In this document: positions 1 through 64,000 of the stretch, one piece after another
Layout: every line of letters starts with the position of its first letter
How positions within the stretch are numbered: the stretch's first letter is position 1
Source: Prosopocoilus inquinatus
Taxonomy: Eukaryota; Arthropoda; Insecta; Coleoptera; Lucanidae
Reading direction: 5' to 3'
Assembly: GCA_036172665.1 (NCBI GenBank)
Contig: CM069877.1
Span: 19,741,001-19,805,000, forward strand
DNA: 64,000 bases
Translations under genes and position numbers: made by a program
The notes under the pieces: generated by a model
Told to the model about the DNA's origin: nothing
Database searches by the model: none
What the model saw: the letters and a program-made list of their open reading frames with translations, nothing else

Positions 1-462
1 TCGTTCTAAACGCCCAAAGTGCTCTTTCGTTACAGTTTTTGAACGCAACAGTATTGTATAAGTAAACTGAGTGGTACTTATATTTGAAAGACAATCCTTT
101 GCATGTGATCTCGAAAAAACCGGAAGGCGCGAGCAGTCATATTTACCACGATGTTTACATTTTTACTCTTTTGAAGTCATGTTAACTTCCAATAAATTAA
201 GGAAACAAACAAATATTCAGTAGCGTTGTTTTCTTTATTTTAATTGTATACAATGAACGGCAAAAAGTTACACCATTTGGGAAATTTTTTTGCATTTTAA
301 AAAATTTGTGCCAATAGTTGTGTGTTTTGTGTATGTTCGATAACCAAATATAAACAGGACAGAAACAGTGAGCAGCTTTTAGTGTGGCTCAAAATGGTAC
401 CTATTTAAAATTCGAAAAAAAAAAATAATAATAATAATATGGTTTCAATAGCTTTTTACAGA
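1..462. other. AT-rich sequence with a repeat end
   Basis: No gene seen. Positions about 8-55 match the right end of the small inverted-repeat element at 13,272-13,402 (shared words AAACGCCCAAAGTGC and CAGTTT.TGAACGC), so a related copy is probably cut by the left edge of the window. The remainder is A/T-rich with an AAT microsatellite near 425-440. Confidence 0.5.
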
Positions 463-593
463 AGGCGTTTACGATAATTGGAGGGGTATATACCGGTTAA
501 TCTATTGTCTCACTCTTACTTGCATTAAACGCATTCATTTTATTTTACTTTTCTACCCCGATCCATAGAGCTCTCCAACTATCGTAAACGCCT
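463..593. mobile_element. Short hairpin MITE
   Basis: The two ends are inverted copies: AGGCGTTTACGATAATTGGAG at the left, and the complement of AGGCGTTTACGATAGTTGGAG at the right. The 131-bp unit has no coding capacity. This is the layout of a non-autonomous DNA transposon; no superfamily is assigned because the target duplication is not clear. Confidence 0.65.
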
Positions 594-2207
594 AAAATGT
601 GTCGCTTGCTCCTTTGACAAAATGGATAAGATTTTTCATTTTCTAGTTAGAAGCGGCAATTGGGCGTTTGGTATTTAGCTCTTGCAAGTGATTAGTTTAT
701 TCATTTATTCAGCTATAAGAGAATGTTTTTTTTATATCCATAAGAAATATTTAAACAAATAAAATTTGCTCTTGGGTTCTGTTACATGCACGAGAAAATT
801 TGAGACAATTTTTCACAAGGCGTTTTCTTTATAACATTTTGTCTCATCACTTAATTTCCTGATAACATTTTTCTAGTAATCCCAATCTGGCATAAGCAGA
901 CCGAATTTTTTATTTTGGGCCAGTTTAATATCTGTACAACTTATGAAATCGACATTAGTACAAATAGTGGCTACCACGTATTGCACCTACAGTGATCGCC
1001 AAAATGTCGGCATCAAATGGGAAAAATCTTTATTTTTGATTTTTTGAGGAAACTTTTTAAGGCAATAATTTCTACTTGTCTGAAAACCTTTTTAACTCCT
1101 AACAGATATACCGAGTGATTTTATTCGAAATAAATCTATATTTCAACGAGATTTTTTTAACGTAAGTTAGTTTCAACTTATTTTTTTTTAATATTCCGTT
1201 AAAATTGAATTTTTCAACTTTTAGAATATTCTAAAAATTTCAGGTACTAAATCTTAATTTCAATATTTAATATTTTTAGGGCGGAAACTACCAAAATTTA
1301 TAATTTGAAAAAATAAGAAAGATTAAGTATTGCTTCATTATTCACCGAAAAGTATTATTTTTGAATATATTTTCCGTTTCTGATGCCTTTTATAATTATT
1401 ATAAATAATTAATATATATTTAAATATCTCTCTATTCCCGTTAATGAATTAATTTCGCAACGACCTTGTAAATGTTACTTTGCAGAAGATATTTCTTTAT
1501 ATGGCTTAGTCCTACTGACTTAAACAGAATTTGAGGGCTTTTTTAATAATAGGATTTGAATTAAATGATAAAAATGTACAACTACTTTTTTTTCAAGAGC
1601 AAACGTTAAAGTTTGCTTTGTCCAACTCAAAACAGTCTATAAAACGGAATTTTAACAGCAAAGGTAAATAAAATAACAATTTTCAACAATTTAACAACAA
1701 TCCGCACCAGTTACTGGGATCATGATCACACAATTGTACCGTCTTGTTTAACAAATAACTACCTACTTATTTGTTTTCTTTTTGTATATTGTAATGTGGT
1801 TTGAAATTAAAGTCGTTTCATGAAAACGCCTCTTGTCATTTTCAGGGACAGATTAGAGGTTTTAGATGTTATTTAAATGCATATTAGTTATGAATAAAAA
1901 TATTTTTCTAAAAGTGTACCTTGCTTCAAAAACGTAAAAATTATGAAAAATATACATTATTTTTGCTGAATAATAAAATATCTGAAGCAACAATTAATAT
2001 TCTTTATTATTTAGCTACTGCTCCGTGTCCCATTACTTTTGGACCACTCTGTACAACACAACAAATTACCTTGCATTTATGAAAGGTCTTATTTCCTTTT
2101 AACAAAACTGCCATATCTCTGTCGGATTAAATTAAATTCATTTAACTTAGAAAGAAGATAAAAGACCGGATTTAAACATGTTTACTTACCAACAGAATAA
2201 CTATTAT
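594..2207. other. AT-rich non-coding stretch, no gene seen
   Basis: No open frame with coding character, no splice-flanked exon and no clear repeat structure was found on either strand. The composition is dominated by A/T runs. Confidence 0.5.
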
Positions 2208-2215
2208 GTTTCGTT

Positions 2216-3112
2216 TAGGGGCGCGTGATATCCTGTTTTCGATATGGGATATCGATAATTAAAAAATATCGATATTTATCGATATATCGATATTTATCCA
2301 TATATCGATAATATCGAGCAAGTTGGACAAGTGCATTTTCACACATTTTGGTACGAGGTAGTTTTGCTAGGAATGTGTTTTTTAAATTTTAAACTTTTCT
2401 AATTATTTTTTTACGTTTTTCAGAAATATTATTTCATAGCTTTTCTTGAAATTATGTAATCGCGTATCCATCAGAATCAGAATTCATTGTTTTCCCCAAT
2501 CATAACAATAAAAATTAAAAGCAAGAAAGAACAGTCTTCGTGCCAAAATGTGTGGAGAAGGGGGCACACGAATAAGTGTCAATTCCACGAACGTTATAAA
2601 AAAAAACTTTAGTTTCATTTTGATATTTATAAACTTTGACTAGACTAAAAATTAATTGAAATATTTACAAATTTTCTTTATATCGTGACCGTGAGTCATG
2701 ATCTCTTGCAATATATAAAAACTGAGGTTTAGTGCGAATTAGGCGAATTGATTTGAACGCCACAGAATACAATAGCGACGTTACCCGATATAATTAGTAA
2801 TTTCCTTCCTTTAAATGGTTTTGATCTTGAAAAATAAACGATCCAAAAATTAATAATTATGACGTGCATAAATTGTCCAATAACAGTTTTAATAAAAACT
2901 GAAATAGGTAATAAAATGTGATTGATTATTAATATTTTAAGGAAAATTACGTTATTGATAATATCGATACCACCGATAATATCAATACAGCGATACCAAC
3001 AATAATATCGATAAATCCGACATATATCGATATTATCGATATCTTAAATGGAAATATCGTTATTCGATAATTATCGATAATATCGATATATCGATAAATT
3101 CTCGCAGCACTA
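2216..3112. mobile_element. Non-autonomous hAT-type transposon with ATCGAT-rich ends
   Basis: The 897-bp unit is flanked by a perfect 8-bp duplication GTTTCGTT (2,208-2,215 and 3,113-3,120), the hallmark of hAT elements. Its ends, TAGGGGCGCGTGA and (reverse complement) TAGTGCTGCGAGA, match at 9 of 13 positions. About 90-160 bp inside each end are dense in interleaved ATCGATA words, making subterminal arrays. No transposase frame is present, so mobility would depend on an autonomous relative. Confidence 0.85.
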
Positions 3113-3521
3113 GTTTCGTTTCATTTCCGAAAACATGTTTCTCCGTCTCTGTAATAAATTTTAAATTTTCGCGGTAAAACTCAAGGTAAAGCCGTTGGTA
3201 AAACTGCAAAAATTCTGAAAGTCGTACGATTTTCAACGATAGTACACGATGAATCTATTTCGCGTGATTTGGCATCTCCTTGTAGCCCAGCCTTCTGTGT
3301 TACGTCCTGCACCCTTGCCCCGCGAGAGATGGTTAAGTGATTCTGAAACGGCTCCTTAAGAGCGAGTTACGCAGCGCGATATAGAGTAAACAGTTCATCG
3401 CACGTAAAAATGTGTAAGAACTTTTTTGTGGGGAATTGTCTAATCTATAATTCTTATAGAGGATATGAAACAAATAAAAAAAAACTTTTTAAAACGAGCT
3501 AAAAGGGTAATTTATTGACTT

Positions 3522-3564
3522 ACTTGACGTTTCGCTAATATAATTATCTGCTTTATCAAAAGTT
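3522..3564 (-). ncRNA. Degenerate hammerhead-like hairpin
   Basis: On the minus strand ACTT, a core-like TTGATAA, a loop-bearing AGC helix, GAAA, CGTC and AAGT follow one another. The flanks ACTT/AAGT pair as stem I would. The core departs from CUGANGA at two positions, so this is probably an inactive relic of the same structural class as the other hairpins of this window. Confidence 0.3.
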
Positions 3565-4624
3565 AATAACGGAAAGTATAAACAATTTAGCCTACTAAAT
3601 TTTTTTAAATTAATTGTGAAGAGATTGTTAGAGGTAAAAAAAAATTATCAGCAAAGATATAACTTGTAACTAAGAATATCATTACTGATGCGGCCAGGTC
3701 CGTCTTAACATATACTAGGGAAATCCTAGTAAAACCTAACTAGAGTACGCAAATAAATTGTTGTAACCAAAATTACAACAATTCTAACAATAATAAACCA
3801 AAAAAATTAATAATAATATAGTTTTTCTAAAAAATAAACAGGGAAGTTTCCGATTATTATGTCTCATTTAATGAACTTAGAAAACTACAAAATATACCGT
3901 TCAAATTTGCAAAATCAGTTCTTTTATTTATTGAATTATTACACATTTTTATTTTACACATTTCAATAAAAAAAAATAAACTAAGACAAATGTGCATTTT
4001 CAGAAGATTGTCGCCATTTTAAAAGAAAACGGCTGCAAAATTTAAAGTAACAAAATATGATATTAAGTACATTTTAATATTCTGAACAATATTTTCCTTT
4101 GCCGTTTGGCTCTAAAATTCATAAGAGAACCAATAATTGCAAATATTTAGTTTTACATGCTATTTTGCTATGTCTGAAAAACGATTCAACACAGTGTATG
4201 TACTGCAGCTGAGGAGATTTATGATGACATAGTTTTCAATTTACTAAATTCAAATTAATTTCTTTAATTCTGTTTTTCTTTTGTTTAACAGTTTTGCAGT
4301 TTAGCTTCTCAAGTTTAATTTTGTACTTATATTTGTATTTACGTACTTATATTTTTAAGTTTGCTCTGTAATTGAATTTCTATCTGTTTGGCAAATAAAC
4401 AATCATTATTACTATTAAAACAAAGAAATCATTTGCTATCGCAGCCCACGCTTAAACATCCTAACATACTTCAGATTTTTCTCTCTGATCTGGTCAATCC
4501 ATTCGGAAGATATTGCTCAAACGACGTCAATTCCGGGACGCCGCAGAATGGGGTAACAGATCTTTAAATTTGGCAGTACAAAGTTTTTTTAATCTCAAAC
4601 CGGACAGAAAAATGAAGGGAAACA

Positions 4625-4668
4625 CACTCAACGTTTCGCTATAGATTTATAGCTTCGTTAGGAGTGAA
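4625..4668 (-). ncRNA. Degenerate hammerhead-like hairpin
   Basis: Minus-strand order: CACTC, CTAACGA, a perfect 6-bp helix GCTATA/TATAGC with a 4-nt loop, GAAA, CGTT, then GAGTG. CACTC and GAGTG pair perfectly as stem I. The core reads CUAACGA instead of CUGACGA, and one extra A precedes stem II, so self-cleavage is unlikely. The preserved pairing argues for a real RNA fold in the ancestral repeat. Confidence 0.4.
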
Positions 4669-4903
4669 AAAAATTAAATGAACAAGTTGTCAAGAGAAAC
4701 AAGTCGTCAAGAGAAACGAAAAGGTAACATGATTTGAAACTAAGATACGAGTTGTCCGGAATAATGAGAAAAGTAATTAGAACTAAATTAAGACTAATTT
4801 TTTTTTTTTTAATGAATTAATTGACAGATCTATATCCTGTTTAAAGAGTCTAGAAAACTACAAAATATGTCATTTAAATTTTCAAAGTCCGTACGTTTAT
4901 TAA

Positions 4904-4964
4904 TAGAATTTGGAGACATTTTAATTAATTTAAATAAATTTAATTAAAATGTCTCCAAATTCTA
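4904..4964. repeat. Perfect 25-bp inverted repeat (hairpin)
   Basis: Two 25-bp arms (4,904-4,928 and 4,940-4,964) are exact reverse complements around an 11-bp A/T loop. It could be a very short MITE or a recent palindromic duplication. Confidence 0.8.
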
Positions 4965-5616
4965 TTTTGTAATTGTTACATTTGAACGTGTTATTGTTGT
5001 TGAATAATAAATAAACGAAGTGATCAGAAAAGGAAAATACTTTTTATGTTTCATGTATTGCAATTAAAAATTTCCAACGCTAAGTTAGATCAAACTATTA
5101 TACAGAGTCAAACAAAACGAGTTAAACCAAAATTATTTTATTATCCTATTTTTTCTGTATAAATCGAATGAGTAACAAAGTATTTTTAATGACACATTAA
5201 TTTTTAATTGGACGTTTTCATAATCAGACTTTAAGAAAGCGTTAAGTCAATTTAAGAATGGGGGAACAAATGTATTTGTTTAGGTTAAAATAACTTTAAA
5301 ATTAAACTCCTATTATGAAATCGGACCTTACTGTTATATTAATTAATTCATGAAAAAGTATGATAAAGAATATTCTTAAAAGTGATGCAAATTTCTGTTC
5401 ATGAAACCGGGAATTTAAATACAAATTGAGGAATTTAAGCATCTAATAAGAAAATGAAAATTAATACTAAGTAGGATATTGTCCCTAATATTTAATCCTG
5501 TTTAATTATCTGCGCTGTAAGGATTTTATACCTCTACATCTTATTACATTTGTAAAATTTTAGTATTCTGGAAAATTTCCGGTAATACCGTGCATTATCC
5601 CAATTTAGTGTGTAGG

Positions 5617-5828
5617 TACACAGAGAAAAATCATTAGTAAAAAGTAACACAAATTGTAGTTAGAATGAAGACGGAAACAAATTGTAGCAAATATTCGCAC
5701 AATTGTCGGACTATTTACTACAATTGTGCTAATATTTACTACAATTGTGTTAATATTTGTTACAATTTGTTTGTTTTTATTCTGACTACAATTTGTGTTA
5801 CTTTTTATTATTGATTTTTCTCTGTGTA
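5617..5828. mobile_element. 212-bp MITE with TACACAGAG ends
   Basis: The ends TACACAGAGAAAAATCA and its inverted copy continue into arms of about 50 bp (AGTAACACAAATTGTAGT and inverse). The centre carries three imperfect tandem units of ATTTACTACAATTGTG. There is no coding sequence, as expected for a non-autonomous DNA transposon. Confidence 0.75.
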
Positions 5829-6844
5829 TAAGAAACTGTGAACTAATTATCTTTTAGTGTTGAACCATTTCTTGTGTCGGAAAGTTTCGTTTCATTTCGT
5901 TGTGAAATGGAACGCAGAACGCATACTACCGAAAGAGATAATCATTCCATTGTATGTATATTGTCATAGGACCAACGATACCTGTTATTATTACTGGAAA
6001 CCGTAACCAATATTTATTTATTAGGCTTGCCGCCGGCCGTACCATAAAAGCAGGTCAGCCGGCTAAATGTTGTTAAGGTTCATAATTGCAAAGCACGGAT
6101 ATTCGTACGGCCAGGGGCATTTCATTTCGTCTTAAAACTTTTCGACACCACCGTACGTCTGGTATAGTTTCACCCTCGATCACCACGCCACTATAACAAG
6201 TGTTGATAGTCTGCGAAAGCGTTGTATTTATAAAATTATAAATTTTTAAGAACGGATTACATTTTTAAGACTTCATTCTGTTATTTAAAAGAACTATTTA
6301 TTTATTTTTGGAATCAGTGTGAGCGAAGAAGTTATTTTCAAATTCGATAAACTGACTGCCCATGACCTGTATGCAGACGCATATATATCTGATCTATTTT
6401 ATTTGAATGCGTTCTTGTTCCATTTTATTCCTCTGCCAGGTATCGTGCGTAAGCTCAAGTAAAATTAATATTATGAAATGGCTGCTTTCTTTCCCTTAAA
6501 AGTTTAAATCGTGATTTGAGTAGTTTCCATAGTTGTTGCAACAAAACATGTCAGATTTGAATTATTGTAGTTTAATCCAAACGAGTCTAAAAAATTCCAG
6601 AAAATCACGGAGTGGTTGACATCTAGTGAAAGTTTTATTAGGTTCCTATAATTAGGAAAGAATGTGAATGACGTTTGGTTAACCTATAAAAAACATTAAA
6701 TTGAAATGTTTAATTGCGAGTTTTGTCACACAATAACAAAATTAACAAAAAAACACTGATGGATCGAAGTTATATTGCATAACATTAATGACAGCCGTTT
6801 GTTTTCCTTATTAAAAGCGAAAACTGTTGGTTGCTGATTTTCGC
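5829..6844. other. Non-coding stretch, no gene seen
   Basis: One GC-rich patch at 6,022-6,062 stands out from the A/T-rich surroundings, but no frame, splice-flanked exon or promoter could be supported there. Confidence 0.4.
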
Positions 6845-7207
6845 GAACAGCAACTGTAAATCGTTTTGAGCAAAACGGATCATGTTGGCATTGTTCCTGT
6901 AACCTTTCTACTCCATCTTTATCATCCTGCAGGTTACTTGACGTCTTGATAGACTCCGGTAGCTCTGATCTGAGATACGACTTTTACCAACATAGCAGCA
7001 ACTGGAAACAGAGTTGAGCAAAACGACTCATGTTGGCATTATTTCTGTAACCTATCTACTCCATCTTTACCATCCTGCAGGTTACTTGACGTTTCGATGG
7101 ACCCCAGTAGCTTTGATTTGAGTTACGAATTTTACCAACACAGCAGCAACTGGAAATAGCTTTGAGCAAAACGGTGCAAGTTGGCATTGTTCGTGTAACC
7201 TATCTAC
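6845..7207. repeat. 148-bp tandem repeat, about 2.4 copies
   Basis: The word GAGCAAAACG begins at 6,868, 7,016 and 7,164, exactly 148 bp apart. It is followed each time by a TGTTGGCATT-like segment and CTGTAACC.ATCTACTC. Each full unit also holds CATCCTGCAGGTTACTTGACG and ends with AGCAGCAACTGGAAA. The third unit breaks off near 7,207. Units differ by scattered substitutions, so the duplication is not recent. No coding function is apparent. Confidence 0.85.
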
Positions 7208-8525
7208 TCACAGTTCCACTCTACAGTTCGCGAATAGAAAAATTCAAAGGTTATTTACTGATCAGAATTGAAATTTTACGGGGTGTGGGAATTAGTACGT
7301 TTACAAAAGAACGTCTGTCTTCGCATCTAAACGCGTTAGTTGCATTTGGATCACGATTTTGCGAGTGAAAGAAAACACCTAATGACAGAGAAGTTAATAT
7401 ATAAGATTAAATAATGTAATTAGACTTTTTTGCAGGTTTCTCTTCGTACGAATGAAAAGAAAAAGATTTGGCATCGGTTCTCTGTGTTTAAAATTACCCA
7501 CGTGTTTCCAGCAGATGGACTCGAGCGTAATTAAAATAAGTTGATTCTTGTTTTCTAATTGCGAGTCAAAATATGTATGTACAGAGGATTGCTGACAGGC
7601 ACATTGAAGTAAAGGGAAATGTAAACTTCTATAATTTTTTGAACGACGTCTATTTACGGAGTTAACTTGTTCGATTTTATTTCTAGAATGTTCATTAAAG
7701 TTTTAAGGTGTAATTACTTTATGTTTGACTTTACGGGCGCCTTAAAGGTCAAAGCATAATCGTCAATACAGTTTGTGGGTGTTTTGACGTCTTGCGGCAA
7801 TCGTAAATCGCAAACAAACGTTCATTCATGTTTAAATCTTACTGTTACAGTGAACACAAATGACGTCCGAATCTCAAATAACATCCAAAAATAAGTTAAT
7901 AATGATGTGTCACTTTTGAACGCTGATTTTGAGCAGTATGCCAAATAGTGAATAATTATTTTTAAACCCTTTAAGAGATCGACTAAGCAATGGATTATTT
8001 GGGCATAGATATGTGTCTACGTTACGCATATATTTTCGTTAGCGATGATCATTATAAAAGTATTTCGATTGCACATCGAATGCTATTTTGGTTCGCCGTT
8101 CCACCTTGCGAATTTATTTATGCCAGGTATTATTTTTAAAGCTAATTTAGATACATTTGTTTTTCAATGTAATTGCACTGTTCAGCAAAATCATAAGGAA
8201 TTAAAATGTTCTATATCTTTCCTAAGCACTTCTAAGTATTTAAATAAAATAAAATCAATACGTCGTCCTTAAATTTCTTGACAGTTTTTTTAGAGTTGCG
8301 CGATATTTTATTGTTACGCTCGATGGTCTCTAAAAACTAATTTAACACAATATTAGAATATTGCTTCGCTCGGCGGGTTGCTTATATATCCTGGTATTCC
8401 TATGGAATTATCTCTTTGAAAAAAAGCTGGCTCGGCACTGAATTATTACAATAGAGGTTTCAGAAATACTTTTTTTTTTAATTTGTTTTGTTCATTATGA
8501 ACTACAAAATATGCATTTATTGTTT
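7208..8525. other. Non-coding stretch with a MITE end
   Basis: No gene seen. Positions 7,345-7,380 match an end of the element at 20,551-20,788 (GGATCACGATTTTG followed by GAAAGAAAACACCT), so a solo or decayed end of that family is present. Open frames here are short and show no coding pattern. Confidence 0.45.
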
Positions 8526-8658
8526 TGAAATGAAAAGGCTAATCTTTTATATTGATTCTTCTTTATTGAAAAATAGGTGGAAGAAAAGATACGTTGTGAC
8601 ACACATACAAAAGAAAACAGCTGTTATTTTATCTTTCAATAAACATTAAATTATTTCA
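8526..8658 (-). mobile_element. 3' LTR of the dead copia element
   Basis: This 133-bp block recurs, split in two, at 14,159-15,445. It starts TGAAAT and ends ATTTCA, the TG...CA inverted ends of an LTR. The 5 bp outside it (TGTTT) match 4 of 5 bases beyond the far LTR (TGGTT), a likely target duplication. No clear purine tract adjoins it on the inner side, probably because of later insertion or decay. Confidence 0.75.
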
Positions 8659-10110
8659 TGGCAACTGCAACCGGAATGAGAGAAAAAGAGACAGATTTTT
8701 GTTGCATCCACTTGCCATCACTGGTTTGATTCCAGTTTGATATGGCGACAAGGGAGCGCTCAGTGCACTTTGGGCCCAAGACCGCTATAAAAAACAGAGG
8801 CGCCAATCCGGAACTTACCTTATGCTCGGAACCAAGTCCATCGGATCCTCGAGAACAATGATGTTAAACAGGGTTACATGACTGTGCCCACTCAGTGGAG
8901 ACGGCGTGGAAAGACTCAAAAGATGTTACCGGAAAGGGCGCCACTCAGGAGTGGTTACGTAAGTCAATAGTGTAGAGGATACACGGCCGGAAGGGTATAA
9001 CCCTGTTCCGTCCGTAAAGGTTCCAACATCCTAGGACTTGTATTTGAGCGCAAAATCTCACTCCTTAAAGATGTGAAGCCCCCGCAACAAAGTTCCCCAA
9101 CAAAACAAAAACAAATTAATATAAACTCGATAGCAAGTTTATGCAAATCGTATAAATAAAAATTGTGTATAACTACACCCAAATACAGGGCGGGCAACGA
9201 CCATGCCTTAAATAAGTTCATATACAGAGTCCAACTCGTGGACAAAAAAAGCCTCTTTACGGGAGTTCTCACGCGCCAGCTTACACCAAAGCATAAAAAA
9301 CGATTCGCTTTAAACTCTAATCCAAAGTACACAGAAAAACATTGAAATCATGTCAAACACAAAAAAAATACAGCAATATTCAGCGCTCTGAAGGAGCCTC
9401 CCAAACGTGATGGCAAAAAAAGATTTTAAATTTGAAACAATATACAAAAAGGAAAAAGAAAATTTACTTCAAAGTTTAATGCTACGAAGGAGCCTCTCCA
9501 ACTGGTAGCAAAATTTTAAAGTTGTCTCCAAGCAAAAAAAAAACAGAATGCACGGGCCAAAAGGGACGAGGTAAAAAAAGTATGCGCAGTACGCCAACTA
9601 AGGCACAGGGCAAGGGGAAATTTTCCATACAGCGGTGACATAAAAGCGGTGACGTCACTCCTCAAAGGTAGTGACGAGATCAGGAGGCAAACCAAAAATA
9701 AAATAAAATGACCTTAAAATTGCCTCTGCCACGAGGTCGACGGCCCTGCTTAGGACGGTTGGGCGTTGGCGGCCCCTTTTCGACGAGACATAAGATGGCG
9801 GCTGCCGGGCTTGTCTCGCTGAAGCAAGTTGAACGACGGTGAAAGGTCGATGTTATAAAGGATTCGTCAATTCACGTGTGTAGCGGCTCCCTTGCCTAGG
9901 ACTAGCACTATAATAACGGGGAACAAGAAGGGAACAGTTAACAAAAGAATGGTCATGAAATCGTCAAAAGAAACTCACCCTGCGTGTTAATCGTAGGTGC
10001 TGAGGAGTTACCAAAAATCGCTGCCAAATCCGCAGAATGCGATCCCTGCTTGACTCTTGGGAGAATATAACAACGGGTGAAAAGAAATACACTAGCTAAT
10101 CGCTGGTTTA
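8659..10110. other. Unassigned GC-richer block inside the copia relic
   Basis: It replaces the RNase H end and the polypurine tract expected between RT and the 3' LTR, so it is probably another insertion. Two motifs starting GAAGGAGCCTC recur at about 9,391 and 9,488. The minus strand has a splice-donor-like CAGGGTGAGT near 9,975 after a 94-codon frame. I could not identify LTR borders or a protein family. Confidence 0.35.
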
Positions 10111-11110
10111 TTACTCGGATTGCTGGAATGGTGGTAAGAGCAGCGTCCTGAAATCGAAATTTATCAATCATCATTCGAATATATTTTGTTTGATGAATGC
10201 GGATACGTCCATTTACCTCATCGTGGGCAATCTCCATCCCAACAAAATTTCCAGGTTTTCAAGTAATAATTTCAACTTTATTTTCGAGTTGCTGCAGAAA
10301 CTCTCGAAGAGAATCATAAGTTGATGACACGATTAGACCATCATCGACATACAATACCAATATTATAAGTGAACCCGTGTAGCATTCCTTTAACATTGAT
10401 CTACAAATCCTAGCTCGAAACCTTGAGCAATCATGAACTGAGTAGATTTGTGATTCCAACATCCTGAAGCTTGTTTTAGTCCATAAAGTGATTTCTTCCG
10501 AAAAATTATAGTATACTCATCTATTAATCACATTGGATGGATAATCTCTGCAACTTGCAAACCAAATCGTCGTTGGTGTTGGTACCTTCCGGGGTGTCAT
10601 AAATTGTTTCTTCTAGGTCGCCAAACAAAAATGCAGTTTTGACATCGGATTGAATTATTTTGTAATTATGTTTTCCTGCTGTGGCTAAGAGAATCCTCAT
10701 GGAATGGAATATCTTGTCGGCACAAAGTCTTGCTTTAAATTTTGGATTATTCGAAGAAGTGGTATCCTTAATTTTAAAAACCCACTTACATCCAATGATT
10801 TTCATTTCATTTGTTTTAGGAACAAGTTGCCAAGTGTTGTTCTTTTTTAATGCAGCAAGTTCATCGTTAAAAGCGTTTGTCCACTCTCGAGCTTCGTTCC
10901 TTTTCATTGCTTCATCATAAATTTCTGGCTCAACTATTTCGCCTAAACAGGCAGTGTATCGTGAAGGATTTTTCTATTATTTCTTGGTCGAAGATTATAA
11001 CTTTCAGTTTTCTTATCTGGATTCTTGTCATTTTCTTTGCATTTATTTTCATCATTAATCTCTTCGTTATTTGGATACTCTCTCAACTCTTGATTATTTA
11101 TTGGATAGGT
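9953..11110 (-). pseudogene. Copia-type reverse transcriptase remnant
   Basis: The minus strand carries pieces of a Ty1/copia reverse transcriptase in correct order. First, about 10,524-10,907 holds NTWQLVPK, KWVFKIK, FKARL and DVKTAFLFGDLEETIY. Next, 10,259-10,462 holds the catalytic LYVDDGLIVSS. Finally, about 10,130-10,237 holds the MEIAHDE...IRIHQTKYI segment that follows the palm. A stretch between FKARL and the ILLATAG helix is deleted, and the pieces lie in different frames with stops between them, so no enzyme can be made. RNase H is missing. It belongs to the copia element whose integrase lies at 11,602-14,140. Confidence 0.85.
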
Positions 11111-11236
11111 TTGGTAAGAAAACTTGAACGTTTATTTCTGTTTCTTAGCTTTGTTATCGCTGAATTTATTATAAAGATGAGATCGAATAGGCGATAATTA
11201 TTGGAATTACCATCGTATCCTGCGAATATTAATCTT

Positions 11237-11606
11237 GGTTGAATTCCTCGGTTCCGGTTGGAACCGCGTATCTCGGATTTCTTCTGCTGCCGACGTTTCG
11301 TTCTCCATCGTAGCAACTTCCTTAAGGCTGCTAGTGCTGGTGATGTGCTGCTACTTCTTGTAAGTTATCGAGGCTGAGTTGGTATGTCCGTTGCTGTGGT
11401 ATTTATAGTGGTCGGTGGGGGCAGCAGGGTGGAATGATGTGCGGAGATTGGTCTGTTGGTGCGTGACGACGTTAATGAGATATTTCCATGTATTGTGAAG
11501 GTAGAAGCCATTATCACGGTTCAGGTTATCCATCCGGGAAACGTGGTTCAACCGGAAGCCAAGAATGACGCCATGGACGACGGCCGCAGAAACCCTTCAA
11601 GTTAAA
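11237..11606 (-). mobile_element. Non-LTR retrotransposon fragment inside copia
   Basis: This about 370-bp GC-rich insert is flanked by a 14-bp direct repeat, CGAATATTAATCTT (near 11,223 and 11,608), typical of LINE-type target-primed insertion. It separates the copia integrase end (RLIFV, 11,602) from the GYDGNS..YRLF segment that should follow directly (about 11,180-11,225). The minus strand resembles a LINE 3' region, with a GAACGAAACGTCGGCAGCAG segment. The family is not identified. Confidence 0.6.
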
Positions 11607-12002
11607 CGAATATTAATCTTTTTGACTTTTCACTCAGTTTGGTCCTCTGAAGGTCTGGATTGTGCATGAAAGCTGCACATTCAAATTTCTTGATATGCGC
11701 TAGAGAAGGCTTCCTCTTCATGAACATTTCAAACGGTATTGTTTCTTTGTAACTGGTAGTCGCAGTTCGATTTAAAATGCAAACCACCGCGGCGTGTTAG
11801 CAGCTTCCGCCCACAGATTCTTCTGCACATTCAAACAAACAAACATCATGTATTTGGGGCTTTTCATAACAGTGCGCACTTCTCTTTCAATGCGACCGTT
11901 TTGTTGTGATGTATAAGGAGTAGTGCTTTCAAGATTAATCGACTTGCTCTTTAGAAAATTTGAAAAATCTTCTTTAAGAGGAATCCCACCGAATAATGCC
12001 AT
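11602..12002 (-). pseudogene. Copia integrase, C-terminal half (broken)
   Basis: The two minus-strand frames 11,772-12,002 and 11,602-11,787 show the second half of a copia integrase core. TTPYTSQQNGRIEREVRTVM contains the catalytic Glu region (PYTPQQNG..ER in the family). LWAEAANT and LNRTAT...PFEMFMKRKPSLAHIKKFECAAF follow, the conserved tail before the GYD motif. A frameshift separates the two pieces. The N-terminal half lies 1.8 kb away at 13,776-14,140, split off by an insertion. Confidence 0.85.
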
Positions 12003-12120
12003 ATACGAAAACCATTAAAACGCGCGAAGTCGTAGAGGCTTTAGTTCTTAATCAAATTAAATAAATTGTACGACTTCTTTTATCTTTTTTTCTTTCTAAG
12101 ATCAAAGTAAAAGGAGGTAG

Positions 12121-13042
12121 GAATTCTCGCGTAGTCACCATGTACGGTGCCCGAAAAAAGGAATGTCTTCCCCATAAAATGCAAATGTTTGGGTTAAGCT
12201 GTCGAGACCCACATTACAGGGAGGCAGCCAAGCATTGCGAGCAGGTAATCCCGCTTGCGAAATGTGTCTGATAGATATTCGAAACGTTAGACTGCCAGTT
12301 TCCTAAATATAATTATAAAACAAAGCGTTGTTTTGTAACAATTTTATCGAACCACATTTTTCGTTTTTAATTCCAAGATAAAAATATAAATACGCATGAT
12401 GGCCATAATCAGAAACAGCTACAGTACAGGATTCCAGAGAAAAATTGTATTATTGATTTTAAAAAATTATCGATGATGTCACTTCAATTTATTCTATGTA
12501 ATTTTGTGTATCCCTAATTTAAAATAATTTAACTCAGTATTTCATTTGCTCCTGGCAAAATAAAATTCATAAAACGAACTATGACACAATCCAAAACAAT
12601 TTATATTTGAAATGAACACTGAACCTTTACAATTTAAAAATAAAACCAATAACAATAAAATATTAAATGAATATTACTGTTTAAATACAAGTTAAAGGCC
12701 GAAATAAATCTTTGAAGAATTTTAATTCTCAAATATTGAAATAATTTTTTTAAATTAATAATTAATTACCATATGAGAATTTTTATAAAATCATTAAAAA
12801 TTTACTTTTATTGTGCATGCATTGCATAGCAAAAAATGTATGACTTTACCAAACAAATAACACTTGGTTTTATAATTATATTTACAGAATTTAGCAGTCG
12901 CACGTTTCGAATTTATCTCAGGCAGATTAAATACATTTCGCAAGCGGGATTACCTGCTCGCAATGCTTGGCTTGGCTTGCTGTAAGCATTTTATGGAGGA
13001 AACATTCCTTTTTTCGGATACTGTACTTTCGAGTTGGAATTC
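12121..13042. mobile_element. 922-bp fold-back element inside copia integrase
   Basis: The unit starts and ends in GAATTC and has long imperfect inverted arms of about 200 bp. Shared words include CCGAAAAAAGGAATG, AAGCATTGCGAGCAGGTAAT, CCCGCTTGCGAAATGT and TAAATATAATTATAAAAC, each present inverted at the other end. There is no coding sequence. It lies in the 12,003-13,775 block that interrupts the integrase. Long decayed arms suggest a non-autonomous DNA transposon or Foldback-type element. Confidence 0.75.
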
Positions 13043-13271
13043 GTGAACATTTTCCTACAAAATATATTAAACATTCTTTATTCTAATTCACACATAAATG
13101 ACGTATATAAAAATAAAAATTTAATTAAATTCTATAATAAATTTTTTTATAATTTATTTATTTATAATAATTTTAATTTATTAAAACTGTTCATCTAATC
13201 TTAAACAAGTTATGTTTTCATTATTATTATTTTAAAATTCCTTCCCAAAGATCGTGAATTATCGTGTGCTA

Positions 13272-13402
13272 GGGCCCGTTCAGGAATAAGAAAGACCGCG
13301 CTCCGGGTAATATTCTTTCTCTCTCATCTAAATTATTTTGCGTGTTTTGCTTTCCATTTTAAACGCCCAAAGTGCAATTGCAATGCAGTTTCTGAACGCG
13401 CC
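13272..13402. mobile_element. Short MITE with GGSSCGTTCAG ends
   Basis: The left end GGGCCCGTTCAGGAA and right end (reverse complement) GGCGCGTTCAGAAA are near-matching inverted repeats around about 100 bp of A/T-rich DNA. The right half matches the left edge of the window. It is nested in the block that splits the copia integrase. Confidence 0.6.
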
Positions 13403-13775
13403 TCAGTGGTATCTCGGATCGTCATGAGCGACTGGGATTTCATCGAACGGCCTGCTGCGTCCACATTATTTACAATAGATATTTGTAATTGTAAAAATAT
13501 TGTAAACATGCTGGTACTGCCGAAGATTATTTCTTACAATTTGTATGTGGAGCTTATTTCTGCTACAAAAATTTAAATTTCGTTAGAAGCCGACGACGCC
13601 GAAGGACAATGCAACAACATGCTAAAGGGTAACCAATGAAATGTTTGGAGCGCACCTGCAGCGAAGTCCAACCAATAATAAAATTCGAAACATTTCCCCT
13701 TAAATATCGTAGTGTTGGGGATTAACAAGCAAGTAAAATACCAACCCGAGAGGGATACCTTCGCAAGGATTCCTT

Positions 13776-14140
13776 TTAATGTACTCCTTACCATTATCGC
13801 AATGATACGCCTTGGATTCGGGACGCACTCTCTTTAAAGAGGACAAAGTATTTTACACCACCAATCGATTCTACTGACATGGGGCCTCCGACATCGGAGA
13901 AAATTCGTTCTCCGATTCCTTCCTTTCGAACTTCTTTTGATAGATGTAGAAAATGGTGTTGCTTTCCGTACAAACATGACTCACATAGAAAATCATCTTC
14001 ATTGGTTAACGCAATTTCGTCTGCAACTTCCATCTCGATCGTGTCACGAATACGTCCACTGTCGACATGACTAAGCTTTTCATGCCATGATTTTAAAGTA
14101 TCCTTTACTACAGAATTAGCATGATTAGCAAAGAACGTGT
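13776..14140 (-). pseudogene. Copia GAG-pre-integrase and integrase N-terminal part
   Basis: The minus strand has LKSWHEKLSHVDSGRI, which matches the W/LWHxRLGH motif of the GAG-pre-integrase domain. CESCLYGKQHHFLH (the paired zinc-site cysteines) and FSDVGGPMSVESIGGVKYFV, corresponding to the first-Asp region of the integrase core, follow. The frame then breaks near the DNGKEY-like segment at about 13,785, where foreign DNA begins. Only about 15 bp separate this domain from the primer-binding site, so gag and protease have been deleted. Confidence 0.8.
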
Positions 14141-14141
14141 T

Positions 14142-14155
14142 CTGGGCCCATAACC
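14142..14155 (-). other. Copia primer-binding site (half initiator-Met tRNA)
   Basis: The minus strand reads GGTTATGGGCCCAG directly inside the LTR edge. This is the half-tRNA(iMet) priming site characteristic of copia elements. It fixes the element's orientation and the inner LTR border. Confidence 0.85.
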
Positions 14156-14158
14156 TTT

Positions 14159-15445
14159 TGAAATGAGAAGGCTAATCTTCTTTTATATTGATTCTTCCTT
14201 ATTTAAAAATAGGTGGAAGGAAAGATACAGTCCCTGTCACGAAGCAAGCGTAATATGTCACAGCTGGTAATGACATCAAAATAGACCGATGTTGCTACAA
14301 ATGGTGCCGCCAATTATGTAGAAATTTAAATCAAATGTCATGCAGTAAAAACAACAAAACTTTTTTTTCTAGTTTCTCAATAACTACTCGGATTGCTAGA
14401 ATGAAATTTGGAAGTACATAATTGAACTTATAGTAGTGGTGGGACTGTATTTCTGTAACGGTTATTTTGTCGCGGTATGAATTTGTAGCGTTACTTTGCG
14501 TTACTGGAACTGAAAATAACTAGTTCCACAGTCGCGAATGAGCAGTTATAAAGCATTCACGTTTTTGAATAACGTGTCCCGTAACGCCTTACTAGTTATT
14601 CAGTCGCGACATTGGAACTGGTAGTTACGTAACGAACGCCACGTTCCGGGATAGAATTAAAAAATCGACAACCCTGTTGCTAAATTGTCCGCTAAGTCAA
14701 CACACCAACCACATAAATTTTCGTTCACTAAAACGCACAGAATTTAGCTGTTTTGTAAAGATACGTTAGGTGAGGATGCGTGCAAAGGAGAAGCAATCGT
14801 ATGTGTTCATACACGTATTTTAAAAATTTGGGGTACTTTCAGTGCTTGCAAGTTTGTCAGCATACCACAATTTTAAACTTTTATCTATCATATGTTCATA
14901 AATATAATATAATAAACCATCAGCAACAGATATCTTCGAAATTCGTTACAGGTTATTATTGTTTACAAAAGAAGGCAAAAATGCAAAGGCAATTGGGCGC
15001 GTGCAGCATAAGAACTCTTTCGTTCCGTTCCGTTTCCGTCGCTTATTTCGCGTAGAAATCACCTATACGGAGTATTGATGACCGCGACAAAATAACGTTA
15101 CTTTGTCGCGATATTTGTGCGTTGCTGTAGCGAGAGTAACGTTCCAACGACGTAACCGTTTTTCCCATAACTAACTTACAGTACAACTCAATTTATTAGT
15201 CAAAATAACTATGTTGATGTACAGACATGCTAATGAGGTTATGTGCAAATTTTTATCTTTGTGTTTGACAACATGGCGATATATTGTCAACTTAATTCCC
15301 ATTCGTTTACGGCATTTTACATTTCTCTAGTATTTTAAAATGTTTTCGTCATTAATGACGTATTACTCTTGATTCGAGGTTTTGACTGTATGTTCTGACA
15401 CACAAAAACAGTTGTTTAACTCTCAATAAACTTTAAATTATTTCA
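14159..15445 (-). mobile_element. 5' LTR of copia, split by a nested insertion
   Basis: 14,159-14,232 and about 15,388-15,445 together match the 133-bp LTR at 8,526-8,658, with TGAAAT and ATTTCA ends. The intervening 1.15 kb is foreign: an unidentified A/T-rich repeat (14,233-14,425 and 15,182-15,387) that itself received the hAT-type element at 14,434-15,173. This gives three insertion layers at this spot. Confidence 0.75.
14434..15173. mobile_element. Non-autonomous hAT-type transposon
   Basis: The 740-bp unit is flanked by ACTTATAG (14,426-14,433) and ACTTACAG (15,174-15,181), an 8-bp duplication with one difference. The terminal inverted repeats TAGTGGTGGGA and TAGTTATGGGA match at 9 of 11. 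Subterminal TTTTGTCGCG words occur inverted near both ends, along with GTAACG words. A 91-codon frame inside (14,780-15,055) has no recognisable domain and is probably chance. Confidence 0.8.
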
Positions 15446-15722
15446 TGGTTCACTTAAAATTACGACTTCCTATGAAAACGATATAAACAGATATTCTAAT
15501 AAATTGTTTTATTGTAAGAGATGAAAAATTAATTCAAAGTTAAAAAGTCATCATGCAAATGGAATAATCAAAGCAGTGACTTTCCAAAAATGAAGATAAT
15601 GTAGAAATTAAATGAGATTAATTTCTACATTTCTACATTCACTGTTTTGTATTCTATAGACTAATAAGAGGTTGTTACTGTAAAACCTATTCAATTGTTA
15701 ACTACATATGCGGACTCATGAT

Positions 15723-16342
15723 TAGTGATGTAAAATGACGGTCATTTAAAATCGTGACGTCATTTTGGTCATTTAAGTATAAATGGCGGTCATTTTGTCG
15801 TCATCATCAATCGTATATTAATTGAAATAAATATCAAAGCAACAGAGATAATACCCTTAGTCACGAGGACAATTGTTCCCATAGGAATAAAACAGAGCTT
15901 AAAGTTAAATCCTAGTTGAAAAACTGCTCCTTCAACAGTTTCATAAGTTCTTACAGTTTACAGATAAGACATGCAACATACAGCATATTAATTTAATTTA
16001 ATTCTTTTATCTGAACAAAGTTATTAAAATTTATTAACGCCAGAAGGGTCCAAGTGGTAAGGGGGCTGCCTTACAATCGCAAAGTCGTGGGTTCGAACGA
16101 CGCTTGAATTAATTCTCGGAGATGGTCAGTATTCAGAGCACAATCAGCACATCAGCACATGGGTGCTTGTCATTTAGTTAAATGACGGTCATCTATTAAT
16201 ATGACAGTCATTTATCAAAATGAAGGTCATGTATCGTTCATAGGGTGGGTCATTTTTAAAATGACCAATCATTATGACGTGACCGTCATTTTTATTGTGA
16301 CCACTGTCATGTTCGATGTCATTTAAGGAACTTACAACACTA
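15723..16342. mobile_element. Non-autonomous hAT-type transposon rich in GTCATTTAA words
   Basis: The 620-bp unit is flanked by CTCATGAT (15,715-15,722) and CTCATGGT (16,343-16,350), 7 of 8 matching. The ends TAGTGATGTAA and (reverse complement) TAGTGTTGTAA match at 10 of 11. Both subterminal regions consist of many direct and inverted TGACGGTCATTT-like words, probable transposase-binding arrays. A tRNA-like head at about 16,040-16,105 lies inside. Confidence 0.85.
16038..16160 (+). repeat. tRNA-like SINE head
   Basis: The stretch has an A-box-like AAGTGGTAAGGGGGC and, 30 bp on, a B-box GGGTTCGAACGAC, spaced as in a tRNA-derived SINE promoter. No anticodon-arm fold good enough for a tRNA gene was found. 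It is embedded in the hAT-type element. Confidence 0.5.
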
Positions 16343-16350
16343 CTCATGGT

Positions 16351-18593
16351 GATCTGTAGATTCTAAATATGTAGAAACGGAGAGCGTTCCATTTTAAATA
16401 AGACAGATGATATCACTTTCGGCAAACTCGAACGTCTTCCGGTCGCTATTTTATTCAAACTAACTAGTTAGTAACGATTGGGGACAATTTTGATTTTTTT
16501 GGTCGTCTGTTAGTTATGTAACACATTGTATCAATCTGCACAATTCCGCCTATCAATAAAAAATAAAGGATGGATGGGAGAATACATGAATTTACTAGAA
16601 TTTTTTTCTCTTTTTTATCACCTGCAAAAGTGTGTACAAGTTTTTATTAACACTGTGTACAATAATGAAAAAAGAAATTCGTTGATATTTTGCGCCCGAT
16701 CTTAGACAATGTTAAAGGTTTTGTTACAAATATTCGAATAAACAAAAATGATTGATACAATAACTGATGAGCAGGCCTGGGCGCATTTTAGGCGGAAGGT
16801 TTTCTTAAATATACGAGGAACTACTAATATGCTGAAGCGATCATAGTCGGAAAAAGTTCCAATCTTTAATGCGTTTGCCCTGTAAAAACAAAACAATAAA
16901 CCAGTCGAAGCCCAAGAAGTCTATGCGGCAAGCAGTAACCACTACAGTTCTGGTTGACTGGATATAAAAACTTGTTTACACAATCGATTGATTCCGAAAT
17001 GAATTCGCATTCTTTTTGCAGTGATGGCGCTATAATTGATATGAATATGAATGCTTAAATGTATTATGCCAGTCTTTTTAAATTTTCATAATTATTAATT
17101 TGAAACAAACTATAAAGGCAATTATGTTACACAAGTAATTTACATCAAACGGTTGCTTCTGATGCAATGAGCACGATGGTGAGAGTGCCTCGGATATATA
17201 AGCCGTTCAGCTGCGACGTTGAAATCTACGCTGCTACTTTGTTTATCTTTATACTGGTTTTTACCAGATATCCTGGGAATGTCCGACCCTCATTGATGAG
17301 TTACAATATTAAAAATGAATTGAAAATTTTCAAAGAAATGTCTACTACATCATTTTTAGGGTTTGGTACATAAAAACTTATGTTTTATTCATTATTACAT
17401 TATGACATTAATTTAATAGATTTAATACAGTTTGTGAGACCAGGTTGGCTCGAATTTTTCGGAAGTGTATGTGCTTTATTTTTATTAACTAAAACCAATG
17501 ACTTAAATATTTTGACATTAAATAATGTACGATGTAGATATTTGCTTTTAAAATAAACATAATTTACTTAAATGCAAGAATTTTCGAGAAGGTGCGCGTT
17601 CATCATCACTCCGCTGGTTCAATTTGAAGGCTCGCTACACCTGGATTACGTTGCTTAATTAGTTAAGTGCGCTCTCTTAATAGACGAAATGAAACATGTA
17701 AATTACGAAACGGGTTTATATTAATTTTTTAGTATTACTCACTTGCTATAAATAAAATTTAAAAATAAACAGTATATGAGTTAATTTAGGAAAACAATAA
17801 CTTTCGCCTTTCCTTTAATTAGAAATTATATTCGATGCAACGATTTTTGTTTCGTTGTTCCTTGAGGTAACTTTTTTAATTTTGAGAAAGGCCCCGCATA
17901 AATAAATACTTACTGCAGCGTAAAATTGTGACGAGATTTATGAATTGAATTTTCCTGCTTCGCGTTCGGATTTATTCCATCGCTTTAGCAGGAAGTTTGG
18001 TGAACAAAAGCGCCCATACTGTGCATCGAAATGTTAATAATCGTCAAAGAGCCTCGAGCTCAACTATAACTAGGGCATGTTATTGTGACTTAAAATTATT
18101 TACAAGCAATTTAAGGTATTTTTGTTTTCAAAAATCCTGTATGGTCTTTACTAGATAATCGACTTGCTTTGGATTACAATTACGGAATTTATTTTTTCAA
18201 GGAAACCAATTAATAAAATAATTAAAAAAATAAAAATATCTAAAATTTTAGTTTTAGAGAAACCATAAGGATTCTTTATCAAGTCACTTATTAAATACTT
18301 TTATAGTTAAAGTGTAAGTTATAAACGTCTAGCTTTAACGGTTTTCGATTTAAAAAATAAAAACGAAAATTAAAAATTTTAGTTTTTTCTTAATATCTTC
18401 AAAACGAAACGGAATAATTTAAATTGCTTTTCAGATTATTAATTAGCATGAAAATACGCAACTTTGGCCTAATTTAACCGACCTCGTATCTCTTAAGATA
18501 AGTGAGATCCCCATGCTTGGGCACGAAAAATGGATAGCCTGTATACAGCATACTTATTCCTATCTACAATGTGCGGTGTTATGTTTATTCTAA
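16351..18593. other. AT-rich stretch, no gene seen
   Basis: A TATA-like GATATATAAG at about 17,192 precedes a 68-codon frame (17,167-17,373) that lacks domains or a coding pattern, so neither is called. Otherwise A/T-rich without recognised repeats. Confidence 0.4.
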
Positions 18594-18722
18594 GGACTGG
18601 TTTTTCAATCACAAGTTAACTTTTTCCTTCAGTGTATTCCCTTGGTAGCAATTGTCTTCGTACCCATTACTATGAAAATAAGTTGAAAGTTGGGGTTAAC
18701 TTGTGATTGAAAAATCGGACCC
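18594..18722. mobile_element. Short MITE
   Basis: GG.CTGGTTTTTCAATCACAAGTTAAC at the left is repeated inverted at the right, giving arms of about 28 bp in a 129-bp unit. No coding sequence. Confidence 0.75.
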
Positions 18723-18933
18723 AAATGTGTTAACGGCGTTACGCTAGCCTGTGTTGCCTTCAATATGCCGTCGGTCTAAGATTCGATTTGAAGTTACGCT
18801 TTAATTTCTTTGCATATGAGTGATTCGGTTTTGAAAATATACGTCTTGTCGCATTACTGGAGTTGAGTACTGGACTTGAGCTTGATTTCCAGAGTTAATA
18901 ACGAGACTCGAAAACTAAGAGAATTCCAAATTC

Positions 18934-19024
18934 GAGTATTGGACTTGAGTACTGGACTCGAGTGTTGGACTTGAGTACTGGACTCGAGTACTGAACTCGA
19001 GTACGGGACTCGAGCGCCAGGCTC
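18934..19024. repeat. 13-bp minisatellite, seven copies
   Basis: Seven consecutive units follow the consensus GAGTACTGGACTC, alternating T and C at the last base in the first four copies. The unit itself is nearly palindromic around AGTACT. Diverged single copies occur upstream at about 18,866-18,880. Seven 13-bp units have no frame conservation, so a coding role is unlikely. Confidence 0.9.
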
Positions 19025-19582
19025 TGACGCTGGGTTATATGTTGAATCATCACACTATTATTTGAGATAAACTGACATAAATCAAATAGATTGTAATTTT
19101 TCTCTTCAAATAGTTCAAAATCTGCTCCAAATCGTTTTATTTAGCTTAGGTAAAAGTAATTTTTGAAAAGAAGTGCTTTATGTGCCACATTTCTGATTTA
19201 GGTAAAGCTCCAACGCCCTTTCCGCTGAAATGACATTTAAATTCAAAATAAAATCATACACAAAGTACAGCATTTTATTATTTGATTACAGGTATAAACA
19301 TAAACAAAATAATGTAACATAACAAAAAAAACATAGTAGGAGCAGGAATTCAATTTATAAGGATATTGAAAAATTGCTTATGATCTTCCGTTTCCAAAAT
19401 AGAGAATCACGTCTTGCAGGTTACTTTTCTTTTTCTCCGAAATATTGTTGATTGAAAGATTTCGGATCGTCATTGCCCGGATGGTTTCGGGCATAATATT
19501 TCTTTTGAAAACGTTATTTTTTTCAAATCTTCGAATACTTCCTGATGTTAACGGTTCCAGGATTACTTTTGTTGATTTTTAT

Positions 19583-20240
19583 CTAAGAAACTTTACTTAT
19601 ATTTAGTTCAATGGTGTTTAATGTGAAGTCAAGGGCAGATTTAATTTTCTTTTGAAATATTTTAACTTTGAGTAGGTTCATATCATTTGCACCTTCAATA
19701 ATGCTTTTGAGAGCATCTAGACTCATGCACTTTTCCACCCTCTTTCTGGCTTCTATTCTAGCAAAATCCCTGTCGCAGTTGAGGAGTGAGTGAGTATCCA
19801 AATGAGTGAGGGAGTATTCGGAGAAGAGAAATTTTTGATGGACTTCGTCAAATGCTCCTTTACACATTAAATAGATTCATAAAATCATCATTTCGATTTT
19901 TGTTCTGTCCACAGCAGTTCTCACTCCACATTACGAGTTTTCTTTTCTGAGATTGTCTTTTAAAAAATGTGTTTCAAACACATGAAGCGATTTTATTTTC
20001 TCCAGGACCTTCATGCCTCATAAAAGACATTTGACTTTTCGTTAAAGTGGCAAGAATAAAACTTGCTCCTGATCTATGGCAGCCATTGTATGACTATTGG
20101 GTTACTGAGGTTATTCTGAATCTTACATTTCTTGGCGTGTTTCTTCTGCTTTCCTGTGGTGAGGCTCTAGTTTGGTCATATTTGTAGGGTCCGTGTTTTA
20201 TATCTTTATGTCGCATGCTGCATGCATCAACACGTAATCT
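19583..20240 (-). pseudogene. Relic of a DDE-type mobile-element protein (CDRDFG family)
   Basis: The frame 19,583-19,867 holds LTHLDTHSLLNCDRDFARIEARK. Just upstream, in another frame (about 19,868-19,945), the minus strand reads VMWSENCCGQNKNRN. The order WSDNCxGQNKN followed some 35 residues later by GHS..CDRDF..IEK is a signature I associate with an uncharacterised, multicopy, probably transposase-derived insect protein family. The first motif's Asp is replaced by Glu. Frameshifts and stops lie at about 19,868 and about 19,930, so it is dead. The family assignment rests on recollection of motifs only. Confidence 0.55.
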
Positions 20241-20550
20241 ATGAAAATTTAATTTTGGAAAAGATATTTTAAAAACTCTTGAGTAAAATTTGTAATTAAA
20301 CGTTATTTTTGATACTTCCAGTTTCCTATATTTTTCTATATATTTCCTTATATTCCATTTTTTTTTCTGTATTTATCTGGTTCCATCTAATTCCTTTTGT
20401 CTGCCAAGACTTGGATCTTATTTTTGTATTAATCCTAATGCTTTTGCAAAAGCTGCTTTACATTGGATTTCACTGTTCCTGATGGTAAAGGTAATATAAT
20501 TCATGCATGTGGAGCAACTTTTGCAAACACATTTGGATTAATGCAAAGAT

Positions 20551-20788
20551 TAAAGGTGCTTTCTTTCGCTCACAAAATCGTGATCCAAACGTGTTTTGAT
20601 TCAAAAGCTGACATTCTTTTCTTTGAATTTCTTTATTTTTAAAACTTGTTTGTATTGAATTATGGTTATTTACAAATGAACTGTCAATCAAAAATTCAAG
20701 CCAGATGTTTTGTTGCAACAACTACGAAATTCAGGTTCAAACTATTCGAAACACGATTCAAACTTTTAAGCGAAAGAAAACACCTTAA
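20551..20788. mobile_element. 238-bp MITE
   Basis: TAAAGGTGCTTTCTTTCGCT at the left is inverted at the right as AGCGAAAGAAAACACCTTAA, and a GATC/GATTCAAAC segment follows on both sides. A related end occurs at 7,345-7,380. Open frames crossing it on both strands are consequences of the palindrome. Confidence 0.7.
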
Positions 20789-21660
20789 ATGGCGATTGCT
20801 GTTTGCTTTTAGTGGGATTTTGACATACTGTATACCATGTTTGCGACTTTTGATTGGTGCAATGTGCGTTATTTACGTATGAAGACTGCTTCTTGTTATC
20901 TTGGCATTCACCATAAAATCCGTTAAACAACTTGATAGCTTGGCAGTTGAACTTGTAGCCAATTCTTGGACACAACCTACTTGACCCTCAGTTTTATTTT
21001 GACACATGTTACCTTTACCTTCTTTTAATTAAATCAGAACCTGACTTTTGCTGTACAGCGTATTTTCCTTCCGTTTTTTGAAATTGGCTAATGTAAATTC
21101 CAGCCGATATGCAAGTAATTTCAAATGACAGTTGAAGACTCAGTTTAAATAATAATGTGCTCCCACTAAAACTGATGAGAACAATAACTATTGCGGCATA
21201 AATAATCTTTTTTACAGTAAGAATCGAATCAGTCCTGCGTTTTTAATTATTTAACCTCCATGCATCATGTAAATTTTGTTAAATTTATTATTTTCTGTCA
21301 AGGTTTAACTGTAAAATGTAGCAAGAGCGAAATTGAAAGTACACCTATGTACCTCTGGAAATATCACAATAACTGTACTTGACAGGGTGTGACTATCTAA
21401 TAATATTACCCTTATAATTAAGTAAGTGACAGCTTCTTCTGGATATAGATGTTAAATGAAAAAAACGTTGACTTCAAATTGAATTTTACAACTTCTGGAT
21501 AAACTATATTTATACAGGTAAGAGGGAGCTTAAATAACTGTCTTTATGTGGTATTTGTAATTCAATATGATTTTCCGAAAAAGGAAAGGAACTTAAAATT
21601 TGAAAAGAAAAGCAGGAATGAGTGATAAACTATTCAAAATAAAAATGCGTAAAATCACTA
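20789..21660. other. AT-rich sequence upstream of the first exon
   Basis: No gene seen. An A/T element CTATATTTATAC at about 21,504-21,515 is one base off a MEF2 site and could matter if the downstream gene is muscle-expressed, but one near-match carries little weight. Confidence 0.35.
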
Positions 21661-21817
21661 CTATTCACGCTTTATAAATAGAAACTGGACGTCTTGAAGT
21701 TATGACGTTTCAAACAGGCGTCCAGACTTTCTCAGCGTAGCCCAGCTTCATAACACCTTGAGACGCCGAACTTAGAAGAACTGCACCGCCAAAGCCGACG
21801 AGCCCCAAGTAGTCAAG
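21660..21817 (+). promoter_or_regulatory. TATA-type promoter and 5' UTR of the exon at 21.8 kb
   Basis: TTTATAAATAG at 21,671-21,681 is a good TATA box. The start site would lie near 21,705. The sequence from there to the ATG is clearly more GC-rich than its surroundings (for example CGCCAAAGCCGACGAGCCCC), as expected of a transcribed leader. The start context CAAGATGG fits the insect/metazoan initiation consensus. Confidence 0.5.
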
Positions 21818-21892
21818 ATGGTGTACGAATCCGACTTTTATACGACCCGAAGATATCGCACCTCTCCATCTCTATCCACTTACACTGTGACG
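21818..21892 (+). CDS. First coding exon of a probable filament/muscle protein gene
   Basis: The 25 codons run from an ATG in good context (CAAGATGG) to a splice donor ACG|GTAGGC, ending in phase 0. The peptide starts MVYESDFYTTRRYRTSPS and ends STYTVT. It is Tyr/Ser/Thr/Arg-rich, with no signal peptide or membrane segment. I associate this N-terminus with insect muscle thick-filament proteins (paramyosin short form or myofilin-like), but this is a recollection, not a demonstrated match. Downstream phase-0 acceptors occur at 46,285 and 47,314, so a product of about 130 residues from splicing to the 46.3-kb exon is possible. No other frame in the area has its codon character. Confidence 0.6.
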
Positions 21893-24800
21893 GTAGGCAT
21901 TTCAGTTTTTCTCGTGTGTTCTGTCCATCTTAAAAAAAACGCATAATTTTCCTCCCAGAAAATTATGTTACGCTTTTCTGACTAACACTTCTTGCTTCAA
22001 TAGTTCGATCTAAATATTTGTGTATCTACTTGTTTATAAAATGATGAGTTCGAAATAATCGTCAATTAGGTTTAAAAATTCCTTAGCATCAAACTCAAAA
22101 ACTGAAAATTTAGAAATGCATTTCATGTTTGCAATTTGGCATCATCCAACTACTCGCAAATTAAAATAAGCTGCAAGCCTGCAACGTGTTTTACGTAATA
22201 TGCGTTGTATGTTAAATTATAAACCGAAATTATGGCGAAGTAGAAACGCCGAAGAAAGAAGTTCGTCCAGGAGTCGGTCGTTTCAGCTTGAATTTCAGCA
22301 TTTCAGCGCTCCAAATTTAGTCTGGCGTTCTTTGCGTGGAGAACGAGTTTTTCACATTTGCAGTTACGTCATAGCTTAGTTTTCTTTACGCCCACGCATT
22401 TGGCCGGGGCAATTATTTTGCACGCGTGTGTGTGTACAATTTTTTTAATGTTAAAAGTCGAGATTTTGCACAATCTGCTCGTGAAAAATTTATGTGGCCA
22501 AGTTTATTTTGGAGAAAGTATTTTGTCACTGGCAGTTTTATTTTTGCCAAAACTTGATTTTCATTTGACGATTCATTAAATAGCTGCGATACATGTCGTA
22601 ACAAATCTCAGAAATACAAATATGCTGCTCTAAAAATAAAATAATCATTCTTGTTTAGTAACTATCTTGAGACTGAAAACTAGTAAATATTAACTTGAGC
22701 GGTATTCCGAACAAGTAACAGTTTCAGATATCTTCTCAAATTAAATATTAGAATATCAAAACGCTTATATAATTTGTAAAGTAGTTTTACTTTAAAGTGA
22801 TTCCTTTGGACTGCAGCCCGATTAATTCGAAACTGAATTCTGATTCATTGAATTTATCAATTGATTCTTTTCGACCTCGGTCCGTGTAATGAATAAAACT
22901 CCTTCATTGGTTTTCAAACCGTGTAGTCTCAAACTGATTTATTTACACTTTGGTACGAGTAATAATTTAATTTAATTTTCACGGAAAACTAAATTTTATC
23001 TAGCCACTAATCTCATAGATAATCCCTTGAATAAAAATTTAATTGATTTGAACCACCATACCCCATAATTTTTTGTCAGATCACTAATTAAAAGTAGTTT
23101 TAATTTCATTTATTTGAAATTTCGAATATTTATTTCAAATGAGCGATTTATTAAGCAGTTCTGCTGTGATAATGTCTCTTCTTTTACAAAAAGTAAGAAA
23201 CATTCTGCATTTGACATTTAATTTATTTTATAATGTTTTTAATTTCAAACAATTCAAGATTTGGTTTGAAGTTTCTCTGTTCTTATCCTACGAAATTAAC
23301 TTAATTATTAGGTAGTTTAAAATTAAAATTTATTTTTTTAAAATCTAAATCGTTTGGTAAGCGTACAATAAACAATTATTTTAGATTTTTTTGACGTGAA
23401 TCTGGTTTCTCTTCTTAATCTAAAATTATCTTATCTCGTTTATCGGAGCATGTAATAATTCATGCAATGTTTTCTTTGTGGTTCTTTCATTCAGTGCAAA
23501 TTATACCTGTCGTTATAGTAAAGTGAGAACGTAGGTCACAAAACAGACAGAAAGCAGTATGGGTACGCTAAAAAGATGGAGCAGCCCTTTATATGCCCTA
23601 GCCCCTTACACAGGTGTGATTAAATGTTATCTCACTCCTGCTTCATAAACTTCATTCTTCAATTTTTTGTTCTCATTGCACCCCCTTATCTCAGTTTGTT
23701 CAACAGCTGTTATAATGATGACTACTTAGGGCCGGATCTAGAGTTTTTCGTTGCCTCGGGCTAAACAATTTTCAGCGCCCTTTTTATGCTGTGAAAATGC
23801 ATCTATCCAATTTAAGTCAGTATTATTGCCAACCTTGCTAATTTTTCACGATGATTGCAACGACGCAGTCTGAAAAATAACTGAACAACGCGTTTACGCT
23901 TAAGGACGAAAAGACGTGGAACACGTTACATTATTTTACCAATCCGTAGAAAAGTGGTAAATTAAAAATTAGTAAGGAAAACATTCTGGTTCATAACAAA
24001 TTCGACAGGAGGTTTTGTGGAATGGGGACAATCAAAAACAATAAAAGAAATCATTTTTGGTTATTAAGAATGAAGTTGTAAAAAAATCCTAATAAGAGAA
24101 AATAAGAGAAACAAATGACGACTACCGCAATAAAAAATGACGCATATTTGTGGTTATGTAAAGTTACCAAAATAATACTTTCAGCATTCGAAAAACACAG
24201 GTTTACATCTCCAAAAAGTTTCGCAAATTTCGCACTATTGATATTTTCGCGGTGCTCGATTTTTCTGCAATCAAGTACATCAAGTACATCAAGTAAACGA
24301 AATAAAAATGAATTTCATTTTTATGCACATGAGTGCAACAAAAAATACACGACAGTTTCTTTAATCGATTTTCTTGTGTTGGTTTTGTTCGAATTAATTA
24401 TGACATTCTCTTTTATTGAATTTTCAAAGATTTTTCATTTCCTTTTCATTACTCGCTTTATTTTTTGTGTTTATTTTTATTATTTGTTTTTCTCTTTCGT
24501 CTAATTATTTCTGGCAAGGCGTTGCGCTCCAGTTTCTTCTGTCTTGCTGTTTTTTAAAATTATTTTCACATTACGCCGAAAAATCATCGATTTTCTTTCT
24601 TTTTTTTTTGTTTACCATTGTGCTTGCTTCATGTTTTGATATTGTCACTTTGTTCTCTTTTGATTCTTTTGTTGAAATAACATGTTTCTTTTTTAACTTG
24701 ACATCCAGAGAGCTGCGACTGGCACGCTTAAATATGAAATATACACAGACAGTATTCTGAAGGTTAAATTAAAATAAAAAGACACGTTATTTTATTGACG

Positions 24801-26640
24801 TTATTTTTATTTTTAGTTTTTTCTTTCCATTTTTAGTAAAATAATTTCCAAACAGCCAATATCAGTTTAGCGCTGAAGATGGTAACTTCGTTACCGAAAT
24901 ACGTATTCGCTTTCAGTGAATTAATGTGGTCGAGGGGTTTTCTCACTATTTATTTGGATTACAGCCACAGGTTTTGTGTTGCTTTGTGATTATCCAAACA
25001 GCTCGCTTATCATTGTTTTTCTTTCTTTTTGTTTGTTTATTCGCTTTTGCGTTTTTTTCTTTTATCTAGTTTATGTTTAGTTTATTTTTTATAACTCACG
25101 TAATCGTTTTTTCCTTCACCTTTCCTTTCTCGTTGTTTATTTTTTCCTTCATTTGTTCTTCCTGGAAGTTTTCCTCGCTTTTTGTTAGTGTCATTTTTTT
25201 AATAGAATCATTGATCTTATTTTGTTTCTTGCACCCTGTCTAGAGACTTTAGTTTAGGAGCTAGTGAAAAACTTTAAATGCAAAAACTGTAGGTCTGTAG
25301 GTTATCACACGAAACAAAAGCGCATTGCAAATTGGACAAAAAAATGCAATGCAGTTGTAGCTTTTCTTTTAAATGGAATAGACACCGTGCTTTCTTTTAA
25401 CTGTGGCTATAGGAATTTACGTACTAAAAATTTTGTCTCATGTTAACGTATGTTCTACTCAAAATTTTAAGCAAATTTTTGTTTCTATTAATCATTTACA
25501 TAATTTATTACAAAATAAACATGATCAGAATAAGAGGCACGTCATTAATTTAATTATTTTAATATGTAAAGTTTAAATTATTAACGACCAAATATGAATC
25601 GGGTTGGTCAAAATCAAAAATTAATTCGTCAGACCAGACATTTAGACGGCAGCGACTAAATTTCTTTTTAACGTTGACCTACTCGATTCATTAAAAAATT
25701 CCACTCTAATATTAAATTAATTAATTTAAAGATGCATCTGTTATTCTGTCCGTCTAAAAAATGCTCTTTGATTAGGTGAACCTAATTAATTTGTTCTAGT
25801 AATGTTTCTATAATTCAGTAAAGCCAAGTGTATATTTGTTTTGGTCAGTGAACATTTCAAAAAGTTTTTAGCAGTTTGAAGATTTTAAAGTACCTCAGTT
25901 GTTCTTTAAACTTTACTGAATTAAATGGTGGTGCATTGTCTGTTTCCAAAATTTCTAGGATTCCAAATAAACTAATTCAACTTCTTAATAAATAAATCTT
26001 ATTTATTTATTTGATATACAGCCTACTATTACAGACACCTGTTAAACAACCTCTTAAGAGAAAATATTATGAATAGTATCGCAACATATAAAATTTTAGA
26101 CAAAATTCCTACTAAACTATGAACAGAGTCATACAACAGACTTCTGGGTTTATACTAAGGTGGTGCCTCTTCTTGCCTCTGTGTATCAACTTTGCTGTCG
26201 TCCCTTAAATCTATACGGATGGCTCATGCTCGTGAGTAATTTTTTATACTAACAGAACACATGCACACAGTTTTTAATCAATCATGAAACAGAAAATCGA
26301 AAATGGTCCTCTTTCGTAGTTAATGATTTAGGGTGGATTACATTAATTGGAATCATTGTTTGTTGTTGTTATTTGCTTTTTTAATATTACTTTTAACTTT
26401 ACCTTTTCGTTCTGCGGAATATACTGAGGAATTTTAAATTAGCCGATAGCAATTCCATAATGAGCAATAAAGAACATGTGTTAGTGCGTGAATGGTTGAA
26501 ATAGACGGTTATAGGTAACTAAAATGAATACTTATTCGCTGAATTTAAAGAGAAACAATAAAGCTGCTGCTTTTCTAGGGCCCCCGCGAGGCCAAAAACT
26601 GCTCGCGTGACACTTCATATTTTGGCGCCCTCTGACAGAT
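21893..26640 (+). other. Intronic/intergenic AT-rich DNA
   Basis: No further exon could be supported. T-rich low-complexity tracts at 24,360-24,760 and 25,010-25,200 generate long but non-coding open frames (129 and 114 codons). A three-copy AAGTACATC repeat lies near 24,270-24,300. Near 23,730 a GGGCCGGATCTAGAG segment resembles a decayed transposon end. Confidence 0.4.
24869..24911 (+). ncRNA. Hammerhead-like hairpin (degenerate)
   Basis: AGCG, the core CTGAAGA, helix GGTAAC/GTTACC with a 3-nt loop, GAAA, the self-complementary TACGTA, TT, then CGCT. AGCG/CGCT can pair as stem I. One unpaired U sits between the core and stem II, and the cleavage triplet would be AUU, so activity is doubtful. 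It sits in a probable retroelement tail that continues to about 24,990. Confidence 0.4.
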
Positions 26641-27260
26641 GAATTGGGGCACACAAAAATAAAAAAATTTTTTTAAAGCTTTTCAACTTTTTTCAAATAT
26701 TTTAGAAAAATTTTGTGCAAATCGTCTTTGATTGCAGTGAAAACCTCGAGCAGCCTCTGTACAGCTGTTTCAGCCCTGCTTGGGGCTTCGTCAGCAGAGA
26801 CGTAGCTCGACATTCCCACTGCAGACCAAAAACAACTTGCCCAATTTATTCGCAAATGCGATGTAAGAATGATGAACATATAAAATAGCGACATCTTACT
26901 ATCGCTTTTTGACCTAACATTGCAGTAGGATAGACAAATTGAAGCGGGATTTGCTCCTAATGAGTCCCCCATGCAAGGCGGCCATGCTTGCTGTCAAAGC
27001 ATAATGAAAGATTTTAGAAAAATTTTGTGCAAATCGTTTTTGATTGCAAATCCCGCTTCAATTTGTCTATCCCACTGCAATGTTAGGTCAAAAAGCGATA
27101 GTAAGATGTCGCTATTTTATATGTTCATCAAATATTTTACTTCACTTTTTAAACGTTCTCCTTCTCTTTTAATCATTTTTCTTCACTTTCTGAACATTTT
27201 CCTCCACTTTCTAAACATTTTCCTTCACTTTTTTCAAGTTCCCGCGAGAAAAGCTGATTG
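26640..27260. mobile_element. Rearranged retroelement block with inverted arms
   Basis: Positions 26,873-26,956 and 27,043-27,130 are inverted copies of each other. The segment TTTTAGAAAAATTTTGTGCA occurs in the same orientation at about 26,700 and about 27,008. A minus-strand hammerhead motif lies at 26,748-26,808. The right side ends in a degenerate array of about 19-bp units (CTTCACTTTCTAAACATTTT-like, 27,140-27,235). It looks like a small retroelement that inserted twice in opposite directions or was rearranged. Open frames here follow the repeats. Confidence 0.55.
26748..26808 (-). ncRNA. Hammerhead ribozyme motif, copy 1
   Basis: Read on the minus strand: GAGC, TACGT, CTCTG, the core CTGACGA, stem II AGCCC/GGGCT with loop CAAGCA, GAAA, the self-complementary CAGCTG, TA, then CAGAG, GCT, GCTC. 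Stem I pairs CTCTG/CAGAG and, beyond an internal loop, GAGC/GCTC. Further out GCAGTG/CACTGC (26,734-26,822) also pair. CUGANGA, GAAA and a GUA cleavage triplet are all present. Stem III has no loop, so an active form would be a dimer, as reported for minimal hammerheads of Penelope-like and related retroelements. Confidence 0.7.
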
Positions 27261-30200
27261 AGCTAATAAGAAACGCGCATGTCTTTTAGAATTGGTCAAG
27301 AAAAATTGAAAATACTTGAACCTGTTAAATATTCAATTTTCTAAATCTCCGAAGCAGGAAAAGCTGCTTAAAACGTCTTCGCTAAAATTTCCTTTCTCAA
27401 AACGTTCGAAAATGTTGTACTTAAAAAATCAATTTAAGGTGCGCAGAGTACCTACATCCTGACCTCCTTTGTATTTTGGCAGACGATTCTGGTGTGGTTA
27501 GTTGCAAACCGATTAATTCACTTCACATAATTCTAATAATAATAATAATGTCTACAAGCCTTGACATGCATGTGTGACTCTATTTTACACTCACAGTCCG
27601 AAATAGATATGTATTTGGCACTCACGCTTGAATAATGAGAACGAGACCAAAACGACACCGAAGACCACACCTCAGGAGGGTTGTTATAAACCGATGCAAT
27701 TGCGACCTTGAAATTGACACATTCGCTGTTTAACAATTAGGTATTAAGTAAATTTTGAGCTGTTACAAAATTAAACTCCCGAAGAACAGAAATAAACGTC
27801 AAGTGGGAAATTATGCCAAACGACCGGTTTAGATCGATGCCAATGAATTTTTCGTCATTGTTGCGAAAAGTAAAGTCGCATAAATTTTGTTTAGAAAAGT
27901 GGATACATAGATAGTTCAATTTGAACCAAAAGGAAATTTTAAAGTTATAAAAAAACATTCTATTTTATTGATTTTTGCAATAATCGGTACTTGGTAAATA
28001 GGTTGACGTGCAAAAGAAGAAAATGAATTCAAATTTATAATTCGGGAAGTAGTTCTGAACCCACAGGTTTATTCCTATATTTTTAAAAATGACCTTGTAA
28101 ATTTTTTTATTGAAAATCAATTACCTGTTGTATAATTTACTTACAGTTATCAATAATACTTGCCTACAGAAATATAAAAAAAAGTTTTCCTTGCGTGTAT
28201 TTGCATTTCACGTTTTTTGTAGCAGTTACAAAACTATTCCATAATTTTCTGTTCGATTTTTATAACTCAAAGATATAATAATTTCCATATTTTTCCAGAA
28301 CATAAAAATTTTACTGCTTTCTGAAAATGATTCGGTCAGCGTAGGTACTTATACATAGTGATGGAAGCGATTTTCAAGCTGATCGCTTCGGTTCAATGGC
28401 ATAGAATCTCAGTTTACAACCTCGAATAAAGTTGGAGATACGTTTTACCCGAAATCGTATTCGCTGTGAATAAAACTTTTTCAATTACTTGCAGCTCGAT
28501 TTGTCATATTAAGTTAAATCAAATGGATTCCTCGTCGTTAATCACGTCATGTCATGAGTTCTAGAAGACATAAAAGAAAATTTCATATTAGAATATAATT
28601 AGTATAATTAGAATATGAAAAATCTTTGATGTTGTAACTTCCTTCTTTTTATCCCATTTTAAGAAATGATACGTCAAACAAAATCGTTATAAAAACATTT
28701 CAATTTGTCCTGCAGTACTTTTCTTTTTGACGTCTGCTTTTAAACAAATCCCATCCAACTTAATTTGTTTTAATCACACTATACATATATTTTTCTGTGC
28801 TTATTTTATTAGAAATTTTGTTTCTGAGTAGATCTACATTACAATGTGAAGTCATAAATTTATTTTCAATGAAAAAAGACGAAATTTTATAAAAATGAAA
28901 TAACCAATAGGTGTGATTTGTTTAAAGCAACTGTTCCAAATTGTCTCCGTTCTGCTCCAGACACATTCTACACCTTATACTAATATTCATTGCTGTATTT
29001 AATAAAAAGTTTGGTGGCACTTGCTCATACACTTGCAAGATCCTTCTTACGTCTCTGGTAGCTGGGATAGTCACGTAAACATTCAGGGATATTCTGTAAC
29101 ATTGATATGCATATCAATTGATATGGTCTTCAATAATTGAAGAGAACTTAATACGATTTCCTAACAAACAAACAAGTTGTAAACATACATTTACGCTAAA
29201 TCTAAACTACATTAATCTTATCATAACACATGATAAAAAAGTGGATCCTCTCTTACAGACCACATGAGGAGCTTATTTTTAAAGTGCAACATGTCCAAAA
29301 ATTGTTTTTCGAGATAAATGGCTGAAACATGTTTCTCAATAATGGGTTAAGAATTTCAAGGTATTTTGGACTTGTTGCGTTTTGAAAAAAAAGTCGTGAT
29401 TCGAAAAAGTACTTTATTAAGAAAAAAACATTTAATAAGAATAACTAAAATAATCCTTACAAAACACCCAAAAATGAATGTTACAATAAAAAATCTTTAA
29501 TATTACTTCTTTGGGCTCCAACGATTGAAGCAACGAAATAAGTAGAACACGTTAACTCTGTAAGAATATCGGCATTCCTGATTGACCGAATGGACATATT
29601 GCTGTTAGAAAATGAAAATAAACAGGACTTATTGCACTTTGAAAATTTAAGAATTATTAGTCACCCTGTATCATCGGATTCATTGTGGTTTGCCATGAAG
29701 GTACAATAACCAACTTGTAAAGGAAGTTGTAGACAACATAACGACTTCTGTATCTCAAAATTTCAAATTTTGGACTTGTTGCGTTTTGAAAATAAACTCC
29801 TCATACATATATCTTCCGTTGTTTATAAGGAAAGATTTTGTGTTTTTTTCAGAATGTACCAGTTTTCATATTCAGAAAAACATTTCTATAAAAATGAGTA
29901 AAAAAATAATAGTGCAATTTGAAAAAAAAAAAAATGTTGACTGTCTTCTGGCAACAACGAAACTCGGAAAAAAATGTTATATCGATTCAAATTGTGGCTT
30001 TTTTAAATAATTTGCCTGACGCATCATTTATTAAAATCGGATAAAAAAATAAGGACGTTACAGCATCAAAAGTTTTTCATATTCCACCCTGTATAATAAT
30101 GCAATTAACAATAATAAAAATTTAAGAAACACCAAATCTACTATTCTGTCTCAAATTCATTTTTATTGATCACACTTCAACTTGGCTAAAAGCTAGAATC

Positions 30201-30532
30201 TTCAAACATAAATCTGATCTTAGAAATTTCTGAACAAAGTTTCGAATATTAATACATTGGCCCAACATTCACAAATGAATGATCATAACATTTTAATAAC
30301 AGATGAAAAAAGAAACTGTCATTTACGTCTCTTTCTAGAAATGTATTATACAGCATGCGTAAAAACTAATGCACCAAAAGAGATTGTAGATGTAGTAACG
30401 GTGAAACATTTAGATTTGATGTTTGGTGGGGATAAATTATATATAAATACTCATATTTTTATATAAGTTTCATTTGTTTTATGCGAGTAGTGTTTGTCAA
30501 AGGCCATCAAAAGCCAAAGCCAAAAGCTGAAA
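27261..30532. other. AT-rich stretch with short dispersed repeats
   Basis: No gene seen. The word GGACTTGTTGCGTTTTGAAAA occurs at about 29,368 and 29,772, with variants at 29,625 (GGACTTATTGCACTTTGAAAA) and inverted at 29,281-29,300. This indicates pieces of one repeat family between 29.2 and 29.8 kb. CACCCTGTAT ends at about 29,661 and 30,087 mark other repeat fragments. An AAT microsatellite is at 27,534-27,548. Confidence 0.4.
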
Positions 30533-31280
30533 GCCATCTTGAATTTTTTTAAATGGCAACTTAGGTTTAGTTTAGTGTCATTTGGCAGGTAATTGATTTA
30601 GAAATATCATAGGGTATATCATAAGCTTCTTTATTTTAAAATAACGAAGAACATTAGAAAAAAAATAATTTTTTAGCAGAAATATTTTTGGACAAGTGTT
30701 GTATTGTAAATAACTACAACTTACACAAAATTTAATTCAAAAGTGACAGTTCGGTTTCAATTTTAGCAATTTCTAATATTCTTTATCGCTTTTCCAATTC
30801 AAATAGATAGCGAATACTACAATATGATATTGTCATAAGCTTGTTTTCCTCTCGTGGAGTCGCATGTAAAATACGGTTTGGTTTCTGTGGAAACAAGTAT
30901 GTTTGTATGTCTGTCAAACCATATTTTACATGTAATTCTGCAAGGGGAAAACAAGCTCATGATAATGTTATTGTAGTATTTGCTATCAGTTGAACTGAAA
31001 AGCGATAAAGAGTATTAGAAATTGTTAAAATTGATAAGAATTCAGTGAAAACACCGAAATATTACTTTTGAATTAAATTTTGACTAAGTTGTATTTATTT
31101 ACAGCCCTTAATCCAAAAATTTTCCCTTTACCAAGTTAATTTGTTTTTGTTTTTTTTTAATTTTCCTCGTTATTTTAGAATAAGGAAGCTTATAATATAC
31201 CGTATTGTATTTTTAAATTAATTATCTACCTAATGACATTAAACTAAACCTAGGTTGCTATTTGAAAAAATTCAAGATGC
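30533..31280. mobile_element. About 750-bp fold-back element
   Basis: The two halves are imperfect reverse complements over roughly 350 bp each. GCCATCTTGAATTTTTTTAA, AACTTAGGTTTAGTTTA and ATCATAAGCTTCTTTATT at the left all recur inverted at the right. The spacer near 30,890-30,930 also pairs (GTAAAATACGGTTTG / CAAACCATATTTTAC). No coding sequence. The mismatches show it is old enough to have diverged. Confidence 0.8.
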
Positions 31281-33298
31281 ATGCATCTGACAAACTCCAG
31301 TCGCACAAAACAAATGAAACTCAGGTCAAAATATGGGTATTTATGTATAACTTAATTCCACCAAACGTCGAACCGTTTCTACGTAATCTCATTTGGTGCA
31401 ATACTTTTTTACGCACCCTGCAATTTTTGATATATTTTTCGAATTCAAATATGAATGATAATATTTCAGATTCACCGCTTTCGAATTAATTCACACATGC
31501 GAACTAACAAATTTTCACTGCTTTACTCGGCGTCGCCATTTTCTTTTATTCAATTTTAACATATAATTTTGCGGACAAAATTTAATGAGTATTAAGAACG
31601 TTTGTTGCTTGGTAATTTATGGAAATTGTCCAAAGCAACAAACTTGAGTAAAATAATAATTCAATTTTGTCAGGCAAAATTTTAACACGAATGGTATTCG
31701 ACGTGACTATTTCATGAATTAAAATTTAAATAAGAAACACAACTTCAAATATTTTTCCTGGGCCATTAATGTTGTTGTATTCCACACTGATTTGATACTA
31801 GGTAGTTTCTTTGTACTTTTCTCCATTCTTCTTTTTTATGTTGAAGCCCAATATTGTAATTTTGCAATTTCTTCAGGTGTTGTTATCAGAAGTAAATTAT
31901 AATGCCGCTGCTCACAATTTTTTTTATTTAGAAGAACAATGTTAAAAATGCTTTTTTTAATGTTTTCAATTGATAAATCACCGAATCTTGAATATTTGGA
32001 GCAGTTATTCTCACTTATTTTTTACAACTGTCGTTTGTAAAAATTACACTGAGCAACAAAATTTAACTTTTCGAATGTTTTAAACGTCAGATTATTATTG
32101 ATAAAGTGGGTGTTTTCTAATGGTTATATAGGGTTTGGCAAAGTTCTGAATTTGTTCATTTATGAAGTTATTTAAGAAGATACTAAAAATTAAGTTAGGG
32201 CAATGATTACCAAGGTATGTAGGTAATGTCCATATTTGAAAATTGTTTTTAATAATACAGGGTGTTCCGCAAAGTTACTGCGGTCCAAAGTTACATTTTT
32301 TTAAATGGAACCCCTGTATGTGGTACACTTGTACAATGTCTTGATCCTGCCCTTTCTAAAAATATAATGTTTTAATATCTTATATCGGGTGGTTAATAAG
32401 TTATGACCACTTTTGTTTTAAAATTAGTATAAAAATTTAACGTTCTCCCTAACGTTAGAAGTCATTTGTAAGTAAACGTTGTGACTACGAATATACTTAC
32501 AAATAGGCCAAAGTTATTTCCTAGTACAATCATTTATACCATTTTCCACCATTTGTACAGAGCAAGTCAAAACATACATGATTGAGAACTCAATTTATAG
32601 TAGTCAAAATAGTCAAAAAGCTATATAGAATTTAGTGTGAAAATTCCATTAAATCAGTACAGCTAATATAATTAGAATATTGATAAAAAAATAAACTTAA
32701 CCATTCCACTATAATATCAGAACAATTCTTCTTCAAGTAGAATTAAAAAAGTTTATTAAAAAATTGTCATCACTTAAAGAACTAATTTACATAACTGAAC
32801 ACTCACTTCTTCTATAATTTATTTTAAGTAGTTATTTGTGCATACGAACTACAAAATTTGTACCAACAATTTAAAATTGAAAAGAAAATATAAATAGTTC
32901 TACGTCTAAAATGTATCACTTTGGTTCACATTAAATTTCGATTTCTTCATAGTTGTTTTACTACGCGCCATTTTTACACTAAAAATGGTCTTTATAGTAT
33001 CAAAGAAAAACTTAAAAATTACAAAAAAAAAAATTAAATATTGTAACTATCAAGTTATTGCTTCGTTGCGGTAATAAGTCTAATTGCAGTATCTTTAGGA
33101 AGAAAGAGTTTCCAAAAGGAGTTATGATAATGATAATGAACTTTTAATTTGATAAAACTCTTTCATTTTAAACATAGGACACACACGCGTGCATATGCAG
33201 ATAGATATCTACTACGTTATGTTCTGTTTTGCTGAAATTGACTTTGATTTTCGTGAAGAGTGTCCCATTCCCTTGCTTTTAGTTTCCTTGCTCTTCAG
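31281..33298. other. AT-rich DNA upstream of the 33.3-kb exon
   Basis: No gene seen. A 66-bp repeat unit beginning TACAGGGTGTTCC and ending GGAACCCCTGTA (32,262-32,327) belongs to the family also found at 62,031-62,100 and 62,803-62,863. A donor-like AAGGTATGT at about 32,211 has no supporting exon. Confidence 0.4.
32262..32327. repeat. TACAGGGTG repeat unit
   Basis: The 66-bp unit opens TACAGGGTGTTCC and closes with TTTAAATGGAACCCCTGTA, so its ends are inverted copies. Similar units occur at 62,031-62,100 and 62,803-62,863. This is a common insect interspersed-repeat end; no autonomous relative is visible here. Confidence 0.55.
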
Positions 33299-33719
33299 CA
33301 GGCTGAACTGGGACGAACGGCAGCTAATCCTTGGATTCTTCCAGAAACGTGAGATCCCGTGGGAGAAAGTACCGTTCGTACCCAGGCCCAGCCTCGTCCC
33401 GGACCCAATCACCGCTTATGGGAGACGCAGGGCCGACAAAGAGGTGGTCGTCGAAGTGCGTAGTATCCTGGATCCGTTAGAGAAGGCGAAAATCCAGCCG
33501 AAAACGATCATAACACCACCGAAACCTTACGTATCGGCGAGAGAGGTCACTAAAGAGAGGGTATTTTCGTTGATTCGCAGGGACGGACATACTCCGGGTG
33601 AATTGCCTCGAGCTGACGCGATGGATGTTGTCCTGCCAAAATTGCACAAGTTGGCAGAAGTGCCTAGTTTGCCGTATAAACGTAGGCTCTTAGCCACCTC
33701 GGGAACATATTATTGAACC
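33299..33719 (+). CDS. Probable 3' terminal exon of an unidentified host gene
   Basis: A strong acceptor (a 25-bp pyrimidine tract ending TTCAG, with a second in-register CAG directly after) opens a GC-rich exon with about 139 open codons to a TGA at 33,717. The peptide begins RLNWDERQLILGFFQKREIP, continues VPFVPRPSLVPDPITAYGRRR and ends in ATSGTYY. It is basic and Pro-rich, with no recognised domain or membrane segment. Entry must be in phase 2. A polyadenylation signal AATAAA lies at 34,113-34,118, fitting a 3' UTR of about 400 nt. The exon at 21.8 kb ends in phase 0, so either an intermediate exon was missed or this belongs to a transcript starting elsewhere. Entering in phase 0 would stop after 17 codons. 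Confidence 0.6.
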
Positions 33720-34112
33720 TTCTTTATAACCGAATGCGTTGTAATATTTCGGTTTGCATTCATTTCGTTTAATAGAATTTATTAATTTTTAAGGATCTAG
33801 TAGATACTTTTTCCATTACGAAGCATTTTTTATTTACATCGAACTATAGCTGTATTTTTTAAGCAGAATATACTTACTATTTACTGAAACTGCACTATTT
33901 ATTCAACTATGCTAAAGCCAAAATATAATAATTAAATATATATAATGTGCATTTTCAGTATTTGTGATCACTTTATTTTTGTTGTTGTTTTAACATTGAC
34001 GCTTATTAGTTCGCATTCTTTTTTATATTCTGATGTGATATCGCTTTTAGAGCTTTATTATTTTTATTTAACTTTCATTTAGCGTTGTATTATACACTGG
34101 TATTTACTTCAC

Positions 34113-34118
34113 AATAAA
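34113..34118 (+). terminator. Polyadenylation signal for the 33.3-kb exon
   Basis: AATAAA followed within 25 bp by T/GT-rich sequence (GTGTTTTTGAC), about 395 bp after the stop codon. Confidence 0.5.
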
Positions 34119-34139
34119 GTGTTTTTGACAATATTTCGA

Positions 34140-35826
34140 AATGTTTCATTTCATACTGAATCTAGCACGAGAACATATTATGAGAAACGAAAAATCGTTT
34201 TGTGTTTGTTAATATCGATTTGCATGGAATAATTATTGTATATTCCATATACTATATGTTTATTAATACCACACCTTTCATCCACATCCTCATAGATTTT
34301 AGATTAGATTTAGAGAATAGCCTTAGGAATATTGTGCGTTCGTCGAAGATCGCATCCCTTCAGAGGTAAGACTTAAAACATCATCCTTAAATTGAACATT
34401 TTAACTCATTAATAACCGTACATAATTGATAAAAAGCATTAAATAAACGTAAGGCACAGGTTTTGTGCGTTTAAAAAAAATATTGTGAAGTTTATATTAG
34501 ATCTAAGGAAACGATTTGTTTTTATGAAATTTGTAACTAAAACTTGGTAAAATAATGTCTTTCAAACAAAACAAATACGTCTACAATTTAATACGTCTTA
34601 AATATGCATGCTTTCTTGTATGTACTTGATATATGTTTGTAAACGTTAAAACTGTTGGTACATAACATTAATGTATAATATTAAATCAGCCTTCCAGTAC
34701 TTTACATCACTACTGCTCGTTAACGAAGCACATTTCACTTGTGTAGGAAGTAAACTTAAAGAAGAACGTGTCGTGAAATACTTAACTCATTTCATTTTTG
34801 GAACGCTGACCGTAAAATTGAGTTATAATATTTAGGTTTCCTGGTTTAAGTTATTCGGGTTTTCTGGCTTTAAAATGATTATTCTAGTTTCAATTAGTAC
34901 AGAGCTTCAGTGCTTTAAATATTGTGGTGAGCTATAAAACGATTTGCTTTCCTAATTATATGTCCGCATTCAGCGGTGAATTTTGGTTTTGAGAGATCTT
35001 AGGGGCAATAATATTTGAAATAATTAAAACACATAACGTACATTTCATTTCAACTTTTGCTCTTGTTTTAAAATACTTTGATTTTTTAATGAATCTAGAA
35101 TAAACATAAAAAAAGACGTACCATATTGATTTGGCGGACGATGTCGTTTCATATTTTTTTATATTATAATATAACTTGTTTTACATTAAGCCGTTTTCAA
35201 GTTTCAGTGAAACAGGAAGTGGTTGGTGTACTATATTATATGAAGTCTTGAAACTTTAAAAACATGCTTTTAAAAAGGAGGAGATTCCCTGTTTCGGGTC
35301 TATTTATTCAAAGCCTACTTCATACAGCCCTGATTCATTAGGCGGGAGAATACCCTGACTTTGAAAATTGATTCATCTGAAATGCGGCTCTGCACAGAAA
35401 TTCACAATTTTAAGTTATTTTTCCGTCTTATTTTCACGGCTGAACACTGAGGTTTGATATTCCTACGCAATGAAGCAGGCCTGTTATTGAAGACGATGTT
35501 GATTCATCTTTTCCAATTTTGCTTTTTAGTATTCAAGTTTCTCTTTTAATTTCCATTTGCAAATTTATAAGTATAAAATATTGTATGGTCATACGGGTCT
35601 TAATTAGCAATAGTAATAATAATAGCTTACTAAACAGTTGTAAAAGGAAAGATGATTTTATTTGTGTTCATGCATACATGTGCCATTAAGAAATTAAAGT
35701 GTTCATCAGATTGTGATTAATTGTACTCTATAACATGCAATAATGCCACATTCTAAATATCACTTAAATTTAAAGGCTGCTTAAAGTGTTAATAAAAGTG
35801 GGAGTTAGATAATTCGACCAAATACA
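34140..35826. other. AT-rich stretch, no gene seen
   Basis: No repeat with clear borders and no exon candidate was found on either strand. Confidence 0.4.
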
Positions 35827-36567
35827 GGGTTAGAGGGCCACCATAGGGATCTCGCAAAACTATAAGAGATACACAGACGATTAAATTACAAAAAAGTTGC
35901 CTTATTTTGGAGCCTATTAAAATATTCAAGAAAATCTTTCTTACTTTCATTCGTGTCTGAAATATTAAAAAAAAAAATGAAAATTTTAATTTTCGAAAAA
36001 CTCGAATGTCTTATTTATTAAAATAGAATCATGAAATTCGATATTTTTATGTTAAATTCGACAAACAATCTAATACAGTCCGAAGAAATAGGATAGGATT
36101 GATAGTTTCGCAGATAGGACTGTCAACTGTCTTTTTTTCTTATATTTTGTTTTAAAACAAAAGCATAAATGTTCGTATGGTCGCATTCGAAAATTATTTA
36201 AGCATCACGTGTTATGAATATCTAAGGTAGTGTCCATAAGAAAAGAAACAGTTGACAGTCGTTTCTAAGAAACTGTCAAACCTAACCTACTTCTTCGAAC
36301 TGCATCAGGTTATCCATAGAATTTAATATAAAACCACCGAATTTTATGATTATCTTAAGAAATAAAGCAGATATTCGAGATTTTCGAAAATGAGAATTTT
36401 CAGTTTTTTGGAGATATTTCAAAACGAATGAAAATAGAAAATATTTATTTGCATATTTTTTTAGATCTTAAGACAGCACAACTTATCTGTAATTTAACCA
36501 TCTTTCTATATCTTATAGTTTACAACATCCCCATAGTCCATAGTGGCCCTTTAATTAGATGTAACCC
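35827..36567. mobile_element. About 740-bp fold-back MITE
   Basis: The left end GGGTTAGAGGGCCACCATAGGG and the right end pair after small indels (GTGGCCCTTTAATTAGATGTAACCC on the plus strand). Further pairs run inward: CTATAAGAGATA/TATCTTATAG, TTCGAAAAACTCGAAT inverted as ATTCGAGATTTTCGAA, and CAGTTGACAGTC inverted as GACTGTCAACTG. No coding sequence. Confidence 0.7.
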
Positions 36568-36672
36568 TTTATACAGGGTACAGTATCGGTAAATATTGTG
36601 ACCTTACAGCTTTTTTCTTAAAAACTAAATGGACAAATATGATAACATTTATTTCCAAACATTAGAAATCAT

Positions 36673-36806
36673 TAAGGGCCAATACTTTAGTCATCGATTA
36701 ACTTTAACCGTTGGTTTAATCCCATGACTACTATTATTAAGACAATTGTTTCCACGCGAATAAATCAAAGGTTAAAATTAACTAGTGACTAAAGTACTCG
36801 CCCTTA
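36673..36806. mobile_element. 134-bp MITE
   Basis: TAAGGGCCAATACTTTAGTCA and ATTAACTTTAACC at the left recur inverted at the right (GGTTAAAATTAA, TGACTAAAGTACTCGCCCTTA). It abuts the previous element closely. A TTA target duplication is possible. Confidence 0.75.
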
Positions 36807-37437
36807 TTTTGGCAAAATTGAATAAGTCAGAAGCAAATTAATTTAATGTTAATGATATTCAAAAAGAACCCTTATAAGTTCTCGGTATTTTGTAGTTCGG
36901 TGAACGACATTTTCATGAAGGTCTCCTAGTACATCATACTAGGCGAAGTTGATTGTCTATCTTACACTAGTACTGGGTGATTCAAAATAAGTGTCCAACC
37001 CGTTAACCACAAGTAGTACACGAAAAACAAAACGAGAAGTCTCTATGCATAAAGGGTCTAGTATGAATAGTTTTTAAGATAACATGTATTGAAAATTGAG
37101 ATATAAATTGGTTATTGATAATAAAATAATAATAATGTTTACTTGATCGTTACGAGAAAAATACAAAACAGAAGGTATACACAGAAATAAAAATAATATA
37201 GTAATGATCAAGGAATCCGAATCAGCTTTACCCGCGGATCCCTTTTAATAATAATAATAATAAAATTAAATAAAAATGAAGGAAGAAGAAAAAAGAAAGA
37301 AGAAAAATGAATCCTAATCAAACGAAAAGAAACGGAACTCAAAGAAAAATTTGTAGGAATTGCAGAGGAAAGATTAGTAGAACAAAAATCAATGGAAAAG
37401 GAGAAGTGCTAATGTAAATTCACTTAAAGATAAAAAC

Positions 37438-37485
37438 GAGTAAAATGGGAGACGAGGTTATGACTGACTATTTTGCAAAGAGGTA
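37438..37485 (+). repeat. 48-bp direct repeat (partner at 38,519)
   Basis: GAGTAAAATGGGAGACGAGG and the following 28 bp recur with two or three changes at 38,519-38,566. One copy lies inside the TIR element at 37 kb and one between the two TIR elements, so a shared inserted sequence or a local duplication is likely. Confidence 0.65.
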
Positions 37486-37539
37486 GAATTGTTTAAGGAG
37501 ACTCTTTATGTCCTATTAGACAGATAGTTTTTAAAAAAG

Positions 37540-37625
37540 TTGATAACAGCGCTACTGAACCCAATATAAGACAGCACAAATAAGCTCCTGGTTGATGGTA
37601 TCAAAAGCCCTCGAGAAGTCTAATA
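37540..37625 (-). pseudogene. LINE reverse-transcriptase scrap
   Basis: The minus strand encodes LLLDFSRAFDTINQELICAV, the conserved RT block with the first catalytic Asp (D-F-S-K-A-F-D-T-x-N-H in jockey/CR1-type LINEs). Neither the ADD box nor other domains accompany it. It is nested inside the TIR element at 36,971-37,956. Confidence 0.65.
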
Positions 37626-38904
37626 ATAATGGGCATTGGTAGAGCTGTATTGTGTCACAAGAGCAATGAACCTTCGCAGAGTAGAAGAAAATATTACGGT
37701 TTACTTTGAAACAAAATTCTGAAACGTTTTTGTTCATTGCTTTTTGCGAAAAAAGTGTGTAACACGCAATTAATTCTTTCGGTTATCGAACTTGTGTATG
37801 CATACATAAGATATGAATCATAATATCCATTTTGGACTCAAAGAAGGTAGATTTTTAGAATATCTCTGATAAATTTATTTCTTGCAAATTCATACTTGAA
37901 TGACCTTAGTAAATACACTCCTAACGGGCCGGACACTTATTTTGAATCAGCCTGTATGTCATATAGGGAGATCGAAATTGATTGTTTATCCTACACTACT
38001 TTCTGTGAACTTGATATCAATACTTAGATCTATACATTAAGTTTAGAACGAAAAGGGGTGGAGTGTAGAGAATATTCTTAAAACTTACTCACATCTAAAC
38101 GTAACCTAATATATACATTTATCCCATAGATGTAAATATTGATACCAAGCTTACAAAAAGTGGTGCAGGATCAGGATCATCAATTTCGATCTCCCGGTAT
38201 CATATTATTTTTAATCGCTTAGCTGTACTAAAACTAGATTTCATTGATTCTGCATGATACACAATTATGTACAATTATATATACAATTTATAAGTTGGGT
38301 ACGTATTTATGTATACAAAAATAAAATCCAAAGATTTCGGTTCACTAAAATATAAATAATTAGAAGAAAATGTCAATATTATTAAATTATTTAATCTATT
38401 ATTTGTTTTAAGTAACCAGAAGCTGATACTATACATTTTTGTACACCTTTTTAACGTACACGTCAAATTTTATAATGAGAAATAAAAATGATGTTCTGGT
38501 TTTAAGAAACTGAAGAACGAGTAAAATGGGAGACGAAGTTATGACCGACTATTTTGCAAAGAGGTACAAGGTACTGAAGGCATCGTTGTTCGATTAGATT
38601 CCCGCATTACCATTATTTTACCGAGTTTCAGGGTGACGAAAATGTACATAAACCTACATCGTAGATTTAACAATTTTTTTACGGCGAAAAAGTTGTTTCC
38701 TTAAAAAAGCATTTTTGTAGAGTAGTATTTTTGCATAACAGCACGTTGCAGTATTAGTAGTTTTTGTTTTTTGTGACTGTTCGTTGATACTTGTAACAAT
38801 CTGTCCATTGGATCAACATATATAAAATTAAAAAAAACGAAAATCTCGAACAAGTTATTTATCGGACGTGTTATGGCTAGTTGCACTGGTAAAGTTTTGT
38901 TTTA

Positions 38905-39366
38905 TACTGGGTGATTTAAAATAAGTGTCCGACACGTCAATCACTGGTAGTACACAGAAATAGAAACAAATATGTACCCAGGATTTAATATCCATAGTTT
39001 TTGAGATAAAATGCATGCAGGTATAAATTGATTGATGTGCACTAGTACAGCTGTATTGCATCACAAGAGCAAAGAACTCGCATGGAATAGAACGAAACAC
39101 TAGCGTTTACCTTAAAAAATGAAACTGTAAAACGGTTTTATTTATTTATTTTATGGCTTTCTGCGGAAAAAATATATAATCTGCAATTTATTAATTTGGA
39201 TTTTGGACTTGTGTATGTATACGTAAGAAATGAATCATAATTTCCATTTTGGATTTAAAGGAGGTTGATTTTTGAAATGCCTCTGATATATTTATTTCTT
39301 GCAATTTCGCACTTGCATGACCTTTCACTCCTAACGGGTCGGACACTTATTCTGAATTGCCCTGTA
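38905..39366. mobile_element. TIR element, TACTGGGTGATTCAAAATAAG family, copy 2
   Basis: The 462-bp unit has ends TACTGGGTGATTTAAAATAA...CGACACG and the inverse ACGGGTCGGACACTTATT...CCTGTA. Its interior matches copy 1 over several hundred bp, including GTATTG.ATCACAAGAGCAA and CATGACCTT. This copy lacks the insert of copy 1. No transposase frame. Confidence 0.75.
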
Positions 39367-40209
39367 GTTAATAAATAAAACTTCATAAATTCTCGGAACT
39401 TTGTACATACGTACAACTTCGCAATTTGTTCGTAATTTTTTTTACCACATTTGCTTTGCTGGTTAATACATTACAACGTGAAACAAGCGTCTGCTAAAAA
39501 TAAATCCAGCAAACTCGACCCAATTTTCGTAGCCCTGTGGCCACACCGTTTCTAAAATTAGACATTCTTTTAAATAATCTCCAAACTTTGCACACAGCTC
39601 TTTCACTTTAATTCATTCACTCACTTCACTCGTTGATTCACGTTAACTACAAATTGAATTGTTAATTACGAATAAAATTTACGTTGCTAATTTCGACGAA
39701 GACGTCTGGAACGATTAGAGCGTAGGAGTTAAATTTCCAATTTGCCTGTGTAGTTAAAACTTTTCTTTCTCTTAAGCCTTTTATCTTGGTCAAAAGACAA
39801 AGGCACTTGAGAGGTAATCGATACCACAAGAGGCTGAAACTTAAATGTGCGTGCTTCCCATGTGTATTCATTTCGAGTTATCTTCTGACTTGAATGAAAT
39901 GGATGCGTTCAATTTTCACCCGCCTGTAACAACTCTTGTACGGGAACGTGAAATTTCAATTTAGTTTGTTGTGACGTGCAATCAATTAAGGGAGGTTTTC
40001 CCTGTGTATAATGCGACCACACAAACTTTTTTCACAAACACTTAAAGAAATGTGCTAATTTAAATTACTTTGCAAACTTTCTTTTTTGGAAAAGTTTATT
40101 TCACTTTTTAATACGCAAATTTGTTTAGTTAAAGAAAAAAATATGTTTGGGTATATGTTATTCAAGCAGTTTCAATTATCTGACTAACTAGAAAAGAAAA
40201 CCGTTTATG
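39367..40209. other. Non-coding stretch, no gene seen
   Basis: A/T-rich with a few short minus-strand frames that show no domain or codon pattern. Confidence 0.4.
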
Positions 40210-40217
40210 TTCTAAAG

Positions 40218-41213
40218 CAGTGGTCGGCAACCTGTTACCTACTAAGGGCCGCACCATAATTATGGTAGACTTTTGCGGGTCATACAAATAGGATCTGAAA
40301 TTATATTTATATTAATACATATACCGTATGTCCGTCTGACATTAGGACATAGCGATTAACATGGAGGAACAGAAATTGCTTTATATTATCTGCCTGAATA
40401 CATTTAAATGAGTACATAGGATGTAGTCAGAAAGACCATAAAATTTAAAACATTTTAATACTAAATTTGCTGGATTTTAGCTGTTAATTTTTTGTAAATT
40501 GAGAAAAAAGCAATTACATTTTTTACTTGGCTTTAACAATGTATTTTAATCAATGTTGTAAATGGTTCTCGTGGTCAAGTGAGTAGTGTCGAGTTTGATC
40601 GAATTACGTCAGGTTGCGGTGTTAAACCCAGACCACTTTTTTCATAATTTTGTTTAAAGCTTGAATTTCTTTTTAAAAATGCATCAGAACAAGTTTCTTC
40701 TTTTTTTTCACATACTTTATTTAATTAGATAAATATCACGTTAAAAAATTTAAAAAAAATATATTTTCTGCTTCGGTTTTGAACCTGTAACCTCTCAATG
40801 ACAAAAAACGACAAAAACCGTAGCAACTTCGCCGCTAACAGCCTAGCCACAGACACATGGTTTATTTCTCGTTTCTGATCAGACTGTCGTGCGTACAAAA
40901 TAAAAATTATTTCCTTTTTTCATTATTTTTGAGTAATTAATAGTTAAAGTATCATACATTTAGTATCAAAATATTTCAAATGTCGAAGTCTTTCCGACTG
41001 CAACATTCAAATTCGTATGAATTTATTCAGGAAGATAATATAAGTTAATTTCTGTTTTCCCATGCTAATCCCTATGTCCTAATGGCAGACGGACATACGG
41101 TATACAAAATTAACCTTCACTTCAAAAACTTCAGATGAAAATATTTTTTTATCTAATAGATTCTCGGGCCGCAGAAATCGTTCGTTCTACGGGCTGCGCG
41201 TTGCCGACCGCTG
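40218..41213. mobile_element. Non-autonomous hAT-type transposon carrying a nested element
   Basis: The 996-bp unit has textbook hAT ends: CAGTGGTCGGCAAC and (reverse complement) CAGCGGTCGGCAAC. It is flanked by TTCTAAAG (40,210-40,217) and TACTAAAG (41,214-41,221), 7 of 8 matching. Inside lies a second inverted-repeat element (40,324-41,100), so only about 220 bp of the hAT unit itself remain. Confidence 0.85.
40324..41100. mobile_element. 777-bp TIR element nested in the hAT unit
   Basis: The ends CCGTATGTCCGTCTG.CATTA and the inverse are flanked by TATA on both sides. Arms stay paired for about 85 bp (GGACATAG, ATTAACATGG, ACAGAAATT, ATATTATCT.CCTGAATA). Each arm also holds a tRNA-like promoter pair: plus-strand CGTGGTCAAGTGAGTAG with GGTGTTAAACCC near 40,570-40,627, and minus-strand GTGGCTAGGCTGTTAG with GGTTCAAAACC near 40,860-40,780. 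Confidence 0.7.
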
Positions 41214-41403
41214 TACTAAAGTATTCCAAGAAATTTTGGTTTTCATTATGTTTATATTATTTTTAACAATTTCACGAAGTTCATGGTACTGAACACGAAT
41301 CCTAAATAGGTTGTCAATATTTTAGAAAATTTAGAAAGCTTATTCTATAAATTGGAAGTAAATAAAATAAAATTAAAACATCAAATTAAATAGTAAACAT
41401 ATA

Positions 41404-41632
41404 CAGGGAAAGGCAAAAGTATGGATCCGACTTAATATTTCGAAAACTATTTGACGTATCTATTTGAAATTTGGCATACGATTTAGAATCAATGAGACCT
41501 ACATTACCAACTTGTTTCAATTGTTTATCTGCTCTTGTTTTTGAAATCCAATGCCTACTTGATTTTTCTTAAATGAAACCATCAAACAGTTTCCGAACTA
41601 TTAAGCCTGTTCCATACTTTTGCCCTTCCCTA
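41404..41632. mobile_element. About 230-bp MITE with CAGGGAAAGGCAAAAG ends
   Basis: CAGGGAAAGGCAAAAGTATGGA at the left pairs with TCCATACTTTTGCCCTTCCCTA at the right, and TA flanks both. The layout fits a Tc1/mariner-type non-autonomous element. Confidence 0.75.
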
Positions 41633-41836
41633 TATATGTATACAGGTATCCTTAAATGCTTTTAAATCATCGGACAAGAGTCGGCTTCAATTTAAAGCTT
41701 CAGCTAAAAATTTTTCTATGTTGGCGTCCAAAACGAAATTCACTTATTCATTAGAAGAAGATAGAGATACACTAAGTACTTTTGAAAACGTGGTAGTTGA
41801 TCGGGTTTTTAGGACAAAAAAGATTCTAAATCATTC

Positions 41837-41880
41837 AGCTGACCAGTTTCGGTTTTATTTCAAAACCTTCATCAGAACCT
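41837..41880 (-). ncRNA. Hammerhead-like hairpin, second family
   Basis: Minus strand: AGGTT, CTGATGA, an extra A, stem II GGTTTT/AAAACC with loop GAAAT, GAAA, CTG, GTC, AGCT. The core and a GUC triplet are intact, and GGUU/AGCU can pair with wobbles as a weak stem I. Stem III cannot form properly and one base is inserted before stem II, so activity is uncertain. It lies 100 bp from the stronger motif at 41,977. Confidence 0.4.
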
Positions 41881-41976
41881 AAAAGGTATACAATGAGATT
41901 CTATCAAGTAACAATTGAAAAAGATTTTACCTCTGATTAAAACACGTTTATCGTTTTTGTTTGCAGTGGGAATGTC

Positions 41977-42037
41977 GAGCTACGTCTCTGCTGAAGAAGC
42001 CCCAAGCAGGGCTGAAACAGCTGTACAGAGGCTGCTC
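41977..42037 (+). ncRNA. Hammerhead ribozyme motif, copy 2
   Basis: The same layout as the minus-strand copy at 26,748-26,808. GAGC and CTCTG pair with GCTC and CAGAG; the core is CTGAAGA; stem II is AGCCC/GGGCT with loop CAAGCA; then come GAAA, CAGCTG and the GUA cleavage triplet. The only core difference from copy 1 is the free position 7 (A for C), which the fold tolerates. Flanking GCAGTG/CACTGC also pair. About 120 bp around it match copy 1, so both derive from one retroelement. The hAT-type element at 42,110 interrupted the sequence downstream. Confidence 0.7.
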
Positions 42038-42109
42038 GAGGTTTTCACTGCAATCAAAAACGATTTGCACAAGTTTTTTCTAAAAAAAAAAAATATGCGA
42101 GTTTCTAAG

Positions 42110-43040
42110 CAGGGGCGGATTTAAGTATGGTCTTTATGGGTTGTGGCCCAAGGCCCCGTTCAATCAAAGGACCCCTTTCGCGATTAAAAAGACAACAAAA
42201 TATATTATATGACTCCTTGAATGTTTTATTTATATGAATAAAAGCCGCTTTACACCATCTGATTTGCCATTTGATTTTTATATTGATTTCAGAAATGTAA
42301 AATTTTCTTTGTTTTTTTTTTTTAGTTTTTATTCTTAATCTGAGAATTTGTTGTTTCGTTTTCTTGTTTGTTATTAAAAGTAATGTCTAATACATTTTAT
42401 ATTTGCTTGTTCATTTGTTACAAACTTTTTTTCATTATAACTGGATATAAATATTTGTGCTGGCTGGTTTCAGAAGTATTGTTGAAAACAGAACGTTGGC
42501 TTTTATACGATTGAATCTGTTTATTGCACAAATCAAAATTTAAACGTTTTGTTTCTATATTAAACCGCGTTTTCAGCGACACACATGAATAAGAAAATTT
42601 CTTTAAATAAATAATTATGATTAAAAACAACATTTATTATAAAACCGCATCGTTATCGATAAACTAGCAGAAATTCAAAATCAGTAGCATGTATCAACTT
42701 TTAGTAATTTAGGAAACTATTTTTCGTGTCAAAATGTACGCTTAAAAGAAAAAAATAATCTGCATCTTTTAGATTTGCTTCGTATTGCATCCGTCTTCAT
42801 TTTCAGTCACACTTGCAAAAACAGCCTATATATTCGAGTGCATCAAATAAAATAAAAAAAGGTTTCGATGTCTTTTGGATATAAATTCTCACATTTAAAA
42901 AAAGAGTAAAAATCAATTTCGACAAATTGACGAATGAATTGTCACAAACCCAAAATCCAAACTTGGGTTAATTTATGTTTATTGGGGAGGCCTCCAAATA
43001 GTAGTAGCCCAGGGCCCCCAAAGTTAACGGTCCGCCCCTG
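42110..43040. mobile_element. Non-autonomous hAT-type transposon
   Basis: The 931-bp unit has ends CAGGGGCGGA (left) and the exact inverse TCCGCCCCTG (right). It is flanked by a perfect 8-bp duplication TTTCTAAG (42,102-42,109 and 43,041-43,048). GGCCCAAGGCCCC near the left and GCCCAGGGCCCCC near the right are further subterminal similarities. No transposase frame. Confidence 0.9.
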
Positions 43041-43048
43041 TTTCTAAG

Positions 43049-44480
43049 TAACAAAATAGTTACAGCGTTCTCATTTGACTGCTCTGGAGCATTCTCAGAG
43101 TAATCCAATCTTATTTTAACTTCTTTAATAACAAAGCATGTAGATACTTTCAGAGTGGTCTGGAGCAGTGAATCGAAACCGCTATTATATAAACATAATA
43201 AGTCTTTATAAAACGAATGTTTGTTATAATTATTAATAGTAATTTTTAAAATAAAATTATTATTAATCACAAATAATCTATTTTATTTATCATGCTAATC
43301 TTGAAAAAGTCTCCAAAACATAGACCGAAAAATCTCCTTGAGGAAAGAATGTTTTTTTTCCGATGTGGAAAACAACAAAAGCTCTTATAGAGCATAGAGT
43401 TTCAGAAGCACTTTACGAAGAGGCTCAGTGAAAATAAAAGACCATATTTGCTTTGCGATAATTGTCATTTATTTTAAGTAGATATACAGGCTGTTCTTCT
43501 ACTGTGTGCCAATATTTAAACCTGTAATATATCACTATAAATGGCAACGATTGAACTCGTATGTTCTTAACAAAAATTTAATAGTTTTAGAGAAAAAATG
43601 CTGTGGTAGATTTTCACTAAACGATTTGAGAACTGCTGGGATAGCTAAAAGTGGAACGCGGCCGCCTCTACAATTATGACCCGAAGCCGAAGTAGGGCAG
43701 GGTCAGTATTTCACTTGATCCTGAGCAAGAACGACGTAAATCAACCGCTAAGATCAGCTGGTTTAATCAAAACGTTTACAATTTAAATTAACTTCACTGC
43801 AAGTAATTACAAGTTAGTATTTTTAAATTAAGTATTTTTAAATTAAAATATAGTGCAATTCAAAAAGCCGCGGTACGTAATTGCCGAACAAATTAAAAGC
43901 GAGGTACAAACAATTGTAATTTCTCATTCCATATTATTTTTAACAAACTTATAAAAATTTTACATTATCTTTGTTTCCACGGACCGTAAGTAGTAATCCT
44001 TCATAGCTAGCAACGAGATTATAGTAAAAATTTGTTTACGTACAAGGGTGAAGGAAGAACATTTGTAACGCGCTTGCCTAATTGGTGCATAAATTTTAAT
44101 TTTATTAATCGATAGTTGATATTGTAAAACATATAACTTCGCTCAGTGAATTAAACTTTTAAATAAAATAATTAATAAACGATATCAGTGATTATTATTA
44201 CGAAACATTGCGTTGAAAAGCGAGTGCGGTATCGGTGGGCGTGTTCATATCGACAGGAAGGCGAAGTTGACCTTCTTATCTTTTTCGGACATTTCAGCAG
44301 TTCCAAACAAGTGATCCATTCGAAATTTTTCGGCTATGATATGGTAGCCACCAAAAAATACCCGCAGAAGGTAGCATTTCGTGTACTTATGAGTTTTTTT
44401 TTTTATTTGCACACAGTAAAATAACACCTTGCACAACAAATGGCTTTATGAATAAAATCATATGTACATGTTTTCTTATA
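43049..44480. other. Non-coding stretch, no gene seen
   Basis: A GC-rich patch at 43,655-43,760 (containing GCGGCCGCC and ATTATGACCCGAAGCCGAAG) stands out but has stops in all frames and no recognised family. The rest is A/T-rich. Confidence 0.4.
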
Positions 44481-45212
44481 CAGTGACCGGCAGAAAGTTG
44501 GCTACATATGGAAAAATTTTTTATTATCGATTTCTCAGAAAAATTTATTCTTTATAAAAGCTCCTGCATCTTCCCAAAGTTCCAAACCTGTCCCCTGTCA
44601 TATACCGAGGAAATAAAAATATTTGAATTAGAGTAAAGTACCTTTATTTTTCACGCTACGCGAAAATTTTATTTGGAAAAGTTACTCAGAATTATTACGA
44701 AATCTCAAATATGAAATCATAGCTATCTACTATAGAAAAAAATAATTTGGCTACAAAAAATTATTATTTTTAGGGTACCAATGTTATTAATCATACTTTC
44801 TAGTTGCAATTGAGCAAAAGACAAATCTTAGAGGATGTTCATGTCATACTTGAAGAAACGTCCAGCTCTGCACATTCAAAGTTCTGCAATATACACGTTG
44901 GCACCAAAAAAATTGAAAAATACGTAAAATCCTTTTTTTCATCGTAGACAGTCATGATTTCATATTTGAGATCTCATTATAATTCTAAGTAACTTTTCCA
45001 AATAAAATTTTCGCGTAATGTGGAAAATAAAGGTACTCTTATATCGATTTCAAATATTTTGATTTCCTCGGTATATGACAGGAGGTATTCAAATTTTAAC
45101 CCGTGCATCTTAAGTTTGAAAAGATGCAGGAGCTTTCATAAAGAAAAAAGTTTTCTGAGAAATCAATAATAAAAACTTTTCCCATATGTAGACAACTTTC
45201 TGCCGGTCACTG
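44481..45212. mobile_element. 732-bp fold-back MITE with CAGTGACCGGCAG ends
   Basis: CAGTGACCGGCAGAAAGTTG and its inverse CAACTTTCTGCCGGTCACTG bound the unit, with TA directly outside both. The arms pair over about 330 bp each (for example AAAATTTTATTTGGAAAAGT, AAATATTTGAAT, GGTACC near the centre). It resembles a Tc1/mariner-type non-autonomous element with very long arms. No coding sequence. Confidence 0.85.
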
Positions 45213-46284
45213 TATATTTTATTTTTGTTAATTCTCAAGAAGGTTATGACTTCAATTTGCAATTGTTTTTTGTTTATAATCAGACGTATTCTCTTAGAGC
45301 GCACACATACAGTTTGACTCAAGCAACTAGGTAAGCGGTGTGGTTCTTGTTTGTGTTCCGGATGGATTGGGAAACCGCAAATAAAGAAAGATTTTTTTTT
45401 CATCGTTTCAGAATTCTAATTGTCTGAGTCAACCTGTATATTTTACTTCATTGCAGTTTTTTTTTTAAATTGCAGGCCTTTTTTAATGGAAATGTTTTAT
45501 CGCAATTAGTATCATGTTCCTTACACAAATATATTATTTTACACTCGTTTAGAAATGTTCTCTAGTCACTATTTTTTACTGTTAGTGTTATATCACACTT
45601 TACACATTTATCTTATTGTATCGTCTGCAAACTAAATCCGGAATCAATAACTTGGTTTATCATACTTTTGGCAAAAACGGTCGGTCTCACAACAGTTCAT
45701 TGTGGAACCCAAGAAAATTAGATAAATAACTCAATTTAATCATGTAACGGCTTCTGAGTTTTACCCCCTCGTATACAAGACTCTTTTTCCCCCATTTACT
45801 TCTTTCTGTTCTTTTCACAATTCTTTCAGAATCTGCTCAAGATAAAGTTTTTTTTTCATTATGATTAGAAAGGAAATATTTATAACTCGACTCCGTCTAT
45901 TTTGTAGATGATTGAATAGTGCCTGTAATTAAATTATTTAATGTTGCACATTACACTATTATTATTATGAAAAAGCGAGATTAGAATTAGATGCTTGTTA
46001 CTTGCTGTCGTTTAATTAATTATTCAACAATTTCTGAGTTTTTTCCATAAAAAGTTTGTCTAGTACTCCCGCTTATTTTCTCTAGTTCTTTTAGAATTGT
46101 AGTATGTTTTAGAACTTGTTCGAGATGAAGCTTTGATTGAAAAAATTTATAACTAGCCACAGTCTCATTCTATGGATGATTAGTGTTAAGTAATACTTAC
46201 AATGAGATTATTTTTAAAATGCATTAAAAGTAATTTTTAAAAGAAGTTTTTTCGCAACATACCTATACTGTATTTTCCCTGCAG
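45213..46284. other. AT-rich intron-like DNA before the 46.3-kb exon
   Basis: No further exon or repeat border seen. The last 20 bp (TGTATTTTCCCTGCAG) form a good splice acceptor. Confidence 0.45.
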
Positions 46285-46602
46285 ACTCCAAGATATTACA
46301 CGGTGCGTGATTCTCCTGAACGTGGCCGTCGAGCCGAACAACAATATTCATATTCTTATCAGTCTACTTCCGAAAGTAGAAGCGGTGATCCCTATTCAAG
46401 ACCTGTGAACCGTTCCTACACGTCCACAGAACGCGTTAATCGCTCAACTGAAGGAGGTCCGGGAGGATACTCTTACTCCACTGAGCGCAGCTCACGTAGC
46501 TCCGGTGATGGACCCGGAGGATATCATTCTAGCTACAGCTCCACGACATCCGGAAGATTACCCGGCGGCACCAGCTATCGCCATTACTCCTATCGTGTCT
46601 AA
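46285..46602 (+). CDS. Probable 3' terminal exon encoding a Ser/Tyr/Gly-rich tail
   Basis: After the acceptor CCCTGCAG, 105 codons stay open in phase 0 to a TAA at 46,600-46,602. The peptide starts TPRYYTVRDSPERGRRAEQQ and has imperfect internal repeats (STERVNRSTEGGPGGYSYS, STERSSRSSGDGPGGYHSS). It ends HYSYRV. The low-complexity, Arg/Ser/Tyr/Gly-rich character suggests a disordered tail. GC content and codon usage stand out from the flanks. Phase matches the exon at 21,818-21,892, whose peptide ends STYTVT, so direct splicing would give about 130 residues. Function unknown; a filament-associated muscle protein is a guess. Confidence 0.65.
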   Translation, partial: TPRYYTVRDSPERGRRAEQQYSYSYQSTSESRSGDPYSRPVNRSYTSTERVNRSTEGGPGGYSYSTERSSRSSGDGPGGYHSSYSSTTSGRLPGGTSYRHYSYRV

Positions 46603-48010
46603 GAATATTCAATATTAATAATGCCCCATTACTGTTTCTAATGAATCTATTTTTTAACAACTCGTAATCGCGTTAAATAATACTCCTATAATGTTTAATA
46701 ATTTAAAACACACGTTTTTCTTTCTTTAATGTAGCAAGAAATAGAATGATAGCAATCACTAACTTCCACTTGTATGAACACACCTAAGCACACGTATACT
46801 ATTTTAAACAAACAAAAAATCGAATATATTTTCCTAAGGCTAAATTATGTATTGTATATTTTGTACAGAAAATTTTCGATATTTATTTTAATAATATACG
46901 AAAACACTAAGTAGAACAACTGTTGTTTTATTTATTATGTAAGATACTCTTTAGAATAGTGTTTATAGCGTTTATCCTCTGTACCCTGCACCCTCTTGGA
47001 CCAGTCTACCTTCTACTAACATGTCTCTACAATTTTTCTTCTTGTTGTATCAGTACCCTGCAATATCGAATTAGCAAACACAAACGTACCTACATTGTTT
47101 TAGTCTGCATGGTTATTTCTTTCGGTCGTTTTATGTAATTTGAATTTGTTATGTTTCAATTATGTTGTTTTTATTAACGTTCTTCTGTTTACTACACTTT
47201 TGCTTTGCATTCCAAAATTACGTAATGTTGAATGCTCAAGTAAAGTATAATTACACTTACCAAGACTAACTTTCCATGTTTTTAATGTGTTCCTTTCCTT
47301 TTTTTTCGTTTAGTCGCCGGGCCCGTCGCGACAAGTAAGGATTCTACCAGGATTAGGAAAGGTAAGAAATTATTATTGATGTTATTATTTCAATGATGTG
47401 AGAAACGCATTAAAAGAAGACGACAATCTTCTTTCAAGCATTTAAGGTATTATCTACGGCAGAGAAGCGATTACAATCAATTACATTGAAAAACATGGTT
47501 TTAAACTAATTTTATAAATTGGGAATTAAATACTTAGTGTGAATTATGAATCTGCATTTTTACACTTAAGCAAAATATATATTTGGATAATTGGAGGAGA
47601 AGGCTATCATCCATAATACATATTTTGAAAATTACTTTCTCGTGATATTTTTAAATTATTTTTTTTTTCATTAATCTATAGAGTTTCATTTGATTTCATA
47701 AACTTTTTTGGATCGCCCATGAAATTCTATATTTTTTTTATACCATAATGCCTAAGTCTAATCGTTCTATTTTTATGTTATTTTAACTCTACAAAAAAGA
47801 TTAGAAATTTCAAATCGATAAAAGTCGAACCTATTTTTTTTTTTTTTTTGTTTACTAGAGTAATTTCATTTTTATTGTGTAAGTCAATATTTTTTAAGAG
47901 CCTTAGATTTATTTGAAGTACTTTCTTTTAAACGGGTGTGTCTCGTTGATATCCACTGAACCTAAAAACAAAATAAGAGTCGCACCGCAGCCAGGCCTGC
48001 CTGTATTTAT
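46603..48010. other. 3' UTR-like and intronic DNA
   Basis: No canonical AATAAA closely follows the 46.6-kb stop. Apart from the candidate exon at 47,314, no coding segment is supported. The frame at 46,923-47,138 is hydrophobic by composition only. Confidence 0.4.
47314..47361 (+). CDS. Candidate 48-bp internal exon
   Basis: A pyrimidine-rich acceptor (CCTTTTTTTTCGTTTAG) and a consensus donor (AAAG|GTAAGA) bracket 16 phase-0 codons reading SPGPSRQVRILPGLGK. The first 20 bases are strikingly GC-rich. A weaker donor CAA|GTAAGG lies inside at 47,335. Both ends are phase 0, so it could follow the 21.8-kb exon as an alternative to the 46.3-kb terminal exon. No partner exon further right was found. 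Confidence 0.45.
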
Positions 48011-48160
48011 ATTCAACATAATATAACTAACGTATAGCGTTTTCCACTGGCTGTACTAGCATGCACCATCTCGGTTCGGCTTTATGTAATAAAACGAGAT
48101 GGAGGTACACTCGATGCACGCTGGTACAGTCAGCGGAAAACGCTAGTAGTTATGTTGAAT
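48011..48160. mobile_element. 150-bp hairpin MITE
   Basis: ATTCAACATAATATAACTAA at the left pairs with the right end TAGTTATGTTGAAT, and the pairing continues through AGCGTTTTCCACTG / CAGCGGAAAACGCT and CCATCTCG / CGAGATGG near the centre. No coding sequence. Confidence 0.8.
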
Positions 48161-48569
48161 GTACCATATAATTTTTATAGACTCGATTTCTCTTGTCGGC
48201 AGGTTACACTTTTCTAAAGAATTAAGTTATTTTGAATAATTGAGTGACGAATTATTGTTCTTAAGTTTAAAATTTTCTTATAATTATTATCCTACTACTT
48301 TTAGCCTAGGACGGCTAGAATTCATTATAATTGATAAAAATCGGTATAGAAGCAAATTATTTTAGAACAAATATTAACATTTTATACTGAGTGAATCATA
48401 ATTAGGTGTAATTTAAATTTGTGTTTAACCGAAGGAGGAACTGTACTTACCATTTACAGACTTATTTCTTTAACTTCAACCGTTTTTTCTAAAATATTTT
48501 AAAAATGTATTAAACATCGAATTCTGAAATATTCTAAAGTTAATAATATTTTAATAAATTTAAGAAATT
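48161..48569. other. AT-rich stretch, no gene seen
   Basis: No feature recognised other than the upstream edge of the LINE fragment, whose 5' border is unclear. Confidence 0.35.
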
Positions 48570-50040
48570 ATTGAAGAAAAAAGTATTAGGGACATTTGTG
48601 GATTTAAAGAAGAATTTTGACATAACATCCCACGAGATTCTTTTGAAACTTCAATGTAGTGGTTTCAGAGGTAAAACATATGACTTGTTGAAATATCTCA
48701 GCAGGCAAGAATAAGATCAGTAGTTAGTACAGAAACAAATATCAAAGTTGGTGTGCCTCAGGGAACTGTGCTTGGGCCAATTCTATTTTTATTATGCAGC
48801 CTGTAATCAAATAAGTTTCACATATTAAAACTGTAAGTTCTTTATCACTTAAGAAAGTGATTTCTGCAAATATGAATTTTATTGGTGAAAAATTAAAGAA
48901 ATTAAAACCCCCCCAGAGCCCGGAAACTTTTTGTTTGAAAACCTCTGACTGGCCGTGTATCAGTTTCTACAAGCGCATCATAAAACGTCGTAAAACAATA
49001 AAGCGTCATCAAACTGAAGGGCACTGGGTTAAAATCATCGCATATGTAATTCCATAACGGAATAGAATTATAAATATCCATCGCGTTGTTTATTAAATTA
49101 ATCAATTTTCTCAATTTTCACGTAATTGTTAATAGTTTTCTGCTCACAAAACTGTAAAAATAAATAAAAATTAGAAATTCCATTTTCTAAAATTATTTCA
49201 CTAATTCATACGTATTATCGTGTACTTTATTTGCTGGTCGTCAATAAACTGCATTGTTATTTCTTTATTGCGCAAAACGTTTAAGAATGTCTTTTTTCTG
49301 CATTTCGGAAAATCATTATTGAACGCAGTTATCGCTTTTATTATTTTGTGGAACCAAAACAATAAAGCGTCATCGAACTCGAACTACGAAGAAACGTATT
49401 CGTTGGTGGAAATAATTAACAAAGCCACAATCAATCAAAGCGACTAATATTTATTTAAAATCATTTTAATAAGCGAAATTAGCACTGTAAATCATGTGTA
49501 CTATTGGTTTACAAAGACCAGGATATCAAGATCTAATTATTGTCGATTATCTAATGAAACAGATTTAATTCTGATCAATGCAAGCAGATTTAAATTGTTC
49601 TTCTTTAATAGTATTGCACACACGGGCTACGACCCAGAGGTTGTCGATTTGAACTGTCGTCTTTAATGGGTCGGTGATTCTATTTTATTGTGTTCCCATA
49701 AAGCTTTTAAAATGCGATCAAGCAATTGACCTTGAATTTTGTTGGAATTTTGTTTTATAACGTTGTTTTTGTGCACGGCCGACCCAAAGTTCTCAAACAA
49801 AAGAGTCAATGCTCCTCCACTAGGTCATTTTTTTATTTTTGAGCTAGACTTTTGGTAGTTGCAGCATTAATTCTCTTACATGATGAGGAACTTACGGTAT
49901 TAATATGTGAAACTAATTTGATTACACCCTGTATATTAACGATTTGTTTTCATTGGATATTCAGGGTGGAATCACTGTAAGCTGTAATAACTTTTACATA
50001 GGAATCAGTTGTTTAGCCACTATTGAAATACAAAAAGTAA
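48570..50040 (+). pseudogene. LINE reverse transcriptase, split by a TIR element
   Basis: Before the insertion (48,570-48,794) the plus strand encodes TFVDLKKNFDITSHEILLKL (first catalytic Asp block) and, after a frameshift, IKVGVPQGTVLGPILFLL, the canonical LINE RT block. After it (49,934-50,040) come INDLFSLDI and a decayed ADD box reading SCNN. The order and motifs fit a jockey/CR1-type LINE. Stops, a frameshift and the lost ADD catalytic pair make it dead. The interrupting element is 48,795-49,933. Confidence 0.75.
48795..49933. mobile_element. 1.14-kb long-TIR element inserted in the LINE
   Basis: The left end TGCAGCCTGTAATCAAATAA and the inverted right end TACAGGGTGTAATCAAATTA pair for more than 60 bp (GTTTCACATATTAA, CGTAAGTTC, ATCA.TTAAG). 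It sits exactly between two codons of an RT block, with TA at the junction. A segment ACAATAAAGCGTCATC recurs inside at about 48,996 and 49,360. No transposase is seen. Confidence 0.75.
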
Positions 50041-50750
50041 ATAAAAATGGTCAGATTTAATACCATCGCAGCTTCCTTATCATAATTACCTTTCAAGATA
50101 TAGTCAGAAATGGAAACGGATAAGTTCTCTTTCATACCCTGTACCTTTTTAAGGAGTATTTTGGAACCAATACGCTTGACCAATACGTACCGTTTTAAAG
50201 GAATATTTTGGTGCCAATATGTTTTAAGTTAAATTGCTGTGTTTTGGCGTACAGAAGAACCTTTACTAAAAATGTTAACACCTAATTATGACTCACTTTG
50301 TATTCTGCAAGTTTTTTTTGTAAGTTTACAGACTTTTCAAAAATAACTCGGCACGATTGCTAACTTTTTTATTATTAAAGTTACAGATACGGTTAAATTG
50401 GCAAACTAGTAGTATCTTTTGCCCTGATTGCAACAATGCATTCAAAAAAACAATTGAACATCCCGTTTATGAAATAAAGGGCAAATAACACTTTTTTTAA
50501 ACGGAACAGCCTGTATATTATTTGACCAGTCGATAGAGAATAAAGTTCTGAATTGAAATTGTTCTGTATCATTTTATCGAAATTTAATAAATAAAGAAGA
50601 TAATTTGATTTTTTACAAATTCATTAAGATGGCTGTGTTCCAAGAACAAAACATTTGGAAACCGTGTATGTATATGAAAACATTAATTTTGGTATATTTG
50701 TTTATTGTAAAAGGTCTTTCTGAGTGAGTTTTGGAAAAATCTTTTAATAA

Positions 50751-51094
50751 TGTTGCGTTTCTAGGGTTTATGTTTATTTATTTAAACGAATAAAACACTC
50801 GATAAAAACTTAACCGTAATTTAATAAAGCTTAAAAACTAATTTATTTGTAATAATTTATTTTCACACTAAAATCTAACTTCGACGTTCGCTGTTAGAAT
50901 TCGACTGACTCGTGAGTCAACCCGGGGCGATTTTATATCATTCGCCGCCGTCTGGAACTCTCTATGCGGGAAGATTCCAGTCTGTTCGATGTGACCCCGG
51001 TGTAGGCCCCGGTGGCGTGATGGCCGATGACGCACAACAGCGAACCGACCTCCTGACGCCCTCAGCGTGACGCAGCACTGAGCGGCTCGCCACA
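50751..51094 (-). repeat. 3' LTR of the gypsy element
   Basis: 344 bp, with TG...CA ends on the minus strand (TGTGGCG...CGCAACA). It appears identical to the LTR at 56,783-57,126. The last codons and stop (51,062) of the macro/CCCH frame lie inside it. AATAAA and TTTATT words provide processing signals on the minus strand. Confidence 0.95.
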
Positions 51095-51982
51095 CTGCCC
51101 CCTTCTTAAAAACGTTTCGTCTCGAAATGTTCCTGGTGATAGTCTTGAAGGAGGATGTCGGAATCTACAAGCTGGCCCATTCTTGCAATTTCCCGTCTGG
51201 AAGAAGTAGCAGTCTACGGTTTTGCTGTTGCTGGCTGTTGCCTGTGGGTGATGGCTGCAGACTAGGACTTCAATTCCCGTTCTGTGGAAGATGACTTCCA
51301 GCATGCTTCGTATTACTCTCCAGTCTAGTCCATCCAATCCGCAGCCCAATTTGGGGATGGCCAACTTCATCTGATGGTTCTCTATTAGCTGTCTCCTCAG
51401 GCTATATAGGGCTCTCCACATACTTTGATAGTCAGGTTTACCGCTTGATGTCTTCTTAGTGACTAAATAATGCACGTGGCGCCTCCGATCTGCCGTCGAA
51501 TCAATGATCTGCAAGCTCTTGCCTACCATGGGATGCTGTCTTCGTAGCTCCTCGATTTGGCCAAATTTCTTCCTAAACACCTGAGCGATTCCTTTGGACA
51601 TTTTCAGGTCTTCTGCTACGCAGTGGGCCAGACTGTACTCCAGTGGCACTTTAAAGAGATCTTGTTGCTTCTCCGTGGTCACTCCAAACCGTGCCTTGCT
51701 TCCTTTGGCGTGATGAGACATGAAGGTTTCGAAGTTCACTTCGGAAACTTGCACCCTTTGTACTGTCCCTTCATCTGCTTCTCCATGGTAAGGGGCTATC
51801 CGGTTGAAGTGGATTACTTTGGGTTTGCCATCGGGGACCTTCTTGATGCGGTAAACGACGTCGTTGATCCGTTTCATCACTTTGTAAGGACCTTCCCAAG
51901 AGGTCTGTAATTTTGGGGAGAGGCCTCGACGTCTTTGGGGGTTATAAAGCCAGACCAGTGCTCCAGGTTGGTATCCCCCGTG
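51062..51982 (-). CDS. Integrase C-terminus fused to TARG1/OARD1-like macro domain and CCCH zinc finger
   Basis: The frame reads the end of the integrase (ALVWLYNP, then VMKRINDVVYRI and VIHFNRIAPYH), then a macro domain and a zinc finger. Counting from the Met at 51,880, residues about 80-210 carry EYSLAHCVAEDLKMSKGIAQ, FRKKFGQIEEL, HYLVTKKTSSGKPDYQSM and IPKLGCGLDGLDW. These are the TARG1/OARD1 signatures. Lys142 and Asp183 fall where the catalytic Lys84 and Asp125 of human TARG1 lie, so ADP-ribosyl hydrolysis from acidic residues is a reasonable inference. C224-x7-C232-x5-C238-x3-H242 is a canonical CCCH finger. It is one base out of frame with gag-pol, owing to a base missing in the C run at 51,975-51,979 (plus strand). 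Confidence 0.85.
   Translation of the reverse strand, partial: HGGYQPGALVWLYNPQRRRGLSPKLQTSWEGPYKVMKRINDVVYRIKKVPDGKPKVIHFNRIAPYHGEADEGTVQRVQVSEVNFETFMSHHAKGSKARFGVTTEKQQDLFKVPLEYSLAHCVAEDLKMSKGIAQVFRKKFGQIEELRRQHPMVGKSLQIIDSTADRRRHVHYLVTKKTSSGKPDYQSMWRALYSLRRQLIENHQMKLAIPKLGCGLDGLDWRVIRSMLEVIFHRTGIEVLVCSHHPQATASNSKTVDCYFFQTGNCKNGPACRFRHPPSRLSPGTFRDETFLRRGQCGEPLSAASR
51095..51110 (-). other. Polypurine tract of the gypsy element
   Basis: The minus strand reads TTTTAAGAAGGGGGCAG directly before the 3' LTR, the expected plus-strand primer site. It also lies inside the macro/CCCH frame, so the tract is translated. Confidence 0.8.
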
Positions 51983-54900
51983 TTGAGCGTTGATGTCATG
52001 TGCTCCTTCATCCGATCGCTGGCCGTCTGTATATTGTGACGCACTTGGTTTTGGATATCATCCATTTTCCTGCGTAATTTGCTTACGTAATCTTCGTCGG
52101 CAGAGACTTCGCCAGGCTTCACACCAAACTTCAGGTCGCAGGGCAGTCTCGGCTCTCGCCCGAATACCACTTTCGCGGGAGTCTCCCCTGTTGTCTCATG
52201 AACAGATGAGCGGTATGCCATTAGAAACAGGGGGATGTACGTGTCCCAGTCCCTCTGATGATTGGAAACGACCTTGGACAAATGTCGGTTGATGGTTCTA
52301 TTGAACCTTTCCACCATTCCGTCCGACTGTGGGTGGAGTGCAGTTGTTCTAGTTTTTCGGACGCCGAGCAGAGTACACACGTTCTTGAACAAGGCCGATT
52401 CAAAGTTCCTTCCTTGGTCTGAATGCAGTTCCATAGGTGCACCATACCGACTGATCCATTCCCTGACAAGGACTTCCGCAATAGTGACTGCCTCTTGGTT
52501 AGGTAGGGCGTAAGCTTCAACCCACTTACTAAAGTAGTCCATTACCACGACGATGTACTTGTTTCCACCATTCGTTTCTGGAAACGGGCCGGCTACATCG
52601 ATGGCAACTCTCTCAAAAGGACTTCCAACGTTGTACTGTCTCATGGGAGCCTTACCCCGCCTGTGGGGACCGTTACTGGCTGCGCAGACTGCACACTTTC
52701 TGCACCAATCCTTCACGTCTTCCTTGCAGTTCACCCAGTAAAATCTTTCGCGCACCTTCTCCATAGTCTTCTTATCTCCCAGATGCCCTCCGGAAGTTCC
52801 ATCGTGAAGTTCCCTCAGAACTTCTGGCACCCTATTCTTGGGGATCAGTAACTGTGTCTTCTGTTCCATGCCTTCCTGATTCTCTATGCTTCGTCTCAGA
52901 AGACCACGATCCAACACTATGGAGTCCCACTGCGCCCAGTATGATTTTACGGACGGTGCACATGGTGCTACCTCTTCCCAGGTAGGCCTCGCGTCCCTGC
53001 TTTTCCATTCTAGCACTAATTTCAAATCCGGGTCGTTCTCCTGGTCTCTTCGCAGTTCTTCGTCTTGCCATTTGTCGTCAACTATGGCTGTCCTCGCAGT
53101 CGTGGCTACTTTCTCGTCCAAACGACTACAGTGCTTACAGTCTTCGGCACAGGGTCTTCTCGACAAAGCATCGGCATTTCGATGGCTAGTTCCTGCCCGA
53201 TGCTGAATTTCAAAATCGTACTCCTGAAGTCGTTCGATCCATCGTGCAACTTGCCCTTCTGGGTTCTTGAAACGGAGAAGCCATTTTAGAGCGGCGTGGT
53301 CGGTCCTCAGCAGGAAGCGTCTACCATACAAGTACTTGTAGAAGTGTTCTATCGTTTTTACGACGGCTAGCAATTCCCTTCTTGTGACGCAATAGTTTCG
53401 TTCCGGCTTTGATAGGACTTTACTGAAGTAGCCGATCACCTTCTCTTGCCCCTCTTGTATCTGGGAGAGTACGCCACCAATCCCAACGTTGCTAGCATCT
53501 GTGTCCACGACGAATTTTCCTTCCGGGAGAGGATAACTCAGAATAGGAGCACTAATCAAGTACTGCTTTAGTTGTTCAAAGCCAATTTGACACTGTTGGT
53601 CCCATTCAAATGTACCACCTTCTTCAGTGAGTTTTGTCAACGGCTTAGCAATGTCTGCAAATCCAGGAACGTAGCGCCGATAGTAAGTGCACAGGCCAAG
53701 GAAACTCCTTATTTGGTGTTTATTTCTGGGAGTTGGCCAGTCTTTCACCACCTGAATCTTCACAGGGTCCACGGCGATTCCATTTCCATTAACAATGTGC
53801 CCCAGGTAATTCACTTCCTTCTGGAACAGGTGACACTTCTTGAGGCTAAGCTTTAGTCCAGCTCCGCGAAGCCGCTGGAACACTCCTTCCAGGTTCCTTA
53901 GGGGGTCGTCGAACGTCTTTCCCACGACAATTATGTCGTCAAGGTACACCATGCACGTTGTCCAGGACAGACCTTTCAGAACCGTCTCCATTAACCTCTC
54001 GAATGTCGCTGGGGCATTACATAATCCGAATGGCATCACTGTGAACTGCCACAGACCCATACCAATGGAAAACGCCGTCTTTTCTCGATCTTCGGGCGCC
54101 AGCTCCACTTGCCAATATCCACTCTTTAAGTCCAAAGTTGAGAAGATCTTTGAGCCGGCCAGGGTGTCCAGGGTATCATCAATCCGTGGCAGGGGATAGC
54201 TGTCCTTCTTGGTGACATTATTGAGTAACCGGTAGTCTACACAGAACCTGGTGGACCCATCCTTCTTCTTCACAAGCACTACTGGTGACGCCCACGGGCT
54301 GCTTGATGGTTCTATTACATTATCCTTTTCCATCTCGCGAATAATGCGTTCCGCTTCCTCACGCTTCGCCAACGGTAATCGCCTTGGAGCTTGACGGATA
54401 GGTCTTTCTTCTCCAGTCTCTATTTTGTGTTTCACGACATCAGTTCTTCCCTTGGATCCATTTTCTACCTCAAATACATCTTGATAGCGGCCGATCAGTT
54501 TCTTTGCTTTTGTCTTCTGGTCTGGAGTCAATTCCTGGGCTGTTGACATAACCATTTCCCATAATTTCTTTGGGAGTTTCGCTTCTGGCACGTTTGTTTC
54601 AAGTTGCCGGGAGATGGAGGACACCATGGTGCAGCTTCCCAAGATTGTTCCTTTCTTGATATTGACAGAGAAACAATTGACGTTCATCAGGCGGACAGGT
54701 ACTTCCTTCTTCGCCGTCAACAACATTTTCCCAACGAGGACTCCTCTTCCAATCCTTTGATCATCAGTATTAGGTTCAACCATAATGACTTGCCCATCTT
54801 GGAAAACACCGTCCAGTTTTGCGTCGACGATAACCTCAGTCCTGCTGGGTAATACAACGTCTTCAGCGAGGACTACTCGAGCGGCCACGTCCCCTCGTTG

Positions 54901-56337
54901 ATGTAGAACCAACTCCTCCAAAATTGCCTCGTCCTCTATATCTGCCACCAGTGCACGGTGTTTTATTGGAGTTGAACCAATGGTGATGATAACCTCTACT
55001 TCACCGTGGACAGTTGCTGATGTTCCAGTTGCAGTTTTCAGTTTCCACTTGGTCGGCTCGGTGCGTCCAGATGACTTAATTACGTCGGGTCTTAGGATGG
55101 TCTTCGTCGCACCCGTATCCAACAACATGGAGTGAGGAATGTCATCAATGGTGACATCCACGAAGACACTGCTGGTTAACTGCCGTAGGGATATTACTTG
55201 TTTGGCTTTCGTCTTTGGGGGCCTTTGAATACGGGTCGACGTTTGCCCCTCTGCACCGACCCGGCTTAGTTTAACTGTGGCTTTCTTGGATCCTGTCTGG
55301 GCTTTGGACATCGCCTGCGAACATGTCCTTTCTCCTGGCCACAGCAGCGGTTTCTTATGCTTGAAGACCTGTTCCACAATGCGGCGAACATCCTCGGCGG
55401 TGGTATACTCCCTGAGTCGCTCCTTTATAGCAGAACCCACCTTGGCGTTAGCGGATTCTTCCTCTTCTTCCTCTTGGAAGTCCATAGCCGCTCGCACCTT
55501 GACATGCCCTCTTGAGACTCGTCTCGCCGCTTCAAATTCCAAGGCATAAGCCAATGCGTTCTTGGACGTCTTCGGATGGGTCATTCTCAATGCCTGCTGG
55601 TTGTCTGGGTCACGGATTCCATCTATGAAGGTCTGCACCGTCAAACATTTGAGGAATTCAACAGGAGCTGTGGGATATGCCAACTGGGCAAGACGCGCAA
55701 CGTCTGCTTCGAATTCCTGAAGACTTTCTCCGGATTTCTGACAGCGATTCCTCAACTGCGCATGGTATACCTCGGTCAGATGGGCCTGTCCGTAACGCAT
55801 TTCCATCCTATTCACCAGCTTGTCGAAGTCTTCTTGTTCCTCTGGCGGCATCGTCTGTAGCACATCGATAGCGTCCCCTCTCAAGGCCACAATTAACGAA
55901 GTGGCTTTTTCGCTGGCCGTCCATCTGTTCGCCTTTGCTGCTGCTTCGAACTGTTTGAAGTAGTTGGGCCAAGAAGACTTTCCATCGAACGTTGGTGGTT
56001 TTATTTTTAATTTCGAATTTTCTGCTGGTCCTTCCACAATTCTGGTTTCATTATTTTCTAGTACTTCTACTGGTGGCTGATCCCCGAACACTCGCAACCC
56101 CGCCATGATTTGTTCCAGATTTTTGATTTTGTTATCCTGCTGGAATATTATTTCTTCCACATTTTCTTGCAGGTTTCTTGTTTCTTCTGATATTTTTACC
56201 ACTAGTTTATCTTCGAGTCCTTTCGTCTGTTCTAGAAATTCACCCTTCAAATTTCCGGACTGTTCTAGAAGTTTCTCGTCGAAATTTCTGGATTGCTCTA
56301 GAAATTTCTCGTCTAAGTCTCTAGATTGTTCCAACAA
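51877..56337 (-). CDS. Gypsy gag-pol polyprotein
   Basis: The 1,486-codon frame continues the gag frame of 56,371-56,685 in register after one stop. Order by residue: coiled-coil repeats 1-75; gag capsid-like domain about 110-285; protease with LLDTGAT (Asp407); RT about 660-850 with FSTLDLKSG (Asp736) and YLDD (798-801); RNase H about 940-1060 (Asp945/947, Glu988, Asp1013, DALSR); integrase about 1175-1360 with an H2C2 zinc site and Asp1247, Asp1307, Glu1343 (35-residue D-E spacing). All catalytic residues are intact. No zinc knuckle is in frame, but a remnant lies in another frame at about 55,298-55,345. After about residue 1450 the frame is wrong because of a 1-base deletion; the true continuation is 51,062-51,982. 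Confidence 0.95.
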   Translation of the reverse strand: MLEQSRDLDEKFLEQSRNFDEKLLEQSGNLKGEFLEQTKGLEDKLVVKISEETRNLQENVEEIIFQQDNKIKNLEQIMAGLRVFGDQPPVEVLENNETRIVEGPAENSKLKIKPPTFDGKSSWPNYFKQFEAAAKANRWTASEKATSLIVALRGDAIDVLQTMPPEEQEDFDKLVNRMEMRYGQAHLTEVYHAQLRNRCQKSGESLQEFEADVARLAQLAYPTAPVEFLKCLTVQTFIDGIRDPDNQQALRMTHPKTSKNALAYALEFEAARRVSRGHVKVRAAMDFQEEEEEESANAKVGSAIKERLREYTTAEDVRRIVEQVFKHKKPLLWPGERTCSQAMSKAQTGSKKATVKLSRVGAEGQTSTRIQRPPKTKAKQVISLRQLTSSVFVDVTIDDIPHSMLLDTGATKTILRPDVIKSSGRTEPTKWKLKTATGTSATVHGEVEVIITIGSTPIKHRALVADIEDEAILEELVLHQRGDVAARVVLAEDVVLPSRTEVIVDAKLDGVFQDGQVIMVEPNTDDQRIGRGVLVGKMLLTAKKEVPVRLMNVNCFSVNIKKGTILGSCTMVSSISRQLETNVPEAKLPKKLWEMVMSTAQELTPDQKTKAKKLIGRYQDVFEVENGSKGRTDVVKHKIETGEERPIRQAPRRLPLAKREEAERIIREMEKDNVIEPSSSPWASPVVLVKKKDGSTRFCVDYRLLNNVTKKDSYPLPRIDDTLDTLAGSKIFSTLDLKSGYWQVELAPEDREKTAFSIGMGLWQFTVMPFGLCNAPATFERLMETVLKGLSWTTCMVYLDDIIVVGKTFDDPLRNLEGVFQRLRGAGLKLSLKKCHLFQKEVNYLGHIVNGNGIAVDPVKIQVVKDWPTPRNKHQIRSFLGLCTYYRRYVPGFADIAKPLTKLTEEGGTFEWDQQCQIGFEQLKQYLISAPILSYPLPEGKFVVDTDASNVGIGGVLSQIQEGQEKVIGYFSKVLSKPERNYCVTRRELLAVVKTIEHFYKYLYGRRFLLRTDHAALKWLLRFKNPEGQVARWIERLQEYDFEIQHRAGTSHRNADALSRRPCAEDCKHCSRLDEKVATTARTAIVDDKWQDEELRRDQENDPDLKLVLEWKSRDARPTWEEVAPCAPSVKSYWAQWDSIVLDRGLLRRSIENQEGMEQKTQLLIPKNRVPEVLRELHDGTSGGHLGDKKTMEKVRERFYWVNCKEDVKDWCRKCAVCAASNGPHRRGKAPMRQYNVGSPFERVAIDVAGPFPETNGGNKYIVVVMDYFSKWVEAYALPNQEAVTIAEVLVREWISRYGAPMELHSDQGRNFESALFKNVCTLLGVRKTRTTALHPQSDGMVERFNRTINRHLSKVVSNHQRDWDTYIPLFLMAYRSSVHETTGETPAKVVFGREPRLPCDLKFGVKPGEVSADEDYVSKLRRKMDDIQNQVRHNIQTASDRMKEHMTSTLNTGDTNLEHWSGFITPKDVEASPQNYRPLGKVLTK

Positions 56338-56370
56338 TTTATTTTGTAATTTGTCGAAATTTCCAGATTG

Positions 56371-56685
56371 TTATAGAAGCTTCTCCTCTAAATTTCTGGA
56401 TTGTTCTCGAAGCTTCTGTAAATTTCCAGACTGTTCTTGAAACTTCTCGTCCAAATTTCTGGATTGTTCTCGAAATTCATCCTTCAAGATTTTATTAAAA
56501 TCGGCGGGACCACACGAAATTTCGAAAAGGAACGTCTCTGGATCTTCACCAGCTGTCAACAAATCGGATCGGAGACGCTGTTGAAGTGCGCCTTTCAAAC
56601 CACCGGTTTCTAACTCTCGTTCTTCCAATTCGGTTTTTAATTCGGCCACTTTTAAGTCTTTCAACAACACTTTTCTCGTAGCCAT
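56371..56685 (-). CDS. Gag N-terminus: SAP motif and coiled coil, ended by a nonsense codon
   Basis: The frame begins MATRKVLLKDLKVAELKTEL; residues about 10-40 fit a SAP (helix-turn-helix DNA-binding) motif, known at the start of some insect gypsy gags. From residue about 70 a repeat of about 11-12 residues (EQSRNLDEKF / EQSGNLQKL) starts, and it continues after the stop into 56,337. The TAA at 56,371-56,373 interrupts one of these repeats where its siblings have GAA (Glu), so a single G-to-T change is the simplest cause. The downstream frame is in register. Confidence 0.9.
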   Translation of the reverse strand: MATRKVLLKDLKVAELKTELEERELETGGLKGALQQRLRSDLLTAGEDPETFLFEISCGPADFNKILKDEFREQSRNLDEKFQEQSGNLQKLREQSRNLEEKLL

Positions 56686-56761
56686 TGTTTTTTTTCCTAT
56701 ACTGTACTTATTTAATAATCTGATTAAATTTAATTTACTTTAAATTGTTTATTTATTTGCA

Positions 56762-56782
56762 CAAACCCCACACCGACACCAC
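56762..56782 (-). other. Gypsy primer-binding site region
   Basis: The minus strand just inside the 5' LTR reads GTGGTGTCGGTGTGGGG. A tRNA 3' end ...CCGACACCA would pair from the TGG. The acceptor end resembles that of tRNA-Leu, but the match cannot be verified here. Confidence 0.5.
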
Positions 56783-57126
56783 TGTTGCGTTTCTAGGGTT
56801 TATGTTTATTTATTTAAACGAATAAAACACTCGATAAAAACTTAACCGTAATTTAATAAAGCTTAAAAACTAATTTATTTGTAATAATTTATTTTCACAC
56901 TAAAATCTAACTTCGACGTTCGCTGTTAGAATTCGACTGACTCGTGAGTCAACCCGGGGCGATTTTATATCATTCGCCGCCGTCTGGAACTCTCTATGCG
57001 GGAAGATTCCAGTCTGTTCGATGTGACCCCGGTGTAGGCCCCGGTGGCGTGATGGCCGATGACGCACAACAGCGAACCGACCTCCTGACGCCCTCAGCGT
57101 GACGCAGCACTGAGCGGCTCGCCACA
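56783..57126 (-). repeat. 5' LTR of the gypsy element
   Basis: 344 bp, apparently identical to 50,751-51,094 along its length. It is followed by the target duplication ATAA. The 75-codon frame at 56,900-57,127, mirrored in the other LTR, is a by-product. Confidence 0.95.
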
Positions 57127-57371
57127 ATAAAAAGATTTTTTATAAGACGCATGTTTTGACTCAAAGTAAACACCTTTTATAATAAACAAATAAACCAAAA
57201 TTAATGTTTTCACATACATACACTGTTTTCAAATGTTTTATTCTTGAAACACAGCCATTTTAATAAATTTGTAAAAATCAAAATATCTTCTTTATTTATT
57301 AATTTTCGATAAAATGATAAAGAGCAATTTTAATTCAGAATAATCTATCGATTATTTAAATAATATACAAT

Positions 57372-58309
57372 AAATATAATGTATGTACATGTTCATGTTC
57401 ATATGATAGGAACAACGCATTTGTTTACTCCAAATGTTATCTTTTAACTAATAAAATATAATCAATCTTCACTATAATTAAAGTTGGTCTGATTATTCTT
57501 TTCAGAAATTGTAAAACTATAAACATAATTTTGTCGATTTTAATTAGATTACCGATAGATCAAGGTTACAAAATACATTGCCAGTAGAGCTTTTTTTATA
57601 CTAACGTCGGATGTCCTATATCCGAATATAAAATTAAATCACATTTCATTAATAGATCAAAAAATTTAATTATAGCTTTGGAACCATTAGGCTAAATGTA
57701 TTCTGGATGTGAATATAATATTAGTCTATATTAAGTACTATCATTTATGAAAATAATTACTTCTGCTTTTTAAATACATTAGAAATTTATACCGTGCAAT
57801 TATTTTAAAATGCAACATAGGGATACGTCCAAGCATTGTGTTAGGATTAAAACGGAAAATTAAAAATAATATTTGGCATGATGTTTCATATCATCAGAAT
57901 TCAAGTTATACCTAACTTAGATAAAACATACTGGAACACGTAGAGAACTAGCATAATTATTTCGGGTCGAAATGAGTTTTCAATCGTTGTTTTCCTAAAC
58001 GTGCCAGCTCTTATAAAATAACACTTTTTCAACTATGTGACACGTTATCACTTTACTCGATTTAGATTTGTGTGTATGTGAGTGTCACTGACAGATGTCT
58101 TGGCAAATGCCGAAGTTATTTAATAGTGTTTACATTCTAAGAAATAATCTGTTCAAGGTCTTCTAAAATTCGAGAGCTAAAAACGAATGCTTAAATTAAT
58201 GATGCTGGTTCATAAATTTGTGAACTTTTTTCAACAATTCAGAGCAAAAAAAATAACAGCAGCAAAAATGAAAATATCTTATCTTATCGTGATTTAATTA
58301 AGAGATAGA
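57372..58309. other. AT-rich stretch, no gene seen
   Basis: No exon, repeat border or RNA gene recognised. Confidence 0.4.
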
Positions 58310-59000
58310 TACCACAGCAGTACCAAGCTAGTCCAGAAATGGTGAAAGCGACGGTTCAATTTCTTCCTGAAATGTGTTTTTGATCAAAAATTCAATTCTC
58401 TAGATTTCAAAGTATTTGGTAATCAATGGAGGAAATATTCGGACTGTATGGGCGTTGATCCAGCACTTTCTAGCCCAATTTAGGCAGCTCATAACGTGTT
58501 TATTGAACTACGCGTAGTTTAGCGTTGTTTTGTACGAAAATGATGAGAATTCGACTATTCTTCATTTCTCGATGAGCTCTAATCAATTTCTCATAATAAA
58601 TATGGGTACTGAGTGCTTGATCCTGCTCCCTGCCTCCCAGCGAATTGGTGCCCTACGATCTCACCCAAATCATGACCCTTCTTATCTCTTGGCGTGCCTC
58701 TACGCCGTTATCCCGGCGAAAGCCATTGGTAGAGGTATTCTCGATCAACTGATGGGAACAATTATTCATGGTATGACCTACATATTCCAAAAATGCTGTT
58801 TACCAGAATCAAAAGTTTTCACTGGCGAATGCATTTTTTTTTTTCAATTGTGACACGGCTACATTCGAAATGTTTAACCAGCATATGTGTATTCATTATC
58901 GGATCTGCGTCAATATCGTTTCTGGGCCTGCCACTTCATGTCTGTTCTTCAATAACCAATAATCACTTCGGAACATGGAGTACCACTTTATGTAAATTGA
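58310..59000 (-). pseudogene. Mariner (DD34D) transposase relic
   Basis: On the minus strand, recognisable mariner blocks appear in order. The first is a WF..FRSGD..L-like segment with GRPRNDIDAD near 58,920-58,960. Next come HFECSRVTI, RVMIWVRS, and ALSTHIYYEKLIRAHREMKN, with VQNNAKL where the second catalytic Asp should be (now Asn). YSPNISSIDYQIL holds the third Asp. Exactly 34 positions separate the second and third catalytic sites, the mariner spacing. Many stops and frameshifts show it is long dead. Plus-strand open frames here are shadows. Confidence 0.75.
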
Positions 59001-60480
59001 GTTGGTACTTTATGAAATGCGTTATAAATGCCTAAACTCTTCTAAATCTGATAAAAACTCGTACGCAAAGGTTTTGAGATATAGAAACGTGACGTTCATT
59101 TCAAATTATGGCAAAGCAATTATCTAACAGTAGCTGCCAACAGAATTCAAGAAAGTTGAGAACTCATTAGAAACTCCCAAGGAAAGTTAGGTACTTATTT
59201 TGTAAGGGTACCAAAAAGATCTATTTATGGCAAATGTCTGTTTATTATACTTAATGAAATTTTATTTGTATTCAGATGCTACTTGTGGTATAGTTGAATA
59301 AAAAGCTACGCCACCATATGATTTTCACAGCTAAATCTTGCCAGTACTTTTCGGAGCTATGAACATTCAACAATTTCAATCAAGGGTTAGACGTTATTAG
59401 TAGACCATAGTAAAAGTCAAATTGATTAACATATTCGGAAATTGAGGATGCCGATGACTAATACGCCTAACAGAGCAAATCTCTTTGCTGCGCAATGCCA
59501 ATGGTTTTGAAATTGAAAACATGATATAACTAACCAGAACGAATGCTGAAGTCCATCAATTTCTCTATTGAAAACAGAAAAAGGAGAGTATGTTTTTCAA
59601 CAAGTTAACTCAGCGAACGTCAAAGAAATAAGTAAAGGTCAAATATTTTAACCCATTAAAGGAAACAAGAAGCGAGGGAGAGAGAACTACTAAGAAGGAA
59701 CCTGCGAGAAAATAATGAGGACAAGAAGGTTAAGAAAGAGGAAAGTGATTGTCCCTGTTTTATCAGAACTAACAAAAGAGATGGTCTTGAGGATTCGCGC
59801 CGACTCATGCATTCGGGCAGATCGGAATATCTTGTTTAATAGATGTTCGTGTGGTAAATACAGTTGAAGGACCCTAAAAAGTTTATACCTTTTGAAATTT
59901 TCAAAAATGAGTAGACCGTACATTGTGTAAAGGACTTCTTTACTTCGCTTAATGCCCTGAATCTACAATTTTAATTTGTCCAGATGACAGTCAAACATCC
60001 TGTATTGTGCATTTGATTAGAGAGGAAGAAAACATCAGAGAAGAGCGAAAATTGTTCAATTTAAAAGTTAGTTTTACAGGCATTAAGGACGCTGTAGAGT
60101 GTACGCACGTCATTTCTTCTCCTGTCCTCGATGGAAATAATAGAATTTACTTAGGAATTTTAGTAAGATAAGGGATTTTTCTCTTAAATGTTCTGTGTTG
60201 CTGCTGATTGAGGCAATTGGAAATCATTGCTGTTAGGTACCTGTGTTATCTTCATATTTCAGCAATATGGGCTAACAGTCAGATTAAAAATTATCATTAA
60301 TTTCTTATCAAAATGGACTTCGTAATAACTAACTAATCCCGAAGAACAATTTTTGGTTCTCGTAGTAAGCCGAACTCTGTCCAGGACTTTCCTTTTTCTT
60401 TCTTCATCAGTTTTTCTTCTTCGGGACGATTAAAAATGCCAGGAAAAGCAAAGATAATGCCGTGCCTTCAACTGAATTCC
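59001..60480. other. Non-coding stretch, no gene seen
   Basis: Mixed A/T-rich DNA without supported exons. The mariner relic's N-terminal end may extend to about 59,110. Confidence 0.35.
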
Positions 60481-60601
60481 TCATTAAAGTGGGCTATGAT
60501 TTCACTGTTTTTTTCTCCTAAGATTTGCAGCACTGATAGCTGTTCAATTATTTAATTAAACAAATGTCAAATTGACACTTTGTATTTTCAATTAATTCAA
60601 A

Positions 60602-61664
60602 ATGTTAGAATTACAGCAGAAAATATTTATTGTTGAAAGTTATTTTCAAACCGGTAGAATAGAAAATGGACAGTTAGTTTATTCAATTAATCAGTGTGTA
60701 CAGAAGCTTCGACAGCTGTTTCCTAATTTTGCTATTACTTATGAACTTCTAGTTAAACATATCCACGCTTATGTTCTTAAATTTCGTGGAACAGGATCAC
60801 TTGGTCGCAAAACAGGGAGCGGAGCAGCTAAGAAAAAGAACTGCAGCCTGCATTGATGATGTTCGGGATCGAATGGAACACTCTCCCAAGAAATCTATTG
60901 CGAAACTTTCACAAGAAGTTCAGCTATCAGTGGGAACATGTCACACTATTCTTAAAAAAGACTTAAAGCTTTATCTATATAAGATTCAAGCAGTCCACGA
61001 ACTCAGGCCAGTAGATTTTCATAGAAGAACAGAATATTGTCAGTGGTTTCTTGATAACTTAAACAACGAGGACATTCTTGACAAGTGTTTCTTTTCCGAA
61101 GAGGCCTGGTTTCATCTCTCAGGGTGTTCAAATAAACAGAATATGAGAATATGGTCAGCAGAAAATCCCTATGAATTTGTGGAAACTCCATTACATCCAT
61201 TAAAAATTGGTGTTTGGCTAGCAGTGTCAAGAAGGCGTACCATCGGATCAATATTTTTTAACGACTCAGTAACTGCTGAAAGATACCGAAATGAGTTATT
61301 AGAACCTTTCATTAATCAACTACATGATGATGAACTTACAGAAGGGTTTTTTTTCTGCAAGACAATGCTACTACCCACACAGCTCATCAAACAACGACTT
61401 TCCTGCAGCAGTTTTTCGATAATTGAATTGTGAATTTTCCTGCAAGGTCTCCGGATCTCACAATTATGGATTACTTCATTTATCCGCACATGAAAAACAC
61501 AGTTTTTAGAACTACGCGTCACAATCGAAGAACTTCGTGCTGGCATTACAGATGTGTGTGCTAACATAACCCCCGAACACTTAGCAAACGGGTTTGAAAA
61601 CATGAAAAGCAGAGTACGCTTATGTATTCAAGCTGAAGGAGAGCACTTTGAGCATCTACTTTAA
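60602..61664 (+). pseudogene. Mariner-related DDE transposase, broken
   Basis: The N-terminal frame (60,602-60,856) starts MLELQQKIFIVESYFQTGRI and holds an HTH region. The second frame (60,771-61,433) has SPKKSIAKLSQEVQLSVGTC, CFFSEEAWFHLSG, MRIWSAENPYEF and KIGVWLAVSRRRTIGSIFF. A third frame gives LQDNATTHTA and SPDLTIMDYF, and the tail ends CIQAEGEHFEHLL. These are marks of the FSDEAWFHLSG / GHFEHLL group of Tc1/mariner-superfamily transposases. The first catalytic Asp is Glu here (SEEAWF). Frameshifts near 60,830, 61,345 and 61,500 and a stop at about 61,424 make it inactive. Possible inverted ends AAGTGGGCTATGATTT (60,485) and AAATCACAGCTTACTT (61,768) match at about 12 of 16. Confidence 0.85.
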
Positions 61665-61780
61665 ACAACTTTAATGTTGTGTTTTTATTTGATGTTATGA
61701 TCAGTACTGACAGTTAATGACAACTGTTTTCTCTAGAATTGTGTCGCCAACTTCATAAAAAAAAATCACAGCTTACTTGA

Positions 61781-61905
61781 ATGAGGAATTCAATTGAAGG
61801 CACGGTACAACATATTAACATGAAAAATAAAGAAAACGATATACTCATAGAAGAAGAAAAAATAATGGAAATGTGGAGACGATATTTTAAAAACTTAGAA
61901 GGAAC
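61781..61905 (+). pseudogene. LINE ORF2 scrap (endonuclease-RT linker)
   Basis: NKENDILIEEEKIMEMWRRY followed by FKNLEG matches the linker before the RT of many non-LTR elements (EEE.I..RW..YF..LL). Nothing else of the element is visible; at about 61,909 the sequence passes into a TACAGGGTGGGCC repeat end. Confidence 0.6.
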
Positions 61906-62030
61906 ATATACAGGGTGGGCCAACAGTGCGTGGGCGGAAGATTGTGGCGTTATTATTGATATTTTTTGAAATCTGGGTGCGCAATAACATACGTATCATT
62001 TAGATGCACAATATAAAATTATTTAGACTT

Positions 62031-62100
62031 ATACAGAGTGTTCTGTAAGAGTGTGACGACCCTAACATATGTCTTTTTAAATGGAATACCCTATACAGTG
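62031..62100. repeat. TACAGGGTG repeat unit, copy 2
   Basis: It opens TATACAGAGTGTTCTG and closes TTTTTAAATGGAATACCCTATA, the same layout as 32,262-32,327. Confidence 0.55.
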
Positions 62101-62565
62101 AGAATCTTGTAACGCTGCACATAGACGAAAATTACGTGATCAGATAATACATTTCTGAATCATATAAAATTGCACATAGGGGTTTTTAACATTACGTTGC
62201 TATAGTTACTACTTAATTCTTAATGCTGAATCATTTACAAAGTGCACATAGGAAGTATTAAGGAAGGGAATAATTGATCTATCTGGAAATTTGGCGGCAA
62301 ATAACGCAAAGACCTCTGTCAATGAAGCTCCATTTGAGAATAATGTGTACCTACATTTCCATTTTATTACATTACATTTTTCGGCGGTTGTATGCATTTT
62401 ACAATAAATCGAAAGAATAATTTAATTCAATCTGACAATTCAAAATCAGTAGTGTCATTACTAACAACGCACGGTAACCATGGCGAATAAAATAAATTTG
62501 AAAATAATGTAATAATGCTTCCGTTGAATAATTACTATGTGCAGTCTTATAAGATTCTCAGTGTA
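62094..62565. mobile_element. Possible 470-bp TIR element
   Basis: TACAGTGAGAATCTTGTAAC followed by CTGCACATAG at the left is repeated inverted at the right (CTATGTGCAGTCTTATAAGA, TTCTCAGTGTA). The arms are only about 32 bp and the interior is not palindromic. Confidence 0.5.
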
Positions 62566-62802
62566 TATTATTGCACTATTAGATGTCTCATTATCAGTGG
62601 ACGAAAATAATATAAGATTTTATTGACCTAGAGTTTATCGTTTTCGAGATATTGACAATTTACCGGGAAAAGATGGCAAAATTTGTTACTCCATAAATTA
62701 ATAATTTTAAAATATTTTGCTTTGAATTTTGGTGAATACGTTATTTAGCTATTAGAAAATAGAAATGTGTGATTAACTCGAAGATTTTCCGGGTACTTTA
62801 CA

Positions 62803-62863
62803 CAGGGTGATGCACAACGCAAATTATCATTTTTCTAAAAAAATTTAAATGGAACGCCCTGTA
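62803..62863. repeat. TACAGGGTG repeat unit, copy 3
   Basis: CACAGGGTGATGCACAACGC to TTTAAATGGAACGCCCTGTA, the same family as the units at 32,262 and 62,031. Confidence 0.5.
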
Positions 62864-64000
62864 TATGAACATATAGTTTAAAACATCCTTTATTAAGGCT
62901 TCCAATGGTATAAGACTTTTTATGTGCAGCTCCTAAAACTTTGAACGTAGAAATTTTTTTAATTTATATCTTTAAAATCTGAGTTATAATTGTAATTTAA
63001 TAAACAAAATTGTTTTTTTTTGTGTTTCCACTAGCGTAAATTTCTACTGGCAATATTATGTAATATTTTAATAAACATTTAATATCCAGTAACCTGTTTT
63101 CTTGGATTAAAAACTTTCCATTCTATTTCTTAAGAATAAAGAAATTCCTAACAAACAGAATTTACAATATTATGGTGGCAGAAATCCATATTTTCTAGAA
63201 ATTTTTCACACAACTAACGTTCTCTTAATAAATGCGTTCATGTGTTATCACACTAGCCATGTTATATCATAGGTTTGTATTTTGTGAGACAATTCTTACC
63301 TTCTCCGAAATAGCGATTAAAATATGTGATTTATGCATAATGAAGTACCATCATATTACAAAAATGACACTAGAAAATGATTTAACTAATTAGTTAATTC
63401 TATAAATAAAAAGCGAAAGATTTTTGAGTTGCTATCCGAACTTCCGTCTGATTTCACTATTTTTTTTACGCCAGAATATAAATGGGTTTAGTGAATCTCC
63501 TATTGACGTCGAGATCGTGAAACAGAATTATTTAGAATTGCATTTGTGTGTATTTTGTCTGCACTATTAATAAATTTTTATATATTTCTTAATCGCCGAA
63601 TTAAAAATGTATAAAATAAATTGGATTACATTTTGAGCATGTTTGTTAAATCTAGTTTTTCATTTGTTACCTATTTATGTTATTGCTTTTGTGATATTTT
63701 GTATATTTCGTACTGTGAATACATTGCAAAACAATTGAACATTGATATGATTATAAAGAAATTAAATTTAGTTCAATTTAATAGTTTCTTAATTAAAAAA
63801 ATCGATGTGTTCTAAATGTGGGTTCAAACTTCAATACATCTACTGTTATTATTTTCAAGATTATTAACAATGTTATTACCAAATGTATGCATTAGAAACA
63901 AAACAAAATCCAATTTTATTTATTAAATTACTATACAGTTGATATTTTAAAGATACAAATTTAAAAACTTTCTACGTTCAAAGTTTAAAAGCTATACGTA
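62864..64000. other. AT-rich stretch to the window end, no gene seen
   Basis: No exon or repeat border recognised; the 64-codon frame at 63,621-63,815 is of chance character. Confidence 0.4.

What the first reader, a model, noticed from the sequence alone, without database searches (positions are those of the whole stretch)
51062..51982. Gypsy retrotransposon carrying a TARG1-like ADP-ribose hydrolase and a CCCH finger
Seen: after the integrase, in the frame that follows it, lie a macro domain with LVTKKTSSGKP and LGCGLDGLDW and then C-x7-C-x5-C-x3-H. Established: TARG1/OARD1 hydrolyses ADP-ribose from acidic residues using a Lys and an Asp at these motifs, and macro domains in some RNA viruses counter host ADP-ribosylation defences. 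Inference: the element captured a host TARG1-type gene and may use it against PARP-mediated silencing or to alter ADP-ribosylated host or Gag proteins, with the CCCH finger binding RNA. A captured counter-defence module in a non-viral LTR element would be unusual.
Basis: partly seen in the sequence, partly recalled or inferred. Interest (0 to 1): 0.88.

Follow-up and report, generated by a model that had tools for sequence, protein, structure and literature searches.

The report
Beetle retrotransposons with captured ADP-ribose eraser
A family of jumping genes with over a hundred copies in one likely beetle genome ends its replication protein with a domain of the human TARG1 kind and a zinc finger, and other jumping-gene families in the same genome carry a domain of that kind at a different place; the domain is predicted to erase ADP-ribose marks, which would point to an unrecognised contest between retrotransposons and host ADP-ribosylation.

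Summary
Window 50751-57126 (minus strand) is a Ty3/Gypsy element with identical 344-bp LTRs and a 4-bp target duplication. After the integrase lies a TARG1/OARD1-type macro domain (51260-51691; human TARG1 E 3e-29; predicted structure best matches TARG1, TM 0.93 on the target), then a CCCH finger (51155-51211). It is not a private insertion: 121 module copies scored in this genome, 104 without a stop inside; 20 of 20 copies picked by integrase DNA have a macro match; it recurs in beetles of four families. Catalytic Lys and Asp are kept in 144 of 144 database rows of the family. This copy has a stop early in gag and a frame change before the module; 12 of the 121 show one unbroken frame of over 1900 aa.

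Beyond the finding: four further LTR-element families here (B-E) carry a TARG1-type macro domain after the protease, without a CCCH finger. The tree puts A and B/D beside a multi-domain beetle host gene and C/E beside a dsRBD-macro protein, suggesting repeated capture; an AU test does not exclude one capture.

Best reading: a captured ADP-ribose hydrolase, likely acting on the element's own proteins or nucleic acids. Activity is untested. New variant of a known kind.

The parts
56783..57126 (-). 5' LTR of the element (344 bp, TG..CA)
   Evidence: identical to the other LTR; sequence
50751..51094 (-). 3' LTR (344 bp)
50747..50750 (.). target-site duplication ATAA, left
57127..57130 (.). target-site duplication ATAA, right
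56766..56781 (-). primer-binding-site-like stretch (TGGTGTCGG...), one base after the 5' LTR
   Evidence: position in sequence; the tRNA was not identified
51095..51107 (-). polypurine tract, read within the ORF as part of LRRGQ
56377..56685 (-). N-terminal gag piece with SAP domain, ends at a stop in this copy
   Evidence: PF02037 32.5 bits, cut-off 23.9
51877..56370 (-). gag-pol open frame, 1497 codons: protease, RT, RNase H, integrase
53791..54273 (-). reverse transcriptase domain (PF00078)
   Evidence: residues 700-860 of the 1497-aa frame
52339..52620 (-). integrase core (PF00665)
   Evidence: residues 1251-1344
51062..52057 (-). module ORF: integrase C-terminus, macro domain, CCCH finger; stop lies inside the LTR
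51791..51892 (-). integrase p58 C-terminal domain (PF22938)
   Evidence: residues 56-89
51260..51691 (-). TARG1/OARD1-type macro domain
51455..51457 (-). Lys codon of LVTK, aligned with the TK of human TARG1 (catalytic Lys84 by recalled numbering)
   Evidence: K in 144 of 144 rows
51332..51334 (-). Asp codon of GCGLD, aligned with the D of human TARG1 (catalytic Asp125 by recalled numbering)
   Evidence: D in 144 of 144 rows
51155..51211 (-). CCCH zinc finger (C-x7-C-x5-C-x3-H)

Best explanation
This is a Ty3/Gypsy LTR retrotransposon whose pol frame ends in a TARG1-type macro domain and a CCCH zinc finger; the macro domain, likely captured from a host gene, is predicted to be an active ADP-ribose hydrolase that would erase host-added ADP-ribose from the element's own proteins or nucleic acids around reverse transcription and integration. 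Shown: anatomy, copy number, conservation of the catalytic Lys and Asp in database relatives, fewer amino-acid than silent changes, recurrence in beetles, and a second position (after the protease) in other families. Inferred: the polyprotein is cut so that macro domain plus finger is released or stays on the integrase; the finger holds it on element RNA or cDNA; the benefit is resistance to a host ADP-ribosylation response. Because the domain sits at two different places in pol, its use probably does not depend on being joined to the integrase, as with the dUTPases of retroviruses (recalled).
For: Sequence match to TARG1 E 3e-29 and fold match to TARG1 with ADP-ribose, E 7.4e-16, TM 0.93 on the target (macro blocks of the model pLDDT 89-97). 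Lys and Asp kept in 144 of 144 family-A rows; CCCH by regex in 133 of 142 rows with a complete macro domain (most rows are copies from Aromia moschata). Copies in this genome: 121 scored of 2805 candidates; 20 of 20 integrase-chosen copies have a macro match, 17 of them full-length, ungapped and without a stop. pN/pS of the macro domain 0.169 among 42 of 44 copies picked by module score, RT 0.129 in 13 of 44; 0.365 among 17 copies picked by integrase DNA plus the window. Between families A-E dN is 0.38-0.66 while dS is 2.7 or more or saturated. Macro domain after the protease in B-E. Substrate and host pressure, from papers seen as passages: TARG1 removes ADP-ribose also from the ends of dsDNA and ssRNA (PMC11088682); SIRT6 silences LINE1 retrotransposons by mono-ADP-ribosylating KAP1 in mammals (PMC4695847; PMC8509805); in parp-1 mutant flies 5 of 8 misregulated mobile elements are up, and of 10 further elements that rise without passing the authors' cut-offs 9 are of the gypsy superfamily (PMC7712786).
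Against: No activity, expression or cleavage data. Pfam Macro is below its cut-off for the window protein. No CCCH hit in the B-E pieces scanned, and some A members lack it (P0003, P0009, P0225), so the finger is dispensable. The linker between integrase and macro domain shows little constraint (pN/pS 0.84) and the tail only moderate (0.475). The 0.365 of the sample not picked by module is no lower than the integrase core's 0.364 in the other sample. Among its 18 rows, one lacks the YLVTKK string, one PKLGC and one HCVA.D, and one reads GCGS for GCGL. The fly paper says the effect may be indirect. The SIRT6 case concerns a host repressor, not an element's own parts, and a LINE, not an LTR element. 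I saw no paper reporting ADP-ribosylation of an LTR retrotransposon component, but no search was aimed at exactly that.
Confidence: 0.55

Rival explanations
1. Targeting domain: the macro domain reads ADP-ribosylated chromatin or DNA-break sites and steers the joined integrase there, as the chromodomain does in chromoviruses; catalysis is secondary.
For: Position directly after the integrase C-terminal domain; chromoviruses carry a chromodomain that targets integration (PMC9289625 introduction; its C-terminal place is in an abstract listed); some macro domains are readers (PMC11088682, passage); gag begins with a SAP domain, another possible chromatin binder.
Against: Catalytic Lys and Asp are kept in 144 of 144 rows, although a reader should not need them; families B-E carry the domain after the protease, far from the integrase.
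Confidence: 0.2
2. Anti-silencing at chromatin: the released enzyme removes ADP-ribose from host silencing factors, so that element transcription is relieved, without touching the element's own parts.
For: SIRT6 represses LINE1 by mono-ADP-ribosylating KAP1 (PMC4695847, passage); mobile elements tend to rise in parp-1 mutant flies (PMC7712786, passages).
Against: The domain is made as part of Gag-Pol and so is expected mainly in particles (inference); the CCCH finger suggests RNA as its place; the mammalian pathway may not exist in beetles.
Confidence: 0.15
3. General sanitiser: it removes ADP-ribose or O-acetyl-ADP-ribose, or ADP-ribose from DNA/RNA ends made during cDNA synthesis, without any host defence being involved.
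For: TARG1 has several ADP-ribose-linked substrates, including dsDNA and ssRNA ends and O-acetyl-ADP-ribose (PMC11088682, passages); two positions in pol resemble retroviral dUTPase placement (recalled).
Against: Fold matches in several insect RNA viruses fit a host pressure better (inference); not testable here.
Confidence: 0.06
4. Passenger: a hitch-hiking host sequence copied along without use.
For: LTR elements do pick up extra domains (PMC9289625, section read); constraint on the linker and tail is weak.
Against: Fewer amino-acid than silent changes in the macro domain, invariant catalytic residues, presence across beetle families and presence in differently built elements.
Confidence: 0.04

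Closest known systems
TARG1/OARD1/C6orf130 (terminal ADP-ribose protein glycohydrolase)
   Same: 36-37% identity over 142-144 columns in the best fold matches, same fold, aligned catalytic Lys and Asp
   Different: encoded inside a retrotransposon polyprotein and followed by a CCCH finger; continuous where the host-type gene of this genome is interrupted; activity untested
[quoted passage not shown] 2009, as cited in PMC4977317)
   Same: retroelement with an added macro domain
   Different: seen only as one sentence: additional ORFs in vertebrate retroviruses; macro subtype, position and conservation could not be compared
Orchid Ty3/Gypsy elements with an AlkB RNA demethylase (PMC9289625)
   Same: Gypsy element with a captured eraser enzyme kept as a lineage trait; demethylase activity shown in vitro there (abstract)
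   Different: different chemistry, additional ORF, plant host
Chromoviruses
   Different: macro domain instead of chromodomain; no chromodomain hit in the Pfam scan
Insect RNA-virus macro domains, e.g. Kadipiro virus VP8
   Same: best fold match among viral models, 27% identity; protein P0148, also 456 aa, has a dsRNA-binding domain plus macro domain
   Different: RNA viruses; P0148 comes from unnamed contigs, and that it is a VP8 relative is only suggested by equal length

Membership tests
Ty3/Gypsy LTR retrotransposon | LTRs and short target duplication | tested here: met
   344-bp identical LTRs, ATAA duplication
Ty3/Gypsy LTR retrotransposon | domain order PR-RT-RH-IN | tested here: met
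   RT of a family-A copy is 71-78% identical to the RT of five database relatives
TARG1/OARD1-type macro domain | closest to TARG1 among solved macro domains by sequence and by fold | tested here: met
   TARG1 chains rank first, DarG macro domains next and far behind
TARG1/OARD1-type macro domain | catalytic Lys and Asp | tested here: met
   aligned, kept in 144 of 144 rows; residue roles recalled
Pfam Macro (PF01661) | score above the curated cut-off | tested here: not met
   window protein 18.5 bits against 22; host-type P0194 22.6, family C 25.8 and 28.5, E 31.1 pass; B 16.7 does not
TARG1/OARD1-type macro domain | hydrolysis of ADP-ribose ester bonds | not testable with these tools
   needs an enzyme assay
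CCCH zinc finger | profile match above cut-off, C-x7-8-C-x5-C-x3-H spacing | tested here: met
   PF00642 26.7 bits against 20.5
CCCH zinc finger | RNA binding | not testable with these tools
   needs a binding assay
Chromovirus | chromodomain after integrase | tested here: not met
   no chromodomain in the Pfam scan
Errantivirus (env-bearing Gypsy) | env ORF between pol and 3' LTR | tested here: not met
   that space is filled by the module; on the element's strand the only other frame of 60 aa or more there runs from 51164 into the LTR

The most novel reading that the evidence does not exclude
LTR retrotransposons of beetles have captured TARG1-type ADP-ribose hydrolases several times, at two places in pol, because insects use ADP-ribosylation as an anti-retroelement defence; the domain is a counter-defence enzyme, and some copies may trace to, or have passed to, double-stranded RNA viruses.
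Probability: 0.3. Interest if true: 0.92.

Novelty: new variant of a known kind. Interest (0 to 1): 0.74.

Why it matters
If the enzyme is active, it would make a specific, testable claim that ADP-ribosylation acts on LTR retrotransposons in insects, and it would set a selfish element beside RNA viruses that carry macro domains against host PARPs (recalled). A domain of this kind in differently built elements of one genome is a natural experiment: elements with and without it can be compared in the same cells. Not every listed paper was opened, two listings were cut (20 of 132, 12 of 15), and most subscription journals are not in that library.

Tried and rejected
Private insertion in one copy: rejected. 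Chance macro motif: rejected. Chromodomain or env in that place: not found. A single capture of the domain by all element families: not rejected (AU p 0.174); all protease-RT families as one clade: not rejected (p 0.136); family A plus host without B/D: not rejected (p 0.303). So the number of captures stays open although starred branches favour at least two. The first selection estimate (0.169) came from copies picked by module score, which biases it down; the sample picked by integrase DNA gave 0.365, so I give both. My regex for the Asp motif failed on all 120 rows and its CCCH pattern also caught two integrase histidine-cysteine motifs; one search replaces it. A copy count for family C was asked for and never answered, nor was a search of this genome with P0014, so whether it also holds a single-domain OARD1 gene is unknown. 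The viral-contig scan gave 62 loci whose best segments are 29-45% identical; I did not study them. The entry named Erysiphe pulchra (P0131), a mildew fungus by name, may be insect contamination; not followed. Trees: rows were chosen by me; three named rows (P0007, P0008, P0011) lacked a complete domain and were left out, and the bootstrap had not settled, 15 rows of the set were dropped to make room, P0158 is a long branch, the two family-B rows have an unusual letter make-up, the host rows are single exons, and the root is at the midpoint.

Full report
What is there. The minus strand of window 50751-57126 carries an LTR retrotransposon: two identical 344-bp LTRs, TG..CA ends, ATAA duplicated on both sides, a primer-site-like stretch one base after the 5' LTR and a polypurine tract before the 3' LTR. 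Pfam finds protease, RT, RNase H and integrase in the 1497-codon frame 56370-51877, and a SAP domain at the N-terminus of gag. The next frame, 52057-51062, begins inside the integrase C-terminal region and holds integrase p58 C-terminus, macro domain and CCCH finger, and ends inside the LTR. The two frames are a defect of this copy, as is a stop early in gag: of the 121 copies listed (out of 2805 candidates), 12 show an unbroken frame of more than 1900 aa and 104 have no stop within the module (my counts from the table).

The macro domain. Human TARG1 chains match at E 3e-29 to 5.3e-29, far ahead of the next macro domain, DarG at 3.9e-5. An AlphaFold2 model from 27 sequences (macro blocks pLDDT 89-97; finger and tail poorly modelled, blocks 36-67) matches TARG1 with ADP-ribose first, E 7.4e-16, TM 0.93 on the target. 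The Lys of LVTK and the Asp of GCGLD align with the residues that I recall as TARG1 Lys84 and Asp125. In a profile alignment of 144 family-A rows (the window and 143 database proteins, chosen by me), Lys is kept in 144 and Asp in 144, the His and Asp of HCVAED in 142 of the 142 rows that reach them; CCCH was found by regex in 133 of 142 rows with a complete macro domain, and not in nine, of which at least P0004 simply ends there and P0151 has one changed Cys (sequences). Most rows are copies from Aromia moschata, so this counts copies, not events.

Distribution of family A. Searching with the macro piece gave 15 proteins; searching with the module of another copy gave 154, of which 120 were listed; a profile search gave 563, of which 120 were listed, most of them host-type OARD1 proteins or unnamed. 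Named hosts of module-bearing proteins are beetles: Aromia moschata, Molorchus minor, Exocentrus adspersus, Pyrocoelia pectoralis, Gonioctena quinquepunctata, Brassicogethes aeneus. I looked up four of the six: Cerambycidae (Molorchus), Lampyridae, Chrysomelidae and Nitidulidae. For Gonioctena and Brassicogethes the protein model shows macro domain, finger and the translated PPT edge but no pol part; for Pyrocoelia the integrase end and macro domain but no finger. One entry is named for a mildew fungus and may be contamination. P0093, P0094, P0125 and P0132 are fused proteins with protease, RT, RNase H and integrase, P0135 the same without a protease hit (precomputed Pfam), and their RT is 71-78% identical to that of family A.

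Within this genome. Twenty copies were picked by integrase DNA alone (20 of the 39 other rows, which scored 40 of 1023 candidates); all 20 have a macro match at the expected place, 17 over the full length without gaps and without a stop; two of the other three are partial and one has two gaps. pN/pS for these 17 plus the window is 0.365; for 42 of 44 copies picked by module score it is 0.169, with RT 0.129 (13 of 44), integrase core 0.364 (36 of 44), tail with finger 0.475 (37 of 44), linker 0.84 (44 of 44). Individual copies do lose motif residues (four single cases among the 18 rows).

A second place. A search of the own genome with a beetle non-element protein (P0194, 343 aa) listed 118 matches of 1317 candidates. 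I read 22 of its loci (L115-L136). One is the host-type gene and some are family A; the others show four further families in which a macro domain follows an aspartic protease. B (14 places: L116-L126, L133-L135): protease, macro, RT and the start of RNase H in one frame (L121; TARG1 E 5e-32 and Ty3 RT E 2e-72 among solved structures; Pfam Macro itself below cut-off). D (2 places: L128 and the second match in L129): RT 86% identical to B and 50% to A; protease only by a sub-threshold Pfam hit, macro by the profile (Pfam Macro not reached). C (2 places: L127, L130): protease and macro above cut-off; RT not seen in the copies read. E (1 place, L132): macro above cut-off; protease, RNase H and integrase recognised by eye, RT apparently lost in that copy. 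No CCCH hit in the six B-E pieces scanned. dN between families is 0.38-0.66 with dS 2.7 or more or saturated, so the protein has been held under constraint for a long time.

Origin. In the first tree (65 rows) 21 element rows of family A form one clade, 100/96, with P0194 next to it at weak support 71/68. In the second tree (59 rows) A, B, D and the host-type gene (P0194 and two exon rows of the gene at G000 C5:3752700) form a group 99/92; A with B/D 98/88; C and E sit elsewhere with P0148, a dsRBD-macro protein, 98/82. AU tests do not reject one capture (p 0.174). The host-type gene has at least two macro domains and an interruption after GIAVNFR, where the elements are continuous, which fits capture from spliced RNA (inference). 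That the genome is a beetle's is inferred from the 61% match of this gene to Aromia moschata and from the family's hosts.

How it likely works (inferred). Conserved catalytic residues argue for an eraser and not only a reader. Two places in pol argue against a role that needs fusion to the integrase. A finger resembling those of CPSF30 (E 4.4e-7) beside the eraser, and a dsRNA-binding domain beside the macro domain in P0148, suggest an eraser held on nucleic acid; TARG1 itself removes ADP-ribose from dsDNA and ssRNA ends as well as from protein (PMC11088682, passages). Host ADP-ribosylation does bear on retrotransposons: SIRT6 silences LINE1 by mono-ADP-ribosylating KAP1 (PMC4695847, PMC8509805, passages), and in parp-1 mutant flies 5 of 8 misregulated mobile elements go up, with an indirect cause allowed by the authors (PMC7712786, passages). 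None of this is shown for the present element.

Known or new. Captured enzymes in Gypsy elements are known (orchid AlkB, PMC9289625: abstract, introduction and one results section read). Macro domain ORFs in fish endogenous retroviruses are mentioned in one sentence of PMC4977317; the cited Basta et al. 2009 was not read. The listings of ten searches showed no macro domain in a Gypsy retrotransposon. I therefore rate it a new variant of a known kind.

Noticed in passing
window 50546-50719 and 57168-57340: The element sits between the arms of an imperfect inverted repeat (117 nt 89% and 68 nt 93% complementary), as if it had inserted into the loop of a palindromic repeat.
   Followed up: no
window 56216-56488: Six overlapping matches of a 69-nt repeat at spacings of 33-63 nt in the gag N-terminus, coding a repeated LLEQSRNLDEKF-like unit that looks like a coiled coil.
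   Followed up: no
window 56377-56685: SAP domain at the start of gag, also precomputed in many Aromia relatives; it seems unusual for a Gypsy gag (recalled).
   Followed up: partly
gag of family A (window 54801-55900 and L112-L114): A regex found no CCHC zinc knuckle in the gag frame of these four copies, although a Molorchus relative (P0115) has one; the C-terminal CCCH finger might stand in for it.
   Followed up: partly
L050-L111: 62 IMG/VR viral contigs encode TARG1-like macro domains, best segments 29-45% identical to the window's.
   Followed up: no
P0148; fold match A0A8E0KJF2: A 456-aa dsRBD-macro protein groups with element families C/E; the best viral fold match is Kadipiro virus VP8, also 456 aa.
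   Followed up: partly
L129: A family-D macro ORF and a family-A module lie within 3.1 kb of each other on the same strand, suggesting nested insertions.
   Followed up: no
window 10524-10973 (-) and 60753-61433 (+): ORFs that look like a Copia-type RT piece and a mariner/Tc1-type transposase piece (recognised by eye, no search).
   Followed up: no
G000 C5:3750000-3757000 (L137): Host-type gene with at least two TARG1-type macro domains and a long charged linker; a multi-domain beetle relative of OARD1.
   Followed up: partly
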